Source: Acidimicrobiales bacterium
GTDB taxonomy: Bacteria > Actinomycetota > Acidimicrobiia > Acidimicrobiales > Acidimicrobilacustridaceae
NCBI GenBank assembly: GCA_018401565.1
Contig: JAGYKS010000039.1
Span: 1 to 64,000 of the forward strand
Direction of reading: 5' to 3'
Length of the DNA stretch: 64,000 nt
In this document: in pieces, positions 1 through 64,000 of the stretch
How the letters are laid out: every line of letters starts with the position of its first letter
Numbering within the stretch: position 1 is the stretch's first letter
Notes under the pieces: generated by a model
Database searches by the model: none
What the model was told of the DNA's origin: nothing
What the model saw: the letters and a program-made list of their open reading frames with translations, nothing else
Program-made: the position numbers and the translations under genes

Positions 1-257
1 GGCGGTTCCTTCCCATTGCCGGGATCGCGGTCGTTGCCCGCGTGTGGGTCGATCGCGAAGATGCGCATCCGTTGGTGCAGCCGTTGCGAGCACGATGGTG
101 GACTTGCCGTGGAAGCTCCCGATCTCCACGATGGTCGATCCCGGACCGAGCTGTTCGGCGGCAGACCACAACATCTCAGCCTGGGCATCGCGCAGCCAGC
201 CATCGACCGTCCGGATCTGCTCGGTCAACTTTGCGCACGCCGAGTTGTTGGTTTGAG
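1..257 (-). pseudogene. Class I SAM-dependent methyltransferase fragment, frame-broken, cut by window edge
   Basis: Read on the minus strand, the frame entering near 257 gives a stretch with the glycine-rich SAM-binding motif IVEIGSFHGKST (about 100-140). About 20 codons later the reading continues as RIFAIDPHAGND only after a frame change near position 75, so the gene is broken. The acidic end of strand 2 (the AIDPH motif), which contacts the SAM ribose, is preserved. This pattern is typical of the small methyltransferases found beside glycosyltransferases and TylF-like enzymes; the substrate cannot be inferred. The 3' part lies beyond the left edge. It sits at the outer end of the tRNA-fMet island and is probably decayed cargo. 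No start codon could be fixed. Confidence 0.55.
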
Positions 258-439
258 GTCGAGGCAAGGCAGGCTCCGCAGAAGTGGGCGATGGGTGTAG
301 GCGATACGCATCATTCGTAAAACCGCAGGAAACCCTACCTTGCGAGAGCGAGGAGTCTCTACTCAGCGGTCGGCACCGGATCGGTACCGACCGAACTCAA
401 CCGGAATCCTCGCCAGCAGGGGCATCGAGGCTGCCGATT

Positions 440-958
440 TCAGCACAGACCGGTCCTTTGCAGAGCTCGAGCAATCGAAGCGGAGGCGCGGTCGATGAGC
501 ACTTTGAGGGCGGCGTCGTGCTCGGCGATTTCGGCCTCGAGATGCTGGACACGTCGAGCGAGCGCTCGCATGGTGTTTCGTGTTCAGCGCGCATCGAGCG
601 AGCGGGCAGCGCTGTCACGGAACCGTGAGCAGCGTGAGACGACCGTGTTGGTTCGTAGCCCACGCAGCTCGCCGCGGAGTTGTTCGTTGGCGGTCACGAT
701 GAACGCCTTCAGTTCGTTGACCGCGGCGGTTCGCGCCCGCACGGCCGCAGCTCGAGCGACGGTGTGAACCCGGATGGCTTCACGGATTCCGTCGTGGGCT
801 CGTGGTTGGTTGAGCTTGTCGCGGCCCAACGCTTCGTGGGCGGCGCGGATGGCGTCGAAGGCGTCGGACTTGGCCCCCCCCCTGACCGAGGGTCGGACAC
901 GGCACCCAGCCACCTGTATCCACCCGGACGAGTCCGAGCAACGTTGATGGCGCCACAT
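440..958 (-). mobile_element. IS110-family transposase remnant (truncated, frameshifted)
   Basis: The first frame (958 down to about 590) carries the IS110 signature AKSDAFDAIRAAHEAL followed by the basic helix VARAAAVRARTAAVNELKAF, the end of the RuvC-like DEDD domain. The reading then moves to a second frame that gives ALARRVQHLEAEIAEHDAAL, the coiled-coil linker of this family, and stops at 440. The N-terminal start of the DEDD domain and the whole C-terminal transposase_20 domain with its catalytic serine are missing, so the element cannot move by itself. IS110 elements use a bridge RNA from their non-coding ends; no complete end is recognisable here. The fragment marks mobile-element activity at the outer end of the island. 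Confidence 0.75.
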
Positions 959-1221
959 AACGTCGCTCGATAACCCACCACCCGCTCGACGACGACCACT
1001 CGGGTACGGCCCAAGCAGCGCACCCGATAATCGCCGAGGTCAGCCGCCTCAGATGACGGACGCCCAAAGGACGGGATTCGGGTCCTGACCGCAACGAGGC
1101 CGGCGATGCCGAGTCGTCTCAGATGCCGGTCCTCAACCGCACGCTTCTGGTGTCCATGAACCGGCGGCTTGGGGCACTTGACGAAGTCCGCCGGGCTGGC
1201 GATCACTCGACGGCTGTTACG

Positions 1222-1970
1222 GTCGTCGAGGTGGAGACGTTGCATCTGGACCTCGTTGGCGTCTCGCTCGAAGTTCACCGATATGCAACCTCTGGGCGTC
1301 TGGTGTGCATGTTGCCCGGCCTCGGAGGAGGGATCCGGCAGTTCGCCGACCTCGGAAAGCGTCTTGCCACCGGTGGCTTCAGCCTGTGGCCGTCAACCCT
1401 CGTGGTGCGGGCAACAGCGCCGGCTCGCTCGAGAATCTCCGGATGCAGGATCTCGCTGGCGACGTCGCCGCCGTGATGGAGCGCCTGGGTGCACCGGCGA
1501 TCGTCATCGGCAACGCATTCGGCAATCGAGTGGCCCTGTTCGTCGCCTTTGGCCGACCGGATCTGGTGACTGCGGTGGTTCTGGTGTGCGCCGGTGGTGG
1601 GGTTGCCCCGGAGCCTGACGCCCGCCGGGTGCGATAGCTGAATACGCCGATGAATCTCTCAACGCCTGACCAGAACGGCTCCAGACTGCCCGCTGAAGGC
1701 AGCTAACTTCGCGCCGGGAATTACGTCGGCGCGAGCGTCATCGATCCCCGGTAGCACCACCGCTGCAGCATCGGCGCAGCGGCGGCAGCGCTCGCTGGGT
1801 CTTCCGGCGACTGGCTTGCCGGCGGGTCGGCGCCGATGCTCGTCGTGCAGGGGTGCCAACGACCAGTTCGCCGCCCAGATGACCACCGGCTCAAGGCCCG
1901 GTGGCCCGACCGGGTTCAGATGATCGATGTTGCGAACGCAGGTCACGCCGTCCTCTTCCCGAGCAGCCAA
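1222..1970 (+). pseudogene. Alpha/beta hydrolase pseudogene with several frame breaks
   Basis: The N-terminal part reads as an alpha/beta hydrolase with the oxyanion-loop region LPGLGGGIRQFADLGKRL. After a frame change near 1385 it continues as AVNPRGAGNSAGSL and VIGNAFGNRVALFVAFGRPD. A stop follows at about 1637. The cap and C-terminal part is only recoverable from about 1836, where MLVVQG, RLKARWPDRVQMIDVANAGH and the catalytic-histidine region GHAVLF appear in alternating frames. The usual nucleophile elbow G-x-S-x-G is GNAFG here, so the catalytic serine is lost as well. This looks like true gene decay rather than a single read error. Substrate unknown. Confidence 0.6.
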
Positions 1971-2314
1971 GCTGGTCGCCGGCGCGATCTGCGATTTCGT
2001 CTCTCGGCGCAACTGACCCACAGACCATGCATCCGCCCGCCAACTGGGCGCCGCACACCTCGTCGCCGTGATGCAGAACGTCAGAGAGTGGAACACCTGA
2101 TCGTGCACGCCGAACTCCTGCCCGGGCTCAAGGATCGAATGAGACCTGGGACCTGGTTCATCAGCCCACGCTCCCAGCAGCCCTCGAAGCCGATGATCCC
2201 GTCCCAGTCACGGGTCGTCAACCGGACACTCTCGGAAGGTGATTGTGCGTCAGTATTTCGATGGCTACGAGAGTGGATGCGGTCAGCGGCTCCACTCGCC
2301 GGACTCTCCAACGG

Positions 2315-2850
2315 TCAAAACCGCAAGCGATTCACGCACGCGGATCCGGCGACCGTGTCGGCGACGGCGCGGGTCGTGACCACTTCGCCTCCGGAGGCCT
2401 CACCGAGCGCTCTCGCAGCGATCGTGACGCCGAGACCCAGGGTGTCGTCGCCAACTTCTGCCACCTCGGAGACGTGGACCCCGGCGTGTTCGTCGTATCT
2501 GGCGAGGAGTTCGAGCCAGGCACGGTCGCCACGGGCGGTGTTCTGCACAGTCGAACCGACGATGTCCGTGAAGATGGCCAAAACACGCCATCGTGCGCGC
2601 GTGACTGCCAGAGGTCATCGAACCGGTGAGATGTCGCTCGATCTCGTCGACGACGATGTCGTCCGGGACCGCCCATAGGAGGTGGTCCACGGCTGAATCC
2701 GACAGAGTTCGGCGCGGGGATGTGGTCGGCCATCCACTCCCCAAATTCCGGGTAGATGAACCGGTTGTCGACCGTGACGATCACGAGGGTCGGGGTGGCG
2801 AGGATCGGCAGCGTGCTCCGAACGTTGGGGCTGAGGGCCGGAGTCCCAGA
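2315..2850 (-). pseudogene. Alpha/beta hydrolase - class III nucleotide cyclase fusion, decayed
   Basis: Minus-strand reading gives a hydrolase tail (ATPTLVIVTVDNRFIYPEFG, then VDHLLWAVPDDIVVDEIERH), a short linker and the start of a class III adenylate/guanylate cyclase domain, AIFTDIVGSTVQNTARGDRA. FTDIVGST contains the first metal-binding aspartate. The middle of the cyclase domain, including the second metal aspartate and the TGDG region, is deleted: the reading jumps to the late segment GVTIAARALGEASGGEVVTT. At least two frame changes separate the pieces. Hydrolase-cyclase fusions of this order are common in actinobacteria. The protein would be inactive as a cyclase. Confidence 0.6.
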
Positions 2851-3147
2851 TCCGCGGCAGCTGCGCCGGACCGGCACCACCGGCAGGCGGTACGAGTCAG
2901 CGCCGCACGTCGGCGTCGCCGGCGAGACTTGGAGCGAGCATGTCGATGTCGTTCTCGTCCCGGCCGGCGAACCCGGTTCGACGGCACCGCGCCGCTCCTC
3001 GAGCTCGTTCCATCGCAGCCGATCCTTCGAGAGGCGTTTCTCTACCACATACCGCGAGGCGCAGGCGTTGGGATTGGCCAGAATCAGCGATGTGAGCTGG
3101 AGTCGGGGTACCGCGCTGCAGCCTGCATACCCCTCATAGGGAAGTCG

Positions 3148-3197
3148 ATGATCGGGTCATCGGGTGGTCGGGTGATCGGGTGGTCGGGTGGTCGGGC
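3148..3197. repeat. Short tandem repeat, 9-bp unit family (GGTGATCGG / GGTGGTCGG)
   Basis: Five to six adjacent near-copies of a 9-base unit ending in TCGG. It lies downstream of the AbiEii-like remnant and is not inside a credible gene. Confidence 0.8.
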
Positions 3198-3430
3198 ATG
3201 TCAGGCCACCGTTCGATCGAGCAGGTGGCGGTTCTTGACGACCGATCCGGCCAGGTTGCGAAGCTACCACAGCCGTCATCGTCGACGTCGACAACGCGCA
3301 CGATGGCGTGAGCCTGGGAGTTGCCGGCGGGCAACATGGCGCCCGAGCGGATGTGCTCACGCGTCGCTGTGCCTGCGAGGGAGGACCATCCGAGCCCGTC
3401 GTCGTTCTGGTCGTTGGGATCAGCGACCAG

Positions 3431-3700
3431 TCAGTCGAGTTCGTCGCAGAGACGTCGTGCGGTCGCAGCGATCTGGTCTTCGCTGGTGTCGAGGAGGCCG
3501 ATGATGTCGGTCGTGTCCGATGCGCGCTTACGGGGTTCGTGGCGATCTTCGAGGGCGTGGGCCTTGGTGGCGAGGAGGGCGGCTGGTGTCGCGATCTCGA
3601 GGATCTCGTCTGCGCTGTCGCCGGCTACCCGTGACGTGTGGCCGGCGGCGGTGACCAGCGGAGCGGATCCGGCTGCGAGCAGGACGGGTTCACCAGACAC
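3431..3700 (-). pseudogene. AbiEii-like nucleotidyltransferase, C-terminal remnant
   Basis: The 89-codon reading from a GTG at 3700 to TGA at 3431 begins SGEPVLLAAGSAPLVTAAGH and continues with EIATPAALLATKAHALEDRH and TTDIIGLLDTSEDQIAATAR. The ATPAALLATKAHAL-R pattern followed by a D-DI-LL stretch is the C-terminal half of AbiEii/MNT-fold nucleotidyltransferases. The N-terminal pol-beta core with its GS and DxD motifs is missing, so no transferase activity is expected. The frame overlaps the end of the upstream AbiEi-like gene by 11 bp, the tight coupling of antitoxin and toxin seen in AbiE-type (type IV) modules. Family assignment is by motif recognition only. Confidence 0.5.
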
Positions 3701-4645
3701 GGCGGGCCTCGGTGGGGTGCCACGCATTGAGGATCTCGCGTCCGCGAGATCGGTCCTGGGCGAGGTCGAGGGCCACGAATACCACGTGGGCGCGTCGGTC
3801 GACGGCGGTGGTGGTGACGAGGGGTGTCGGTTCGACGGCAACGCTCGCCCGCCGTGATGGCCCAGACGTGGTTCCGAATCGTCGCTCGAGGGCGCGGACC
3901 TGCGTCGCGGAGGTGACGTACAGATCGGGCGGGCTGTCCGCTGCGATGGCTACTGGCGCGCCGAACTGTGCGGCGGCGACCGTTCCGCTGAGCACGCCGG
4001 TGCCTTCGGTCGGGGTCTCGGCCAGTGCGACTCGGACAGGGTTCCATACCTCGGCGAGTGCCCAAAACAGTTCGGGGATCAACGCGCCATCACCGTCGAG
4101 GAGCGCCGCGTCTCGGATCGGTGCCAGGGCCTTGCTCGTGGTGCTCACCGGGAGCCCAGTGCGGCGCGACAGCTCCCGGACACCGATGGGCTCACCGGCG
4201 TAGAGCAGGAGGCCGAGGCCACGGTGATGCCGGCACCGCCACGTATCGGATCGCGTGTCGAGCGCGTCGACGGCGAACGGGGGTCCGGCTCGACGTCGAG
4301 GTCGAGGTGAAGCGACTCGTCGCGCAGAAAGAGGTGGCCGCGACGATCGAGGAACCCGACGCCGGCTCGGCGCAACTCCGCTTGCGCAGCCTTGGTGAGC
4401 TCATCCGCGACCACGACGAGCAGCCCGGAACCCTCCATCTGTTCGACGAAGCGGCGAGCCTGCATCGGATCGACACGACTCGCAGCCTTCAACTCCAGTT
4501 CGAGGACCTTGCCGCTCGGCGTGCGAACAGCGAGATTGGCACCTGAGCCTGCGGAGACCGTTGCGATGCCAGCGCAGGCGAGGGCCGTGGCGACCGCTTC
4601 GATCGCTGACCGCTCGAGCACGTCGTTGGGAGTTCTCTGCGTCAC
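3690..4645 (-). pseudogene. AbiEi-like winged-helix regulator/antitoxin, frameshifted
   Basis: Start taken as GTG at 4645 (VTQRTPNDVLERSAIEAV); the reading breaks near 4210 and resumes as LLLYAGEPIGVRELSRRTGL with the winged-helix recognition segment PVSTTSKALAPIRDAALLDG, then LIPELFWALAEVWNPVRVAL, ending RVW-stop at 3690. Joined length is about 318 residues, normal for the actinobacterial family of HTH regulators encoded just upstream of AbiEii-like nucleotidyltransferases. The N-terminal part (LELELKAASRVDPMQARRFV, LLVVVADELTKAAQAELRRA) resembles an endonuclease-like sensor fold. As an AbiEi-type antitoxin it would bind its own promoter; an imperfect palindrome lies 26 bp upstream. A single-base frame break separates the two halves. 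Confidence 0.5.
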
Positions 4646-4670
4646 ACCATGAACTCTACCCGTACGTCCA

Positions 4671-4692
4671 CTGTTCACGTATACGTGGACAG
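4671..4692. promoter_or_regulatory. Palindromic operator upstream of AbiEi-like gene
   Basis: Two 11-base half-sites, CTGTTCACGTA and TACGTGGACAG, form a palindrome with 10 of 11 matches and a fully symmetric core CACGTATACGTG-like centre. It lies 26 bp before the chosen GTG start (4645) of the regulator, the place expected for autoregulation by an AbiEi-type antitoxin. Binding is inferred from symmetry and position only. Confidence 0.5.
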
Positions 4693-4784
4693 TGAGCCCA
4701 CAGCGCTGGATTCCCGTAAACGACGACGCGAACCCGAAGATCGTCCTCAACCAGTGAAGGCCGCCGTCGGGCTGACGCAGCCGG

Positions 4785-4945
4785 TCAGACTGCGGCGTTG
4801 CGGCCTAGACGGATCGGCACCCGGCGATCCTCGTCGTCAAACACGGCGACGAGTTCCAGACGGGCGCCGAGCGCTTCGAGATACTGCCGCAGCGTCGACA
4901 CTCGCACGTCGTCGGAGTGCTCAAGCTTGGAGATCGCCCCTTGCG
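4785..4945 (-). pseudogene. HigA-like Xre antitoxin fragment
   Basis: The minus-strand reading gives AISKLEHSDDVRVSTLRQYL and LEALGARLELVAVFDDEDRR before a TGA at 4785. AISKLEH is the recognition helix and the rest is the C-terminal arm of a short Xre-type antitoxin. The first two helices of the HTH are gone: at about 4940 the sequence changes abruptly into the region that lies downstream of the tRNA-fMet gene. The fragment is closely similar along about 145 bp to the fuller copy at 14147-14332. It is non-functional as it stands. Confidence 0.7.
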
Positions 4946-4976
4946 ACCGGCTCCATTGCAGGCATATCGCCTCATT

Positions 4977-4991
4977 TGGTGGCGGGGGTAG
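4977..4991 (-). repeat. tRNA-fMet 3'-tail copy (attachment-site remnant)
   Basis: TGGTGGCGGGGGTAG repeats the last 15 bases of the tRNA-fMet gene at 22180-22194, in the same orientation. The preceding bases (ACCGGCTCCATTGCAG, about 4947-4962) also match the DNA just downstream of that gene (22151-22166). Confidence 0.7.
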
Positions 4992-4997
4992 TGTGAC

Positions 4998-5287
4998 GGT
5001 TCAGGACATGTGCAAGGCATGAGTCGGTACATGTGCAAGGCGTCGGATCCATCAGCGTGGGTGGATGGGCAAGCGACGAGCGGTGATTTTGGCGGTGACC
5101 CTCGAAGGCCAGAACCCAGGCCGAGGTCGCCCGGGACTACGAGGTTTCCGAGTCCACTGTGTCGAGGTGGCTGGAGCGCTATCGCACTGACGGCGACGAA
5201 CTGCACGTCGAGCTGCCGAATGGTGTTGCCCTCGGAGTTCCGGGGGAGGCCGACCGGGCCGTAATCCGCGAGCCCGAAGGGGGCTGA
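4998..5287 (+). mobile_element. IS481-like insertion sequence remnant (left end plus HTH of transposase)
   Basis: About 60 bp of terminal DNA containing two spaced GGTACATG/GGACATG-type motifs precede an ATG at 5065. The reading MGKRRAVILAVTLEGQ breaks once and resumes as AEVARDYEVSESTVSRWLER, the N-terminal helix-turn-helix that IS481/IS3-type transposases use to bind their ends. It then runs into unrelated codons and stops at 5287; the DDE catalytic core is absent. The first 60 bp are nearly identical to 7297-7357, where the same end again abuts a tRNA-fMet tail. Confidence 0.6.
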
Positions 5288-5335
5288 GCCAGACGGCGCA
5301 CGTTGTCGGTCATTTGGATTAAGCACCGGGAGCGC

Positions 5336-6076
5336 ATGTGTGCCAAGGTCGAATTCGGCGGAATCTCGTCGCAACGAAGTGAGACGGGGGCTGCAGCTGT
5401 GGGCGCGATCGACGAAGAAGAGTGGGATCTCTACCGCGAGGTCCACAAAGCGGCTCGGCTCGTGCTGTTTCGTGCAACGACCGAGGCGGGTGCGGCCGAT
5501 GCCGCAGCGGCGAGCGACATCGATGCGCTGCTGGGCACGATCGCCGAGATGGCGTTCGTCCTCCATGGGCACCACGATCACGAGCGAGACTTCGTCGACG
5601 CGCTGGTCGCCCGCCATGCGCCGACACTGCACGACCAGGTCGAAGAGGGCCACCGTCTTGCTGATGCAGCGATGGCTCGCGTGAGCGCGCTGGCGGCCGA
5701 ACTGACCGCAGCTCCGAGCGAGGTTCGCAATCCGATCCTGCACCGGCTGTATTTGGAGCTCGCATCATTGACGGCGATGTACCTCGAGCACCTCGATCTC
5801 GAAGAGCGCCATGTAATGCCAGCCCTCGCTGCAGCAATCCCGCGCGCCGATCTGGTCGAGCTCACCGACCAGCTCCGGGGGACCATCCCACCGCCCGAGA
5901 TGGCGCGTTTCATGCAGTCGATGCTGCCTGCGATGAATCTTGCCGAGCGCGTCGACATGCTCAGTGGCATGAGCCAGGCACCACCGGAGATCTGGGACGT
6001 GTTTCGTGCTGCGGCTCAACAGGCATTGTCGACGGCGGAGTTCGACGATGTCGCAGGGCGTATCGGTCTGAGCTGA
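5336..6076 (+). CDS. Hemerythrin-like HHE-domain protein
   Basis: A 246-residue soluble protein from ATG 5336, chosen because GGGAG lies 4-8 bases upstream; an in-frame TTG exists at 5303. It shows the histidine/glutamate spacing of a hemerythrin four-helix bundle: HGHHDHERDF (about residue 70), LHDQVEEGHRLAD (about 92) and YLEHLDLEERHVMPALA (about 150). These residues could bind a di-iron centre that senses or carries oxygen, or responds to NO. The C-terminal third (RGTIPPPEMARFMQSMLPAM) is the segment seen in stand-alone actinobacterial hemerythrin-domain proteins. It lies between two tRNA-tail copies and is one of the few undamaged cargo genes. Physiological role unknown. Confidence 0.75.
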   Translation: MCAKVEFGGISSQRSETGAAAVGAIDEEEWDLYREVHKAARLVLFRATTEAGAADAAAASDIDALLGTIAEMAFVLHGHHDHERDFVDALVARHAPTLHDQVEEGHRLADAAMARVSALAAELTAAPSEVRNPILHRLYLELASLTAMYLEHLDLEERHVMPALAAAIPRADLVELTDQLRGTIPPPEMARFMQSMLPAMNLAERVDMLSGMSQAPPEIWDVFRAAAQQALSTAEFDDVAGRIGLS

Positions 6077-6319
6077 CCTGCTGGTCAGGCCTGCGAGTCG
6101 TTGCACCCGCGTTCCGCAGTTGATGGGCACACGTTGACGTCGTTTTCGGGGTCTGAGCTGGCCTGACGCTCCGTTTCGCCGTGTGTCGGCTTGTCAGGTG
6201 CCGGCCGTCCTCGGCGCGCATCGACGGGGCCACCGGGAGTGGATGCGGGGTCGTCTCCGTGATGGGCGGCGAACACCTCACCGCGCAGCAGTCCCCCGCA
6301 ACGCTCCGCCCTTGGCCGG

Positions 6320-6422
6320 TCACAGTTCCTTCATCGACTGATGACTGAACTGCGCATCGATCCACCACCGGACGACCGAGCTCCGGACCTCGTTCTGCGA
6401 GCAGATCCACACGATCGGTCAC
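6320..6422 (-). pseudogene. HigB-like toxin fragment
   Basis: The reading VTDRVDLLAERGPELGRPVV followed, after a frame change, by DAQFSHQSMKEL-stop matches the first third of phage-derived Gp49/HigB toxins (typically LLEELGPDLGRPLVD...KNLKELR). The ribonuclease core is missing. A similar fragment, LLAEQGPDLGRPVVERLV, lies at 14369-14470 next to its HigA partner; here the partner-like fragment is at 4785. Confidence 0.5.
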
Positions 6423-6443
6423 GGCACTAGCGCGTGGTGTGTG

Positions 6444-6752
6444 TCAGCAGCCGATGCCGTAGCTCACCGCTGCGCACACCCGGGCGAGAGTGTCCTCGTC
6501 GACCTCACCGACGTAAGCCGTGAGCGTCACCTGAGCAATGGTGTGCAGGCCATCGCAGTTGATGACCGACTCGTGTTCGAGTCCGACCCGGACGTGGTCG
6601 AACTCGACCTCCGTTGCCAGGCCTCGGGCCGAGGTGGAGATCTCGGCGACGGTGACCAGAGATCGGACGTCGATGACCTCGTCGCGGGTGAGTACCAGGA
6701 CCGGGCGGCGCTTGCGTCCGACCTCGGCCAGCCAGACGTCCCCGCGCTTCAC
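6444..6752 (-). CDS. mazF: MazF/PemK-family mRNA interferase toxin
   Basis: 102 residues from GTG 6752, starting MKRGDVWLAEV, the hallmark N-terminus of MazF/PemK endoribonucleases, followed by KRRPVLVLTRDEV and the strand ATEVEFD. The C-terminal helix VDEDTLARVCAAVSYGIG is also typical, so the fold is complete at normal length. The start codon overlaps the stop of the antitoxin-like frame by four bases (GTGA), the usual translational coupling. The known activity of the family is sequence-specific cleavage of single-stranded RNA, held in check by a cognate antitoxin. The antitoxin frame here has no usable start codon, which makes the state of the module uncertain. Confidence 0.85.
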   Translation of the reverse strand: MKRGDVWLAEVGRKRRPVLVLTRDEVIDVRSLVTVAEISTSARGLATEVEFDHVRVGLEHESVINCDGLHTIAQVTLTAYVGEVDEDTLARVCAAVSYGIGC

Positions 6753-6971
6753 TCGTCACCCCAGGTCTCGGCGTCTGTCCAGAAGTCGTCGACCTTCTCG
6801 GGCGAGCGCTGGTAGGCGTCTCGATCGGATCGTGCCAGTGCGGATCGCACGGCAGCAGCGACGCCGTCGCGTGCTGCAGCGGAGATGTTCACACCGAGAC
6901 GGCGGGCCTGGTCGGCAAGCGAATCGTCGAGGGTGAACGTCGTGCGCGATCCGTAGCTCGCCCAGCTCCAT
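6749..6971 (-). pseudogene. MazE-like antitoxin with damaged 5' end
   Basis: The frame ending at TGA 6749 reads YGSRTTFTLDDSLADQARRL, NISAAARDGVAAAVRSALAR and EKVDDFWTDAETWGDE: a ribbon-helix-helix DNA-binding N-terminus and the acidic Trp-rich tail that covers a MazF active site. In that frame there is no ATG, GTG or TTG between the upstream stop and TTFTLDD. An ATG at 6971 (MELGEL) lies in a different frame, so one base change seems to have separated the start from the body. Either the antitoxin is lost or the read has an indel near 6955. Confidence 0.65.
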
Positions 6972-7217
6972 ACGCTTTGCCTCTAGCCACCAAATCGCCG
7001 CGAGCGCAGCGGAACCGGGCATCGCCGAGGGCAATCACGTCCCGAGCCCGTCTCGCTGCGTCGTTGATCAGCGAGCGCCGGATCAATCTGGCCACCAGCG
7101 CGCCGAGGCAGTGCGGCGCTCCAAGGCGGTTTGGGCGCTGCCAACTCAGCGCGTCACCGGATGCCGTCAACTTGCCGATAACCACCCCGGGATGGGGCTT
7201 CATGAACAAGCACACCC

Positions 7218-7289
7218 GACAAGCACAGAAGCCGGCCCCGTGGGACCGGCTCCATTGCAGCCAAACTGGCAATTGGTGGCGGGGGTAGG
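7218..7289 (-). repeat. Copy of tRNA-fMet tail and its downstream terminator region
   Basis: From AAGCCGGCCCCG through CGGCTCCATTGCAG and AAACTGGCAATTGG to GGTGGCGGGGGTAGG this block matches 22134-22195 with few changes. The match covers the last 16 bases of the tRNA and about 45 bp beyond its end. The A-run that would form the terminator's T-tract is lost here (ACAG instead). Confidence 0.8.
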
Positions 7290-7296
7290 GGGATGG

Positions 7297-7425
7297 TTCA
7301 GGACATGTGCAAGGCATGAGTCGGTACATGTGCCAGGCGTCGGATCCATCAGCGTGAGTGATCGCACTGACGGCGACGACGCTTTCGAACCTCGTTCTCG
7401 ACGCCGGGCCGATCACGATCCGCTG
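7297..7425 (+). mobile_element. IS481-like end remnant, second copy
   Basis: The first 60 bp repeat 4998-5056 almost base for base. The block then jumps inside the transposase frame to RTDGDDAFEPRSRRRADH, the stretch after the HTH in IS481 transposases (usually AFEPRSRRPHTSP). Nothing of the DDE domain remains. Together with the copy at 4998 it shows an element whose end lies directly against the tRNA tail. Confidence 0.55.
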
Positions 7426-7490
7426 CCACCAATCCCACATGCCGCTTTCGGGCCATACCCAGACCGAGCGACTGAGGTCACCGCCCAGGC

Positions 7491-8683
7491 TCACGCACCA
7501 CTGACCCCGAAGCTGCGGGCACACGGGGTCCAGGTGGCCTCCAGCCGGGCGGTGGTGCGCAGGATGCCTCCCTGGGGGCCGTCGGAACTGACCAGCTGCA
7601 GGTCACCGAGACGGTCCACGGCCACGGCGAGGGCAACGGCGAGTTGCTGACGGGCGAGATGGCTGCCGGGGCAGTACTTCAGACCGAACCCGAAAGACCA
7701 CAGATCAGCCAGTGGGCGCAAGGGGTCGAACCGGTCGGGATTGGCGAACCGGTCGGGGTCGCGGTTGGCCGCCGCCAGCCCCACGGCCACCAGTGCACCG
7801 GGGAAGCTCAGTACCCGCCAGTTCACCACCGTGAACCGCCCGGCGCGGCAGCACCACCACTGCCGGTTCCATGCGCAACGCCTCGGCCACCATGGCGCTG
7901 TGCACTCCGGGATCGCGGCGGGCAAGGTCGGCCATGTTGGGGACCGTCAGCACCAGCCACAGCAGGTTCGCCATCGAGTCCGCCGTGGTGGTGGCCCCAC
8001 GGCGAACAGCAGACGCACATGGTTGATGATCTCGTCGTCAGTGAGTCGTCGGCCGTCACGTTCGGCGGTGACCAGACGGCTGAGCACGTCGTCACCGGGA
8101 TTGGCCCGCCGCCGGTCAAGTTCAGGCTGGATGACAGCAGCAATCTCGGTGGCTGCGGTTGCGGGGTCCATGGTGGCGAACCGCTGACCGAACATGGCCA
8201 GTGCCAGCTCCCGCATCCGTTCGTCGTCGCCGCGGGGAAGGCCCAGCTTGCGGGTGATGGCCCAAAAGGGCAGAACCCGACACAGTTCACCCACCAGGTC
8301 GCCGTGGCCCCGGTCGGCGAAGCGATCCACAACGTCGTGGGCCAACGTGACCAGTGGTCCGTCGACGAACCGGGTCACCGACCGTGACCGAAACGCCGGG
8401 GTGGTGAGCTGACGGTAGGTGTCGTGGTCGGGGGGATCCATGGAAATGAACGTGTCACCCACCTGGTGGGCGACGGTCTGGCGATAGGTGGTGGCGCCGG
8501 GGAAGCTGTCGTCATCGCCGAGGAAGGCCCGAAGGTCCTCGGTTCGGGTCACCAGATACCCCGTCTCCCCCAGTACCCGCACGGTGGCAAGTCCCGGAGC
8601 GGTGCGAGCCTGGGCCAGCATCTCGTGGACCTCGTCGCCCACCAGGGGTCGGCCAACAAATCGATGTCGAGCGCCAGAGTCAC
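7491..8683 (-). pseudogene. Cytochrome P450, frameshifted
   Basis: Joined over frame breaks near 8650, 7995 and 7825 the gene codes for a full P450 of about 395 residues, starting GTG 8683. It has the substrate-region entry FISMDPPDHDTYRQLTTPAF, the I-helix FAVGATTTADSMANLLW (oxygen-activating A/G-x-x-T), and the haem-binding loop WSFGFGLKYCPGSHLARQQL with the cysteine ligand. The ExxR motif appears as EALRMEP, the usual arginine placement. Breaks occur in CCCC/GGGG runs, so read error is plausible. Cytoplasmic P450s of this type need a ferredoxin partner; none is adjacent. A ferritin-like protein follows upstream in the same orientation. Substrate unknown. Confidence 0.8.
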
Positions 8684-8701
8684 GGGAGCATCATCGCACC
8701 G

Positions 8702-8761
8702 AGCCGGCCCGTATCCAGCCGGCCCGTATCCAGCCGGCCCATCACCAGCCGGCCCATCACC
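8702..8761. repeat. Tandem repeat, four 15-bp units
   Basis: Two copies of AGCCGGCCCGTATCC are followed by two of AGCCGGCCCATCACC, between the P450 start and the end of the ferritin-like gene. Confidence 0.9.
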
Positions 8762-8775
8762 AGGCGAACCGGTGG

Positions 8776-9825
8776 TCAGGAGGCCATGCCCAAGGTGTCG
8801 AATTCGGCCATGAGGTCGCTGCCGCCGGGTCGTTGCAGCACCCAGTGCTCGACCTCGGCCCGCAACGCCGATCGGGTCTGGGCCCGGCCGGCACCCAGGC
8901 TCTGCTCCAGCCCGGCGTCCCAGATGGCCCCGATCATGTCGGCACCGGCGTACCGCTTGCCTGACGCCCCCACCCAGGTGCGGGCGTGCATCTCGGTCAG
9001 CGACGTTTGCAGGTAGCCGACGTGCGGGGTTTCGTCGGCACGGATGTAGCTGACCAAACGGGCGGCCTCACCGTCACCGGCCACAAGATCCGGATCGCCC
9101 AGCCACGACTCGGCCCACGTGAACGTGTGGAACGCCTGGATTTCGATGAGCAGCACCCGCACCATCAAGTTGGCCACAAGTTCGAGGCCGGGGTCGATGT
9201 CGTCGGGGAGGATTCGTTGCGTGACCATGCCAGCGCCACCGGGCTGGCCGAACCCCATGCGGGCCAGCATGGCGTCGATGTCGATCGTGGACGTGGGGTT
9301 TTCAAACGCCACGTCACGGGCGGCGAACCACATGTCCATGTGCCCGGCTTCGGCCTCCCATCCGGCCTCGTCGCGGCCATGGGCTTCAAACAGTCCGCCG
9401 CCGAGGTGGGCGGTGGCGGTGTCAGCAATGGAGTCGTCGAAGTGTCGCTGCAGGTTGCCGGGTTGCAGATGGCGGATGTTGGCCCCGAAACCCTCAACGG
9501 TGCCGATACGGGTCAGGCTGGCGATGAGCGGTTCGGGCACACCGCGTTCGATGAGCAGCCGCGCCTGGGCCTCGTTGGGAAAGTGCTCAGGCCAGGTGTC
9601 AAGGGGGATGGACAAGATGTCGGTGCCGAACTCGGCGCAGTGCCTGGCCTGCCACGCCTCAATGGCCGGACCCCGGTGCAAGGTGCGCGGCGAGACGTAG
9701 GTGCCGTCGTCGTCGAACCCGCCGTGGCAGCGCACCGACCGCACCACCAGCGGTTCACTTGTCGGGCGGTCAGCCAACAGTTCGTCAGCGGTGAACGAAA
9801 CCTGCGCAGTCGACATGGCCGGCAC
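8776..9825 (-). CDS. Putative ferritin-like (di-iron) protein, uncharacterised
   Basis: 349 residues, intact, starting ATG 9825 (a second ATG nine bases later is equally possible; no clear ribosome binding site). Long helices carry candidate metal ligands: EAEAGHMDMW (about 159), LLIEIQAFHTFTWAESWL (about 225-245) and YIRADETPHVGYL (about 265). E...H and DExxH patterns spaced over a helical protein resemble di-iron carboxylate oxidases of the ferritin-like superfamily. No signal peptide or membrane segment. It lies just upstream of the P450 and could belong to the same oxidative pathway, but this is only context. I do not recognise a named family. Confidence 0.55.
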   Translation of the reverse strand: MPAMSTAQVSFTADELLADRPTSEPLVVRSVRCHGGFDDDGTYVSPRTLHRGPAIEAWQARHCAEFGTDILSIPLDTWPEHFPNEAQARLLIERGVPEPLIASLTRIGTVEGFGANIRHLQPGNLQRHFDDSIADTATAHLGGGLFEAHGRDEAGWEAEAGHMDMWFAARDVAFENPTSTIDIDAMLARMGFGQPGGAGMVTQRILPDDIDPGLELVANLMVRVLLIEIQAFHTFTWAESWLGDPDLVAGDGEAARLVSYIRADETPHVGYLQTSLTEMHARTWVGASGKRYAGADMIGAIWDAGLEQSLGAGRAQTRSALRAEVEHWVLQRPGGSDLMAEFDTLGMAS

Positions 9826-9870
9826 TTTAGGTCAGGCCTGCGTTGCCGCCCAGCAACTCGTGCAGGGGGT

Positions 9871-12086
9871 TCAGTCGTGGCGAAGGTCCGATGGTGCCGG
9901 TGCACCCATGTCCAAGATGATGGCGGCCGGGTCGTGGGCGTGTGCGCCCACCTCGAGCACCACCTCGGCCCACGAAGGCGGCACCCGGCCCATGATGGCC
10001 GGATCCCATTGCGCCAGGGCGGTCAAGGCAACGTCGACGGTCACCTCAGCGGATCGTCCAGCGGGCACCGAAACGGCAGCGAAGCCAACCAGCAACAATT
10101 CGCCGGCATACGACCCCGTGGTGCGCCGGCCGTAGACCTGCACCACATGGCGGCCGTCTCGGTCGCCCCGGTTTGTCACCGTCGCCTGCACCCTGGGGCC
10201 ACCGTCGTGGTGGCTGAGCGACGCCTGCGGAATGGCAAAGGTGGTGTACGAGAGCCCGAACCCGTGGGGGAAGGCGGCGTCGACGTTGAGGCGGTCCAAA
10301 AGTCGCTGACCGTGGAACCGGTCATAGGTGATCGACGTGGCGTCGCGGTCAAAGAACGGCAAATGGTCCTCAGACGTCGGGATCGAGAACGGCAACCGAC
10401 CGGAGGGGTTGTGACGCCCCGACAACACGTCGGCCAGGGCGCGCCCACCCTCCATCCCGGCGTACCAGACCAGCAACACTGCCGGGACCTGATCCCGCCA
10501 CTCGTCGGTGAGCACCGCTCCCCCGGCCACGATCGCCACCACGGTCCGGGGGTTGGCACCAGCGGCGGCGGCGATGAGTTCCACATCCGAAGCGTGGAGT
10601 CGCAACGAGGCCCGGTCGCCACCCACTCCCCCAGCCGATCGGTCAGCTCCTTGCAGCAGGGGACCCAGGTCGTAGCCGTCAGGGATCGGTGGCAGGAGCT
10701 CGAACAGCTCTGGTTGCAGCACGTCGGGCGACAGGAACTCGCCTTCGTCACTTGCCCGAACCCGACGATGACGATGGCGACGTCGGCGGCGCTGGCGGCG
10801 GCGGCCACCACGGCGGGGTCGGTGTCGGCCACCAGCACCACCTTTGCGTTCGGGAACCCCTCACGGATTCCGTCGATGGGTGTGGTGCAGGTCGGCGGTC
10901 GAACGTTGGACGACCCGTGATCACCCATGTTGGGTTCGGTGGCGAGTCGACCGATCACGGCGATGGACGTGACGTCGTCACCCACCGGGAGCGCCGGTGC
11001 GCCGCTGACGTGGTCGTTTTTGAGCAGCACCATGCCGCTGGCCGCCGCACGCCGAGCGAGCGCCCGGTGGCCGGCACAAGCCATCACCTCGTCACCGAAC
11101 TCGTCGTCGGTGCGGGTGGCGTAGTGCCGCAGCACGGTGGACAGGATCCGACAGCCCGATCGCTGCACCGCCGCCCACGAGGTTTCGCCCGCCTCGATCT
11201 GCCCGGCCAGGTGGGTGGCCCGCTGCTGGGCTGCGGGCTCTTCGATGTCCATGCCCGCTTCGAGTGCGGCGGCGCCGTTGCGCATGCCGAGCATGAAGTC
11301 GGTGACCGTGATCCCGGCGAACCCCCATTGGTCCCGCAGGATGTCGGTCAACAGCACCTTGTTCTGGCCGGCCCACTCACCGTTGACCGAGTTGTAGGCC
11401 CCCATGACCGCGCTGGCGCCCTGGTCCACCACCCGGCGGAAGTGCGGGAGGTACACGTCGTGCAAGGTTTCGTCGTCGACGATCACGTCGACGCTGAACC
11501 GGGCGTTCTCCATGCTGTTGAGGGCGTAGTGCTTCACGCATGTCATCACGTAGCGCTGGGCACCACGGGTGAGGGCGGCGCCGAACTCACCCAGATGGTG
11601 CGGGTCGTCGCCGTAGGTCTCCTGGACGCGTCCCCACGCCGGATGCCGGGGCAGGTTGATGCACACCCCGCCGAAGAAGTTGCCGCCCTGGGCTCTGACC
11701 TCCCGTCCGATCGCTTCGCCGATCTCCTGTTCGAGCGCAACATCCCAGGTGGCGCCCCGGGCCATCGACACCGGGAACGCCGTGCCGTGGCCCGACACGC
11801 AGCCTCGTGGCCCGTCCACGAACCGGGTGCCGGGGATCCCGAGGCGGGCAACCTCACCGTGCACATAGGGCCGGGTGTTGTAGCCACCACCGAGCACCTC
11901 GGGGGCGAGCTCCCAAAACGGCGTGTCACCGTCGAGCAACCCGAGGCGCTCGGCATCGCCCAACATCGCGTAGAGCCGGGCTGCCTCTGCGTCGGGTTCT
12001 GCACCTTGCCGAATCGCGCCAACCGCACGCTGGAACGCGGTGATGTCGTTGTCGCTGTCGCTGTCGCTGGTCGTCGCCGCCGGCAC
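9871..12086 (-). pseudogene. GH3 beta-glucosidase-type glycoside hydrolase, frameshifted
   Basis: Start taken as GTG 12086; the reading breaks once near 10735. The N-terminal TIM-barrel has VDGPRG, INLPRHPAWGRVQETYGDDP and VMTCVKHYALNSMEN, and the nucleophile aspartate in GITVTDFMLGMRNG. The second domain (VLLKNDHVSGAPALPVG to SGRLPFSIP) carries the KH/NxSGxLP features of GH3, and a fibronectin III-like third domain (QATVTNRGDRDGRHVVQVYG) follows. Joined length of about 738 residues fits three-domain beta-glucosidases. There is no signal peptide, so it would be cytoplasmic. The N-terminus has a Ser-Asp run from a TGTCGC hexamer repeat (about 12049-12072). Substrate probably beta- or similar oligoglucosides. 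Confidence 0.8.
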
Positions 12087-12548
12087 GGGAGGAACTGTTG
12101 CCGAGCCGGTACACCTCCGCAAGTACCGGCACCACAAGACCCCGACGCCCGCCGAGAGGCCGGGGCCGAACGAACAACTGCCACCTCCGGACTGTGCCGT
12201 ACTCGCCGGGGTGACGATCGCCGGTGGCCTCATCCCCGATCCCAACGGCGACCCCAACGACCCGCAGCAGTTCCGGGCGTTCGATCCGGCGGCACTGGCC
12301 TGTGACTCCCCGGTCGGTTCCACAACGACAGCGCCTGCAGCGGGCACCGTGAGCATCCCCCGGTTCACTGGGTGAGGTCCTCGGGCTAGCGAGCCGAACT
12401 CAGCCAGCCAATGCGCGTACTCCCGACCCAGCGATCAGCAGAGCGGAGCGATGCCGCTTGCCGACGTCTGCGCCACGCCCCCGTTCGTCCGCCGAGCTGT
12501 CAGGTGCCAATTCATTGCCGACAGCCGTCAGGTTCATCGCTGACAGCG
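12087..12548. other. Gap of about 460 bp without a confident gene
   Basis: A plus-strand reading (12040-12375) ends IPDPNGDPNDPQQFRAFDPA...STTTAPAAGTVSIPRFTG-stop and could be the tail of a lost secreted protein. It has no credible start, overlaps the GH3 N-terminus and has no recognised domain. The remainder shows no gene. Confidence 0.4.
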
Positions 12549-12673
12549 TGGCGGGGGCAGGAATTACACCTGCGACCTTCGGGTTATGAGGGCACCGACG
12601 CCCATAGGTGCTGGCCGGCACTCATCGGCGTTCGCCTTGATGAACGAGCGAATCGGGACCCGTGCGCCGCGCG
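12549..12673 (-). repeat. Degenerate tRNA-fMet 3' half plus shared flank (repeat copy A)
   Basis: The first 42 bp follow the tRNA-fMet T-arm and anticodon arm at 22183-22224, including ACCTGCGACC and TTCGGGTTATGAG; the TGG coding the CCA end is incomplete. The next 80 bp (ACTCATCGGCGTTCGCC..GATGAACGAGCGAATC) have no tRNA match but are repeated at 14010-14090. There is no 5' half, so it is not a tRNA gene. Confidence 0.75.
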
Positions 12674-12690
12674 CTCGCGCACGAGACGAC

Positions 12691-13262
12691 TCAGGCAGGG
12701 TCGGGCAAGCCTTCTCGCACCTGACCGACGAAGTTGGGCAGGACAATCTCGAGCCGGTCGAGGAGTTCGTGAACGGTCATTGGCGGACGGGTGCGCCGGC
12801 GAGCGATGTCGGACAACGCGGCGTAGGCCGGCGATGGGTCGCTCTCGGCAACGGCCACCGCGAAGCTGTCGGGGTCGACGGGTTCGGACGCCGTGAGGGC
12901 TCGCACGCGCTCGCTGGGAAGTCGCGCAGGTTGAACGTGACGATGCTGTGGGCCTCGACATGCACGGCGAGCGCAAGGACATGCCGGTCGTGCTCGTTGA
13001 TCGGCATCGCAGCAACGAGCGCCTCGGGCGCTTCGTCGAGTGCGCCCGGTACGGCGCGGTTCATTCGATCGATGCGGTAGGCGATCGCGTCCAGTGCGAG
13101 GTCAGCGCGCTTGGCGAGATTGCGTCGGACTTCATCGAGGATCGTCGACGACCAGTGCACGCGGACGAGTCGATGTGCTGCGAACGTCAGCAGCAGATCG
13201 GTCAACTCGATCGAGTACAGGACGTTTGCGTCCACAACCACTACCCGACCAGGCACCGCCAC
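12691..13262 (-). pseudogene. PIN-domain toxin (VapC-like), one frame break
   Basis: Start 13262, four bases after the stop of the antitoxin gene. The reading VVVVDANVLYSIELTDLLLT carries the first PIN acidic residue, RRNLAKRADLALDAIAYRID the middle helices, and INEHDRHVLALAVHVEAHSI with VTFNLRDFP the late acidic residues and the usual F/N-L-D end. The frame changes near 12905 and continues ALTASEPVDPDSFAVAVAES to a stop at 12691. Joined length about 190 residues, longer than classic VapC (about 130) and typical of the PIN proteins paired with excisionase-like HTH antitoxins. Probable RNase activity dependent on Mg2+. Confidence 0.7.
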
Positions 13263-13266
13263 AGGT

Positions 13267-13700
13267 TCAGTCGTACAGGCCGAGATCTTCGGCTTGGCGG
13301 GTCAGCTCGTCGAGCGCTTCACCAGCGGCAGCGTCCTGGCGGTCGCGGTAGGCGAGCACATCGATCAACCGCAGCCGCCGATGTGTTCCGACCATCCGGA
13401 ACGGCAGCGCACCATCATCGAGGAGCTTGATCAGATGCGGGCGGCTCACGTTCAAAGCTCGGCTGCCTCAACCGTCGTCAGCTCAGCCTGCAACGACGCG
13501 ACGCTGACACCATGCCCGGCACGAAGGTGCTCCACGATCGTCTTCAGCGCGCTAACCAGTTCTTCGGGCATCTCCACCAGGTCACCAGCGGAGTCGACCA
13601 GCCGGGCACCCTCGCCACCGTCGCGAGCCAGAACGCGATCGATGACCTCCAACTCACGCGCCTGAACCGAGCCAGGCCTGATCTCGACAGCACTTGACAC
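13267..13700 (-). pseudogene. Excisionase/MerR-like HTH antitoxin of the PIN module, one frame break
   Basis: From GTG 13700 the protein starts VSSAVEIRPGSVQARELEVI and continues to ELTTVEAAEL; the HTH continues in another frame as NVSRPHLIKLLDDGALPFRM and VGTHRRLRLIDVLAYRDRQD. TTVEAAELLNVSRPHLIKLL is the winged HTH of the excisionase family, used here as an antitoxin. Joined length about 144 residues. The start codon lies inside the right arm of a perfect inverted repeat (13691-13724), which argues for autoregulation. The break near 13452 falls between AAEL and LNVS, exactly in the HTH, so the antitoxin would be non-functional if the break is real. Confidence 0.7.
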
Positions 13701-13724
13701 GACGCCGATAGTACGTGTCAAGTG
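13691..13724 (-). promoter_or_regulatory. Operator/promoter of the HTH-PIN module
   Basis: CACTTGACAC and GTGTCAAGTG form a perfect 10-bp inverted repeat separated by 14 bases. On the minus strand a possible -10 (TACTAT) lies between the arms, with TTGCGG 17 bases upstream as a weak -35. The GTG start codon is eight bases after the -10, so the transcript may be leaderless. Promoter strength is inferred. Confidence 0.6.
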
Positions 13725-13842
13725 CAATAACCGCAACAGACCTGCGTGAGGCGGCCCTTCAATCTCGGACCATCGGCTTCCATCCCGAAGCTCAACGCTG
13801 TTCGCGTTCTGTTCGCGCTGATCGCTTCCGACAACATCAGAA

Positions 13843-13866
13843 CCCTTCCCGACTTCTCGGAAAGGG
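13843..13866. terminator. Hairpin, possible terminator or element end
   Basis: CCCTTCCCGA and TCGGAAAGGG pair over 10 bp with one mismatch around a CTTC tetraloop. No clear T-run follows on either strand, so termination is uncertain. Confidence 0.4.
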
Positions 13867-13887
13867 CCTCTGAACTGGTTCTGTACT

Positions 13888-13960
13888 TGGTGGCGGGGAC
13901 AGTGTTGTGTCTCACCAGATAGGAAACAGGTGTCGCGCGTCATAGGAAACATCTGGCGGT
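13888..13960. repeat. tRNA-fMet tail copy joined to an IS-end-like sequence
   Basis: TGGTGGCGGGGACAG (13888-13902) copies the tRNA 3' end. It is followed at once by GTTGTGTCTCACCAGATAGG and two AGGAAAC motifs 26 bp apart, a layout typical of a transposon terminus. No transposase follows before the next tRNA tail at 13966. Confidence 0.5.
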
Positions 13961-13965
13961 GATGT

Positions 13966-14090
13966 TGGTGGCGGGGACAGGATTTGAACCTGCGACCTTC
14001 AGGTTATGGGTGCACCGCCGCCTGTAGGCGCTGGCCAGCATTCATCGGCGTTCGCCCTGATGAACGAGCGAATCGGGACCCGTGCGCCAC
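13966..14090 (-). repeat. Degenerate tRNA-fMet 3' half plus shared flank (repeat copy B)
   Basis: TGGTGGCGGGGACAGGATTT and the following ACCTGCGACCTTCAGGTTAT reproduce the CCA end, the T-arm and the anticodon arm with the CAT anticodon. The 5' half is missing and replaced by a block shared with 12592-12673. The anticodon stem has lost the three G:C pairs, so this is a remnant, not a functional tRNA. Confidence 0.75.
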
Positions 14091-14146
14091 TCTGTCGGGG
14101 GCACTGGTGGGCGTAGTCGTGCTGACACGGTGCTTACAGCAGCCGG

Positions 14147-14368
14147 TCAGGTGGCGTTGTTGCGACCGAGGTGGATCGGCACCCGGCGACCCTCGTCGTC
14201 GAACACGACCACAAGTTCCAGACGGGCACCGAGCGCTTCGAGGTACTGCCGCAGTGTCGGCACGCGCACGCCCTCGGAGTGTTCGAGCTTGGAGATCGCC
14301 GGCTGCGTCACGTCGAGCCGGCCGGCGAGCACGGCCTGGCTGACCGCCTCGCCACGACGAAGTACCGG
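14147..14368 (-). CDS. HigA-like Xre antitoxin (start unclear, possibly decayed)
   Basis: The frame ending at 14147 reads RRGEAVSQAVLAGRLDVTQP and AISKLEHSEGVRVPTLRQYL, an almost complete Xre HTH, then EALGARLELVVVFDDEGRRV, the short beta arm of RelE/HigB-type antitoxins. The nearest start is GTG/ATG-like at 14332 (61 residues), but the HTH clearly begins further upstream, where a stop interrupts near 14366. A toxin fragment of the HigB family precedes it, giving the toxin-first order of higBA modules. It may still fold, but the cognate toxin is broken. Confidence 0.55.
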   Translation of the reverse strand, partial: PVLRRGEAVSQAVLAGRLDVTQPAISKLEHSEGVRVPTLRQYLEALGARLELVVVFDDEGRRVPIHLGRNNAT

Positions 14369-14470
14369 TCATCGGCCAGCGGCACCGCCGACGCGTACCA
14401 GTCGTTCCACCACCGGCCGACCCAGATCCGGGCCTTGTTCTGCGAGCAGGCCGACGTTCGCGTTGCCAGC
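14369..14470 (-). pseudogene. HigB-like toxin fragment beside HigA-like gene
   Basis: The reading LLAEQGPDLGRPVVERLVRV matches the opening helix of Gp49-like HigB toxins and stops at 14369. The RNase core is absent. It overlaps nothing and lies directly before the Xre fragment, preserving the higB-higA order. Confidence 0.5.
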
Positions 14471-14475
14471 AGGGG

Positions 14476-15729
14476 TCAGACGAATCCGGCCTTGTCGATT
14501 ATGGCCATGAACGACGGGCGCCGACGGTGTGTCTCGCGCAAACCAGCCACCCGCACCTCGAACTCCAGCATCGCATCGGCTGCCTGGGCAGACTTCACCG
14601 CCGCTTTCAGGTACCGCACCGCCGCTTGGTACGACCGTTTGTCAGCGGTGACCAAAACGTCGTCAACCAGGCGGAACCACACCGCCATCGCCTCGGCTGG
14701 GTGCGTGCGCGCACGTGCCTCAGCCAGGCCCTTCCACCGGCGCTCACCGAATCCCCATCCACCCGGGTCGGTGGTAGCCAGCTCCCACGCAGCCTCGGAC
14801 TCACCTTCGGCGAGCAGCACGTCGACGAGCGCGCCGGGGTTACCGGCGCCAAGCACCGCCCGGGCCTCGGCCTGGTCACGTCCCACTGGCTGGCTGCGAC
14901 CGCCGCCGCCCGAAGCAGCCCGTATGTCGATGCGCTCGGCATCCGCTCGTGCTGCTCGCGACGCAACCGCAGCGCCCCGGCCACGTCGTCTCGGGACAGT
15001 GAGGACATCGGCGGCCAGGTCGTAGAGCCCCGCCACCTGCCACCCCGAGGTCCGCTCGATGCCCTCCAACGCCCAGCGCAGCCCGTCATCAGTCAAGTCG
15101 AGCTCAAGCATTGCGTCGGCCACCCGCTGATACTGGTAGGGCTCGGTCAGGTCACCGCCCAGCATCACCACCAACGCCGGGACATCGCGGTCCAACACCG
15201 CCAATCGCTCGGCCGCATACCGATCAGACGTCTCGGACCTGACTGCAACCTCCCGACGGTAGACGGCCAGGCCCTTGTCACCGAGTGCCGGGGCGTAACG
15301 GACCGGGTCGAGTTCGAAGAAGTCCTGATCCACGAAGCTGAACCTGACCATCCATTTCGCCAGCTTCACCGGATCCGCCAACCCCGGCTGGCACGCCTTT
15401 GCGTGCAGCTCCAACAAATCATTCGCCAGGTCACCGATCATGCCGTTGGAGTCATCGGCCCGTCCGATCACCTTCACCACATGGGTCACCGCCCTCTGCA
15501 ACAGCTCGATCAGTTCACGGCTCGAACCGGCCTCCACTGCCTCGGCCAACCCTGCCACCACCGGACGAGCCTCCACCGCCCACTGCGACGACTCCCAGTA
15601 CCCCAGATGCCGGCGCGTTCGCAGCCCCGAGTCCACCTCGGCCCGCAACACTGCCAGCCGCTGCTGGGGACCCGCGGCCGCCAACCGCACTGCACGAGCC
15701 GTCCGCTCATCACGCATCGACCCATCCAC
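14476..15729 (-). CDS. C-terminal region of a SWIM zinc-finger-type protein, N-terminus probably lost
   Basis: 417 residues of alpha-helical repeat-like sequence: RRHLGYWESSQWAVEARPVV, LLQRAVTHVVKVIGRADDSN, LHAKACQPGLADPVKLAKWM and, near the end, WELATTDPGGWGFGERRWKG. This pattern is the part that follows the SWIM (CxCx-CxH) domain in a common actinobacterial family of unknown function; no cysteine-rich SWIM motif is found upstream, so the N-terminus seems truncated. Residues about 240-280 are read in the wrong frame: DDVAGALRLRREQHERMPSA and TYGLLRAAAVAASQWD appear in another frame, so two compensating indels lie near 15003 and 14885. The start at 15729 is arbitrary; similarity appears to continue to about 15790. 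Confidence 0.55.
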   Translation of the reverse strand: MDGSMRDERTARAVRLAAAGPQQRLAVLRAEVDSGLRTRRHLGYWESSQWAVEARPVVAGLAEAVEAGSSRELIELLQRAVTHVVKVIGRADDSNGMIGDLANDLLELHAKACQPGLADPVKLAKWMVRFSFVDQDFFELDPVRYAPALGDKGLAVYRREVAVRSETSDRYAAERLAVLDRDVPALVVMLGGDLTEPYQYQRVADAMLELDLTDDGLRWALEGIERTSGWQVAGLYDLAADVLTVPRRRGRGAAVASRAARADAERIDIRAASGGGGRSQPVGRDQAEARAVLGAGNPGALVDVLLAEGESEAAWELATTDPGGWGFGERRWKGLAEARARTHPAEAMAVWFRLVDDVLVTADKRSYQAAVRYLKAAVKSAQAADAMLEFEVRVAGLRETHRRRPSFMAIIDKAGFV

Positions 15730-16007
15730 AAGCTTAGCCGTCGGACCGTCACCTCATCGAGCCGGTCAACAAGCTCGTCAGGTGGCTGCCCGGTCACGGC
15801 CTCACCGTCGCCCATCACCTCACCATGATGGCCCAACCGGCTGGTCACGACCCACAACACCAGCGGGTACCGGGCCGATTGACCCCTTGTGGTGATGGCT
15901 CACGGCCATGTACATGAAACGCCCGTCTGGCACGACAGGGTGCTGCGAGCGGCAAGTCCCGCACCTGTTGGTTGCATTAATGGTTCCGAAATGGTTACCG
16001 TGCCCCC

Positions 16008-16247
16008 ATGGCGAACGTGACGATCAAGGACATCAACGACAGCGATCTTGAGGGCGTGGCCCGTCAAGCCGCACACCTGGGCCTGTCGACGCAGGAGTTC
16101 CTTCGCCGGCTGATCGCCCGCGAGGCCGCACGACCGGCACTGCCCGATGAGCTTGCCGACCTTGCCCGCCAGGCACGCGCTGAACGACAGCCGATGCCCA
16201 TGGCGGAATTCAACCGCGTACGCCGCCGAGCGGTCCGCTCAGCATGA
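16008..16247 (+). CDS. vapB: VapB/FitA-type antitoxin
   Basis: 79 residues, intact. The N-terminus MANVTIKDINDSDLEGVARQ is a ribbon-helix-helix DNA-binding motif (FitA-like), with LGLSTQEFLRRLIAREA as its second helix; the C-terminal part AERQPMPMAEFNRVRRRAVR is the basic toxin-binding tail. The stop codon overlaps the ATG of the PIN toxin (ATGA), the standard coupling of vapBC operons. The antitoxin dimer would neutralise the toxin and repress its own promoter. It is one of only two undamaged modules or genes of this type in the island. Confidence 0.85.
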   Translation: MANVTIKDINDSDLEGVARQAAHLGLSTQEFLRRLIAREAARPALPDELADLARQARAERQPMPMAEFNRVRRRAVRSA

Positions 16248-16639
16248 GACTGGACAGCGCCGTCGTTGACACCAGCGCGCTGCTCGCCATCGTCGGCGTC
16301 CTGCCAATCGAGCCACCCGATGTCGCACAGCTGTACGCCCCCGAGTCCAGCCTCGTCGAGGGCATTGCAGTGCTGCGCTCGTTCCATGAGGGCAGGTTGT
16401 CAGACATCCTCGGTGACCTTGCGCTGATCGGACCGACCGTGTCGGAGTGGATTGGCGCCAACCGTACCGCTGGCACAATCGCCGAACTCGCTGTCCGCTA
16501 CCCCGACGAGCTGGTCACCGACCTTGCAGCGGTGGCGGCGGCGAAGGTGCTTCGCTTACCGCTCGTCACAGGCATCCCCGATCTCTCAGGTCTCGATCCA
16601 GACATCGCCACGATCGTGCTCCCACGCCGCCGGACCTGA
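16244..16639 (+). CDS. vapC: VapC-like PIN-domain toxin
   Basis: 131 residues, normal VapC length. The first metal-binding aspartate is in SAVVDTSALLAIVG (residue about 9), the second acidic position in APESSLVEGIAVLRSF (about 42) and a late acidic pair in RYPDELVTDLAAVAAAKVLR (about 90); ITGIPDLSGLDPDI-like ending resembles the usual VTGD-DF. Family members are Mg2+-dependent endoribonucleases, several of which cut tRNA-fMet or other RNAs. The start overlaps the antitoxin stop by four bases. The residues I assign as acidic ligands are less canonical than in VapC proper, so target and activity are open. Confidence 0.75.
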   Translation: MRLDSAVVDTSALLAIVGVLPIEPPDVAQLYAPESSLVEGIAVLRSFHEGRLSDILGDLALIGPTVSEWIGANRTAGTIAELAVRYPDELVTDLAAVAAAKVLRLPLVTGIPDLSGLDPDIATIVLPRRRT

Positions 16640-16930
16640 CCGCCACGAGGTTTCACTCGACACCGACGCCACGCTGTTCAACCAACGCCACCGATCCCAG
16701 GCGCCACCGACGAGCGATGCAACGCCGCCAGCCGGGGCAGGCGGCGCCAGGAGCGCCGACCATCCGACGACGTTCAGCTCAACCATCCGGAACGGGCCGC
16801 CGCCGCAGCCACCATCACGGCCTGGGAACACCAGCACGACGCACCGGCGCTGCTCACCCCCGATCAGCTCCGTGGTGGTGGGGGCCCGAACCGCGCGTTG
16901 ACTGCAACGCTGCGGCTGGGACGGTGACGA
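16640..16930 (+). pseudogene. Unrecognised decayed reading frame downstream of vapC
   Basis: A plus-strand reading HEVSLDTDATLFNQRHRSQA breaks near 16715 and resumes as NHPERAAAAATITAWEHQHD, PALLTPDQLRGGGGPNRALT before a stop at about 16928. The codon use looks protein-like, but there is no start and no domain I can name. Confidence 0.3.
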
Positions 16931-16936
16931 TCCTCA

Positions 16937-17259
16937 TCAGGCGACCTGGACGGCGTCCTTGAGCTTGGCGGGAACCTTCTCGGGGAACGACACGACTCAG
17001 CGTGCCGGCCGAGCGCCTCAGCGACGCGGGCGAGAGTGTCGATCCGGTTCTTGGCCCCGCCACCCTCCTCGAGACGAGAGATCACCGACTGGGTGGTGCC
17101 CATCCGCTCAGCCAGCTCACGCTGGCTCAGCCCGGCGCCGGTGCGCAGGTCGTAGATCAACTGGCCGAGCGCGAGGTCGTGCTCGACCTCGGCGCGCACC
17201 TCGGTGCTCGGTGCCCGACGCTTGTTCTTCGTGTCGTCCCAGCGGGAGTAGTTGGCCAT
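16937..17259 (-). CDS. HigA-like Xre antitoxin, C-terminal frame break
   Basis: Starts ATG 17259 with MANYSRWDDTKNKRRAPSTE and has a complete HTH: TGAGLSQRELAERMGTTQSV and SRLEEGGGAKNRIDTLARVA. The sequence then reads on as SFPEKVPAKLKDAVQVA-stop at 16937 only after a frame change near 16990, so the last 15 residues are affected. It follows the toxin by 11 bp in the same orientation (higB-higA order). Xre antitoxins of this group repress the operon; the ATCGCA half-sites at 17605-17627 are a likely target. The HTH itself is undamaged and DNA binding should be possible. Confidence 0.7.
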
Positions 17260-17270
17260 CGTGGTCTCCT

Positions 17271-17595
17271 TCACGGGTTGGTCCGGGCGCAGTCCTCGGC
17301 GGCTCTGCGGGCCCGGGCGATCTCGGTGCGTTCGTTGTTGCGTTGCTTGCGGAACGTGGTCAGCAGCACGATCCGGCCATCCTTGGTGAACCGGTAGGTG
17401 ATCCGGCGAGCAGTCGGGCCGAGCGTAAACCGCAACTTCGAACAGCCCGTCGCCGAGACTCCTCGACAACGGCATCCGAGCCCTCGACCCGAGCACGACC
17501 AGCCGGTCGATCGCCACGACCGTCCGGTCCCACTCGTCATCGCCGAGCGAGTCCATCCACTCGACGACTTCGTCATGCAGCTTGATCTCAGCCAC
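17271..17595 (-). pseudogene. HigB/RelE-type toxin (phage Gp49-like), one frame break
   Basis: Start taken as GTG 17595 (VAEIKLHDEVVEWMDSLGDD). The reading DEWDRTVVAIDRLVVLGSRA, then RMPLSRSLGDGLFEV, continues after a frame change near 17440 as RFTLGPTARRITYRFTKDGR and IVLLTTFRKQRNNERTEIAR, ending 17271. The L-LR--LG-G-FE-R--LG--ARRI-Y pattern followed by the FRKQ-N--EI motif is the core of HigB mRNA interferases of the Gp49 family. Joined length about 108 residues is normal. Without repair of the break the toxin would be dead. Confidence 0.7.
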
Positions 17596-17604
17596 AGGAG
17601 CAGT

Positions 17605-17627
17605 ATCGCACCAATGCGATGATCGCA
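17605..17627 (-). promoter_or_regulatory. Triple ATCGCA/TGCGAT half-site before the HigBA operon
   Basis: ATCGCA at 17605, TGCGAT at 17615 and ATCGCA at 17622 alternate in orientation, forming two overlapping palindromes with 4-base and 1-base spacers. They lie 10-32 bp upstream of the toxin start, as expected of an Xre antitoxin operator. Confidence 0.5.
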
Positions 17628-17639
17628 CAACAGTGATTA

Positions 17640-18047
17640 TCGTATGGAACGCTCGTTACCGATCGCCGGTCCCGAACTTGCTCCCGGTGGGACTCCCGGA
17701 CTTGCTCCCGATTCAGCGGAGGTGGAGGGTCGGCGGGGAGGCTGAGCTTTCGATCCGTCGTCAAGGGCGCCGAGCACGCAGTTCACCCGCCGCTGACCTG
17801 TCGTGAGCAGCCACCACGGGCGCCGGACCGGACCGGGCCCGTACACATATCAGCCACCGCTGCTCATGCCGCCCATCGTCGCACGCTGCGCGGGCCAGCG
17901 ACGCCTGAGAATCGTGCACACCGTCCCGGTGATTATCCGTAAGTGCCGCCCGATCTTGCTCCCGATGAACGATTCGATCTGCTGGGTCGCAACTTGGAAC
18001 CGCCGATCGCCGTTGACGACGTCGACGACTGCTGGGAGAGTCTCGGC
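17640..18047. other. 408-bp gap with three copies of CTTGCTCCCG
   Basis: The decamer occurs at 17677, 17701 and 17955 in one orientation. No gene, RNA or known site is recognised; the spacing (24 and 254 bp) does not fit a regular array. Confidence 0.5.
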
Positions 18048-18623
18048 ATGGCAATCGTGGTAGGCCCAGCGACATTGTTCGAAGACGTCAAGGCCGTGCT
18101 CGGCCCCCAACGGCCTGACGCCAACGTGTGCTGGTGCCTCAGCTACCGACTCACCTCCTCGAGGGAGAACCGGGAACTCGTAGGGCCGGCACGCGGCGAG
18201 CGGGTGCGACAACTCGTGCAGCAGGCCCCGCCGCCTGGTGTGCTCGCGTACGAGAACGGTGACGTGGTCGGCTGGGCAGCCGTGCACCCCCGCGCCGACA
18301 CGAGCTTCGCCCGCAACCGGAAGATCCCTCATGTCGACGACCTCGACGTCTGGTCAGTGTGGTGCATCCGCGTACGCCCAGGGCACCGCAAGACCGGCAT
18401 CTCACACCACCTGCTTGCCGGCGCAGTTGCGTTCGCCCGTGACAACGGCGCCGTTGCGATCGAGGGTTACCCCCTCGACAACAACACGGCGAGGATCGAT
18501 ACCACCATGGCCTACGTCGGAACTGTGGCCCTGTTCGAGAAGGCAGGCTTCACGAAGGTTGCCGACACCGACTCGGTGCTCGACGGCTTCCCGCGTGTCC
18601 TCATGCGGCTCGACCTGCGCTGA
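18048..18623 (+). CDS. GNAT-family acetyltransferase
   Basis: 191 residues from ATG 18048, preceded by GGGAGAG about 10 bases upstream and chosen because the family begins just before ATLFEDVKAVLGP. The sequence has CWCLSYR, GVLAYENGDVVGWAAVHPRA, and the acetyl-CoA loop VWCIRVRPGHRKTGISHHLL (motif A: V-x-x-x-x-R-x-G-H/x-x-x-G) followed by AGAVAFARDNGAVAIEGYPL and VALFEKAGFTKVAD. This is a cytoplasmic N-acetyltransferase of a group frequent in actinobacteria, acceptor unknown. The gene is undamaged although both neighbours are broken. It could be a selected cargo gene of the element. Confidence 0.8.
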   Translation: MAIVVGPATLFEDVKAVLGPQRPDANVCWCLSYRLTSSRENRELVGPARGERVRQLVQQAPPPGVLAYENGDVVGWAAVHPRADTSFARNRKIPHVDDLDVWSVWCIRVRPGHRKTGISHHLLAGAVAFARDNGAVAIEGYPLDNNTARIDTTMAYVGTVALFEKAGFTKVADTDSVLDGFPRVLMRLDLR

Positions 18624-18646
18624 GGCTGCTTCGGCCAGGACGCCAC

Positions 18647-18823
18647 TCACAACGAACATGTGCAGCCCCAACAGGCCCTGGCTGAATTGAAAGGAACACC
18701 GGAGTCTCGCCTGTCGGCGATGAAGGTCATGCCGCCTCTCTCCGGTCGGCGTCCACCACACTGGCGGCAGACCCAGATCGGGGTGTCACGCTCGCCGCTG
18801 CTCATGGGTGCGTACTCGTGCAT
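18647..18823 (-). CDS. Possible small zinc-ribbon protein (uncertain)
   Basis: A 58-codon frame from ATG 18823 contains two CxxC pairs, WVCRQCGGRR and ACWGCTC-SL at the end, which could bind one zinc. It lies opposite the region just upstream of the recombinase fragment. No ribosome binding site is visible and I know no matching family, so it may be chance. Confidence 0.2.
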   Translation of the reverse strand: MHEYAPMSSGERDTPIWVCRQCGGRRPERGGMTFIADRRDSGVPFNSARACWGCTCSL

Positions 18824-18833
18824 GGAGCAGGAG

Positions 18834-19118
18834 ATGACCACAGAGGTGATCGAGGACGAGCGTGTGGTGGTGAGCACGGCCCGGCTGGCGTGCGCGGCGT
18901 ACATCCGCACGAGCGCCGACGATCAGCAGTCGCCTGAGGACTCGCGCCGCTGGCAACTCGACATTGCCTCCCGGCTCGTCGCCACCGCCGCCGGGCAGAT
19001 CGTGGCGGTGTACCACGACATCGACGTCACCCGGGAGCTGCCGTGGTCCCGCCGGCCCGAAGCCTCTCGACTCGTGAAGGACGCGGCGGATCCGGGGCGG
19101 GGAGGTCGGCGTTGGTGA
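18834..19118 (+). pseudogene. Serine recombinase, N-terminal catalytic fragment
   Basis: After ATG 18834 the protein reads RLACAAYIRTSADDQQSPED, the opening of the resolvase/large serine recombinase catalytic domain, with the nucleophile serine in YIRTS, then SRRWQLDIASRLVATAAGQI, YHDIDVTRELPWSRRPEASR. It stops at 19118 after 94 residues; the rest of the catalytic domain, the recombinase domain and the zinc-ribbon/coiled-coil that large integrases use to find att sites are gone. The junction near 19100 leads directly into the lipase-like gene. It is the only integrase-type gene in the tRNA-bounded region, so it may be the remnant of one of the elements. Confidence 0.7.
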
Positions 19119-19178
19119 TCGCCGAGCCGCAGTGTCAGATAGCCGCGGCCGGGATCGGGCTCCACGTCCTCGAAATGG

Positions 19179-21907
19179 TCAGCCGGGCGCAAGGCAGGGT
19201 GCGGCATTGCACACATCAACGAAGGTGCCCCCAAGGAACGCAGCCTTTTGGCTGCGCGCTGAAGCCTGTTCACGGGGTTTGCCGTGTGAATCACCGACAG
19301 GGTCAGGGTTAGCAAGGTCCGGGCCGGGAGGGATGCTCCCGGTGGGGGGTGGGCGGCTGCCCGAGTCCCACATGACGTACACGCTGCCGCCGTATCCGTC
19401 GGCGATTTCCTGGGCGTTGAGACGTTCGATGCCCCAGAACGGTTCGACGTCAAGGCGGTCGGTGAACCCGATGTTCGCCGTGCGGTCAGGGTTGAGGGCC
19501 GGGGGGTCAAACAGTTTGATCCCGGCGGTGCGGGCCAACATGTCGGTGGTGACGCTGGCAACCTGCCAGTCGGCGTAGGCAGCGTGCAACAGGATCTGCT
19601 TTGGCGGGGTGGGTTCGTAACCCTCAACATCAAGTGGGTTGTCGGTCAGATGGTGGGCGTACCCGTTGGCTTCGGCACGGTCCCACAGAATCTGGATCAG
19701 TCCCAGCGCCTGGGGCCGGTCAATCTCATTGGGGTAGGCGGAATTGAACACGGTGTCGTAAACCCCTACCCACTGCGAACTGCGCCGCAGCAGCACCGAA
19801 TAGTTCATGCCCGGTACCCCGAGCACCCCACGGGTGAAGTCCTGGGCAACGGCCATGAGTGCTCCACCCATGATCCCGCCCTGGGAGTTGCCGTCATACC
19901 CCAACGTGGTCCGGTCAATCAGTGGTGCACCGCCATCACGGAACAACAGGTTGGCATCGAGGCCTTCAGGGTGGATCATGAGGCGACCCAGCATCAACAC
20001 GTTGAGGATGCCCTGCTGGGAGCCATCGGCAACAAGATTGAAATGCGACCCGTCCTGAAGGGCAATGGCTGCGTTTCCAAGGTCGGTTGATGAAAACCCG
20101 GCCCAGTTGGTGCCGCAGAACATGACGTTGTGTTCGTTGGCAAACCGGCGGATGTTGACACTGCTGATCTGGGTGTAGTCCCGCAACAATCCGTGGCCGT
20201 AGATCGACATGGTGGCAGGATTTTGGGCTGTGGCCTGTGTTGGCACCACACAGCGGAACGGCACCTGGACGCTGGGCCACGCAGGGTTGCGTTCAGGCAG
20301 GCCATCGGGACCCCAGTTGAATGCCTGTGCCGGGACATCAGGAGTGCCGCCGGGCACCGGGGCAGGAGCCGGGCCGCGTTGGTAGTTCGGTACTTCAAAC
20401 ACACCATCGATCGTCGTGACGTTGCTGCGGAAGCCGTCATCCACACCTGACACCAATTCCCGGGCAGCAACGAGGGTGGGTGCGTTGCCGTCGAGAGTGG
20501 CAAAGGCGTCGTCACGGATGTGCAGCATGCGCTCAGCAAGGTTGCGTTCACTGGCAACGGTGAAGTCCCACGCCACAACAAACTCATCGGGGTCAAACCC
20601 GTAACCGTCGAACTCTGTGAGCAGTAACTCCATGGCGTCACGACGCTCTTCCACCACCGCAATGCCGGTCGGAGTGCCGTCACGGTACGCAGCGAACACC
20701 TCATTGGCTTCCACCGGGCCACCAGACGTGTCCACCAGGTTCCGGATCGCCACCAGATACCTCCCACCCTCGTCAAAGTTCCGGGCCGGCAACACCATCA
20801 ACAACCGGTCAGCATCACTGGACGCCTGCTCGTCATACTCAACCCAGTGCGGATGCAGCTCCCCGGTTTCAGCATTGATGATCACCACCGGGGTGTCCTG
20901 GCTGACCGACAACGCCTTGTTCGTAATCGGGGCGGCACCCGACGCCACAAGATCCACATCGGGCAGGTACGCCAGCAGTTGCTGGCCGGGACTGAACCCG
21001 TCATTGCGGTTCTGCTCGGTGGTGTCGATCCGCCGGCCGTCCTTGTTCGCCGGTGACGCCGCCAACGAAAGGTCAAGACGCAACCCGGTGTCGGTCGTTT
21101 GGTCAGCAACGGTGAACTGGTCCGACGGGAACGGCAGGAGACACGACCGGGGGTCCAGCACCTCGCACACGTACACCTCGGTTGTCAACGCCTCAGGCAC
21201 CCACGCTGCGGGGTTCGCTGCCTGACGGAACAAAAACGCTGCCATCTGCCCACGGGTCACGTTCACAGCCTGCGAATACAGGGTCCCCGCCGTGTTCGTG
21301 CCCGTCGTGATCCCCGACTCCTTCAACCAGCACGTCGCCTGCCGCAACTCGACATCACCACGCACATCGGTGAACCCACACGACAACGCCGCATCAGGCT
21401 CACCCGCCAGACGCCACAAGAACCTCGCCATCTGCGCCCGGGGCACCGTTCCCACCCGGTTGTACTCGCCGGGACGAACCCCCGTGGTGACCCCTTGCTG
21501 ATTCAGCCAGCACGCCGCCAACTGCATGTCCCCAGAGGCCGTACCCATATCCCCAAAACCACAATCAGTGCCTGCGTCAGGCGCCGGTTCACCCTATCAT
21601 CCGCCACAAGAACAGCGCCATCTGACCCCGGTTCACCTGCACGCTGGGCGAATACAGCCCCGGGCCCCCAAAGCTCCTCGGTGATGTCTTCAGACACCAG
21701 CCACTGCACACCCTGGGCGAACGCGGCGCCGGCAGGCACATCAGTGAACCCAACCGGCCCACCAGCCGACGCTGGCAGCCAGCCGGCACCCCACCACCAA
21801 CATCACCGGCGGTGACCGGTGCAAGCGACCGCCGCCGGGGTCACCGCTGCGACGAGGGCAACCGCCGCTGCGACAGCGATCCGGCGAATCCGACGGGAAC
21901 GGCGCAT
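19179..21907 (-). pseudogene. Secreted SLH-repeat alpha/beta hydrolase (lipase/esterase-like), frame breaks in N-terminus
   Basis: ATG 21907 follows an AGGGGGAAAG ribosome site and opens a signal peptide (RRIRRIAVAAAVALVAAVTP, AVAC). Three SLH-like modules follow over frame changes near 21800, 21665 and 21590: TDVPAGAAFAQGVQWL...NRGQMALFLWRM, then LAACWLNQQGVTTGV..RAQMARFLWRL and ATCWLKESGITTGT..RGQMAAFLFRQ. The remaining 650 residues are one intact frame: YVCEVLDPRSCLLPFPSDQF, GIAVV..., a YGHGLLRDYT turn and the nucleophile elbow LGYDGNSQGGIMGG (G-N-S-Q-G), a carboxylesterase/lipase hallmark. SLH-type modules would hold it at the cell surface. It lies beside the tRNA, and could be either chromosomal or cargo. 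Confidence 0.7.
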
Positions 21908-22131
21908 GGTGAAACTTTCCCCCTGATGAACGTGTCCTGAACGAATCTTAGTGACGAAGGACACAGGCTGTGGCTCGGGCCACAGCAAAAACGGACGCCT
22001 TTGGCCAGCGGCCCAAGTCGTCCGACTCAGCCGGGTGCCCCACACCCGCGTGCTGCGCCCCAACTGGCCGAGTCAGGTCAGCTTGACGGAAAACCACCTC
22101 AGGATGAGTGCACGGCACGCACCCACCAAGC

Positions 22132-22157
22132 AAAAAGCCGGCCCCGAGGGACCGGCT
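22132..22157 (-). terminator. Rho-independent terminator of tRNA-fMet
   Basis: On the minus strand a 10-bp stem (AGCCGGTCCC pairing with GGGGCCGGCT, one G-U) with a 2-3 base loop is followed by TTTTTG, 23 bp after the tRNA 3' end. The corresponding block at 7222 has lost the T-run. Confidence 0.85.
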
Positions 22158-22179
22158 CCGATGCAGCCAAACTGGCAAT

Positions 22180-22256
<77 letters not shown>

Positions 22257-22343
22257 GCGTGAGAGTGATCATACGCCCATTGGCTCCCAGCTCCAACCTG
22301 ACGGGCTGCCGGGCCGCCAACAGCCCAACCCGACGACTGCCGG

Positions 22344-23927
22344 TTAGCGGCGTGGGCCAACCACATCGGGATTGTCGGCCAGCCACGCCCGAAGCTCGGC
22401 TTTGACCACCTTGCCTGACGCGTTGGTGGGCAGTTCGTCGACCACCACCACGTGCCGGGGCACCTTGAACCCGGCCAGGCGTTGGCGCACGGTGGCCACC
22501 ACCTCGTCGGCGTCCACGGTCATGCCCGGCCGGGCCACCACCACTGCGCACACGTTTTCGCCCCAGCGGGGATCGGGTACGCCCACCACCGCCACCGCTG
22601 CCACGGCGGGGGCGGCGCTCACGGCCTGTTCCACCTCGGGTGACGCCACGTTCTCGCCCCCGGTGATGATCACGTCCTTGCTGCGGTCCACCACCCGCAA
22701 CAGCCCGTGGTCATCCACCATCCCGACGTCACCGGTGTGCAGCCAGCCATCGCGCACCGTGGCCGCCGTGGTGGCGGGGTCGTTCCAGTACCCGGCCATC
22801 ACCTGGTCGGCGCGCACCGTGATCTCCCCCACCGACCCCGCCGGCATCTCAACGCCGGTGTCGCCGTCGACGATGCGCAGCTCCACCCCGGGGGCGGGGT
22901 GACCGGCCGCCGACAGCAGCGCATCGTCACCGGCCAGGCCACGCCGGTGGGCGGCAGCGTCGAGGAACACGGCATTGCCCGACAACTCGGTCATGCCGTA
23001 CCCCTGGGTGAAGTCCACCCCCAGCAGGTCGTGGGCCCGACGCAGCAGCGTGACCGGCATGGGGGCAGCCCCGTAGGCGATCACCCGCAACGTGGCCAGC
23101 TTGGCCACGTCGGTGGGTACGGCGTCGAGATGGTCGCACAATGCCGCCAGCATGGTGGCGGCCAGCGAACACGACGTGACGCCGTGGTCGGCTGCCATGC
23201 GACAAAAACCAACGGGCTCGAACCCTTCCATGAGCACCACCGGGCGGCGGTGGGCATGGCGGTGCACCACGTTGTATCCGGCCACGTGACACAGCGGGAA
23301 AGCGAACAGGTACACGTCGTCGGGATCCACGGGCCGGGCACCGGCACTGGCGGCCACGGCGGCCAGGATGCTGGTGTGGGTGAGCACCGCACCCTTGGGG
23401 GCCCCGGTGGTGCCACTGGTGAACAGCAACCACGCCGGGTCGTTGGGTCGACAGCCGTCGGCGGGCGCATCAACAGGCGCAGCATCAACATCACACAGTT
23501 GCTGCCAGTCGTGCAGCGTGGCCGGGTCCACCCCGGCATCAGCCAGGCGCTCGAGCTGATCGGGAGCACCGAACACCACCGTGGCCCCCGAGCGGGCCAC
23601 CTGGTCGGCGAGTTCGGCAGGGGCCAGGCGATGGTTGAGCAGGACCAGCACCCGCCCGGCAGCCGGCACCCCGTAATACAGACCAACCCAGGCCAGATGG
23701 TTGCTGCCCACCGCCGCCACCCGACCACCCACAGGCACCATGGCCGTCACCTGACGTGCGACCGCTGCCACCACGGCACGAAGGTCGGCCCACGTCACCG
23801 ACGCCCCGTCGGGAGTAACCAGTGCGACACCGGCGGGGTCATCGGCTGCAGCCGACGCCACGACGTCGTGCAGCAGCATGCCGGGCATGCCCACAGGTGA
23901 ACCTGCCACTCCAGCTGCTGAAGTCAC
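22344..23927 (-). CDS. Acyl-CoA synthetase (AMP-binding, ANL superfamily)
   Basis: 527 residues, intact. The P-loop-like motif I is LLFTSGTTGAPKGAVLTH (about residue 178), motif II YGMTELSG (about 312), the adenylate-binding DGWLHTGDVG (about 405) with DRSKDVIITGGENVASPEVE just after, and the catalytic lysine in NASGKVVKAELR (about 505). The reaction is ATP-dependent activation of a carboxylic acid to acyl-AMP and then acyl-CoA; chain length cannot be read, but the size and motif spelling resemble medium/long-chain ligases. Cytoplasmic. The gene lies 6 bp upstream of the UPF0182 stop on the same strand, so both may share a transcript, with UPF0182 first. Confidence 0.9.
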   Translation of the reverse strand: MTSAAGVAGSPVGMPGMLLHDVVASAAADDPAGVALVTPDGASVTWADLRAVVAAVARQVTAMVPVGGRVAAVGSNHLAWVGLYYGVPAAGRVLVLLNHRLAPAELADQVARSGATVVFGAPDQLERLADAGVDPATLHDWQQLCDVDAAPVDAPADGCRPNDPAWLLFTSGTTGAPKGAVLTHTSILAAVAASAGARPVDPDDVYLFAFPLCHVAGYNVVHRHAHRRPVVLMEGFEPVGFCRMAADHGVTSCSLAATMLAALCDHLDAVPTDVAKLATLRVIAYGAAPMPVTLLRRAHDLLGVDFTQGYGMTELSGNAVFLDAAAHRRGLAGDDALLSAAGHPAPGVELRIVDGDTGVEMPAGSVGEITVRADQVMAGYWNDPATTAATVRDGWLHTGDVGMVDDHGLLRVVDRSKDVIITGGENVASPEVEQAVSAAPAVAAVAVVGVPDPRWGENVCAVVVARPGMTVDADEVVATVRQRLAGFKVPRHVVVVDELPTNASGKVVKAELRAWLADNPDVVGPRR

Positions 23928-23933
23928 AGGTCG

Positions 23934-26900
23934 CTAGGCGGTGTTGAGGCGGAACTGCAGCGCCCGCAGGCGGTCGGTGGCCTCGCGCACCAACCGCTGG
24001 TACTCGCCGAGATCGCCCCGCTCGAGCAGGGCCCGGTCGGCCTCGTCGAGCAGGGCCTCAATGGCGGCCACCTCGGTGGCAACCTCGGCGTCGGTGGGCA
24101 GGCCCGAAGGTGGCAGCGTGGTGGGGACCGGAATCGTGGTGGTGGGAGTGCCGCCGTCGTCCACGATGATTTCCTGTTGGGCGCCGTCGTCGGTGGGTCC
24201 GTCGGTGGGGTCACCGGCCACACCTTCGAACGTGGTGATGTCCACGTCGAACAGTTCCTGGATCACCTCGCGCAACGTCGGGCGCATGATCACCTGCTCA
24301 CCGAACACACCCACCACATTTCTCAGCTCGGGCACGTTGGTCTGCGAACTGGCCACGTACACCGGCCACACGTAGAAGATCGTGTTCTGCCCGGTGCCGG
24401 TCTCCAGCGGCAACAGCATCAGGTCACCGAAGGTGACCGTGGAACCGCGGCTGTCGAGCAGGTTCAGCTGCTGGGCGATGACGTCGTCGGCCAGGATCTG
24501 CGAGGTGACCAGTTTGGGCCCGGCCACCTGCAGGTTGGACGGCATCTCGTACACCACCAACTTGCCGAAATCGCCGTCGGGGTCGCTCTTGGCGGCCATG
24601 AAGGCCGTGAGTTTCTGCGACGTGTCCTCACGCGAACGCGGGGTGTAGGCCCGAATCTGGATGAACGACTGGGTGACCTCCCCGGGCAGCCGCATGAGCT
24701 GGTAGTACGGCCGCATCCGCTCGTCGGTGGGGTTGGTCACGATGGCCGGGGGCGGGGTGGGTCCCCCGATGTTGGGCGGCAGGGTGGTCTGGACCTGCTG
24801 GCGGTCCAGGGTCCGGGGCGGGGCTGGGGCCACCGACCACGCGTTGGTCTGCTCCAGGAACTCCTGGGGCTCGCCGAGGTGGTAACGCGAGAACATGGTG
24901 GTCTGCACCGTGAACAGGTCACGCGGGTAGCGGATGTGCTGGCGGATGCCCTCGCTCATCTCGGACACGTCGGCGAACAGGTCGGGAAAGGCGCTGCTCC
25001 AGGCGGCCACGATGGGGTCCTCGGTGTCCATGACGTACAGCGAGACGGTGCCGTCGTAGGAGTCCACCACTGCCTTGACCGAGTTGCGCACGTAGTTGAA
25101 GTCACTGTCCAGGCCACTGCCCACCAGGCCCACGGTGTCGGCCTGCTGGCCGTAGGGCCAACGGGTGGACGTGGTGTAGGCATCGAGGATGTAGTAGATC
25201 CGGCCGTTGGCGATCACCGGGTAGACCTCGGAATCCAGCGCCAGGAACGGGGCCACCTCGTTGACCCGCTCACGCACGTCGCGGCGGAAAATCACCTTGG
25301 ATTCGTCGGTGATGAAGTCCGACACCAGCACGTTCCAGTCGGCGAAGCGCAGGGCGAACGCCGCCCGCCGGCCCACGCTGCCCAGGCCCACCCCGTCGTT
25401 GCCGTCGTAGCGGAACTCCTGGGTGGCGCCGTCCTCGTCGAGGAAGGCCACCTCGTCACGGGTGGCGCCCACGATGGCGAAGCCGCCAAAGTCCTCGGCC
25501 ACGTACAGCTCGGGGCGGGTCAGTTCAACTCCCACCAGTTCCGGACTGACCTCGACGGGAAGATTGCGGACCAAAAAGTCGGGCTGGCCGTTGGAGGTGG
25601 TGACGTTGGCCGGGGCCAGGGCCATGCCGTAGCCGTGGGTGTACACGATGTGGTTGTTTTCCCACGTGTCGGGAATCTCGTCGAGGGCCAGTTCGCGGGT
25701 GCTCACCAGCGCCGGGGTGAGGCTGATGTTTCCGCTGGGGTCGCGCACCTGATAAGCGGTCCATTTCGAGCCCGAGGAACCGGTAGAAGCCCAGACCCGG
25801 CTGCAGCCTCTGGAAGGTGCGCAGCACGGCAGAGGCGTCCAGCAACGGAACGTTGCGGATGGTGGCCGGATTGTTCACCACCGCAGCGCGGCCTTCGTCG
25901 ATGTCTTCGGTGAAATCCCCGTACCGACGGATCTCCACGTCGTCCATGCCCATGGCAAAACGGGTGGCCTCAATGTTGCGGGCCACGAACGGCGCTTCTT
26001 TTTGCGACAGGTCGGGAGTGACCTGAAAGCGCTGAATGAACGCCGGGTAGGCCACACCCACGCTGATGGCCACGAATCCCCACAGACCCACCGCCACCAG
26101 CGGCAGCACCCAGCCCCGGCGACGGATGTTCACGATGAACAACACCGCCGACAACAAGGCGATGATCAGCAGCAGGTTGAGGGCCGGCAGCTCGGCGTTG
26201 ACGGCGGTGTACAACGCCCCGGTGACCGCTGAGCGGGTGGAGTACACGAGCTCGTAGCGGTCGAACCAGTAGCCGGCGGCCCGGACCAGAGCCATGATCC
26301 CCACCAGGAACGACAGGTGGGCCTTGACCTGGGGGGTGACCCGCTCGGTTGGTGACTGCAGACGGATGCCACCGTTGAGGTAGTGGGCGATGGCGGTGAT
26401 GAAGGTGATGATGATCAGCGACGCAAACAGCCAGTCGATGGCCATGGTGACGAACGGCAACCTGAACAGGTAGAAGCTGATGTCCATCCCGAACTGCGGG
26501 TCAGTCATCCCGGTTGGCGAGCCGTTCAGAAACAGCAGCCAGCTCTCCCACTGCGCTGACATCGACACTCCGGCCAGCAACCCGGTAAACAACGCCACAC
26601 CGCCGCGCACCACACCAGCACGTCGCGACATCATGGCCTGATAGCGGCGAAGCAGTTCGTCGTCGGGACCCATCGGCGGCAGGCTGGGAGCGAGCCGGTC
26701 GGCCACGGTGAGATTCACCCACAAGATGACGGCGAACACGGCGGTGAACATCACCGACAGCAGTATTCGGGCACCGAGCAGGCCGCCCCAGATGTCGGTG
26801 CGGCCTACCGAGTCGAACCACAGGAAGTTGGTGTAGAAGTCCGCCAACCCGCGTGCCGAGGCAAACGCCAGCACCACCAGGGCGGCGGCCACGATGAGAA

Positions 26901-26964
26901 TGATGCGGCCACGTCCCGAGCCTCGGGTCTTGCCACGGGCCGGCATGTCAGCAGCAGATCGCAC
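23934..26964 (-). CDS. UPF0182 family membrane protein, one frame break
   Basis: Joined length about 1000 residues, as usual for the family. The N-terminal half has seven predicted membrane segments (IILIVAAALVVLAFASARGL, GARILLSVMFTAVFAVILWV, GGVALFTGLLAGVSMSAQWE, VTMAIDWLFASLIIITFITA, LSFLVGIMALVRAAGYWFD, LPALNLLLIIALLSAVLFIV, VLPLVAVGLWGFVAISVGVA). A large extracytoplasmic region follows with the conserved WENNHIVYTHGYGMALAPAN and DAYTTSTRWPYGQ. The frame changes near 25750 between the membrane half and the second half. A Pro/Thr-rich stretch (about residue 730) and a coiled C-terminal helix end the protein. Function unknown; conserved across actinobacteria next to PDZ-Lon, as here. Confidence 0.85.
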
Positions 26965-27039
26965 CCCCGCACTCTACGACAGGGGCCACCGAATGCCGCA
27001 GCGCTGGTCGATGGGCACGTGATCAGCCGACCGTGCCGG

Positions 27040-28203
27040 TCACACGCCCACGCCATTGGCGGCGGCCAGGTCACGCACCGAGGCATCCCCGCTGAGCTCG
27101 GCCAACACGTTGAGGGCCTCGGCCAGGTTGGCCACGGCGAACACCTGCATGCGATCGCCGGCACGCTGTTGGGCCTCGGCGGCCTCGTCGACGGGCACCA
27201 GGTACACGGTGGCACCGGCGTCGATGGCGGCGGCCGCCTTTTGGGGTACCCCGCCCACCCGACCGACGTCGCCATTGGGTGCGATGGTGCCAGTGACCGC
27301 CACCGTGAGCCCACCAGTGAGATTGCCGGGTGTGAGCATGTCGATGATGGCCAGGGTGAACGCCAGGCCCGCCGACGGACCGATCACGTTGCCCGAGTCG
27401 ATGCTGACCGGGAACGGAAGGTTGTAGGTGCCGTCGCGGGTACCGGTGCGCACCCCCAGGTAGGCCAGTGCGGGGTCGTCGGGCCACGACCCCAACGTGA
27501 TGGTCACGTCGTTGGTGGGAAGCGTGGGTTCCCCGGCCTGATCAGCCGGTGCCACCATGCCCCCGGCGTGCGACTGCACACCCAACACCACTGCATCACC
27601 GGGCGTCAGTGCCACCAGGGCGTCGGTGAGCTGGCGGGACGTGGTCACGGTGCTGCCATTGAGGCTGACCACGGTGTCGCCTGGTTCGAGCTTGCCATCA
27701 GCGGGTGTGCCGGGTTCCACATTCACCACCACCGCCCCAGTACCCACCAGCTGCACGTCGTAACCCAGGGCGTCGAGGGCCACGGCAGCGGCGACGTCCT
27801 TGGCGTTGGACATGAGCTGGCGATTGATCTCGCGGTTCTCGTCACGGTCACGACCGCCGAGGGCGTCCTGCTCATTGAGCACCTCGATGTCGGAGTCCAA
27901 CCAACCCCGAAAAAGCCCGAACGGGGTGGCCTGGCCGAACGTCACGGTGAGGTAGCCGATCTCGCCGGAGTCATCGGGATAGGTGGTCGTGCCCGACACC
28001 TCCACCAACGGCTGGGTGTCACGCATCGATCCCGGGGACAGCGTGTAATAGGGCAGACGCCACAGCAGCCCAACCAGCAGCACACTGACCACCAGCCCCA
28101 CCACCAGGGTGAACCGCCACAAACGCACCGGGCGGCGCCCGCCGTCGGTGGGGCCGTCGGGGGTCCCGCCAGCGGCGAGGTCGACCGGTACGCTCTGGTT
28201 CAC
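27040..28203 (-). CDS. PDZ-domain Lon-like serine protease
   Basis: 387 residues from GTG 28203, preceded by GAGGAG at six bases. A single N-terminal membrane anchor (WRFTLVVGLVVSVLLVGLLW, about 28-47) places the rest outside the membrane. A PDZ domain (VVVNVEPGTPADGKLEPGDT, VVSLNGSTV) is followed by an S16 Lon proteolytic domain with the catalytic serine in NVIGPSAGLAFTLAIIDML and the lysine in GRVGGVPQKAAAAIDAGATV. ATPase modules are absent, as in YlbL/SdrC-like proteins, where the protease is involved in DNA-damage checkpoint control in Bacillus. The stop is 76 bp from the start of UPF0182. Substrate unknown. Confidence 0.92.
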   Translation of the reverse strand: MNQSVPVDLAAGGTPDGPTDGGRRPVRLWRFTLVVGLVVSVLLVGLLWRLPYYTLSPGSMRDTQPLVEVSGTTTYPDDSGEIGYLTVTFGQATPFGLFRGWLDSDIEVLNEQDALGGRDRDENREINRQLMSNAKDVAAAVALDALGYDVQLVGTGAVVVNVEPGTPADGKLEPGDTVVSLNGSTVTTSRQLTDALVALTPGDAVVLGVQSHAGGMVAPADQAGEPTLPTNDVTITLGSWPDDPALAYLGVRTGTRDGTYNLPFPVSIDSGNVIGPSAGLAFTLAIIDMLTPGNLTGGLTVAVTGTIAPNGDVGRVGGVPQKAAAAIDAGATVYLVPVDEAAEAQQRAGDRMQVFAVANLAEALNVLAELSGDASVRDLAAANGVGV

Positions 28204-28255
28204 CTGGAACTCCTCGTCAGCATCGGTCAGGCACCGACCGCCGGTCACCACCTTG

Positions 28256-28326
28256 CCATGAACCCCATCACCGCCATGAAACCCGACGCCCCATGAACCC
28301 CGCCGCCCCATGAACCCCGCCGACCC
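28256..28326. repeat. Tandem 17-18-bp repeat, each unit holding an ATG
   Basis: Units starting at 28258, 28276, 28293 and 28310 all read ATGAA(A)CCC followed by a GCC-rich spacer. The last ATG is the start of the HEAT-repeat gene. The earlier ones are out of frame or followed by stops. Confidence 0.8.
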
Positions 28327-29067
28327 ACCCGCTCGTGCCGACTCCGTCGTGGCGGACGCTGCCCAGCGGCGTCGTTCAGCGGCGCTGGCCCGGACACGCC
28401 GGCGACCTGGCCACAGCCACAGCCCTGCTGGCCGACCCCGATGCCGGTGTTCGCGTGGTAGCGCTGGGGGCGCTGGCGAGGTTGCGACGCCATCGACGCC
28501 GACGTGTGCAGCCAGGCGGTTGCCGACCCCGACCCCGACGTGCGGCGCAGGCTGGCTGAGGAGTTGGGACGTCAGCGTCCCGCTGACCCGGGTCGACGAT
28601 TGCAGGCCCTGCAGGTGGCGCTGCACCTTCTCGATGACCCCGACCCGATGGCCGCTGAGGCGGCGGCGTGGTCGGTTGGCGAGCTGGCCGGACCCGACCC
28701 CGACCACGACGACGACAAGACCGACGACGACAGGCCCGACGACGACAGGCCCGACGACGACAGGCCCAACGATGTGACGGCACCCGCTGGGGTCACCGAT
28801 GCGCTGTCTCGCACTGCCACCGACCACCCCGACCAGTTGGTGCGCGAGTCGGCAGTGGCGGCCCTGGGCGCAGTGGGCGATGTGGCCGGGTTGGCTGCCG
28901 TGCTCACAGCGACCACCGACAAACCCGCTGTGCGACGGCGGGCGGTGATCGCACTGGCCAGCTTTTTGGGCGAACCCGGAGTGGACGAGGCGCTGCAACG
29001 AGCCACCGCCGACAGGGACTGGCAAGTGCGCCAGGCCGCCGACATGCTGCTGGACACGAGCGACTGA
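28310..29067 (+). CDS. HEAT-repeat protein with acidic insert, two frame breaks
   Basis: Start taken as ATG 28310 (MNPADPPARADSVVADAAQR). The repeats are HAGDLATATALLADPDAGVR (frame change near 28395), VCSQAVADPDPDVRRRLAEE (second change near 28480), HLLDDPDPMAAEAAAWSVGE, DQLVRESAVAALGAVGDVAG, KPAVRRRAVIALASFLGEPG and RDWQVRQAADMLLDTSD. Each has the V-R-A-A--AL pattern of HEAT/PBS-lyase-type helices, which form protein-binding scaffolds. Between repeats 3 and 4 lies a minisatellite-coded acidic tract of DDDRP units. No catalytic motif. It faces the mreB gene convergently. Partner unknown. Confidence 0.6.
28708..28767 (+). repeat. In-frame 15-bp minisatellite coding DDDRP
   Basis: Four units: GACGACGACAAGACC once, then GACGACGACAGGCCC three times, coding DDDKT and DDDRP inside the HEAT protein. 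Confidence 0.95.
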
Positions 29068-29069
29068 AT

Positions 29070-29143
29070 CGCCGGCACCCGAACCACACGCCCGGCACCC
29101 CAACCGATGTCGCCGGCACCCGAACCACACGGCCGGCACCAGC
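29070..29143. repeat. Short repeat in the HEAT/mreB convergent gap
   Basis: CGCCGGCACCCGAACCACAC occurs twice exactly and two shorter variants (CCGGCACCCCAACC, CCGGCACCAG) occur in between and after. Confidence 0.8.
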
Positions 29144-29152
29144 GTGAGCGAG

Positions 29153-30157
29153 TCAGCCCCGCGCGTCCATGAACATCACCTTGAGCTGGTCGTAGGACTC
29201 GATGCAGTGACCGGCCCCCAGCACCACGCACTCGAGCGGTGCGTCCACCAGCTGCACCGGCACCGATGAGTCGTGGGCCAGTCGGGCGTCGAGTCCCCGC
29301 AACAGCGCACCACCGCCAACGAGGTGGAGCCCCTGGCTAATGAGATCCTGGGCCAGTTCAGCCGGGGCCCGGCCGAGACAGGTCACCAGCGCGTCGGCCA
29401 TGGCCGACACCGGTTCGTCGATGGCCTCTCGCACCTCTGCGGCGGTGAGCACCACCGTCTTGGGCAGCCCGCTCATGAGTTCACGTCCGCGCACCTCGGC
29501 GGCAAACTCGTCGTCGGTGGGCCACGCCGACCCGATGGTCACCTTGATCTCCTCGGCAGTGCGCTCGCCGATGGCGATGCCGTACTCCCGGCGTACGTAG
29601 GTCTGGATGGCAGCGTCGATGTCGAACGAGCCCACCCGCACCGCCTCCAGCGCCACCACGCCGCCCAGCGAGATGAGCGCCACCTCGCTGGTGCCACCGC
29701 CGATATCCACCACCAGGTTGCCCAGCGGTTCGTGGATCGGCAGGCCGGCACCGATGGCCGCGGCCATGGGCTGCTCGAGCAGGTACGCCTCGGCGGCACC
29801 GGCCCGACGGGCGGCCTCGGTGACCGCCCGCTTCTCCACCGCCGTGATGGCCGACGGCACACAGATCACCACCCGGGGGCGATTGAAACGACTCACACCC
29901 ACGCGCTGCATGAGCAGGCGGATCATGCGCTGGGTGACCTCGAAGTCGGTGATGGCACCCTTGCGCAACGGGCGCACGGCCACGATGTAGCTGGGGGTGC
30001 GCCCGATCATCTGCCAGGCCTCGTGGCCCATGGCCAGCACGTCCTGGGTCCTGCTGTTGAGTGCGATTACCGAGGGCTCATTCAATACGATGCCGCTGCC
30101 GCGCTCGTAGACCAGGGTGTTGGCAGTTCCGAGGTCGATGGCAAGGTCGCGGGCCAT
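29153..30157 (-). CDS. mreB: MreB-like actin-fold cell-shape protein
   Basis: 334 residues from ATG 30157. The actin-fold motifs are all present: phosphate 1 DLAIDLGTANTLVYERG, connect 1 IVAVRPLRKGAITDFEVTQR, phosphate 2 NLVVDIGGGTSEVALISLGG, adenosine LISQGLHLVGGGALLRGLDA. It assembles on the inner face of the membrane and directs peptidoglycan synthesis in rod-shaped bacteria. No mreC, mreD, pbp2 or rodA follow, so this is a solitary mreB, as in some actinobacteria with several paralogues. The start was chosen over upstream in-frame codons because MreB begins at this LAIDLG position. The frame of the preceding membrane protein overlaps the first 80 bp. Confidence 0.93.
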   Translation of the reverse strand: MARDLAIDLGTANTLVYERGSGIVLNEPSVIALNSRTQDVLAMGHEAWQMIGRTPSYIVAVRPLRKGAITDFEVTQRMIRLLMQRVGVSRFNRPRVVICVPSAITAVEKRAVTEAARRAGAAEAYLLEQPMAAAIGAGLPIHEPLGNLVVDIGGGTSEVALISLGGVVALEAVRVGSFDIDAAIQTYVRREYGIAIGERTAEEIKVTIGSAWPTDDEFAAEVRGRELMSGLPKTVVLTAAEVREAIDEPVSAMADALVTCLGRAPAELAQDLISQGLHLVGGGALLRGLDARLAHDSSVPVQLVDAPLECVVLGAGHCIESYDQLKVMFMDARG

Positions 30158-30560
30158 CAGGGGTCCACCGGGGTGTCGGGGTGGCGTTGGACCTCGGGCC
30201 TGTTTGCGGCACGGTGGTCGGCTTGACGGTGGAACCCTGACGGGCCCGCCCTGGACTGGGGGCAGTGAGGCCTGTGGGTCGGCCAGAGGATCGGCCCGTG
30301 GCCAGGTCACGGACCGTGCGCAGGCGGTCGGTGGCGTCTGACGGCTTGGCGGCCTGGGTTCCTGCGGTGGGCTGGTCGCGCAACCGCTCAGCAGCCATCG
30401 GCCCCGACGCCGGACGATCAGCGCTCAACGCCGTCATCTCGGCCTGAAAGTCGTCGATGCTGGACATGAACGAGGTGGGTTTGCGGTAGCGGAGCCACAG
30501 CAGGACCGATCCGACGATCGACAGGGTGATGGCTCCCACGAGAAAGATCAGATTGCCCAA
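30078..30560 (-). CDS. Small membrane-anchored protein upstream of mreB
   Basis: 160 codons; the first 25 residues (MGNLIFLVGAITLSIVGSVL, WLRYRKP) form one membrane segment, followed by a hydrophilic tail with SSIDDFQAEMTALSADRPAS and a long Thr/Pro/Arg-rich low-complexity end. The frame runs 80 bp into mreB, so the natural stop may be earlier and hidden by a frame error. Proteins with this N-terminus occur beside cell-envelope genes in actinobacteria, but I know of no function. Confidence 0.5.
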   Translation of the reverse strand: MGNLIFLVGAITLSIVGSVLLWLRYRKPTSFMSSIDDFQAEMTALSADRPASGPMAAERLRDQPTAGTQAAKPSDATDRLRTVRDLATGRSSGRPTGLTAPSPGRARQGSTVKPTTVPQTGPRSNATPTPRWTPDGPRPCHRPRNCQHPGLRARQRHRIE

Positions 30561-30627
30561 CCGCTGTCCTCACTACTCGAAGGGTCCGGCACAAACGTCG
30601 CTCTGCCCGGGACTCCAGTATCGGCCA

Positions 30628-31264
30628 TCACGGGCGAACTATCGAACCCGACTGCTCCAGCCGGGCCGGAGGCAGCTGCTGCGACACCGAGATTGCCACG
30701 ACGTCCGGGTGACTCGCCCCCATCAGTGACCCCGGCGATCGATCCCAGCACTGTCGATCAGGACTGTCGATCTCGGCAATGTCGGTTGCGTCGGAAGCCC
30801 AGGCCTGTCCGTCATGCCAGTACTCGCGCTTCCAGATGGGCACGGTGGCCTTGACCTGGTCGATGGCGAACCGGGCGGCGGCAAAAGCCTCGCCACGGTG
30901 CGGGGCCGACACCGCCACCACCACCGATGTCTGTGAGGTGTCCACCCCACCGAGTCGGTGGGCGATCCAGACCCGTCCGGTGTCGGGCCATCGGACCCAC
31001 ACTGCAGCGGCGATGCGAGCCATGCGATCGACCGCAGGCTGCTCGTAGGCCTCGTACTCCAACCGCTGCACACCGGTACGCCCCGAGCCATCGGGAGCGA
31101 TGCTGTGGTCCCGGGTGGTCCCCGAGAACGTGACAATGGCGCCACAACCCGCCTGCGTCACCCACTGGGCTGCGTCTGCGACCGACAGCGGGTGTACATC
31201 CAGCGAGACGGTCCACCGCTGGTCGGGGTCGGTGGAGACCCACACGGGGGTGACAGCGTCCATT
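30628..31264 (-). CDS. moaE: Molybdopterin synthase catalytic subunit MoaE
   Basis: 211 residues from ATG 31264. The MoaE fold shows in GCGAIVTFSGTTRDH, RLEYEAYEQPAVDRMARIAA, VWIAHRLGGVDTSQTSVVVA, AAPHRGEAFAAARFAIDQVK and the active-site VPIWKREYWHDGQAWAS with the conserved lysine. With MoaD it inserts two sulfurs into precursor Z to make molybdopterin. The end from about residue 165 (SPDRQCWDRSPGSLMG on) is about 45 residues longer than the family and unrelated, probably a lost stop or frame error. No moaD, moaA or moaC is nearby. It is divergent from the HtrA-like gene. Confidence 0.88.
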
Positions 31265-31420
31265 GATGGTCTCCTCCCCGTTGTGCACAACCCGATGTTC
31301 AGACGGGAATGGTAGCGACGCCAACGCCCCAATGGCGCCGCTCGACCCCTCAACGCGCCATTTCCCGCCCGTTTTGGGGGCGACCCCCCAGCGGGAGTGC
31401 GCGTGACTAGGATCACACTG

Positions 31421-32686
31421 ATGCCCAGGGATCCCGACGATGAGCAGCGGCGCGGGTTTGAACCCCCCGTGCCCATGGCCGACCGCCTGTGGCGTCATCC
31501 GTCCGAACTGGGGCTTCACGCCACCGCCGGACCACGGGTCATTTTGCACAAGCGACCGTCGTTCGGGCGGGTGCTGGTGGCCGCCGCCCTCGGCCTGATC
31601 GGCGGCACTGTGGTGGGCGTCGGAGCCCTGGTGGCCAGCGGTTTGCTCAACGATTCCACACCGACCACCGCCGTTGAGCAGGTGGCCGGTCCCGCCCCTC
31701 GCACCCTTGGTGGTGGCGAGCTGGCCATTGCCGACAAGGCCCTGCCCGCCGTTGCCCGCGTTGATGCCACTGGCCCCGCCGGGACCCGGGCTGCCACCGC
31801 CGTCGTGGTGCGAAACGACGGTCTGATCCTCACCACCTCCGACGTCCTCGACGGCGCCGAGAGCGTCACGGTGACCCTCGACGATGGCGCCACCTATCAA
31901 GCCAGCGTGGTGGGCCGGGACCGACGCAGCGACGTTGGGGTGATCGACATCGAAGCCAACGGGCTACCGGTGGCATCACTCCCCGACGCCACTGTGGACC
32001 AGGCCATCGGCTTTGGTGATCACGTCGTGGTTGTCGACACCACCCCGAGCAGCCAGCCGTCGCCCACGGTGACCAGTGGATTTGTGTCCCACTCGTCGAC
32101 GATGGTGCCGCCCAGTGCACAGCTGGCGTCGACCGAATCGGGGAGCAACCCCATGTATGGCCTGATCGAGATCCAGACGGGCCCCGACAGCGGGCGCTAC
32201 GACAACGGGCGCCCCGATGGCGGCGCCATCCTGCTCGACGCCAACGGTTCGCTGTTGGGCATCGTGACCGCACGGACACCGTCGGACCTGACCGGCATGC
32301 CCGTTGACGACGCCGCCCGCTACGCCACCCCCTACGACCATGTCCGCCGGGTGTACGAGGAAGTCGCCTCGTCGGGGATCTACACCCCGGCTGCCCTGCC
32401 CGTGGACGTCGAGGACCTCGACCAGCAGGCCGCCACCGAGCTGGACCTCACCGACGGTGGCGTGCTGGTGCGATCAGAGCCCACCAACGCCGACATGGTC
32501 GACGCCGGTATCCAGCAGGGTGACGTGATCGTGGCCATCAACGGCGCGCCGGTGGCCGACACCAACGACAAGCAAACCGAACTCAGGCGGTACGAACCCG
32601 GCGACGAGGTGGAGATCAGGGTGGTTCGCTCTGGGGTCCCGACCGAACTCACCGCCACGCTGGGTGAGGAATCCAGCGTTCCGTGA
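31421..32686 (+). CDS. HtrA-like (S1C/PDZ) protein lacking catalytic residues
   Basis: 421 residues from ATG 31421 (GTG 31397 is an alternative). One membrane anchor (VLVAAALGLIGGTVVGVGAL, about 48-67) is followed by a trypsin-like beta-barrel: GLILTTSDVLDGAESVTVTL holds aspartate where S1C proteases have the catalytic histidine (usually TNxHV); RSDVGVIDIEA keeps the aspartate; and RPDGGAILLDANGSLLGIVT shows aspartate in place of the catalytic serine (GNSGGPL). A PDZ domain closes the protein (GVLVRSEPTNADMVDAGIQQ, GDVIVAINGAPV). It should be extracytoplasmic and enzymatically inactive, perhaps a ligand-binding scaffold. A catalytically complete HtrA is encoded at 44167. Confidence 0.75.
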   Translation: MPRDPDDEQRRGFEPPVPMADRLWRHPSELGLHATAGPRVILHKRPSFGRVLVAAALGLIGGTVVGVGALVASGLLNDSTPTTAVEQVAGPAPRTLGGGELAIADKALPAVARVDATGPAGTRAATAVVVRNDGLILTTSDVLDGAESVTVTLDDGATYQASVVGRDRRSDVGVIDIEANGLPVASLPDATVDQAIGFGDHVVVVDTTPSSQPSPTVTSGFVSHSSTMVPPSAQLASTESGSNPMYGLIEIQTGPDSGRYDNGRPDGGAILLDANGSLLGIVTARTPSDLTGMPVDDAARYATPYDHVRRVYEEVASSGIYTPAALPVDVEDLDQQAATELDLTDGGVLVRSEPTNADMVDAGIQQGDVIVAINGAPVADTNDKQTELRRYEPGDEVEIRVVRSGVPTELTATLGEESSVP

Positions 32687-32784
32687 CCACGTGGCGTGGT
32701 CGCTGACCATGCCCCCGTGCTGGACCGACGAGATCTCGCAGTGCGGGTGAACGGACCCCTATCCGGGCCCGTACGCTGGGAACT

Positions 32785-34029
32785 GTGAACCAACCGCCCG
32801 ACATGCCCGAGGATCCGTTCGCCGACGGTGATCCCGACCACGGCGACGACGCCTCCAACCCGTTCGCCGGCATGCCGCTGTTCGGGGATCTGGCCCGGAT
32901 GCTCAACCAGCAGATGGGCAGGCAGGGCGCCGGGGGCGGGGCCGATACCGCCCGCCAGTTTGCCGTGAACGTTGCCACCGGGGGGCGAACCGAACCCAAT
33001 GTGGATCCCGTCCAGCGCATGCGCGTCGAAGAACTCGCCCGCGTGGCCGAACTCCACGTGGGCCAGGTCACCGGCCTCACCGTGCCCACATCGGGTAGCA
33101 CCGTGGTGGAGGCGGTCACCCGCACCCAATGGGTGGAGCGCACCCTGGTCGACCACCGCACGTTGCTGGCCCGGCTGAGCGAGTCACTGGCTCAGGATCC
33201 CGGCGATGACGACGACATCGACCCCGGGGACCCGTTGGCCATGTTGGCGCCGTTGATGAAAATGATGGGTCCGATGATGGTGGGCATGGCCACCGGCAGC
33301 ATGGTGGGCCATCTGGCCCAGCGCAGCTTCGGGCAGTACGACCTCCCCATCCCCCGACCCGCCGACCAGTCGGTGTTGCTGGTGCTGTCCAACATCGACG
33401 GTTTCGCCACCGACTGGAGCCTGCCCACCGACGACGTGCGGCTGTGGGTGTGCATCCATGAGCTGACCCACCACGCCGTGCTCGGTGTGCCCCACGTGCG
33501 CCAACGCCTCGATGCGCTGTTGAGCGACTACGTCGGCAGCTTCGACCCCCAGGGGGTGTCACTTGGTGACCGCTTCGATGACCTCGACCCCGCCCGCATG
33601 GGCGATCCCGACGCTCTCGCCGGGCTGCTCGGTAATCCCGACGTGCTGCTGGGTGCCATGCGCAGTCCCGCCCAGGAGGCCTTGCTGCCCGAGCTGGAAG
33701 CTCTGATCGCCGTGGTGGTGGGCTACGTCGACCACATCATGGATGCCATCGGATCCACGCTGCTTGGGGGTTACGGGCAGCTCACCGAAGCCCTGCGCCG
33801 GCGGCGGGTGGAGGCAGGCGACGCCGACCGCTTCGTGGAACGCCTGCTTGGCCTCGAGTTGACCCAGGCCCAGTACGACCGGGGGCGACGGTTCGTCGAC
33901 GGCGTGGTGGAGCGGACCGACAGATCGGCGCTCGCACGGCTGTGGGACGACGAGCGAAACCTCCCCACCCCGGCCGAAACCGATGCCCCCGGCCTGTGGC
34001 TGGCCCGGATCGACCTTCCCGCCACCTGA
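32785..34029 (+). CDS. Zinc-dependent metalloprotease-like protein (actinobacterial zincin, DUF2342 type)
   Basis: 414 residues from GTG 32785. The central CIHELTHHAV (about 227-236) has the HExxH zinc motif; LLSDYVGSFDPQGVSLGDRF and RRRRVEAGDADRFVERLLGL are conserved parts of the family, which is described as 'putative hydrolase / coenzyme F420 biosynthesis associated'. The N-terminus is acidic and disordered (NQPPDMPEDPFADGDPDH), then GMPLFGDLARMLNQQ. A methionine-rich helix (MLAPLMKMMGPMMVGMATGS) precedes the catalytic part. No signal peptide, so cytoplasmic. The gene follows the HtrA-like gene by 98 bp on the same strand. Natural substrate unknown. Confidence 0.85.
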   Translation: MNQPPDMPEDPFADGDPDHGDDASNPFAGMPLFGDLARMLNQQMGRQGAGGGADTARQFAVNVATGGRTEPNVDPVQRMRVEELARVAELHVGQVTGLTVPTSGSTVVEAVTRTQWVERTLVDHRTLLARLSESLAQDPGDDDDIDPGDPLAMLAPLMKMMGPMMVGMATGSMVGHLAQRSFGQYDLPIPRPADQSVLLVLSNIDGFATDWSLPTDDVRLWVCIHELTHHAVLGVPHVRQRLDALLSDYVGSFDPQGVSLGDRFDDLDPARMGDPDALAGLLGNPDVLLGAMRSPAQEALLPELEALIAVVVGYVDHIMDAIGSTLLGGYGQLTEALRRRRVEAGDADRFVERLLGLELTQAQYDRGRRFVDGVVERTDRSALARLWDDERNLPTPAETDAPGLWLARIDLPAT

Positions 34030-34141
34030 CCTGCGCACCCGACGACCAGCGTCGTCAGCACCTCGTCAGCGGTCAGCACTTCGTCAGCGGGTCAGCGGGT
34101 CAGCGCTCCGTCGAAACCAGGGGCGCCGGCCAATGTCGCTC

Positions 34142-36205
34142 CTACTTGTCGTCGAAGCCGGGCAACGGCTGATCGTTGCCCCGCCGCCTCCGGCGTCGTC
34201 TCCGACGTCGCGACCCTTCGCTGCGACCACCATGCGCACTGCCTCTGGCTCCCTTGCCCTGGGCATTACCGCGCCGGGTGTCGTCGGTCTGGTCGGCCAC
34301 CGTGTCGCCCAGGAATCCCAGATATCGGGCAGGCCGGACCCCCGACTCGGCCAACGACACCGTGGGGTCGAGCACCCGACGGGGATCCAGACTGCGGCCA
34401 GCCACCGGCCCCGTGGCATCGTCAACATCGAACAGTCCGCCCCGGTCATCGTGGTCACCCCCACCGACACCAGCGCCACTTCCCGCACCACCGGTGTCAT
34501 CGGCGTCATCAAGGCCCAGTTCGCCGGTGACCGCCGGAGACGGCGTCATTGGTGGCATGTCCGGCAACGACGCCATCTCGGGCACGGGGCCAATGAGGGT
34601 CGGACCGACCATGGTGGGATCGTCTGTCGGCCACACCTCCATGGTGGGGTCGTCGGCACCGGAGGGCGGCGTGCGATCATGCCGCGATGTTCCCGATTGG
34701 CGCGTCGATGGCAGCGTGGTTCCCGGTCGCTGAGCCCGTCGAGGGGCACGCGCACCTGACCGTGGGCCCGCACCCGCACCCGCACCAGTACCTGCACCCG
34801 TACCAGTACCTGCACCTGCACCCTCACCAGCAGTGCGCCGGCGATCTGTCCGGAATCCCAACCTGGCACGCAGGGACCCCGGATCGGCCGCCGTGAATCG
34901 GCTCGGCATGCGCACCAGGCGGTGGTCCACCCCGGCGGCGGCTCGACGACGACCCACCAGATACGACAACAGGGCGAAGGCCGACACCACCGACACCAAA
35001 ACGAAACTGACTTCGAGCGGGAACACCCTCACGGTTGAAATCAGCGCCCCGAGCACCCACACCAACTGGAAGCGGGTTTCGAAGCGGGCAAATGACCGCC
35101 CACGGTTGGCGTCAGGTGCATCGCGCTGCACGATGGCGTCAAAGGCCTGCTTTCCAACATTGGACGTGGCTCCCACGGCGGCACAAAGCAACGTCGCCGC
35201 CATGCCCACGACGATGGCACTTCCCTCTGCCAACATGCCCACCACCGACGCCACCAGCCCGGCGGCGATGGTGAAGGCCAGCACGATGGCCAGGATGCGC
35301 TCCTCGCTGAAGGTTCGCCGCAATGCCGGCGACGCCAACGAACCGCCCAGGAAGCCCAGTTGCGCTCCCACAGCGGCGGCCACGATGAGCAGGCCCTGGC
35401 CGTAGTCCTTGGCGTAGAAACCGACCTGAAACACCAGGAAACCCACAATGAGCCGCACCGCCCCCATGGACGACGCCGCCACCAAAATGCCCACACTGCG
35501 CAGCTCGGCGATCTCCACCGCATCGGGCGGGGTGGGGGCCACCCGGGCCGCAGGGAGCTGCACCGCGGCCACGGCGCACCCCACGAACGCCAGGGCACCG
35601 AGTGCCAGCACCCACGACGCTCCGCCGAGCCACAACAGCAGCACCGCCGGCCCGGCAGTGACCGCAGCGGTGATGCCGCTGAGCAACGCCAGCTTGGAGT
35701 TGGCCTTGACCAGTTCGGCGTCGTTGCGCACCGTGGTGGGCACCAGGGCCCCGCGGGCAATGAGGTAACCCTTGGACAGCACCAGAAACGTCAGGGCCTC
35801 AACGAAAAACAGCCACGAGTCCCGGTGACGGATGATGAGCACGCACAGCACGGCCCGGGCAACGGCGATACCCAGGATCATCCAGCGGCGTCCACCGCGG
35901 GCACGGTCCAGCAGCGGCCCCAACAGCGGTGCCGCCACGGCGAACGGGGCGATGGTGAAGATGAGCAGGAGTGCCACCCGGCTGCGGGCGGCGTCGAAGT
36001 CGGCAACCGAAAAAAACACGGTGCCAGCCATGGCGGCGGTGAACAGGGTGTCGCCGGCAACCGACAGGGCGTGGGTGCGGGCAAGGCGCGTGAACGGTGT
36101 GGGGACCCACGGCCGACCGGGATCACGGGGCGGCGTCGAGGTGGCGGCCCGGCTGGTCACCTTGCCCATCGTAGGGGCAGCAGACCCGGTCGCACGGGGT
36201 GTCAC
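34142..36205 (-). CDS. MFS transporter with long disordered C-terminal tail
   Basis: 687 residues; residues about 35-450 form a 12-segment major facilitator: ALSVAGDTLFTAAMAGTVFF, VALLLIFTIAPFAVAAPLLG, the loop LDRARGGRRWMILGIAVARA (MFS D-R-x-G-R-R), LFFVEALTFLVLSKGYLIAR, LIVGFLVFQVGFYAKDYGQG and VSFVLVSVVSAFALLSYLVG. The last 240 residues are cytoplasmic low-complexity sequence: Gly/Ala/Thr repeats coded by a GCACCCGTACCAGT-type minisatellite, a PTM/DDPTM part, and an end with ten consecutive arginines before GNDQPLPGFDDK. Tails of this length are rare in MFS proteins. The substrate is unknown. A start at ATG 36169 (MGKVTS) is equally likely. Confidence 0.8.
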   Translation of the reverse strand: MTPRATGSAAPTMGKVTSRAATSTPPRDPGRPWVPTPFTRLARTHALSVAGDTLFTAAMAGTVFFSVADFDAARSRVALLLIFTIAPFAVAAPLLGPLLDRARGGRRWMILGIAVARAVLCVLIIRHRDSWLFFVEALTFLVLSKGYLIARGALVPTTVRNDAELVKANSKLALLSGITAAVTAGPAVLLLWLGGASWVLALGALAFVGCAVAAVQLPAARVAPTPPDAVEIAELRSVGILVAASSMGAVRLIVGFLVFQVGFYAKDYGQGLLIVAAAVGAQLGFLGGSLASPALRRTFSEERILAIVLAFTIAAGLVASVVGMLAEGSAIVVGMAATLLCAAVGATSNVGKQAFDAIVQRDAPDANRGRSFARFETRFQLVWVLGALISTVRVFPLEVSFVLVSVVSAFALLSYLVGRRRAAAGVDHRLVRMPSRFTAADPGSLRARLGFRTDRRRTAGEGAGAGTGTGAGTGAGAGAGPRSGARAPRRAQRPGTTLPSTRQSGTSRHDRTPPSGADDPTMEVWPTDDPTMVGPTLIGPVPEMASLPDMPPMTPSPAVTGELGLDDADDTGGAGSGAGVGGGDHDDRGGLFDVDDATGPVAGRSLDPRRVLDPTVSLAESGVRPARYLGFLGDTVADQTDDTRRGNAQGKGARGSAHGGRSEGSRRRRRRRRRRGNDQPLPGFDDK

Positions 36206-36219
36206 TGTGGCGTGGTCAG

Positions 36220-36951
36220 TCAGTCCACGGCCTGGTACTTGTAGCCAAGCCCCCGAATGGTGACGATGCGGGTTGGTGATGTCGGGTCGGTTTCGACCTT
36301 GGACCGCAACCGCTTCACATGGACGTCCAGGGTCTTGGTGTCGCCCACGTAGTCAGAACCCCACACCCGGTCGATGAGGGTGTCGCGCGTCAGCACCCAG
36401 CCGGCGTTTTCCAGCAGCAGCGCCAACAACTCGAACTCCTTGAGCGGAAGCCGCACCTGTTCGCCGCGCACCACCACCTCGTGGCGCTGATGGTCGACAC
36501 GCACGTCGCCCACCTCCACCACCGCCCCATCAGACACCGCCCCCACCGGCACCGGCACCGGGACCGGCACCGGCTCGACCGCCCGCCGGCGCAGCACGGC
36601 CCGCATCCGGGCCACCAGCTCACGCAGCCGGTAGGGCTTGGTCACGTAGTCGTCGGCCCCCACTTCCAGACCGACCACGGTGTCTATCTCGGATCCCTTG
36701 GCCGTCACCATGATGATGGGCACGTTGGATCGGGAGCGCAGCTCACGGCACACGTCAATGCCGGTGACCTTGGGCAGCATCACGTCGAGCAGGACCAGAT
36801 CGGGCTGCACATCGTCGAATATGGCCAGCGCTTCGGCGCCGTCGGTGGCTACGGCCACCTCGAATCCTTCCCGCCGCAATCCGACGGTCAGCGCCTCGAC
36901 GAAGGAGGCTTCGTCCTCGACGAGAAGAATCTTGACCGAAGTGGAGGTCAT
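36220..36951 (-). CDS. regX3: OmpR/PhoB-family response regulator (RegX3-like)
   Basis: 243 residues from ATG 36951. Receiver domain: VKILLVEDEASF with the acidic pair, phosphoacceptor Asp56 in PDLVLLDVMLPKVTG, T in PIIMVTAKG, K in DDYVTKPY. A Pro-Val linker (PVPVPVPV, about 133) leads to a winged helix with QVRLPLKEFELLALLLENAG, RDTLIDRVWGSDYVGDTKTL and VHVKRLRSKVE. The start overlaps the kinase stop (ATGA), so both are made together. The neighbourhood (phoU twice, pst remnants, ppk) points to phosphate control as in mycobacterial SenX3-RegX3. Autoregulation is likely but no phosphate box was assigned. Confidence 0.92.
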   Translation of the reverse strand: MTSTSVKILLVEDEASFVEALTVGLRREGFEVAVATDGAEALAIFDDVQPDLVLLDVMLPKVTGIDVCRELRSRSNVPIIMVTAKGSEIDTVVGLEVGADDYVTKPYRLRELVARMRAVLRRRAVEPVPVPVPVPVGAVSDGAVVEVGDVRVDHQRHEVVVRGEQVRLPLKEFELLALLLENAGWVLTRDTLIDRVWGSDYVGDTKTLDVHVKRLRSKVETDPTSPTRIVTIRGLGYKYQAVD

Positions 36952-38273
36952 GAAGGGGTCCGATCGCTTGGGGTTGTCGTGGTTGTTGAGGTAACTGAAG
37001 AAGCTGTAGCGGTGGCGTCGGTTGGGTCTGAAGCGCCGCCCGACGCATCGACAGGCAGACGCAACACGAACGTGGAGCCCTCGCCCAGGCGAGACTCCAC
37101 GTGCACGACACCGCTGTGGTTGGCGGCGACGTGGCGCACGATGGCCAGACCCAGACCGGTGCCTCCGGTCTGGCGGGAGCGGGCGTGGTCCACCCGGTAA
37201 AAACGCTCGAACACCCGCTCGACGTCGCGAGCCGGGATACCCATCCCGGTGTCGGACACAGCGATTTCCAGCCACGACCCACTGACGGTGGCCCGCACGC
37301 TCACCGCCGAACCCTCGTCGGAATACTTCACGGCGTTGTCGAGCAGGTTGTACAGCGCCGACACCAGCTGCCGACGATCGGCCACGATTTCGAGGTGGTG
37401 GTCCACGGCCACGGCATCGACCTGGATGCCGCTGCGCTCCACCGCAGGCTGCAGGCGGTCGAGGGCCTCAGCCACCACCTCGGCCACCCACACCGGGCCA
37501 TGCGACGGGAGCGCACCACTTTCGATCCGGGTCAGCACCAGCAGGTCGTCGATGGTGTCGGCCACCCGGGACGCCTCCACCACCATGCGCCCGGCCATAC
37601 GGCGACTCACCTCGACATCGTCCTCGTCGAGCAGGGTCTCGGCCAGCAGGCTCAGAGCACCCACAGGGGTCTTGAGCTCGTGGCTGATGTTGGCCACGAA
37701 ATCCCGCCGTACTTCCTCGAGTCGACGCCGCTCGCTCATGTCCTCGACCAACGCCATTGCTCCCACGAGCCGGTGGCCGTCGAGCAATGGCGAGGCGGTG
37801 ACCACCAGAATCCGGCGTGGGGGCCCGAACAACTCCAGGGTGCGCTCGCCGCCACGACCGGCAACCGCCTCGTCAAGAAGCTCGGCCAACGCCGCCTCCA
37901 CCAGGGCCTCGCCGTGACGGGCTCCGTGGTACTCCTCGGCCGGACGGTTGCGGAACACCACTTCACCGGCTTCGTCGGCCACCAGCACCCCGCCGGGCAC
38001 GGCGTCGAGCGCCCCGGCAAGCCGGTCACACACCTCGACCATGGTGCGCTGGCGCCCGGCGGTCACTGCTGACATGGCCCGAACGGCCTCCACGGCACGG
38101 TCCAGGTCCCGGTCGGCGCCGGGGTGGCTAGCGGGATCCAACCCGCCCTCAACCGACAGCGCAAGCAACGACGATGCCAGCGACGCATGGCGGCGTGCGG
38201 TCAGGGCCCGGACCACCACCGTGGCCACGACGGCTCCTGCCACCACACCCAGCAACGCCGCCGCCACGATCAT
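36948..38273 (-). CDS. senX3: Phosphate sensor histidine kinase (SenX3-like)
   Basis: 441 residues. One N-terminal membrane segment (IVAAALLGVVAGAVVATVVV), a PAS-like region (ALDAVPGGVLVADEAGEVVF, about 88-107), the H-box FVANISHELKTPVGALS with His198, the N-box YNLLDNAVKYSD, G1 VSDTGMGIPARDVERVFERF and G2 TGGTGLGLAIVRH. The C-terminus is Thr/Ser-rich. A lone membrane helix and a PAS domain without an extracellular sensor match SenX3/PhoR kinases that receive phosphate state from PhoU and the Pst transporter. It starts inside the stop of phoU (ATGA overlap) and ends inside the start of regX3, so the three are translationally linked. Confidence 0.92.
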   Translation of the reverse strand: MIVAAALLGVVAGAVVATVVVRALTARRHASLASSLLALSVEGGLDPASHPGADRDLDRAVEAVRAMSAVTAGRQRTMVEVCDRLAGALDAVPGGVLVADEAGEVVFRNRPAEEYHGARHGEALVEAALAELLDEAVAGRGGERTLELFGPPRRILVVTASPLLDGHRLVGAMALVEDMSERRRLEEVRRDFVANISHELKTPVGALSLLAETLLDEDDVEVSRRMAGRMVVEASRVADTIDDLLVLTRIESGALPSHGPVWVAEVVAEALDRLQPAVERSGIQVDAVAVDHHLEIVADRRQLVSALYNLLDNAVKYSDEGSAVSVRATVSGSWLEIAVSDTGMGIPARDVERVFERFYRVDHARSRQTGGTGLGLAIVRHVAANHSGVVHVESRLGEGSTFVLRLPVDASGGASDPTDATATASSVTSTTTTTPSDRTPS

Positions 38274-39001
38274 CCCGGGTCGCCCTCGTCGTTGTTCGGC
38301 GATGGGCTGCGGCGGGTACGGGCCTCGAGGCGGGCAGCGCCGGCATGCTCGGGCAACCAGCCCGTGACCATGTACTGCACCCGGTCACCGATGTTCACGG
38401 CGTGGTCACCCACCCGTTCGTAGTACCGACCGATCAGTGCCAGCTGCACTGCCGGCTGCAGATCCATGGTGTTGCCCTGATGGGATTCGAAGATGGCCTG
38501 GATGAAGTCGGCGTGCAGTTCGTCGAGACGGTCATCCATGTCGTCGAGAGCGGCAGCCAACGCCGCGTTGCGCTCGGCGTAGGCATCCACACAGCACTTG
38601 AACAGCCGCACCGCCTCCTCGCCCATCTTCTCGATGAGGCCGCGCAGGCGGGGGTCCAACGTGGCGCCGTAGATCCGACGGGACGCCTTGGCCACGTTGA
38701 CCATGAGGTCACCCGACCGCTCGATCTCAGAACTCAGACGCAGGGCCGTGATGATGCTGCGCAGGTCGGTGGCCATCGGCTGTTGCAGGGCAAGCAGGTT
38801 GTAGCACCGCTCCTCGATTTCGAGTGTGAGCACGTCAAGGTGGTCGTCGTCTTCGATCACGGCCTGGGCGGCAGCCAGGTCACCGGTGAGCAGCACCTCA
38901 GTGGCTCGCGGAATCAGCTCGGTGACCAGCGCAGCCAGGCGGACAACCTCAGCCTGGACCAGGTCGAGCTCCTGATGAAATGGGGAGTGGCGTTCGGGCA
39001 T
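38270..39001 (-). CDS. phoU: Phosphate regulator PhoU, first copy
   Basis: 243 residues from ATG 39001 (in-frame starts exist upstream to 39043). Two three-helix halves carry the E/DxxxD metal sites: ALRLSSEIERSGDLMVNVAK (about 86-105) and LIGRYYERVGDHAVNIGDRV (about 187-206), the second being the classic R-x-x-E-R-x-G-D-H motif. PhoU links Pst transport state to the sensor kinase and keeps the Pho response off when phosphate is plentiful. The C-terminal tail (EARTRRSPSPNNDEGDPG) is disordered. Overlaps senX3 by four bases. Confidence 0.93.
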   Translation of the reverse strand: MPERHSPFHQELDLVQAEVVRLAALVTELIPRATEVLLTGDLAAAQAVIEDDDHLDVLTLEIEERCYNLLALQQPMATDLRSIITALRLSSEIERSGDLMVNVAKASRRIYGATLDPRLRGLIEKMGEEAVRLFKCCVDAYAERNAALAAALDDMDDRLDELHADFIQAIFESHQGNTMDLQPAVQLALIGRYYERVGDHAVNIGDRVQYMVTGWLPEHAGAARLEARTRRSPSPNNDEGDPG

Positions 39002-39039
39002 GGATCCATTGTGCCGGTTGGGCACCGCGTTCGCCCTGC

Positions 39040-39731
39040 TCATCGGACCTCCACGGCCAGATGGGCGGGATCCCCAGTGATGAGGTACCGCATCCGGGCC
39101 CCCATGACCACGGTGTGGTCAGCGATGCGGTCCAGGGCCCGGGCAGCGGTGGTCAGCACCAGGGCAACCTCCACGGCGTCGGGACCAGTCAGGGCCCGCA
39201 CCCGGCGGGTGAGGTGTTCCATGGCCAGCTCCACCCCGGCGAGGGCCGGGTGAGGGCGGTGGCCACACCCAGATCCAGCGTGGCCCATGCCTGCAACGCC
39301 ATGCGGTAGCGGTCCACGGCCTCGGCTGCCATCACGCACACGATGTCGTGGCTGGTCGAATCCACAGCAAACAGCTCAAAGCGCGGCGCCAGATTCACCA
39401 CCCGCAGAGCCAGGTCACCGATACGCTCAAGTTCGCCGATCACCCGCAACACCGACACCACCAGCCGCAGATCGCCGGCCACCGGAGCCTCCAGGCCCAG
39501 CAGCGAGTAGCAACGCTCGGTGAGCGACACGTTCATGGCGTCGATCTCGTCGTCGGTGGCGTAGGCAGACTGCACCACCGACGCATCGCCCGACGACAAC
39601 ACGGCGGCCATGCGTTCCAGGTTCTCGTCGACGCGCACACCCATGAGCTCCACCTGCAGCCGGAGTTGTTCAAGCTCCCCGGCATAGGCCAGACGCGCTG
39701 GAGGCGTCTCAGCCGAAGCGGCCGGTGACAT
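39040..39731 (-). CDS. phoU2: PhoU-like protein, second copy, one frame break
   Basis: Start taken as ATG 39731 ([20 protein letters not shown]), 23 bp inside the pstB frame. The first half ends with [20 protein letters not shown], the metal motif; the second half, [20 protein letters not shown] and [20 protein letters not shown], is reached only after a frame change near 39250. Joined length about 230 residues. It diverges from the first PhoU, for example in [12 protein letters not shown] in place of NIGDRVQYMVTG. Tandem phoU genes occur in other actinobacteria (phoY1/phoY2). The break lies in CGGGTG-type sequence and may be a read error. Confidence 0.8.
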
Positions 39732-40047
39732 AGCGCTCGGTTCTTTCGTCGCTGGGATTGGCGAAGATCTTCTCGGTGGTGTCGTACTCCACCAGAATCC
39801 CGGTCCGACTACTGGTGGCATCATCAGCCAGCACGGTGAAAAAGGCCGTCCGGTCGGCCACGCGGGCTGCCTGCTGCATGTTGTGGGTGACGATCACGAT
39901 CGAATAGGTCTCCTTGAGTTCGATCATGAGGTCCTCAATCCTGGCCGTGGAAACGGGGTCGAGAGCGGAACAGGGCTCATCCATCAAGATCACATCTGGT
40001 TCCACGGCGATGCACCTTGCGATGCACAGGCGCTGCTGCTTTGCGAA
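39709..40047 (-). pseudogene. pstB: PstB phosphate ABC transporter ATPase, C-terminal half only
   Basis: Recognisable PstB starts at the end of the signature motif ([20 protein letters not shown]) and continues [20 protein letters not shown] with the Walker B and D-loop, then [20 protein letters not shown] (H-loop) to ERYVTGRFG-stop. The first about 160 residues with Walker A and Q-loop are absent. Upstream of the QQRLCIAR codon the DNA is pstS, in another frame. The remnant cannot bind ATP. The 3' end overlaps phoU2 by 23 bp, the usual coupling in pst operons. Confidence 0.88.
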
Positions 40048-40665
40048 TCCGTCCCTCTTCACCGTTGATCTCTTCGGTGAAGTAGTCGAAGGTGCCCGAG
40101 TCGGTACCCGGCCCATAAAGGGCAAGTCTGGTGCTGGCGAAGTCGGCGGGAATGTCCAACCCCTCAACGTCACCCCACACTGCCGTGGTGGCGTCCTGGT
40201 CCCAGATGGCGCTGATCTGCTCGACGGTCATGCAGGTGACCGGGTTGTCCTTGTTCACCACGATCGACAGTGCGTCATTGGCAACCTGGACCGCCTCGTA
40301 GGCCACGTTGTTCTTCTCGGCACTCTTCGATTTCGGTATCCTTGATGACCCGAGAAGCGTTGTTGCCGTCGGTCTCACCCTGACAGAACTTCTGGAAACC
40401 GCCGCTGGTGCCCGAGATGGCAACGGTGACCCTCACGTCGGGGTATTCGTTCATGAACAACTCGGCTGCAACTTCGCTCAGTGGCCCCACAGTGCTCGAA
40501 CCATCGATGCGCACCGAGCCGCTCAGGCTGCCACCGGCCGCTGTGGTGTCGCTACTTTCCTCCGAGCTCGCTGTCGCTGCCACAGGCCGATGCGACAAGA
40601 GCCACTGCGAACAACGCCGCAGTGAATCGCATGGCTTTGGACCGACTCAAGGTGATTTGCTTCAT
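40048..40665 (-). pseudogene. pstS: PstS phosphate-binding lipoprotein, N-terminal two-thirds, frame breaks
   Basis: ATG 40665 follows GGGGAGA at eight bases. A lipoprotein signal ([20 protein letters not shown], lipobox VASAC) is followed by [20 protein letters not shown], the phosphate-loop [20 protein letters not shown] and [40 protein letters not shown] and [13 protein letters not shown]. Frame changes lie near 40560 and 40325. The reading then runs straight into pstB sequence at 40047, so the last about 110 residues of PstS, all of PstC and PstA, and the start of PstB are gone. Unless this is a collapsed assembly, the high-affinity phosphate uptake system of the cell is missing here. Confidence 0.85.
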
Positions 40666-40861
40666 CAAGAGAATCTCCCCATCTATTGGCTGATGTGCTG
40701 CTATCCGCCGGAATCTCCGACCGCGAAACTTCAGTGAGGTTCACCGACGCTCCGCCTACCGAGTCCGAAATTAGGTGGGCCGCATGACTCGCAGACAGTC
40801 ATCGGGTGAACAACGAGGTGAACGGGAACCGAAAACTGACTGAACCCACTCTGCTGGTTGC

Positions 40862-41323
40862 TCAGGACCGACCCACGGCCGCCACCAACGGGGCCAACAG
40901 GTCCCGATCGGTGGGATAGGTGAGGATGTCGACGGCAGCGGCGGCAGACATCCACGCCAGCTCATCAACTTCGTCGTTGGCGACAAAATCACCGCCGAGC
41001 ACGGTCATGGCCCACCAGCGCACCACCTTGGAGCGACCATTGCGGTCCACGTAGGTCACCGCCGGCAACTCCACACCCAGATCCACGGCGTAGCCCGTCT
41101 CTTCGGCCAATTCGCGCACTGCCGCCTGTTCGAACGTCTCACCGGGGTCAAGCTTGCCCTTGGGGAAGCTCCAGTCGTCGTAGCGGGGTCGATGCACCAC
41201 CACCACCTCAACCGAACCGTCGGCGGCGCGACGCCACGGGATGCCGCCGGCGGCATGAACGTCGAACTGATTCAGGTCGATTGGGGCCCGGCCCGATGAA
41301 TCAGGGTCGCTGGCGCCGCTCAC
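40862..41323 (-). CDS. NUDIX hydrolase (MutT1-like)
   Basis: 153 residues from GTG 41323. The Nudix box is complete: GKLDPGETFEQAAVRELAEE followed by TGY, with VHRPRYDDWSFPKGK just before it. The HAAGGIPWRR start and the DILTYPTDRDLLAPLVAAV end match the N-terminal half of mycobacterial MutT1-type proteins, but the histidine phosphatase half is missing, so it is a single-domain form. Likely substrates are (di)nucleotide pyrophosphates such as 8-oxo-dGTP or Ap4A. The start overlaps the ppk stop (GTGA), so it is translated with Ppk. Cytoplasmic. Confidence 0.9.
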   Translation of the reverse strand: MSGASDPDSSGRAPIDLNQFDVHAAGGIPWRRAADGSVEVVVVHRPRYDDWSFPKGKLDPGETFEQAAVRELAEETGYAVDLGVELPAVTYVDRNGRSKVVRWWAMTVLGGDFVANDEVDELAWMSAAAAVDILTYPTDRDLLAPLVAAVGRS

Positions 41324-43642
41324 CGGCGTCTGCGGCCCAACGCCTCAGCCTGCAGGTGCTGATGGGTGTCGAGGGTCCCCACCACCGGCACGTGCGACCA
41401 CCTGCCGTCTGACCCCAACTCCCAGGCCAGTGAGTCATCGGCCATCAGCACATCGAGCTGGGCGGCGAGCCGCGCCGTGAGCTCGGGATCCTCCACCGGG
41501 GTGAGGGCCTCCACCCGGCGATCCAGATTGCGGGGCATGAGGTCGGCTGACCCGATGTACCAGGCCCCCTCACCGACACGGCCATGGGCGAAGTGGTACA
41601 CCCGCGAATGCTCGAGGTACCGACCGATCACCGATCGCACCCGGATGTTGTCAGACAGGCCCGGCACCCCGGGACGCAGCCGGCAGATGCCACGGATCAC
41701 CAGATCCACTTTCACCCCGGCTGCCGACGCCTCATACAACAGGTCGATCATGGCGGCATCGACCAGGCTGTTCATCTTCATCACGATGCGCCGCTTGCGA
41801 CCCGGAGCGGTGATCTCGTTGCGGATCAGCCCGGCGATGCCCGACCGCAGGTCGTCGGGGGCCACCAGCAGTTTGCGGTACTGCAAGGTCGCGGCCGTAC
41901 CCGGTCAGATAGTTGAACAACTGGGTGAGATCGGCGCCGATGTCGGGGTCACAGGTGAGCAAGCCCAGATCCTCGTAGGTGCGGGCCGTCTTGGGGTTGT
42001 AGTTCCCGGTGCCGATGTGGCAGTAGCAACGGATGCCCTCAGGCTCGTTGCGCACCACCAGGGTGGTCTTGGTGTGGGTTTTCAGGCCCACCAGACCGTA
42101 GACAACGTGCACGCCGGCCTTTTCCAGCTCGCGGGCCCATTCGATGTTGGCTTCCTCGTCGAAGCGGGCCTTGAGTTCCACCAGGGCCACCACCTGCTTG
42201 CCCCGTTCGGCGGCTCTGATCAGTGAGTGGATGATCGACGAGTCGCCCGAGGTGCGGTACAGCGTGAGCTTGATGGCCAGCACCCGGGGGTCGTTGGACG
42301 CCTGGCGGATGAACTCTTCCACCGAGGTGGCAAACGAATCGTAGGGATGGTGCACCAGCACGTCCCCGGCTGCGATCTCACGGAAGAACGGACGGGCTCC
42401 GTCGTCACCGGCAGCCAGGCGGTGCTGGGTCACCGGCACCCAGGTGGGGTCCTTCAGATCGGGCCGGTCGATCTCGCCCACGGCAAACAACCCACTGAGC
42501 CCGACGGGCGCCCACGTGTCGTACACGTCGTCGTCGTCGAGGTCGAGTTCACGCTGCAGCAGTTGGCGCACCTCGTCGTTGGTGTCGGCAGCCAGTTCAA
42601 GTCGCACCGCCCGACCGAAGCGACGACGCCGAACCTCCATCTCCACGGCCGCCAGCAGGTCGTCAGCCTCTTCTTCTTCAAGGGTGAGGTCGGCGTTTCG
42701 TGTGACCCGAAAGGCACTGCATCCGGTGATGGCCATGCCGGGAAACAGCACGTCAAGGTGGGCGGCGATGACCTGCTCGAGCGGCACCAGCCGCTGGCCG
42801 TCGGGCAGCGGCACATAACGCGGCAGCAAGCTCGGCACCTTCACCCGGGCGAACCGACGATGGCCGGTGTGCTCGTCGAGCACCATGACGGCCAGATTCA
42901 GCGACAGGTCCGAGATGTAGGGGAATGGATGCCCGGGATCCACCGCCAGCGGGGTGAGGACCGGGAAGATCCGATGGTTGAAAACCTCGGCGAGGTGTTT
43001 GCGGTCGACGTCACCAAGGTCGTTCCAGGTGCACAGCACCACACCGGCCTCGGTCAGTGCCGGCATCAGCTTGTCGGCCAGCACCCGCTCGGCCTGGTCC
43101 AGCAGGCCGACCACCCGACTGTGGATCAGGTCAAGCTGCTCGGCGGCGGTCCGCCCATCCGAACTCAGCGACGTGACCCTGGCCGCCACCTGGTCTTTGA
43201 GACCTGCCACCCGCACCTGGAAGAACTCGTCGAGGTTGGACCCGAAGATGGCGACGAACTTCACCCGCTCAAGGAGCGGTACGCGCGGGTCGTCGGCCAG
43301 TTCGAGGACCCGGGCGTTGAAGTCGAGCCACGACAGCTCCCGGTTGATGAACCGGTCGGGTGAATCCGCCATCGACTCGCCACGTCGGTCGTGACCGCCT
43401 GCGCGAGGCGAGCCGGCAGAGGGCGAGCCGGCAGACGGATTGCCTTGGTGTCCCGACGCACCACCGTCACGGGCCACTGCCCCCACGTCGCTGATGCCAC
43501 TGCCTGCAGTGCCGGTGACGGCCTCACCGGCGTCAGCGCCTGCGGGCGCCGCCTGACGCACCGAAGTTCCGGGCGCGCCCACCACCGGCGCCCAATCCAC
43601 GAGCAGTGCCGGAGCGGCGTCGGTTCGGTTCTTCTTGCCCAT
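41320..43642 (-). CDS. ppk: Polyphosphate kinase 1, one frame break
   Basis: Joined length about 775 residues. The core begins FINRELSWLDFNARVLELAD (about 97) and includes NLDEFFQVRVAGLKDQVAAR, FPVLTPLAVDPGHPFPYISD, the phosphohistidine-domain LKLTLYRTSGDS-like stretch LAIKLTLYRTSGDSSIIHSL, GLVGLKTHTKTTLVVRNEPE with the catalytic histidine, GNYNPKTARTYEDLGLLT and, after the frame change near 41900, LQYRKLLVAPDDLRSGIAGL and HFAHGRVGEGAWYIGSAD. It makes polyphosphate from ATP reversibly and acts in the phosphate store. The first 95 residues are a Gly/Ser/Ala low-complexity extension; MADSPDRFINREL at 43372 is a likely alternative start. Co-transcribed with nudix. Confidence 0.92.
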
Positions 43643-43697
43643 CAGCGGTCGATCGTAGCGGTCGTTGCCTCAGGCCCGCCGGTGACCGGGGTGGGAA

Positions 43698-43976
43698 TCA
43701 GGACTCGTCGCCACTGTCGCCGTAGCCGAGGTCCCACTCCAGGGTGAGGAGTTCGCGCTCGGCGTCGCGGGCCACGCGCTCCTTGTTGCGGCGGAACTGG
43801 GGGTCGTGCTTGGGCAACAACAAAAGGCGGGCCATGACCCGGGCCCGAAACTCCTCGATCACCGTGGGATCACCAAAGCTGGAGCGCATTTCCCAGTGGG
43901 GGGCAACCGGCCCGGTGTAGATCATCCTCACCGCACCACGAGGGGGCTGGGTCTCTTGGGTCTGCAGGTCAGTCAT
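43698..43976 (-). CDS. Conserved-looking small protein, unknown function
   Basis: 92 residues, MTDLQTQETQPPRGAVRMIY...PHWEMRSSFGDPTVIEEFRA, RVMARLLLLPKHDPQFRRNK and RVARDAERELLTLEWDLGYG, with an acidic end. Composition and helical content look like a real soluble protein, but I recognise no family. It sits upstream of ppk in the same orientation, separated by 55 bp. Confidence 0.45.
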   Translation of the reverse strand: MTDLQTQETQPPRGAVRMIYTGPVAPHWEMRSSFGDPTVIEEFRARVMARLLLLPKHDPQFRRNKERVARDAERELLTLEWDLGYGDSGDES

Positions 43977-44166
43977 GGGTGTGCTCAGCTCATTGTGGGT
44001 CGTGGGCGACGAGGCCGCCCACGACGGGGTGTGCTCAAAGTGATGCGCACGACGTGGTCGTGCACGCTGGATCTCCTCGCTTGGGACGTTACGTCCCCAA
44101 CGAGTGACCAGAGCCTACCGCCGGGGGCCGGGTCCCGGCGAGGTGGTGGTGACGACGGGGTGGGCG

Positions 44167-45641
44167 TCAGCCTCCGGTACCGGCCCGCTCGGTGAGAACG
44201 GCGTCAATTTCCTGAACCTCACCGCCACGGTCGACCAGCAAGGTGATGGTGTCACCGGGGGCCATGGCCCGGATGATGGTGGCAACGTCGCTCGGAGTGC
44301 GCACCGGCTCACCGTCCACTTCGAGGATCACGTCACCGAGTTCCAGCCCCGCCTGCTCAGCAGCCGAACCGGGCACGAGTTCAGTGACGAACACCCCGCG
44401 TTCGACGGTGACGCCGTACTGCGACCGGGTGGCATCAAGCAGGTCCTCGACCGCCACCATCGACACACCCAAAAAGGCCTGGTCGGCGCGAATGGTGCCC
44501 CCGCCGGCCTTGATCTCCTCGATGAGGGGCTTGACGGCGTCGATGGCAATGGCGAAACCGATGTTCTGGGCGTCAGAAATGATGGCGGTGTTGATCCCCA
44601 CCACCTGACCCAGGGCGTTGAGCAGTGGCCCACCGGAATTGCCGGGATTGATGGCTGCGTCGGTCTGGATCAGGTTCTCGAGAACCAGGCCGCCCGGCGC
44701 CTGAATGATCCGGTCCTTGGCCGACACGATCCCCTGGGTCACACTCGGCGTTCCGCCCAGATCCAGGGCGTTGCCGATGGCCACCACGCTGTCACCGACG
44801 CGAACATCGGCCGAATTACCGAGTTCGGCCGGAACCACCGGGGGCGGGTCCACCAAGGCCATGAGCGCCACGTCATCTTCGGGTGCACTGCCGACCAGAA
44901 CCGCCTGCCGGGTGTCACCGTCAAACAGGGTCACCTCGGCGGTGGTCGCATTGCCCAACACATGGGCGTTGGTGAGCACCAGACCGTCCTCGGAGATAAT
45001 CACCCCCGAACCTGCACCCCGAACACACCCTGGCCGGTCGGTGAACCGGTGCGGATCGACACCACTGACGGTTGCGCCTTGTTGAGCAATCCGCCGATGT
45101 CGAGTTCGCCTCCACTCAGCACAAGCGGTGCTGAGGTTGCCTGCGTCGTTACATCGTCGTCGAAGTACGTCAGCGCAGCGACGCTGACGATGCTGGCCAC
45201 AAGCGCACCAACCACAGCAGCAAGAAGCAACGAACCAAACCCGCTTCGGCGTGGCGCCCGGGTGGCCACCGCAACCGGGGTGGCAGCACGCACGCCTGGT
45301 TGGGCAGGGAACGCTGGCGGAGTGAGCGAGGGTGCCGTCGGCGGACCGGTGGGGCCTGAGCCGGGGGTGTCGAACCATGGAGCGGCCACCGAGGGTGTGG
45401 GTCGAGGCGTCGGCGCTGACGTTGCCGCTTGCTGGCCGGGTGCCGGAGTACTGAGCAACCATGACGGAGCCGCGCCTGCGGGCACCACCTCGCTGTCACC
45501 AAAGAGCGTGTAACCAGCTGAGACATCTGCGGTACGTCCGCCAGTGGATGCGCTCCGGGACACATCTCGTGTCGCATCACGGGTTCCATCACGGGTTCCA
45601 TCACGGGTTCCATCACTGGGGTCAGTCGGATCATCAACCAC
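44167..45641 (-). CDS. htrA: HtrA-type serine protease (S1C, PDZ), one frame break
   Basis: Start chosen at GTG 45641 after AAGGGAG (five bases). A cytoplasmic low-complexity N-terminus (DGTR repeats from a 12-bp minisatellite, then Pro/Thr-rich), one membrane helix (FGSLLLAAVVGALVASIVSV), a linker and the protease: the frame changes near 45010 at GVIISEDGLVLTNAHVLGNA (catalytic His), SAPEDDVALMALVD (Asp) and TDAAINPGNSGGPLLNALGQ (Ser). The C-terminal PDZ is RGVFVTELVPGSAAEQAGLE, GDVILEVDGEPV. Joined length about 490. The extra G in the GGGG at the break suggests a sequencing indel. It degrades or refolds misfolded envelope proteins. Confidence 0.92.
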
Positions 45642-45714
45642 TGTGTCTCCCTTGGTCACCCGAGAGGATCAACCCTCTAAAGCTGCTGCCACTGTTCGCC
45701 GAAAATTCCCGTGC

Positions 45715-45743
45715 CACCTGAGGAGCCATCGGTCCCTCAGGTG
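45715..45743. promoter_or_regulatory. Inverted repeat in the htrA-whiB divergent gap
   Basis: CACCTGAGG and CCTCAGGTG form a perfect 9-bp palindrome with an 11-base spacer. The gap is divergent, so it is more likely an operator or 5'-leader hairpin than a terminator. Confidence 0.5.
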
Positions 45744-45918
45744 TGACGAACTGCCACCACGTCAGAGGGTCCGGCCACACAGGCTGTGCTCACATGATCG
45801 TACCGGTTAGTGGCACGAAGACGGTACGCGGCGGCTAGCATTTGTCCACTGCTGATCGGGTGCTCAGGCTCGTGCCTGTACGGGACTCCCGACGCGAAAG
45901 CGGGAGGGAGGTGTGCCC

Positions 45919-46179
45919 ATGGAGCAGGAATGGATGGCCGAGGGCAACTGCCGGTTCGAACCGCCCGCAACCTTCTTCCCCAGCGACGGCGTCGGGGTTG
46001 AAGTGGCCAAACGCATCTGTGCCACCTGCCCGGTGAAAGAACCTTGCCTGGAATACGCCCTCGACTTCCGGATCGACCACGGCGTGTGGGGCGGGACCTC
46101 CGAACGACAGCGCCGTCGGATCCTGCGCAAGCGGGGGAGCGACGAAACCGTGTCGTCGGTGCCACCCATGGGCCTCTGA
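45919..46179 (+). CDS. WhiB-family iron-sulfur transcription factor
   Basis: 86 residues from ATG 45919, preceded by AGGGAGG at seven bases (a GTG two codons earlier is less well placed). The four cluster cysteines are in EGNCR and ICATCPVKEPCLEYAL; the FGVWGG-like turn is HGVWGGTSERQRRRILRKR, which contacts the principal sigma factor and ends in a basic DNA-binding patch. WhiB proteins carry an O2/NO-sensitive 4Fe-4S cluster. By size and the lack of N-terminal extension it is closer to WhiB1/WhiB4 types than to WhiB2; exact subgroup unclear. Confidence 0.92.
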   Translation: MEQEWMAEGNCRFEPPATFFPSDGVGVEVAKRICATCPVKEPCLEYALDFRIDHGVWGGTSERQRRRILRKRGSDETVSSVPPMGL

Positions 46180-46309
46180 GCCCCGGTTTGGCCCCCAAAC
46201 TCTCAACGACGCTGCAACGGCCAACCGATGTCATGCCCTCAGGCGGGCTTCACGACTGCTGTGCAATCCACGCGGCGAGCGGCTGCGGGCGCGGATGCCA
46301 CATGGGTCG

Positions 46310-46398
46310 GCACCGGCAGATTGGGGTTCCGGCAGATTGAGAACCGGCAGATTGAGAACCGGCGGATTGGGTTCCGGCAGATTGGGAACCGGCGTCAG
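46310..46398. repeat. Tandem 17-bp repeat between whiB and tatA
   Basis: Five imperfect copies of a unit ACCGGCAGATTGAGA/TTCCGGCAGATTGGG, reaching the stop of tatA. Confidence 0.85.
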
Positions 46399-46580
46399 GA
46401 AGAACTCTTGGAGTCGCCGGACTCCACCTCTGCCTCGCCATCAATGCCCTTTTTGAATTCCTTTTGGGCCTGGCCAAGAGACCGGGCCAGCTTCGGCAGC
46501 TGGGTGCCGCCGAACAACAGGAGGGCGATGACAAGAACGATGAGGAGTTCCGGGCCGCCGAGTGCGATAGCAGGGGTCAT
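46395..46580 (-). CDS. tatA: Twin-arginine translocase subunit TatA/TatE
   Basis: 61 residues from ATG 46580: short periplasmic start, one membrane helix GGPELLIVLVIALLLFGGTQ, the hinge LPKLARSLGQAQKEFKKGID and an acidic Ser-rich tail. This is the complete TatA architecture. TatA forms the pore that carries folded, cofactor-containing proteins across the membrane. It is solitary: no tatB or tatC is adjacent, which is common. It diverges from the formiminotransferase gene. Confidence 0.9.
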   Translation of the reverse strand: MTPAIALGGPELLIVLVIALLLFGGTQLPKLARSLGQAQKEFKKGIDGEAEVESGDSKSSS

Positions 46581-46631
46581 GAAAAACAGTGTAGTGGCAC
46601 CGATGGGTTCTGCACATGGCGGCGTCAGCAA

Positions 46632-47435
46632 GTGATCGAGTGCGTGGTGAACGTGAGCGAGGGCCGGGACCACGACGTGCTCGCCAAACTGGCCGATGCG
46701 TGCGGCACCGCACTGCTCGACATACACACCGACAGCGACCACAACCGTTCGGTGTTCACCCTTGTCGGAACCGACGCCCCGCGTCGTCTGGCCCAGGCTG
46801 CCGTTGAGTCCATCGACCTCACCGCCCATGAGGGCGTCCACCCCCGGCTCGGGGCCGTGGACGTGGTGCCGTTCGTCGCCATTGACGAACCCAGGTCCGG
46901 CGCACGCGCCGCACGTGACGATTTCGCCCGGTGGGCCGGCGATGAACTTGCACTGCCCTGCTTTACCTACGACGAGCAACGTCCGCTTCCCGAGGTGCGC
47001 CGGCGCGCCTTTGTGGACCTGATGCCCGACCACGGCCCAGAACTCCCCCACCCCACTGCCGGGGCGTGCGCGGTTGGGGTGCGCGATCTGCTGGTGGCCT
47101 ACAACGTGTGGCTTCCCGGCGACCAGATCGAAGTGGCACGCCGCATCGCACGATCGATGCGCAGCGAACACGTGCGTGCGCTGGGTCTGACCGTCGGCGA
47201 CCGGGTCCAGGTGTCGATGAATCTCATCGCCCCCGACGTGGTCGGCCCGGCAGCGGCCTTCGACAAGGTCTCCGCCATGGCCGCTCAGGCCGGAGCCACC
47301 ACCGACGGCGCTGAGCTGGTCGGTTTGCTGCCGGCATCAGTGCTCGACCGGATCGATCCCCATCGCTGGGCTGAACTGGGTCTGGGGGCCGACAAGACGA
47401 TCGAATTCCGGATCAACCAGGCCGCCAGAGGCTGA
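46632..47435 (+). CDS. Formiminotransferase-domain protein (FTCD N-terminal type)
   Basis: 267 residues from GTG 46632 (VIECVVNVSEGRDHDVLAKL). LLDIHTDSDHNRSVFTLVGT, DLTAHEGVHPRLGAVDVVPF, LPCFTYDEQRPLPEVRR and MNLIAPDVVGPAAAFDKVSA match the N-terminal and middle subdomains of glutamate formiminotransferase, including the catalytic histidine in DSDHNRSV. The cyclodeaminase half is absent, as usual in actinobacteria. The expected reaction moves the formimino group of formiminoglutamate to tetrahydrofolate, but no other histidine-degradation gene is near. Confidence 0.85.
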   Translation: MIECVVNVSEGRDHDVLAKLADACGTALLDIHTDSDHNRSVFTLVGTDAPRRLAQAAVESIDLTAHEGVHPRLGAVDVVPFVAIDEPRSGARAARDDFARWAGDELALPCFTYDEQRPLPEVRRRAFVDLMPDHGPELPHPTAGACAVGVRDLLVAYNVWLPGDQIEVARRIARSMRSEHVRALGLTVGDRVQVSMNLIAPDVVGPAAAFDKVSAMAAQAGATTDGAELVGLLPASVLDRIDPHRWAELGLGADKTIEFRINQAARG

Positions 47436-47574
47436 TTCGCCCCCAACGGCGAGCGGCCGAACCGAGCGGCGTGCAGGCATGACCTCAGCGCATCACGCAG
47501 GCAACGCAGGCAGGCAGGCAGCACGTTGCAGCACCTGCCTGCACTCGTTGTTGCACCCGTTGGTGCCTGAGGGC

Positions 47575-47850
47575 TCAGGCCGTGGCCTCTGCGGCACGAG
47601 CCAGGGCACGCTGACGGCGGATACGCCGTCGTTCACGCTCGCTCATGCCACCCCAGATACCAAACTTCTCGCCGTTGGCCAGGGCGTACTCAAGGCAGTC
47701 GCTGCGTACGACGCAACCCCGGCACACCTCCTTGGCCTCACGGGTAGACGCCCCCCGCTCGGGAAAGAACAGATCGGGGTCAACTCCAAGGCAGTTGGCC
47801 AAGTCCTGCCACGAACTCTCTACGGCAACCTCTATGGATGCGGTTCGCAT
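47575..47850 (-). CDS. whiB2: WhiB2/WhmD-type regulator
   Basis: 91 residues from ATG 47850. ESSWQDLANCLGVDPDLFFP, VCRGCVVRSDCLEYALANGE and KFGIWGGMSERERRRIRRQR carry the four cysteines, the G-I-W-G-G turn and the basic tail; the DPDLFFPERG segment and the ELG-like spacing point to the WhiB2/WhmD branch, which controls septation in mycobacteria and sporulation in Streptomyces. The 300 bp upstream are AT-richer than the surroundings and contain a TTGACA at about 48016 and a GTAATTAC palindrome, so a regulated promoter is likely. Confidence 0.92.
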   Translation of the reverse strand: MRTASIEVAVESSWQDLANCLGVDPDLFFPERGASTREAKEVCRGCVVRSDCLEYALANGEKFGIWGGMSERERRRIRRQRALARAAEATA

Positions 47851-48154
47851 GCCAGCTTCCTCCTGTGTGACCGCTGCCCCGCCCGCCTAAATGTCGCCTG
47901 TCGCCGGGCCGGGAAAGTGGTGACTTCCCCAACGTCGGGACCGGAGACTCCCTGCCGGGGCCGGTGCCACACTCGTCGGTGTAATTACAACACTGTGATC
48001 ATGACCCCAATTACCCTGTCAATGCAAGGGAAGATCAACAAATACGCCGTTATCTGCGCGGTGAGCCCGGGCGATGTCCACCGGCGAACACTGCTGGAGA
48101 TCCGCCCGCACGTGCAGTGAGCAGTCCGCCACCGACCCCGATAGCGTCCCGTCG
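47851..48154. promoter_or_regulatory. Intergenic promoter region between whiB2 and the ABC exporter
   Basis: No gene. An AT-rich core (47980-48060) holds TTGACA read toward whiB2, GTAATTAC (about 47982-47989) and TGATCATGA; no -10 can be assigned with confidence. It is the longest AT-rich stretch of the right-hand part. Confidence 0.4.
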
Positions 48155-49202
48155 GTGAACATCGCTGTCGAGGCAATCGGCCTCACCAAAAGCTTCGGCG
48201 AGACCCGTGCCTTGCGCGGCGTTGACCTGCAGGTCCCTCGCGCCACCGTGCTCGGCCTGCTCGGCCCCAATGGGGCGGGCAAGACCACCACGGTGCGCAT
48301 CCTGACCACGCTGCTGCGACCTGACCAGGGCCAGGCATTCATTGACGGCATCGACGTCGTCGCCGATCCCCGCTCGGTACGCACCCGCATTGGCGTCACC
48401 GGTCAGTACGCCGCTGTCGACGAACGACTCACCGGCTCTGAGAACCTGCAGCATGTTGGCCGGCTGTTTCGGCTGGGCAACGACGAGTCGAAGCGGCGCA
48501 GTGTCGAACTTCTCGAGCAGTTCGACCTGACCGATGCCGCCGACAGGGTGGTCAAGGGGTACTCCGGAGGCATGCGCCGACGCCTCGACATCGCCATGAG
48601 TCTCATCTCCCGTCCGTCGGTGCTGTTTTTGGATGAGCCCACCACGGGGCTCGATCCCCGCAGCCGTCTGGGCATGTGGGACCTCATCGAATCCCTGGTG
48701 CGCGAAGGCACCACCACAGTGCTCACCACGCAATACCTCGACGAGGCCGAGCGTCTCGCCGACCAGATCATGGTCATCGACCATGGCGGCGTGATCGCCA
48801 GCGGCACTGCGGCCGAGCTCAAGAGCCAGCTCGGCGGTGCCCGTCTCACCGTCACCGGGTCGGGTCGCCGACGCACTGGACGAGATCGCCGAGGCTCTTC
48901 CCCTGTTGGACATGTCTGTTGGGGTCGTGCACCGTGATCCCGCCACAACGTCGGTGTCGATCAGTGTGTCGTCGCCCGATGGCGCCGTGCCGGCAACCGT
49001 GCGCCTCATGGATGCACGGGGAATCGACGTGCGTGACGTGGTGGTGGCCCGGCCCAGCCTCGACGACGTGTTCCTCGACCTCACCGGCCGTCCCGCCGAC
49101 GACCCCGGCCCGCGAGGCGATGAAGCTGACGATGGCTTCCTTGCGCCGTCGGGAGACCCGGGCCGGGAACCGTCAGGACAAGCCAACGGGGGTCGGCCAT
49201 GA
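48155..49202 (+). CDS. ABC transporter ATPase (DrrA-like), one frame break
   Basis: Start taken as GTG 48155 because [20 protein letters not shown] is the family start. Walker [22 protein letters not shown]-loop [19 protein letters not shown], signature [20 protein letters not shown], Walker [13 protein letters not shown] and the [20 protein letters not shown] switch are all present. The frame changes near 48868 before the DrrA-type C-terminal extension ([39 protein letters not shown]). Joined length about 349. It overlaps the permease by four bases. Members export drugs, lipids or glycolipids; substrate unknown. Confidence 0.9.
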
Positions 49203-50133
49203 CCGACGTCCGCCGCACAAACGGCAACTCCACCGAGACCAACAGCGCCGCGACCAACAGCGCTGCCGGACCGACACGCCGCCGAACCAACAGCGCCGAC
49301 GAGACCAACACGCCGACGAGACCAACAGCGCCGCCGGGACCACCAGGGCCCCCCTGCCGTCGGGACCGATCTGGATTTGGCGCGACAGCTGGACCGAGGC
49401 CATGCGGCACCTGCGCGCCGTTCCCCGCAATCCCGAGCTGCTCATCTTCTCCACCATCCAGCCGGTGATGTTCATCCTGCTGTTCGTGTTCGTGTTCGGT
49501 GGCTCGATCGAGGTGCCGGGCTACTCCAGCTACGAGCAGTACCTCATTCCCGGGATCATCGCCCAGACGGTGCTGTTTGGGACCGCCTTCACCGGCGTGG
49601 GGCTGGCCGACGACCTGAGCAAGGGCATGATCGACCGGCTGCGGTCACTGCCGATGTACCAACCAGCGGTGATCATCGGTCGCACCGTGTCGGACCTGGC
49701 CCGCAACGTCGCCGCCTTCGTGGTGATGATGGTGGTGGCCTACCTCGTCGGCTTCCGCATCGAGGGGTCGATGGCCGGCGCCCTGGGTGCAACGGTGCTT
49801 CTGTTGGGGTTCGGCTACGCCTTCAGCTGGATCCAGGCCCTCATCGGGCTGTCGGTGAGTTCGGTGGAGGCGGCCAACTCGGCCGGATTCATCTGGATGT
49901 TCCCGCTCACGTTCGTGTCCTCGGCGTTCGTGTCCACCGACACCATGCCGTCGTGGCTGGCCGCCATCGCCAACGCCAATCCGTTCACCAAGCTCACCAA
50001 CGCCGCCAGGGCCCTCTACAACGGACAGGACCCCGGGAGCGACCTGTGGCAGGCCATCGCCTGGGCTGTGGGCATCACCGTGGTGTTTGCCGTGCTGGCG
50101 TCACGGAAGTTCGCCCGGTCCACCGCCCGCTGA
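49199..50133 (+). CDS. ABC-2 type permease (DrrB-like), one frame break in N-terminus
   Basis: ATG 49199 opens a Thr/Asn/Ser-rich cytoplasmic stretch coded by an ACCAACAGCGCCG minisatellite; the frame changes near 49330. The rest is one intact frame with six membrane segments: LLIFSTIQPVMFILLFVFVF, YLIPGIIAQTVLFGTAFTGV, RNVAAFVVMMVVAYLVGFRI, GALGATVLLLGFGYAFSWIQ, AGFIWMFPLTFVSSAFVSTD and WAVGITVVFAVLASRKFARS. The EAMRHLRAVPRNPELLIFST amphipathic start and the FVSTDTMPSWL loop are typical of DrrB. It forms the transmembrane half of the exporter with the preceding ATPase. Frame drift in the minisatellite may be genuine repeat-number variation. Confidence 0.88.
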
Positions 50134-50149
50134 CCCCCCGGAGCTACCC

Positions 50150-50917
50150 GTGCTGTTCGAAACCCAGCGTCACCGTCATCGCCGCGAGGTCCATGAGGCG
50201 GGATTCACCGACGCCTGGCGCACCCTGCTCGCCACCACCATGGCGCACTGGGAACTGCTCGACGACGACGAACGCCATCGTCTCGGCGAGCGGGCGGTGG
50301 ACTTTCTCGCCTCCAAACGCTGGGAGGCGGCCAACGGGTTCGACATGTCCGACGAGGTCACCATGCTCATCTCCGCCGAGGCCTCGCTCATCACCCTGGA
50401 GTTGGCCGACGACGCCTATCGGGGAGTCGACACGATCATCGTGCATCCCACCACCATGGTCATGCGCGGCCAGCACTCGCAGGTGCAGGGAGTCGTGAGT
50501 GACGATCCGATGCCCATCATCGGGCAGGCCAACCACAACGGACCGGTCATGGTGGCGTGGGACGCCGCCCGGTTCCAGGCCCGTCACCCCGAGGAGGGCA
50601 ACAACGTGGTGTTCCACGAATTTGCCCACAAGCTGGACATGCTGACCGGTACCGCCAACGGCACGCCGCCGATGGAGTCACTGGAGTTCGAAACGGCGTG
50701 GGTGTCGGCCTGCACGGCGGCCTACGAGCGGGTGGTGGACGGTCGCAGCAAGGTGTTGCGAAGCTACGCCGGAGTGAACACCGCCGAGTTCTTCGCCGTG
50801 GCCACCGAGGTGTTCTTCGACACCCCCGGTCCGCTGGTCAAGCACGAGCCCGATCTCTACGCCGTGCTGGCCGACTGGTACCGCCAGGACCCCGCCAGGC
50901 GTCAGGCCCGCAACTGA
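50150..50917 (+). CDS. mtfA: M90-family zinc peptidase (MtfA-like)
   Basis: 255 residues from GTG 50150. The zinc motif FHEFAHKLDMLTGTANGTPP (HEFAH = HExxH) is at about residue 158, and the third ligand glutamate is in VNTAEFFAVATEVFFDTPGP. The N-terminal MtfA signature AHWELLDDDERHRLGERAVD and SAEASLITLELADDAYRGVD are present. MtfA in E. coli is a peptidase that inactivates the regulator Mlc; here no Mlc is expected, so the role is open. Cytoplasmic. The gene follows the permease by 16 bp and may be on the same transcript. Confidence 0.88.
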   Translation: MLFETQRHRHRREVHEAGFTDAWRTLLATTMAHWELLDDDERHRLGERAVDFLASKRWEAANGFDMSDEVTMLISAEASLITLELADDAYRGVDTIIVHPTTMVMRGQHSQVQGVVSDDPMPIIGQANHNGPVMVAWDAARFQARHPEEGNNVVFHEFAHKLDMLTGTANGTPPMESLEFETAWVSACTAAYERVVDGRSKVLRSYAGVNTAEFFAVATEVFFDTPGPLVKHEPDLYAVLADWYRQDPARRQARN

Positions 50918-50935
50918 GTCACCGCCTGGCGGCAG

Positions 50936-52955
50936 TCAGCCCGCCCGACGGCCGCGGAGCATGCTGCGCCGCTGCTCGAGGAAGTCCACCAGCACGTAGT
51001 CGCCGAGGGTGTCGGGAGTGGTGAAAAAGGCCCGACCGCGGTTCAGTTCGGTGAGCCGCTCCACAGAACGTTTTGAGGTGCGGTGTGGGGTCGAGCATGA
51101 ACGTGTTGATGCGGATGCCGTCGGCGGTGCAGCGGACCACCTCGCGCAGCGTGGCGTCCACGGTTTCGCGCACCGGCGGGTAGCTGAAGAACGGCTCGCC
51201 GTTGGCCTGGATGTGGGCGGTGGGCTCGCCGTCGGTGATCATGATGATCTGCTTGGTGCCGTGCTGACGTGACAGCAGCCTTCGACTGATGGCGAAGCCG
51301 TGCTGCATGTTGGTGCCGTAGACGAAATCCCACGACACCTCGGGCAGGTCCTGGGCCTTGATCTCGCGGGCCGTCTCGCTGAACCCCACCAGCCCCAGCC
51401 AGTCACGGGGGAACTGCGTGGAAATGAGCGAATGCAGCGCCATGGCCACCTTCTTGGCCGGCAGGAAGTTGTCACGCATCGGCATCGACAGCGACAGGTC
51501 CAGCATCAGCACGGTGGCAGACCGCACCACGTGCTCGGTGCGTTCGACTTCGAAGTCCTCGGGGGTGAGCTGCACCGGGGTGCCCCCACCGGTTCGCCGC
51601 ACGGCGTTGCGCACGGTGCGCTCGATGTGCAGGTTGAACGGGTCACCGAACTCGTAGGGCTTGGTGTCCATCTCACGCTCGTGGCCGGTGCCCAGACGGT
51701 GCACCTGGTGACCGCCCAGCGCCGACCCGTCGAGCTTGCGGAACAGGTCACGCAGCGCGTTCTGGCCGATGCGGCGCATGCCCGACGCCGTGAGCTGGGG
51801 GCGGCCGTCACGCTGTTCGATGAGACCGGCCTCGGCCAGCTTGCGGTTCAGTTCGGCCAACTTCTCCAGGCTCTCGGCAGCGTCGGGGCCGAGCAGCTCA
51901 CGGGCACGATCGAGGTCCACCTCGGCGAGGGCGCCGGGGTTGGCCGCACCCTGCAACAGCTGTTCGAGCTGGTCGAGGTCGCCGAGTTCGGCCAGCATCT
52001 CGGCCGCCTGGGCGAACCCCAGCGGGTCCTGGCCCCCGAAGTTCTGCGACGAATCCCAGCCCATCTGGGGGAACTCGTTGCGCAACGCCGACCCGAGCTG
52101 CTCGACCTGCCAGCGCAGGTCCATGTCTTCCATCAGCTGGTCGGACAACTGCTGCAGCTGCGCCCGCTGCTCGGGGGTCATGGAGTTGAGCATCGACTGC
52201 ATGGCAGCCATGCGTCGGGCCATCACCTCCAGCAGCTCGTCCAGGGTCTGGGGGTTTTCGGGGAAGAAGTCGCCGTAGCGCTCCATGAACCCATCGAAAT
52301 CCGGAGTTTCGCCAGCGGCCCGCTGTTCGAGCATGCGGTTCAGCTCGCTCATCATGTCCTTCATGCGGGCCAGTTCTTCGGGCCCGATGTTTTCCATGGC
52401 GCCGGCCATCTGACTGACCTGCTGGTTGAGCAGTTCGGTGCGCAGTTCCTCGAGCAATTCCTCGAAGTTCTCGCGGGCCTCGGTGGAGGTGAACTCGTAG
52501 TTCTGCAGCGACCGCACCATCCCGGCCAGGTCCGGGGGCAGCAAGTCCAGTTCCATGCGGCGCTCGGTGGTGGCCTCGCTGGTGACCTCGGCGCGGCGCT
52601 GGTCGCCCGACCGCTGGGCATCACCTTCGAGCTCGTCGAGCGCCGACCGCTCGGTGTCGACCACGTTGCGCAGGCGTTGGGCGATGTCGTCGTACACGCC
52701 GCCGAGGTCGTGGTTGTCGAGACGTTCGCGACGCTGTTCACGGAGGCGTTCGAGGATCTCACGCAGGCCCTGGATGCGCTCGCCGTTGGCGTCGTCGAAC
52801 CCGGTTTGCATCATGCGACGCAAGGCCGACGCCAGATCCCCGTGATAGAGCAGATCGTCGGTGATCTCGGCCATGATGTCGCTGGCGTCAAGGGAAAACC
52901 CGGTCTGGGTGCCATCCCAGCGCGAGTAGGTGTGTCGAGACGGTTGACGGGGCAC
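50936..52955 (-). CDS. VWA-domain protein, partner of the AAA+ ATPase at 55263; one frame break
   Basis: Joined length about 672 residues. The N-terminal part is helical and charged (DDIAQRLRNVVDTERSALDE, VEQLGSALRNEFPQMGWDSS), with a stretch of Met/Gln-rich coiled coil (MARRMAAMQSMLNSMTPEQR). The C-terminal VWA domain has the MIDAS motif TVLMLDLSLSMPMRDNFLPA, a second part IIMITDGEPTAHIQ, and HVV-type strands. After the frame change near 51065 it ends RAFFTTPDTLGDYVLVDFLE. Such proteins are encoded together with Mg-chelatase-I-like AAA+ ATPases (as in Rv0958/Rv0959), forming MoxR/VWA-type chaperone pairs. Here the pair is split by GH1 and rpiA. Confidence 0.85.
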
Positions 52956-53081
52956 GGAGCCGAGGGTACCGGTCGGCCACCCGGCGTGCGCAGCTCGCCC
53001 CGTGGACGAACCCCGAGACGTAAGAAAATTGCGAAATTCCAGGTTGACGAAGCCTGACCCTGCGGTGGCTGTGACATCATC

Positions 53082-54388
53082 ATGCTGATGCCCTCCACCG
53101 ACAGCGACGCTGCGGTTCCACGCAATGACCCTTTTGGTCCTGACTTCTGGTGGGGTACCAGCGCATGCTCCACCCAGACTGAGGGAGCCGCACCGACCAG
53201 CGACATGGGCCGGTGGGAGGCTGAGGGTCGGGTCCCCCGTCGGGCGACGGCAACGGCTTTGCCCGACGCTACGCCGAGGACTTTGCCCTGTTCGCCGGCC
53301 TGGGACTGACCCACCACCGGCTCACACTGGACTGGGCCCGGTTGGAACCGCTCGACGGCTACCACGACCCCGAAACCGTGGAGCACTACCAGCAGATGCT
53401 GGCCGCCGCCGCCGACGCCGGTGTTCAGGTGTGGGTCGGGCTGCACCAGCGAACGTCACCAGGTTGGTTCGCCGATGACCTCGGCGGATTCGCCAACGAT
53501 CGGGCACGCACCTACCACTGGCCCCGCCACGTGGACTGGATGGCCGAGACGTTCGGGGATCAGGTGTTCGGCTGGACCGGCATCCACCAGCCCGTGAACC
53601 TGGCCAATGCCGGCTGGATGTCAGGTGACATGCCCCCGGGCGAGGCAAGTGTTGCCGGCTTCACCAAGGCACTGGAATCGCTGCTGCTGGCCAACCACGA
53701 CGCATGGAGGCTGCTCAGCGGAGGAGATCGCCCGGTGGCCACGGTGATGAACCTGTCACCGTTGTTTCCCATCGCACCCGAAGGCCGAGCCGGCGCCGCC
53801 GATGCCGCTGACGCCGCCAGGGCCATGGCAGCCGGCTACGACCAGGCGATGTGGGGGTCGTGGATACGGGCGCTCACCGACGGCGTGATCGACGTGCCGG
53901 GTCGACCGGTGGTGGAAATCCCTGACATGGCGGGCTCGTTCGACATCATCGGATTCAGCTATTTCTCCGCCATCAGCGTGTTCGCCGACGGCACCACCGA
54001 CACCTACCCGCCTGACATGCCCACCGACGACTTCGGTCGGTCCATGTGGCCCGAGGGCATGGGGATCACGCTGCGTCGACTGGCCGACGAACTCCCCGGC
54101 CGACCGCTCATGGTGACCGAGTGCGGAGTGGGTTCAGACAACGACGACCTGCGCTGTGAGGTGATGGAAGGCAACCTCACCCAGATCGCCGACGCCGTGG
54201 CTGACGGCATCGACGTGCGCGGGGTGTTCCACCACACCGGCGTGGACTCGTGGGAATGGGACCGGGGGTTTGACGTGCACTTCGGTCTGGCCGACGCCAA
54301 ACGCAACCTGCGACCCAGCGCCGAGGTGGCCCGCAGGTGGGCCACCGGATCATCGCCAGCAAGCCACAGTGGGACACCTGACACCTGA
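53082..54388 (+). CDS. GH1-family glycosidase-like protein with altered acid/base residue; one frame break
   Basis: ATG 53082 opens FGPDFWWGTSACSTQTEGAA, the GH1 start (W-G-x-A/S-T-x-x-x-Q-x-E-G). The frame changes near 53240 in a CCCCC run and continues FALFAGLGLTHHRLTLDWAR. The usual acid/base motif TxNEP reads WTGIHQPVNLANAGW: glutamate is replaced by glutamine and asparagine by histidine. The nucleophile motif is MVTECGVGSDND (T-E-N-G to T-E-C-G), glutamate kept. Joined length about 434 residues. An acid/base Gln is known in plant myrosinases, which need a good leaving group. Substrate unknown; a true beta-glucosidase reaction is doubtful. Confidence 0.8.
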
Positions 54389-54393
54389 CCGGG

Positions 54394-54490
54394 GCCAGCT
54401 CCGGCGGCCCGCAGCCCATGCCAGCTCCGGCGGCCCGCAATCCATGCCAGCACCGGCGGCCCGCAATCCATGCCGGCACCGGCGGCCCGC
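54394..54490. repeat. 26-bp minisatellite between GH1 and rpiA
   Basis: Nearly four units of CCAGCTCCGGCGGCCCGCAG plus CCCATG; variation is at three positions. It reaches the rpiA leader. Confidence 0.95.
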
Positions 54491-54514
54491 CGCGATGCTT
54501 GGGTGGTGGGTGAC

Positions 54515-55177
54515 ATGACTGCAGTCGAAGCCGCCAAACAGATCGCCGGGCGCAATGCCGCCGAGTACGTCGTCGACGGAATGCGCGTGGGCCTGGGGAC
54601 GGGCTCCACGGTGCATCACACCATCGTCGCCCTGGGGGAACGTCGCCCCGACATCGTGTGCACCGCCACCTCACTGCGCACCCACGAACTGGCCACCTCC
54701 CTGGGCCTCACCGTGGTGTCACCCGACGAGGTGGGTCACCTCGACATCGCCATCGATGGCGCCGATGAGGTGGACCCGGCGCTGAACCTCACCAAGGGCG
54801 GAGGCGCCGCCCACACCCGCGAGAAGATTGTGGCGGCCATGGCCGACCGGTTCATCGTGGTGGTCGATGCTTCCAAGCTGGTGGAACACCTGGGTCCGTT
54901 CGGGATCCCGCTGGAAGTCCTCGACTTCGCCCCGGCGGTGGTGGCTGCGTCGGTGCAGCGGCTCGGCGCCACGTCGGTGACCACCAGGCCCGACCGCAGC
55001 GACAACGGCAATCTGGTCATGGATGCCCAGTTCGGCGACATCGCCGATCCGGTGGATCTGGCGGCGAGGTTGTCGGCGGTGCCCGGTCTCGTGGAGCACG
55101 GCATCTTCACCGGCGACATGGTGGAGCGGGTGGTGGTGGCCCACAGCGACGGCACCGTCACCGAACGCACACACTGA
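54515..55177 (+). CDS. rpiA: Ribose-5-phosphate isomerase A
   Basis: 220 residues from ATG 54515 (in-frame starts exist 45 bp upstream, inside the repeat). VDGMRVGLGTGSTVHHTIVA is the phosphate loop, HLDIAIDGADEVDPALNLTK the catalytic acidic loop, and KGGGAAHTREKIVAAMADRF the following motif with the catalytic Glu/Lys; SKLVEHLGPFGIPLEVLDFA is also conserved. It interconverts ribose 5-phosphate and ribulose 5-phosphate in the pentose phosphate pathway. Complete length for RpiA. A tandem repeat of GAACGCGCAC units follows the stop. Confidence 0.95.
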   Translation: MTAVEAAKQIAGRNAAEYVVDGMRVGLGTGSTVHHTIVALGERRPDIVCTATSLRTHELATSLGLTVVSPDEVGHLDIAIDGADEVDPALNLTKGGGAAHTREKIVAAMADRFIVVVDASKLVEHLGPFGIPLEVLDFAPAVVAASVQRLGATSVTTRPDRSDNGNLVMDAQFGDIADPVDLAARLSAVPGLVEHGIFTGDMVERVVVAHSDGTVTERTH

Positions 55178-55243
55178 ACGCGCACGCATTGAACGCGCAC
55201 ACACTTAACGCGCACGCACTGGACGCGCACTGGACGCAGGCGC
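55156..55243. repeat. GAACGCGCAC-type tandem repeat after rpiA
   Basis: Five to six imperfect units of 14-16 bp (TGAACGCGCACGCAT and variants with TTAACGCG, TGGACGCG) in the rpiA/AAA+ convergent gap. Confidence 0.85.
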
Positions 55244-55262
55244 CAGCGCTTAGCGACTGCGG

Positions 55263-56666
55263 TCAGCGACTGCGGTACGTGGCCCGACTGCCGGCGGAAT
55301 CCTTGTTGAGTCGCTTGGACAGGTGCAGACCCTCGAGCACGAACTCGACCGCAGCAGCGGTGGCTGCCGGACTGTTGTCGTCCCCACGCAGCGAGGCGAC
55401 CGGTGCTGCCAGGGCCGGGATTTCGTCGAGGAGCGCCTGGTAATCGGTGGCACCCACGTCCTCACCGGCATGCACCACCCGGCCCTCACCGAACCCGTCA
55501 ACGAGGTCGCCAAGGGTTTCCACCGCCATGTGCCGGCGGAACACCGTCAGCACGGCGGCACGCAGGAGGTGGTCAACGATCTGGCCCTCACGACCCTCCT
55601 CGATGGCCTCGATCTCGACCTTTCCGGCCGTCGACGACGTCAGGGCATCGAGGTCGCTGACCCGCGGCACCACATCGGCCTCGCCCAGGATCAACGAGCG
55701 ACGGGCAGCGTTGGCCACCAGGGTCTCCATGTTGGACACCGTGAGCCGGACCGACACCCCCGAACGCTGGTTCACCTGGGGCGACTCGCGGGCCAGGTGC
55801 GACAGCGTTGCCACCACCTCAGCCATGTACGGCGGCACGGCCACATTCAATCCGTCGGCCTCGAGGGGTCGGGCCTCGGACAGGGCGATGGCCACTTCGG
55901 TGTCCACCTCGAGTGGGTAGTGCGTTCGGATCTGGGCACCGAAACGGTCCTTGAGCGGCGTGATGATGCGGCCGCGGTTGGTGTAGTCCTCCGGGTTGGC
56001 AGAGGCCACCAGCATCACGTCGAGCGGCAGGCGCACCTTGTAACCGCGGACCTGCACGTCACGTTCCTCGAGGACGTTGAGCAGACCCACCTGAATGCGC
56101 TCGGCGAGGTCGGGCAACTCGTTGATGGCGAAGATGCCCCGATTGGTGCGCGGCACCAACCCGTAGTGCAGGGTGAGTTCGTCGGACAGGTACCGGCCCT
56201 CGGCCACCTTGATGGGGTCGACCTCACCGATGAGGTCGGCGATGGAGGTGTCGGGGGTGGCCAGCTTTTCGCCGAAGCGGGTGTCGCGGTGGACCCAGTC
56301 GATCGGGGTGTCGTCGCCCGACGCCGCCACCAGATCCCGGGCATGACGCGACACCGGATTGTAGGGGTCGTCGTTGATCTCCGACCCGGCCACGATGGGC
56401 AACCATTCGTCGAGCAGCCCCACGATGGACCTGATCATGCGGGTCTTGGCCTGGCCCCGCTCACCGAGGAAGATCACGTCGTGGCCGGCCAGCAGGGCGT
56501 TTTCCAGCTGCGGCAGCACGGTGTCGTCGTAGCCCTCCACCCCCGGGAACAGCTGCTCACCGGCGCGGATGCGCTCGATGGCGTTGCGCCGAACCTCCTC
56601 TTTGACCGGTCGGGAGACCCACCCCGACGCCCGCAACTCCCCCAACGTGCCCGCATGCTCTGCCAT
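55263..56666 (-). CDS. Mg-chelatase ChlI-like / MoxR-type AAA+ ATPase
   Basis: 467 residues, intact. Walker A is IFLGERGQAKTRMIRSIVGL, the Mg-chelatase insert includes SDELTLHYGLVPRTNRGIFA, Walker B with sensor is NRGIFAINELPDLAERIQVG and LLNVLEERDVQVRGYKVRLP, and the arginine-finger region is PLDVMLVASANPEDYTNRGR. The C-terminal domain (LVANAARRSLILGEADVVPR) is the four-helix lid. No I-domain-specific chelatase partner is present; the VWA protein at 50936 is the probable partner, giving a metal-insertion or protein-maturation chaperone. Client unknown. Confidence 0.9.
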   Translation of the reverse strand: MAEHAGTLGELRASGWVSRPVKEEVRRNAIERIRAGEQLFPGVEGYDDTVLPQLENALLAGHDVIFLGERGQAKTRMIRSIVGLLDEWLPIVAGSEINDDPYNPVSRHARDLVAASGDDTPIDWVHRDTRFGEKLATPDTSIADLIGEVDPIKVAEGRYLSDELTLHYGLVPRTNRGIFAINELPDLAERIQVGLLNVLEERDVQVRGYKVRLPLDVMLVASANPEDYTNRGRIITPLKDRFGAQIRTHYPLEVDTEVAIALSEARPLEADGLNVAVPPYMAEVVATLSHLARESPQVNQRSGVSVRLTVSNMETLVANAARRSLILGEADVVPRVSDLDALTSSTAGKVEIEAIEEGREGQIVDHLLRAAVLTVFRRHMAVETLGDLVDGFGEGRVVHAGEDVGATDYQALLDEIPALAAPVASLRGDDNSPAATAAAVEFVLEGLHLSKRLNKDSAGSRATYRSR

Positions 56667-56701
56667 GGCAGGTCACGGTAGCGCTTGGGTCGGGCCTGCG
56701 G

Positions 56702-57946
56702 TCAGCCGAGCAATCCTGCTGAGCGCCGCCAGTCCACCTCATCCATGGCCCCGGGGATGAGGGCCTGCAGCATGATGCGACCCAACGGCACCGCCATCTG
56801 CATGCGGGCACGACTCTTGGCCATCCCCACATCCAGGCCGAGCAACTGCGTGAACGTCACTGCGTCGTGGGCCATGGTGCGCGAGTACACGGCGTCGAGT
56901 GCGCCGGCCACCGCCGGGTCGTGACGCTGGGCCAGATGGCACTCCAGACGAAAGAGCTGCCACGACCGACGCCGACCGTCGGTGAACCCGGCCAGCACCG
57001 CCGACACCGTGGCCGGGTAATCCCCGAAGCGCTCATACTGGACCCGGTTGAAATCCCGGTCGAGGCCGAGGATCTTGTCGGTCAGTTCGGCAACTGCGGT
57101 GGCCACCAGTTCCTCCTTGGACCCGAACAGGCCGTAGATGGCACCGTGGGTCAGGCCGGCGCGGCGGGCGATGCGGGTGACTGTGGCCCGCTGCAGGCCA
57201 ACTCTGCCTATGACCTCCATGCAGGCCAGCATCAATGCCGCCCGGGTGGGGTCGTCGTCGATCTCGTCACCCGACGGCAGCTCGGGGAGGGTCAACATTT
57301 CGGGTTCGCCGGCGGGCTCGATGCGTTGTCTGAGCCGCACCGCCATGCCACCGAACGTCCTTTCCCAGTCGGGTTCAACCTCGGCCCAGTCGGGTTCAAC
57401 CTCGGCCCAGTCGGGTTCCACCTCGACCCCCGACGCATCCAGCAGCAACATCCCGAGCAGCAAACTCACGACCAGGGCTGCCTTCGCCCTTTGGTCGGGA
57501 TCGGCCGACCGGGTCACTCCGTGCCCGGCGATCATCGCTGTCCCCCCCGGGATCACCACCTCAGCGAGCGCCTCGTCACGGTGGGCGATGACGATCAGTT
57601 CGATGAGGGCGGACACCGCCGGTGACGGGTTGGCCAGGGCCTCCACCAGTTGACGCCGCGCCACATCGCCTTTGGCGTCGCCGTCATTGCCGAGCAGCGC
57701 CTCCATGGCGATGTTCATCAGGTCGGTCCCGGCCTGCTGACAACGACTCGTCCACAGGTCGACCAGCAGCTCAGTGGTGTCTTCAAACCGGTTGTACACG
57801 GCTCCGGTCGACAGCCCGGCGCGGCGGGCCACTGCGGTAGGACCGAGTGAGTCGGCACCATGGTCGACCACCTCGGCAAGCGCTGCGTCACGCAGACGCT
57901 CGTCATTGATCTGACGGCGAGACGGCGGTGGTGGATTGGTTGCCAC
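56702..57946 (-). CDS. Double TetR-family regulator (two HTH domains in one chain)
   Basis: 414 residues, twice the usual TetR length. The first HTH is LRDAALAEVVDHGADSLGPT with AVARRAGLSTGAVYNRFEDT (about 18-60); the second is RAALMLACMEVIGRVGLQRA with TVTRIARRAGLTHGAIYGLF (about 232-275). Each is followed by its own helical ligand-binding domain (LIELIVIAHRDEALAEVVIP and FRLECHLAQRHDPAVAGALD). Between them is a spacer with a 21-bp minisatellite coding VEPDWAE three times (about 177-195). The single-chain design should bind a palindrome as one molecule. Ligand unknown. It lies between the AAA+ gene and sdhC, transcribed away from sdh. Confidence 0.88.
   Translation of the reverse strand: MATNPPPPSRRQINDERLRDAALAEVVDHGADSLGPTAVARRAGLSTGAVYNRFEDTTELLVDLWTSRCQQAGTDLMNIAMEALLGNDGDAKGDVARRQLVEALANPSPAVSALIELIVIAHRDEALAEVVIPGGTAMIAGHGVTRSADPDQRAKAALVVSLLLGMLLLDASGVEVEPDWAEVEPDWAEVEPDWERTFGGMAVRLRQRIEPAGEPEMLTLPELPSGDEIDDDPTRAALMLACMEVIGRVGLQRATVTRIARRAGLTHGAIYGLFGSKEELVATAVAELTDKILGLDRDFNRVQYERFGDYPATVSAVLAGFTDGRRRSWQLFRLECHLAQRHDPAVAGALDAVYSRTMAHDAVTFTQLLGLDVGMAKSRARMQMAVPLGRIMLQALIPGAMDEVDWRRSAGLLG
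57363..57425. repeat. 21-bp in-frame minisatellite in the double TetR gene
   Basis: Three units of CAGTCGGGTTCAACCTCGGC (plus one base), coding (VEPDWAE)3 on the minus strand. Confidence 0.95.
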
Positions 57947-58112
57947 GGACCATTCCTAACACCAGCGTCCGGTGGCGGTCACATGATTCGGGCGCGCTGA
58001 GCGCTGCGGTTGGGCCGCTGGTGGCACCGGACGCTACCGTCTAGCCCGAACGCAGTGGCCGGGCAATCGCCCGTGGCCAGCCACGACTGTCGTTAATGGG
58101 AGGCAGCACACA

Positions 58113-58889
58113 GTGACCGCAACCAGGGACAAGCCGACCGCCGGTGCAGGTCGGCCGTCGGGCGCCCAGCCCATCAACAAGCCGGTTCGACGTCGTTCCA
58201 TTCCGCTGCTCGATCTCTACCAGACAGCGGTGGGCAAGAAGTGGGTGATGGCCATCACCGGCCTTGTCCTCATGGGCTTCGTGCTCGTCCACATGGTCGG
58301 CAATCTCAAGATGTACGTCGGTCCCGCCGATCTCGACAGCTACGCCCAGTGGCTCAAGACCATCGGCTACCCGCTACTGCCCAAGACCGGCGCCATGTGG
58401 CTGCTTCGGGTCACGCTGCTGGCGGCGTTCGTTCTGCACATCCATTCGGCGTACTCGCTGACCCGCATGAACCAGCGGGCCCGCCCCACCAACTACTCCC
58501 GCCGGGACTACATCGCCGCCAACTTCGCCAGCCGCACCATGCGCTGGACAGGCACCATCGTGGCGCTGTTCCTGCTGTACCACCTGGCCGACCTCACCTG
58601 GGGTTGGGCCAACCCCGACTACGTCTACGGCGAGGTCTACAACAACGTGGTGGCCAGCCTGTCCAACCCGGTGGTGGCGGCGTTTTACATCGTGGCCAAC
58701 CTGGCGTTGGGCATGCACCTGTACCACGGCATCTGGAGCATCTTTCAGACCGTGGGATCAATGAATCCCCGTTTCAACCCCCGCAACAACCCGATCCGTC
58801 GGGGTGTGGCAGCGGCGTTCGTCATCGTTGTGATCGGCGCCAACATCACGTTCCCCCTCGCCGTGCAGTTCGGCATCGTCAGCACCTGA
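58113..58889 (+). CDS. sdhC: Succinate dehydrogenase cytochrome b subunit (type B)
   Basis: 258 residues from GTG 58113, after GGGAGG at nine bases. Five membrane segments: [80 protein letters not shown] and [20 protein letters not shown]. Histidines in [27 protein letters not shown] and MHLYHGIW can ligate two b haems, as in the Bacillus/Wolinella type-B cytochrome b558. It anchors the dehydrogenase and passes electrons to the quinone. First gene of sdhCAB; a short promoter region lies between it and the divergent TetR gene. Confidence 0.92.
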
Positions 58890-58911
58890 GCCATCCGCTG
58901 GGAGGCACCCA

Positions 58912-60837
58912 ATGACCCAAACCATCTCACTCGACTCCAAGGTCCCTACCGGGCCCATCGCTGACCGCTGGAACAACCACAAGTTCTCGGTCAAGCTGGT
59001 GAACCCCAACAACAAGCGGAAGTTCACCGTGCTTGTGGTTGGCACCGGCCTCGCTGGTGCCGCTGCCGCCGCCAGCCTGGCGCAGCTTGGCTACAACGTG
59101 AAGGTCTTCACCTACCACGACTCCCCGCGGCGGGCGCACTCCATTGCCGCCCAGGGTGGCATCAACGGAGCCAAGAACTACAAGAACGACGGCGACAGTA
59201 TCCACCGCCTGTTCTACGACACCGTCAAGGGCGGCGACTTCCGCTCACGCGAAGCCAACGTGCACCGTCTGGCCGAGGTGAGCGTCAACATCATCGACCA
59301 GTGCGTCGCCCAGGGTGTTCCCTTCGCCCGCGAGTACGGCGGCATGCTGGACAACCGGTCGTTTGGCGGCGCCCAGGTGAGCCGAACGTTCTACGCCAAG
59401 GGCCAGACCGGCCAGCAGCTGCTGCTGGGTGCCTACCAGGCCCTCATGGAGCAGGTTGGGCAGGGCACGTGCGAGTTGCACACCAAAGTCGAGATGCTCG
59501 ACGTGGTGGTCAAAGACGGCCGGGCGTGCGGCATCGTGACCCGCGACCTCACCACCGGTGAGGTGCAGTCGCACTCCGGACACGCCGTTCTGCTGGCCAC
59601 CGGCGGGTACTCCAACGCCTTTTACCTGTCCACCAACGCCATGAACAGCAACGCCACGGCCGCATGGCGGGCCCACAAAAAGGGTGCCGCCTTCGCCAAC
59701 CCCTGCTACACCCAGATCCACCCCACCTGCATCCCGGCGTCTGACGAGTTCCAGTCCAAGCTCACCCTCATGAGCGAGTCACTGCGCAACGACGGCCGCA
59801 TCTGGGTCCCCAAGGGCATCGACGACAACCGTCCTGCCGACCAGATCCCCGAGGACGAACGCGACTACTACCTCGAGCGCATCTACCCCTCGTACGGCAA
59901 CCTCGCCCCGCGCGACGTGTCGTCGAGAGCGGCCAAGCGGTTGGTGGATTCGGGCCACGGCATCGGCCCGCTGCACAACGGCGTGTTCCTGGATTTCTCC
60001 GAAGCCATCAACCGGCTCGGTGAGGCCGTGGTGCGTGACCGCTACGGGAACCTGTTCGACATGTACCAGCGCATCACCGACGAGAACCCCTACAACATGC
60101 CGATGCGCATCTACCCCGCCCCGCACTACACCATGGGCGGACTGTGGGTGGACTACAACCTCATGACCACGGTGCCCGGCCTGTACGCCCTGGGCGAGGC
60201 CAACTTCTCTGACCATGGCGCCAACCGACTGGGCGCCTCGGCGCTCATGCAGGGACTGTCCGACGGGTACTTCGTCATTCCGTCCACCATCAGCGACTAC
60301 CTGGCCGACCTGCTCGGCGATCCGGTGGTTCCCACCACCGACCCCGAGTTCGCCAGCGCCGAGGCCGGAGTGAGCGACGAGGTCCAAAAGTGGCTGTCGG
60401 TGGGTGGGACCCGCTCGGCTGAGCACTACCACCGCGAACTGGGCAAGATCGTGTGGGACTACTGCGGCATGGCCCGCAACCGGACCGGTCTGGAAAAGGC
60501 CCTGTCGGAGATCCCGGCGTTGCGCAGCGAATTCGTGACCAACGTGCGCATCCCCGGTGACACCTCGGTGAACCAGGAACTCGAAAAGGTGCAGCGGGTG
60601 GCCGACTTCTTCGACCTGGCCGAGCTGATGTGTCGTGACGCCCTCGACCGCGAAGAGTCGTGTGGCGGCCACTTCCGTGAGGAGTACCAGACCGACGAGG
60701 GCGAGGCCCTGCGCAACGACGACGACTTCTGCAACGTGACGGCGTGGGGATGGACCGGCCAGCCCGGCGAGCCCTCCAAGCACGTGGAACCCCTCGAGTT
60801 CGAATACGTGAAGCTGACCCAGCGGAGCTACAAGTGA
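58912..60837 (+). CDS. sdhA: Succinate dehydrogenase flavoprotein subunit
   Basis: 641 residues from ATG 58912, after GGGAGG. FAD-binding [20 protein letters not shown], the covalent-FAD histidine region [20 protein letters not shown], the dicarboxylate-binding IHPTCIP and [20 protein letters not shown], and the catalytic-loop [12 protein letters not shown] are all present. The type-B variant [16 protein letters not shown] and the long C-terminus ([20 protein letters not shown]) match the enzymes of Bacteroides/Corynebacterium rather than mitochondrial type A. It oxidises succinate to fumarate in the TCA cycle. Stop overlaps the sdhB start by one base. Confidence 0.96.
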
Positions 60838-61604
60838 TGCAGCTGAAACTGAAGGTGTGGCGACAGGACGGCCCGGAGTCCACGGGGCGTTTCGAGACCT
60901 ACGACGCCGTGGACATCAAGCCCGACATGTCGTTTCTGGAGATGCTGGACGTGGTGAACGTTCGGCTGGTGGAGTCAGGACGTGATCCCGTCACGTTCGA
61001 CAGCGACTGCCGCGAGGGCATCTGCGGCACGTGCGGGGTGATGATCGACGGCCAGGCCCACGGTCCGTGGAAGGGCGCTACCACCTGCCAGCTCCACATG
61101 CGGGCGTTCCGTGACGGCGACACCATCGTGATCGAGCCGTGGCAGTCGGCAGGCTTCCCCATCGTCAAGGACCTGATGGTGGACCGCTCGGCCTTCGACC
61201 GCATCGTGGCGTCGGGTGGCTTCATCTCGGCTGACACCGGCTCTGCGCCCGACGGCAACGAGATCCCCATCCCCAAGCCGGTGGCCGACTCGGCCATGGA
61301 CGCTGCCGCCTGCATCGGGTGCGGTGCGTGTGTGGCCGCCTGCCCCAACTCGGCGGCCCAGTTGTTCACCTCGGCCAAGCTTGCCCACCTCAACCTGCTT
61401 CCCCAGGGTCAGGCCCAGCGCTTCAGGCGCACCGAGGACATGGTGGAGACCATGGAGCAGTTCTTCGGTTCGTGCACCAACCATGGTGAATGTCACGAGG
61501 CGTGCCCCAAGGAGGTGCCGCTGGACTTCATCGCCTTGATGAACCGCGACTACCTCAAGAGCAAGATGAAAAACCGCAAGCTGGCCGGCCAGGTCTTCCC
61601 CTGA
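60837..61604 (+). CDS. sdhB: Succinate dehydrogenase iron-sulfur subunit
   Basis: 255 residues from ATG 60837. 2Fe-2S cysteines in SDCREGICGTCGVMIDG and TTCQLHM, 4Fe-4S in ACIGCGACVAACPNSAAQLF, 3Fe-4S in SCTNHGECHEACPKEVPLDF. This is the three-cluster relay of SdhB/FrdB between SdhA and the haems of SdhC. The length and the conserved KSKMKNRKLAG C-terminus fit type-B enzymes. With sdhC and sdhA it forms one operon without sdhD, as expected of the type-B complex. A GTGACCGG-type tandem repeat follows the stop (about 61610-61670). Confidence 0.96.
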   Translation: MQLKLKVWRQDGPESTGRFETYDAVDIKPDMSFLEMLDVVNVRLVESGRDPVTFDSDCREGICGTCGVMIDGQAHGPWKGATTCQLHMRAFRDGDTIVIEPWQSAGFPIVKDLMVDRSAFDRIVASGGFISADTGSAPDGNEIPIPKPVADSAMDAAACIGCGACVAACPNSAAQLFTSAKLAHLNLLPQGQAQRFRRTEDMVETMEQFFGSCTNHGECHEACPKEVPLDFIALMNRDYLKSKMKNRKLAGQVFP

Positions 61605-61609
61605 CCGAT

Positions 61610-61670
61610 GTGACCGGGGGCCAGGTGTGACCGGCGTAGCCCGGGGCCAGGCGTGACCGGGGGCCCACCG
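61610..61670. repeat. Tandem repeat downstream of sdhB
   Basis: Three units of about 17-26 bp with the core TGTGACCGG and GGGGCCAGG, between sdhB and the DUF368 gene. Confidence 0.8.
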
Positions 61671-61693
61671 GCAACCGGGTACGGTTTGCAGTC

Positions 61694-62605
61694 ATGCTGA
61701 AGCGTTCGTTGGCCCAGATGGCGCGTGGCCTGTTGATGGGGGCCGCCGACGTGGTCCCGGGTGTGTCGGGCGGCACCGTGGCTCTGGTGGTGGGGATCTA
61801 CCCCAGGCTCATCGCCGTCATCAGTGACGGATCGCACGCCCTCGGCAGCCTCGTGCGCTTCGATATCCGGGGATTCATCGCCCGGCTCCGCACCCTGGAC
61901 TGGGCGTTCCTGATCCCGTTGCTGGTCGGCATCGGGGTGGCCGTGGTGAGCATGGCCGGGGTGATCGACCACCTGCTTGAAACCCAACCGGTGCGCATGG
62001 CAGCGCTGTTTTTTGGGCTGGTGGGCGGTTCGGTGGTCGTTGCCGCCCGGCTGGTGCAGGGCTGGGACGCCAGCAGGGTGGGGATCACGGCGGTGACGGC
62101 GGTGGTGGCGTTTTTCGTGCTCGGCCAGCGGTCGGGACCGGTGGAGGACCCGTCACTGCTGCTGTACCTCGTTGCCGGTTCCATCGCCATCTGCGCCATG
62201 ATCCTGCCCGGGATATCAGGTTCGTTCCTGCTGCTGATGATGGGGATGTACGACAACGTGTTGCGGGCGGTCACCGATCGGGACCTCGTGGTGCTGGCGG
62301 TGTTCATGGTGGGGTGCGTGGTGGGCCTGGCGTTGTTCTCTCGGGCGTTGCACTGGGGTCTGGTCCACCACGAGTTCACCCTGCTGGCCGGGCTCATCGG
62401 CCTGATGTTGGGGTCGCTGCGGGTGCTGTGGCCGTGGCCCGACGGCACCGACACCACCACCATTGCCGCACCAGCCGGCGACGTGTTGGTCCCCATCATC
62501 ATCGCCGTGGTGGGATTCGCCGTGGTGGTTGGCGTCAGCGTGGTGGGTGAGCGACTCGTCCATCGCACCGATGCCGAGCTGGCTGCCGAACTCGGGTCGG
62601 ACTGA
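61694..62605 (+). CDS. DUF368 / PopT-like polyprenyl-phosphate transporter
   Basis: 303 residues, about eight to nine membrane segments. Two copies of the family signature are visible: ADVVPGVSGGTVALVVGIYP (about 18-37) and AMILPGISGSFLLLMMGMYD (about 175-194), the pseudo-twofold repeat of DUF368. Members (PopT) return undecaprenyl phosphate to the inner leaflet, supplying the lipid carrier for peptidoglycan and other envelope polymers. The gene is alone, 89 bp after sdhB. Assignment rests on the duplicated PG-SGG/PGISGS motif and topology. Confidence 0.85.
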   Translation: MLKRSLAQMARGLLMGAADVVPGVSGGTVALVVGIYPRLIAVISDGSHALGSLVRFDIRGFIARLRTLDWAFLIPLLVGIGVAVVSMAGVIDHLLETQPVRMAALFFGLVGGSVVVAARLVQGWDASRVGITAVTAVVAFFVLGQRSGPVEDPSLLLYLVAGSIAICAMILPGISGSFLLLMMGMYDNVLRAVTDRDLVVLAVFMVGCVVGLALFSRALHWGLVHHEFTLLAGLIGLMLGSLRVLWPWPDGTDTTTIAAPAGDVLVPIIIAVVGFAVVVGVSVVGERLVHRTDAELAAELGSD

Positions 62606-62629
62606 CCACCCCCAACCGGGGTGAGTCCG

Positions 62630-63604
62630 TCAGCGCGGTCGGTACCGGAACCAGCCAAGACCGCCGTGGTCAACGCCGTCGGCATCGTGCCCGGTGAAGC
62701 GGGCCAACCCCATGACCAGCCTGCCGGAGTTGGCAGCGTCATCAAGCACCGGGGACCACGCCACAACCTCCACGTGGGTCGAGGTGCCGTCGAGGTCAAT
62801 GGACAGCACCGGTGCCGCAACGGTGGAGTTGTGACCCTTGCCGGTCCCATCATGGGCGCCATCCGGGGCGCCATCAGGGGCGCCATCCGGGGCGCCATCG
62901 GGAGCGCTGTAATGTCGCCATTCGCCAGTGGGAGTTCGCCACGAGGCCGCCAACCAGCCCGTCGGTCCCAGCACCCCAGTCCCCCACTGGTGGCCACGCA
63001 CGCCGTCACAGTCCAGTTCATGGCGCTCAGCGCCGACGAGTAGCTCGCCGTGGACCGTGCAACCGACCGTCCACGCCCCGGCAACACCGGGGATGTCGGG
63101 GTTGCCGGGGATGTCAGGGTTGCTGGGATTGCCGGGATTGCCGGTTTCACCCCCTGCCCCGGGGGCTTCCACCGGTTGTTCAACCGGGTCCCACTCAAGG
63201 TCGGCGCCCACCGCCGTGGGGTCGCCAAAGGCTCGGCCCCAGATCTGCCACGGATCGGTCAACGACACGCCGAAGGCCTCGGCGGCAACCGACCAGTGAC
63301 CCGACCCCGCCGAGCAGTTGTGATCGGCCCACAGCCCTGGAGCCCGATACTCCAGCGACGCCGATCCCGCCGTGAGGGCCACGTCGGGGTCCACCACGAC
63401 CACACACTCACGGTCCGCTCCCACCACCGTCAGCCAGTACCAGCCCCGACCACTGCCACGACGTCGACCCACACCCACCGACACCGCCAGACTCCCGTCG
63501 GCAGCCACCGCGTCAAATGTCCACTGTTCGGCGGTGTCGGGCCGGGGGGGTGCTGCGCCTGGAGGGTCCCGACGGGTGCCGTCGGCCCCACCGCCACCTG
63601 TCAT
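62630..63604 (-). CDS. CrtC/lipocalin-like protein with minisatellite inserts
   Basis: 324 residues. WTFDAVAADGSLAVSVGVGR, GWYWLTVVGADRECVVVVDP, SLEYRAPGLWADHNCSAGSG, GCTVHGELLVGAERHELDCD and GVRGHQWGTGVLGPTGWLAA match the beta-barrel domains of proteins related to hydroxyneurosporene/carotenoid 1,2-hydratase (CrtC) and to the DUF7064/7065 group, usually encoded with lipid or steroid genes. Two low-complexity inserts are repeat-coded: NPGNPSNPDIPGNPDIPG (about 152) and (APDG)4 (about 228). No other pathway gene nearby; catalytic role unknown. The start at 63604 is a guess. Confidence 0.5.
   Translation of the reverse strand: MTGGGGADGTRRDPPGAAPPRPDTAEQWTFDAVAADGSLAVSVGVGRRRGSGRGWYWLTVVGADRECVVVVDPDVALTAGSASLEYRAPGLWADHNCSAGSGHWSVAAEAFGVSLTDPWQIWGRAFGDPTAVGADLEWDPVEQPVEAPGAGGETGNPGNPSNPDIPGNPDIPGVAGAWTVGCTVHGELLVGAERHELDCDGVRGHQWGTGVLGPTGWLAASWRTPTGEWRHYSAPDGAPDGAPDGAPDGAHDGTGKGHNSTVAAPVLSIDLDGTSTHVEVVAWSPVLDDAANSGRLVMGLARFTGHDADGVDHGGLGWFRYRPR
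62848..62905. repeat. 12-bp minisatellite coding APDG
   Basis: Four to five copies of GGCGCCATCCGG or GGCGCCATCAGG within the CrtC-like gene, read as (APDG)n on the minus strand. Confidence 0.95.
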
Positions 63605-63610
63605 GGAAAC

Positions 63611-64000
63611 TCAGTCGTCGCCGAGGTTGGCGTCAACCTTGCCCAGCAGCGACACCAGCGTGGCCTGCTGACGAGGTGACAGGCCGCCCAGCAACCGGCG
63701 GTTGATCCGGGTCCGCACCTTTTGCACATCCGAGCGGATGGCCCGGCCCGACGCCGTCAGCCATACCTGGGTTGCCCGACGGTCAGTTGGGTGGGGACGG
63801 CGGCGCACAAAGCCCCCGGCCTCAAGCCGGTGCACCATTTTGGTCACCGTGGGCGCTTCCACCCCCAGTTGCTCGACCAGATCGCTCTGGGTCTGGCCAT
63901 CGGTGGTCCACAGGCAGCGCAACAGCGCGTCCTGCCCGGGGTGCAGGCCGAGCGGCGCCAAAAGACTCGCCGACAGTGTCCGGTGAGATCTCGCCGCACG
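63611..64000 (-). CDS. MarR-family regulator, cut by window edge
   Basis: The reading from the right edge gives LGLHPGQDALLRCLWTTDGQ, the helix before the wing, then SDLVEQLGVEAPTVTKMVHR with LEAGGFVRRRPHPTDRRATQ (the winged-helix with the D-R wing loop of MarR) and VWLTASGRAIRSDVQKVRTR, LLGGLSPRQQATLVSLLGKV. The N-terminal dimerisation helix lies beyond 64000. It ends seven bases before the CrtC-like gene on the same strand, suggesting that the two are coupled. Confidence 0.9.
   Translation of the reverse strand, partial: RAARSHRTLSASLLAPLGLHPGQDALLRCLWTTDGQTQSDLVEQLGVEAPTVTKMVHRLEAGGFVRRRPHPTDRRATQVWLTASGRAIRSDVQKVRTRINRRLLGGLSPRQQATLVSLLGKVDANLGDD

Follow-up and report, generated by a model that had tools for sequence, protein, structure and literature searches.

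Within the window, by which we mean the whole 64,000-nucleotide stretch that was analysed (contig 19 of a 3.0-Mb assembly, 90.6% complete), a gene on the reverse strand at 56702-57946 encodes two TetR units in a single chain. Its uninterrupted open frame of 414 codons begins with GTG and has no internal stop, and the TetR_N domain (PF00440) was matched in two separate stretches of the product, with 69.7 bits against a curated cut-off of 24 (1.8e-19, Pfam). Global alignment of the first half with the second gave a score of 59, compared with a mean of 11.4 (sd 5.2, maximum 28) for 200 shuffles of the second half. The double TetR gene is real, and the single frame, the twofold domain match and the alignment above shuffles bear out the preliminary description of two TetR units in one 414-residue chain. 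Judged by the alignment, the halves are related but old. A search of NCBIfam for a named single-TetR subfamily gave 20 weak matches, none near the cut-off, and a search of PHROGs gave three matching families, all of unknown function. The gene stands divergent from the succinate dehydrogenase genes sdhCAB; coordinates of all features are collected in Table 1.

Table 1. Features of the double TetR locus, with positions in the window, strand and basis of assignment.
Feature	Position	Strand	Basis
CDS, single-chain double TetR regulator, 414 aa, GTG start	56702..57946	-	ORF + Pfam
TetR unit 1, residues ~10-205, repeat included	57332..57919	-	AlphaFold2 helices + Pfam
Helix-turn-helix (HTH), unit 1, residues ~36-53	57788..57841	-	AlphaFold2 + family alignment
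Heptad repeat, residues 176-196, alpha8-alpha9 loop of unit 1	57359..57421	-	TRF (DNA array 57364-57429), model, alignment
True inter-unit connector, residues ~206-232	57251..57331	-	AlphaFold2 + family alignment
TetR unit 2, residues ~233-413	56708..57250	-	Pfam + AlphaFold2
Helix-turn-helix (HTH), unit 2, residues ~256-273; recognition helix variable across family	57128..57181	-	AlphaFold2 + alignment
Divergent intergenic region tetR-sdhC, 166 bp	57947..58112	.	ORF boundaries
Candidate operator copy CACCGGACGCT, 17 bp upstream of tetR start codon	57964..57974	-	perfect 11-bp inverted repeat
Candidate operator copy CACCGGACGCT, 77 bp upstream of sdhC start codon	58025..58035	+	inverted repeat
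12-mer GGACGCTACCGT, candidate operator, promoter or both	58029..58040	+	identical in three genus species
sdhC, succinate dehydrogenase cytochrome b subunit (Sdh_cyt), divergent neighbour, proposed target	58113..58889	+	Pfam
sdhA, flavoprotein subunit	58912..60837	+	domain match
sdhB, iron-sulphur subunit	60834..61604	+	start picked by comparison with congener G001
AAA-ATPase (AAA_5), downstream of tetR, neighbour in G001 too; no established part in the system	55263..56666	-	Pfam

The preliminary description had raised the possibility of two separate genes in relatives. In two congeners (G001 and G002) the homologue was found unsplit: a single 438-residue frame that diverges from sdhC. In G001, sdhA and sdhB come after sdhC and an AAA-ATPase gene comes after tetR, as in the window; the G002 contig is 3 kb long and extends only to sdhC. 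The search for single-chain homologues, likewise proposed earlier, returned fused double TetRs in two samples. At 42 of 56 loci fetched from named genomes (some of them from the same genome), one open frame ran across unit 1 and reached at least the HTH of unit 2, two of the 42 being truncated by a contig end; the remaining loci comprised 9 single TetRs, 3 weak two-part matches and 2 loci without such a frame. Among 296 genomes of the Acidimicrobiia, searched at 1e-25 with the best 6 candidates scored per genome so that the counts are lower bounds, at least 33 matched and at least 28 covered at least 335 of the 403 profile positions. Near-full-length matches numbered at least 34, in 28 of the 296 genomes, and 33 of these 34 were stop-free, with a TAG in the other. 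Two adjacent genes with a missed stop between them were rejected as an explanation, given the single frame here and in both congeners and the stop-free class matches. A search of the phylum (346 genomes, 1e-15, best 5 candidates per genome scored) gave full-length matches in 6 genomes, all in the order of the window; as the score of Mce3R, the double TetR of Mycobacterium tuberculosis discussed below, likely falls below this threshold, the result is no proof that such proteins are restricted to the class. In the 8 genomes with matches outside the class, only the part of the profile that represents unit 2 was matched.

The two units differ in how strongly they are conserved. In unit 1, T47, G48, A49, Y51 and R53, together with E55 just past the HTH, were identical in all 35 aligned family members, whereas the unit 2 positions that match T47-E55 were variable among the same 35. 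A tree was computed by a quick method, with SH-aLRT support only, from the 25 first and 25 second halves of 25 of the 35 aligned proteins and 7 single TetRs. All 25 first halves lay on one side of a branch with an SH-aLRT of 99. The 25 second halves required 2 changes, owing to one long-branched pair; the single TetR L028 and the second half L075, both long-branched, sat close together, and the second-half group was blurred. This tree of halves fits a single old fusion within the family. A recent internal duplication was rejected, first halves grouping with first and second with second in the same quick, SH-aLRT-supported tree.

Each of the three genus genomes holds a second double TetR gene. 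In the genome of the window it lies on contig 5 (L035, 7670-9001), encodes a single-chain double TetR without the repeat described below, and is divergent from a 4HBT thioesterase-like gene; the second double TetR of G002 is likewise divergent from a thioesterase-like gene (Pfam on the G002 copy). Two GenBank records, CAMAQM010000002.1 (L040) and CAMAQM010000001.1 (L041), are titled Bifidobacterium breve yet are contigs of a congener, and the name looks wrong.

We employed AlphaFold2 on the single chain, with 35 aligned proteins, and obtained a model with a pLDDT of 91.8 and a pTM of 0.91 in which both halves were packed together. The best Foldseek match in the PDB was Mce3R (Rv1963c, 9b7y), at 4.8e-8 and a TM-score of 0.53 by query length, with the next match at 7.2e-4. 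In VIA, Mce3R was aligned over 351 residues (model 6-413 with chain 8-393) at a Z of 21.0, compared with at most 13.3 for the other rows listed, which covered one half each. Identity between Mce3R and the 414-residue model was 12-15%, and the whole-chain rmsd was 6.1 (VIA) or 8.3 (Foldseek). The repeat-free member L041 of G001, modelled identically, gave a pLDDT of 88.6, a pTM of 0.89 and a Z of 21.0 for Mce3R, with 15.4 for the next match. The family profile aligned Mce3R in one colinear stretch from unit 1 to the HTH of unit 2 (2.1e-7). In profile searches of the PDB many single TetRs outscored Mce3R, which ranked far down, and in a single-sequence search of the PDB at 0.01 it was not among the matches. 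The regulator has two complete TetR units per polypeptide, an arrangement conserved in relatives, and its predicted single-chain model resembles Mce3R over the whole chain, as expected of Mce3R-like double TetRs.

Ordinary TetR regulators pair between chains. Two such homodimeric proteins, RHA1_ro04179 (2np5) and FasR (6o6p), matched unit 2 with a Z of 13.3 and 11.5, and their chains have one unit each compared with two here. If the fused chain kept this habit, it would assemble between chains into a dimer or tetramer that presents four DNA-binding heads, like units pairing across chains and the fusion merely tethering them. The usual pairing of TetR units between chains argues for such an assembly, as does the report that Mce3R also forms, by way of helix 15, a homodimer of pseudo-dimers (PMC11667970). 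We nevertheless regard it as unlikely: AlphaFold2 packed both halves of one chain with confidence, the inter-half connector is near-constant in length, and the whole-chain match is to Mce3R, whose core four-helix bundle comes from one protomer, as determined by cryo-EM (PMC11667970). A single-chain pseudo-dimer, as put forward in the preliminary description, is likely on the modelling evidence, and is favoured by the fused frame kept in relatives, the confident one-chain packing and the rank of Mce3R as best structural match. The model suggests that here, too, the core four-helix bundle lies within one protomer. Helices 8 and 9 of the two old, unequal TetR units would pack mutually to give the predicted intramolecular pseudo-dimer.

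The comparison with Mce3R extends beyond the fold. Both proteins carry two TetR units per chain, in 406 residues for Mce3R (PDB record) and 414 here, and both genes are divergent from their target, the target here being a proposed one. Mce3R applies two different HTH motifs to a non-palindromic operator, with two sites 53 bp apart (PMC11667970); the candidate sites at the present locus are two short copies 50 nt apart. By analogy with Mce3R, two unlike recognition helices may read unlike halves of a non-palindromic operator. The two proteins differ in their neighbourhood (sdhCAB here, yrbE3A/mce3 for Mce3R), in the insertion in the alpha8-alpha9 loop of the regulator described here, and in their hosts, several relatives of the present protein carrying Acidimicrobiales or Ilumatobacteraceae names whereas Mce3R belongs to Mycobacterium. 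Engineered single-chain TetRs (sc-rtTA and relatives) also join two TetR moieties head to tail and fold intramolecularly, as proposed here, but they are man-made with a flexible linker, whereas this regulator is natural and consists of two units of low identity (PMC1797012). The 2024 structure of Mce3R was the first of a duplicated TetR, according to its authors (PMC11667970). Among the matches listed in the open-access PMC literature, we found neither a natural double TetR besides Mce3R nor a paper on double TetRs in Acidimicrobiia; a report on GplR1, met by its title, makes no mention of a double TetR in the passages covered (PMC12455991). The 414-residue regulator is an ordinary member of a lineage-wide double-TetR family, of a rare but already known kind.

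Within unit 1, TRF detected a 21-bp tandem array of 3.1 copies at 57364-57429 (95% match, score 118), which encodes VEPDWAE, VEPDWAE and VEPDWER at residues 176-196. The preliminary description had given the peptide as (VEPDWAE)3 from a 21-bp minisatellite. The minisatellite and the three units were recovered, but only two copies are exact, the third matching at 5 of 7 residues. The repeat had further been placed in the connector between the TetR units, as a linker that may vary in length between strains, and this location has to be revised. In the model, whose numbering is one below that of the protein, unit 1 has the end of helix 8 near residue 169 and the start of helix 9 near 194. The interval between them is occupied by the repeat, with two short helical turns and a mean pLDDT of 71 and 86 in the two blocks there, and the true connector comes after helix 9. 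The distance from the conserved helix 9 tryptophan to unit 2 is 38 residues in this protein, 33-38 in 34 of the 35 aligned members and 44 in one; as far as the alignment reaches, the inter-unit connector has not grown. The stretch from the end of helix 8 to the same tryptophan has 24 residues in the protein described here; of the other aligned members (n = 35 in all), 31 have 9-10 residues there, one has 4 and the two congeners have 51. These congeners have no heptad repeat and carry another 51-residue sequence in its place. By the same alignment, the alpha8-alpha9 loop of unit 1 varies between species.

The conserved W194, located at the start of helix 9, belongs to the third repeat copy, and a counterpart, DEVDWRRS, occurs towards the end of unit 2; we therefore take the third copy for the original and regard the other two as additions. 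The repeat would then have arisen recently, when the opening residues of helix 9 were duplicated in frame into the alpha8-alpha9 loop of unit 1; it would be young because its copies are nearly perfect, and tolerated because this loop is free to grow. Since the repeat is in frame and the loop differs in length between species (24 compared with 51 residues), one could see in it a functional switch of variable length, tuning operator spacing or the ligand response between strains. We consider this highly improbable, given that the repeat lies inside unit 1 of the model and not between the units, that the loop has at most 10 residues in 32 of 35 aligned members, that a repeat-free family member is predicted to fold alike, and that similar arrays occurred in all ten sampled stretches of the genome.

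These sampled stretches (window 1-64000, L035 and L105-L112) together contained 75 arrays of period 7 or more per 242 kb (TRF). The window alone had 17 tandem arrays, compared with 0-2 in each of ten whole-window dinucleotide shuffles at the same settings. With the same TRF settings, 5 arrays were detected in 171 kb of G001, which has equal G+C, 0 in 31.5 kb of G002 and 9 in 58 kb of G005, at higher G+C. Minisatellites are about ten times as frequent in the sampled DNA of this genome as in that of the congener of equal G+C; a defect in repair or slippage might be considered as a cause. Periods divisible by three made up 47 of the 75 arrays in this genome, 5 of 5 in G001 and 9 of 9 in G005. One array in the window, a 26-bp minisatellite of 3.7 copies at 54394-54490, has a period that is not a multiple of three; it lies just past a glycosyl hydrolase family 1 frame (end 54388) and overlaps the listed start of a ribose-5-phosphate isomerase gene (54470).

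Because the sampled genome is so rich in minisatellites, the TetR repeat is probably neutral, one of many slippage products in a minisatellite-prone genome, kept because its period of 21 preserves the frame. The excess of arrays over the congener of equal G+C and the share of periods divisible by three both favour neutral slippage, while loop growth at the same spot in two minisatellite-poor congeners hints at tolerance or selection. The TetR repeat seems to be an instance of something that happens throughout the genome; of little import in itself, it points to an unusually minisatellite-rich genome.

Candidate operators were sought in the 166-bp gap between tetR and sdhC, where a perfect 11-bp inverted repeat (CACCGGACGCT) was present with 50 nt between its arms. 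An inverted repeat of at least 11 bp occurred in 1 of 300 shuffles of the gap, a generous figure since the repeat was noticed after looking. The sdhC-side copy is overlapped by the 12-mer GGACGCTACCGT, which is identical at this place in the three species of the genus and has a single occurrence in the 3.0-Mb assembly, compared with twice for its reversed control. In the congeners the tetR-side 11-mer has not been preserved, and their gaps hold other, weaker inverted repeats. Across the genome, CACCGGACGCT had 11 copies and its reversed control 5; open frames of at least 100 aa contained 8 of the 11 copies, the remaining three being both gap copies and one on contig 5. Defining a regulon from these sites was rejected, 11 sites with 8 of them within open frames being too few. 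A promoter and terminator scan of 57900-58150 found none; the conserved 12-mer could be the sdhC promoter. Comparison of the upstream regions of the paralogue gave no shared operator, the conserved stretch being mostly the divergent thioesterase gene. Elsewhere on contig 5 (L035, 6049-6094), a copy of AGCGTCCGGTG is followed 23 bp on by a one-mismatch copy of the conserved 12-mer, possibly a candidate operator; this stretch has no open frame of at least 100 aa and lies 0.4 kb before an HTH_67 gene.

From the position of the genes, repression of sdhCAB and of its own gene by the regulator is plausible. All five TetRs tested with gaps below 200 bp repressed their divergent neighbour (PMC3511530). 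Since the neighbours differ in other family members, the link to sdh is based on three species. Acyl-CoA dehydrogenase, methylmalonyl-CoA mutase and SDR genes lie just downstream, on the opposite strand, at L052, L056 and L045 (Pfam, one locus each), and look-alike neighbours, judged by their first residues, were seen at L053-L055, L057, L059, L047, L048 and L051. Other relatives adjoin a gene for a class I tRNA synthetase, a radical SAM protein or a transporter. Through the acyl-CoA dehydrogenase, methylmalonyl-CoA mutase, thioesterase and SDR genes, the neighbours of some relatives give a hint of regulation linked to acyl-CoA metabolism, as for Mce3R.

It is accordingly possible, if less probable than local control, that the single-chain pseudo-dimer acts on distant lipid or acyl-CoA genes and that sdhCAB is a bystander. 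The relatives beside an acyl-CoA dehydrogenase, methylmalonyl-CoA mutase, SDR or thioesterase gene fit such distant targets, as do the tie of Mce3R to lipid metabolism (PMC11667970) and the occurrence of CACCGGACGCT in one contig 5 stretch without a long open frame; the divergent position beside sdhC in all three genus species examined, and a gap of only 166 bp that holds the conserved 12-mer, point back to the neighbouring genes. On balance we favour a Mce3R-like single-chain TetR repressor that forms an intramolecular pseudo-dimer, with proposed control of its own gene and sdhCAB. Its likely sites would be the two inverted CACCGGACGCT copies in the gap, one near the tetR start and the other ahead of sdhC. 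From this arrangement we infer, tentatively, that repression of sdhCAB and of the regulator's own gene would last until a small ligand opens the protein, the ligand perhaps being an acyl-CoA or an acid tied to succinate metabolism.

A bolder picture, which we hold to be decidedly improbable as a whole, is that of an undescribed, Acidimicrobiia-wide family of single-chain TetRs in which the recognition helix of the first half is invariant (TGA.Y.R.E) and that of the second diversifies, so that the operators would have one half-site in common and another that differs; in the present species, a minisatellite-varied alpha8-alpha9 loop beside the pseudo-dimer interface would tune the repression of succinate dehydrogenase, a TCA-cycle enzyme. 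To Mce3R, the double TetRs described here add an environmental family, apparently of single origin, whose members share one fixed recognition helix and differ in the second. Such a family would offer a natural series for how TetR pairs adapt to asymmetric operators, and may serve as a source of parts for single-chain repressors.
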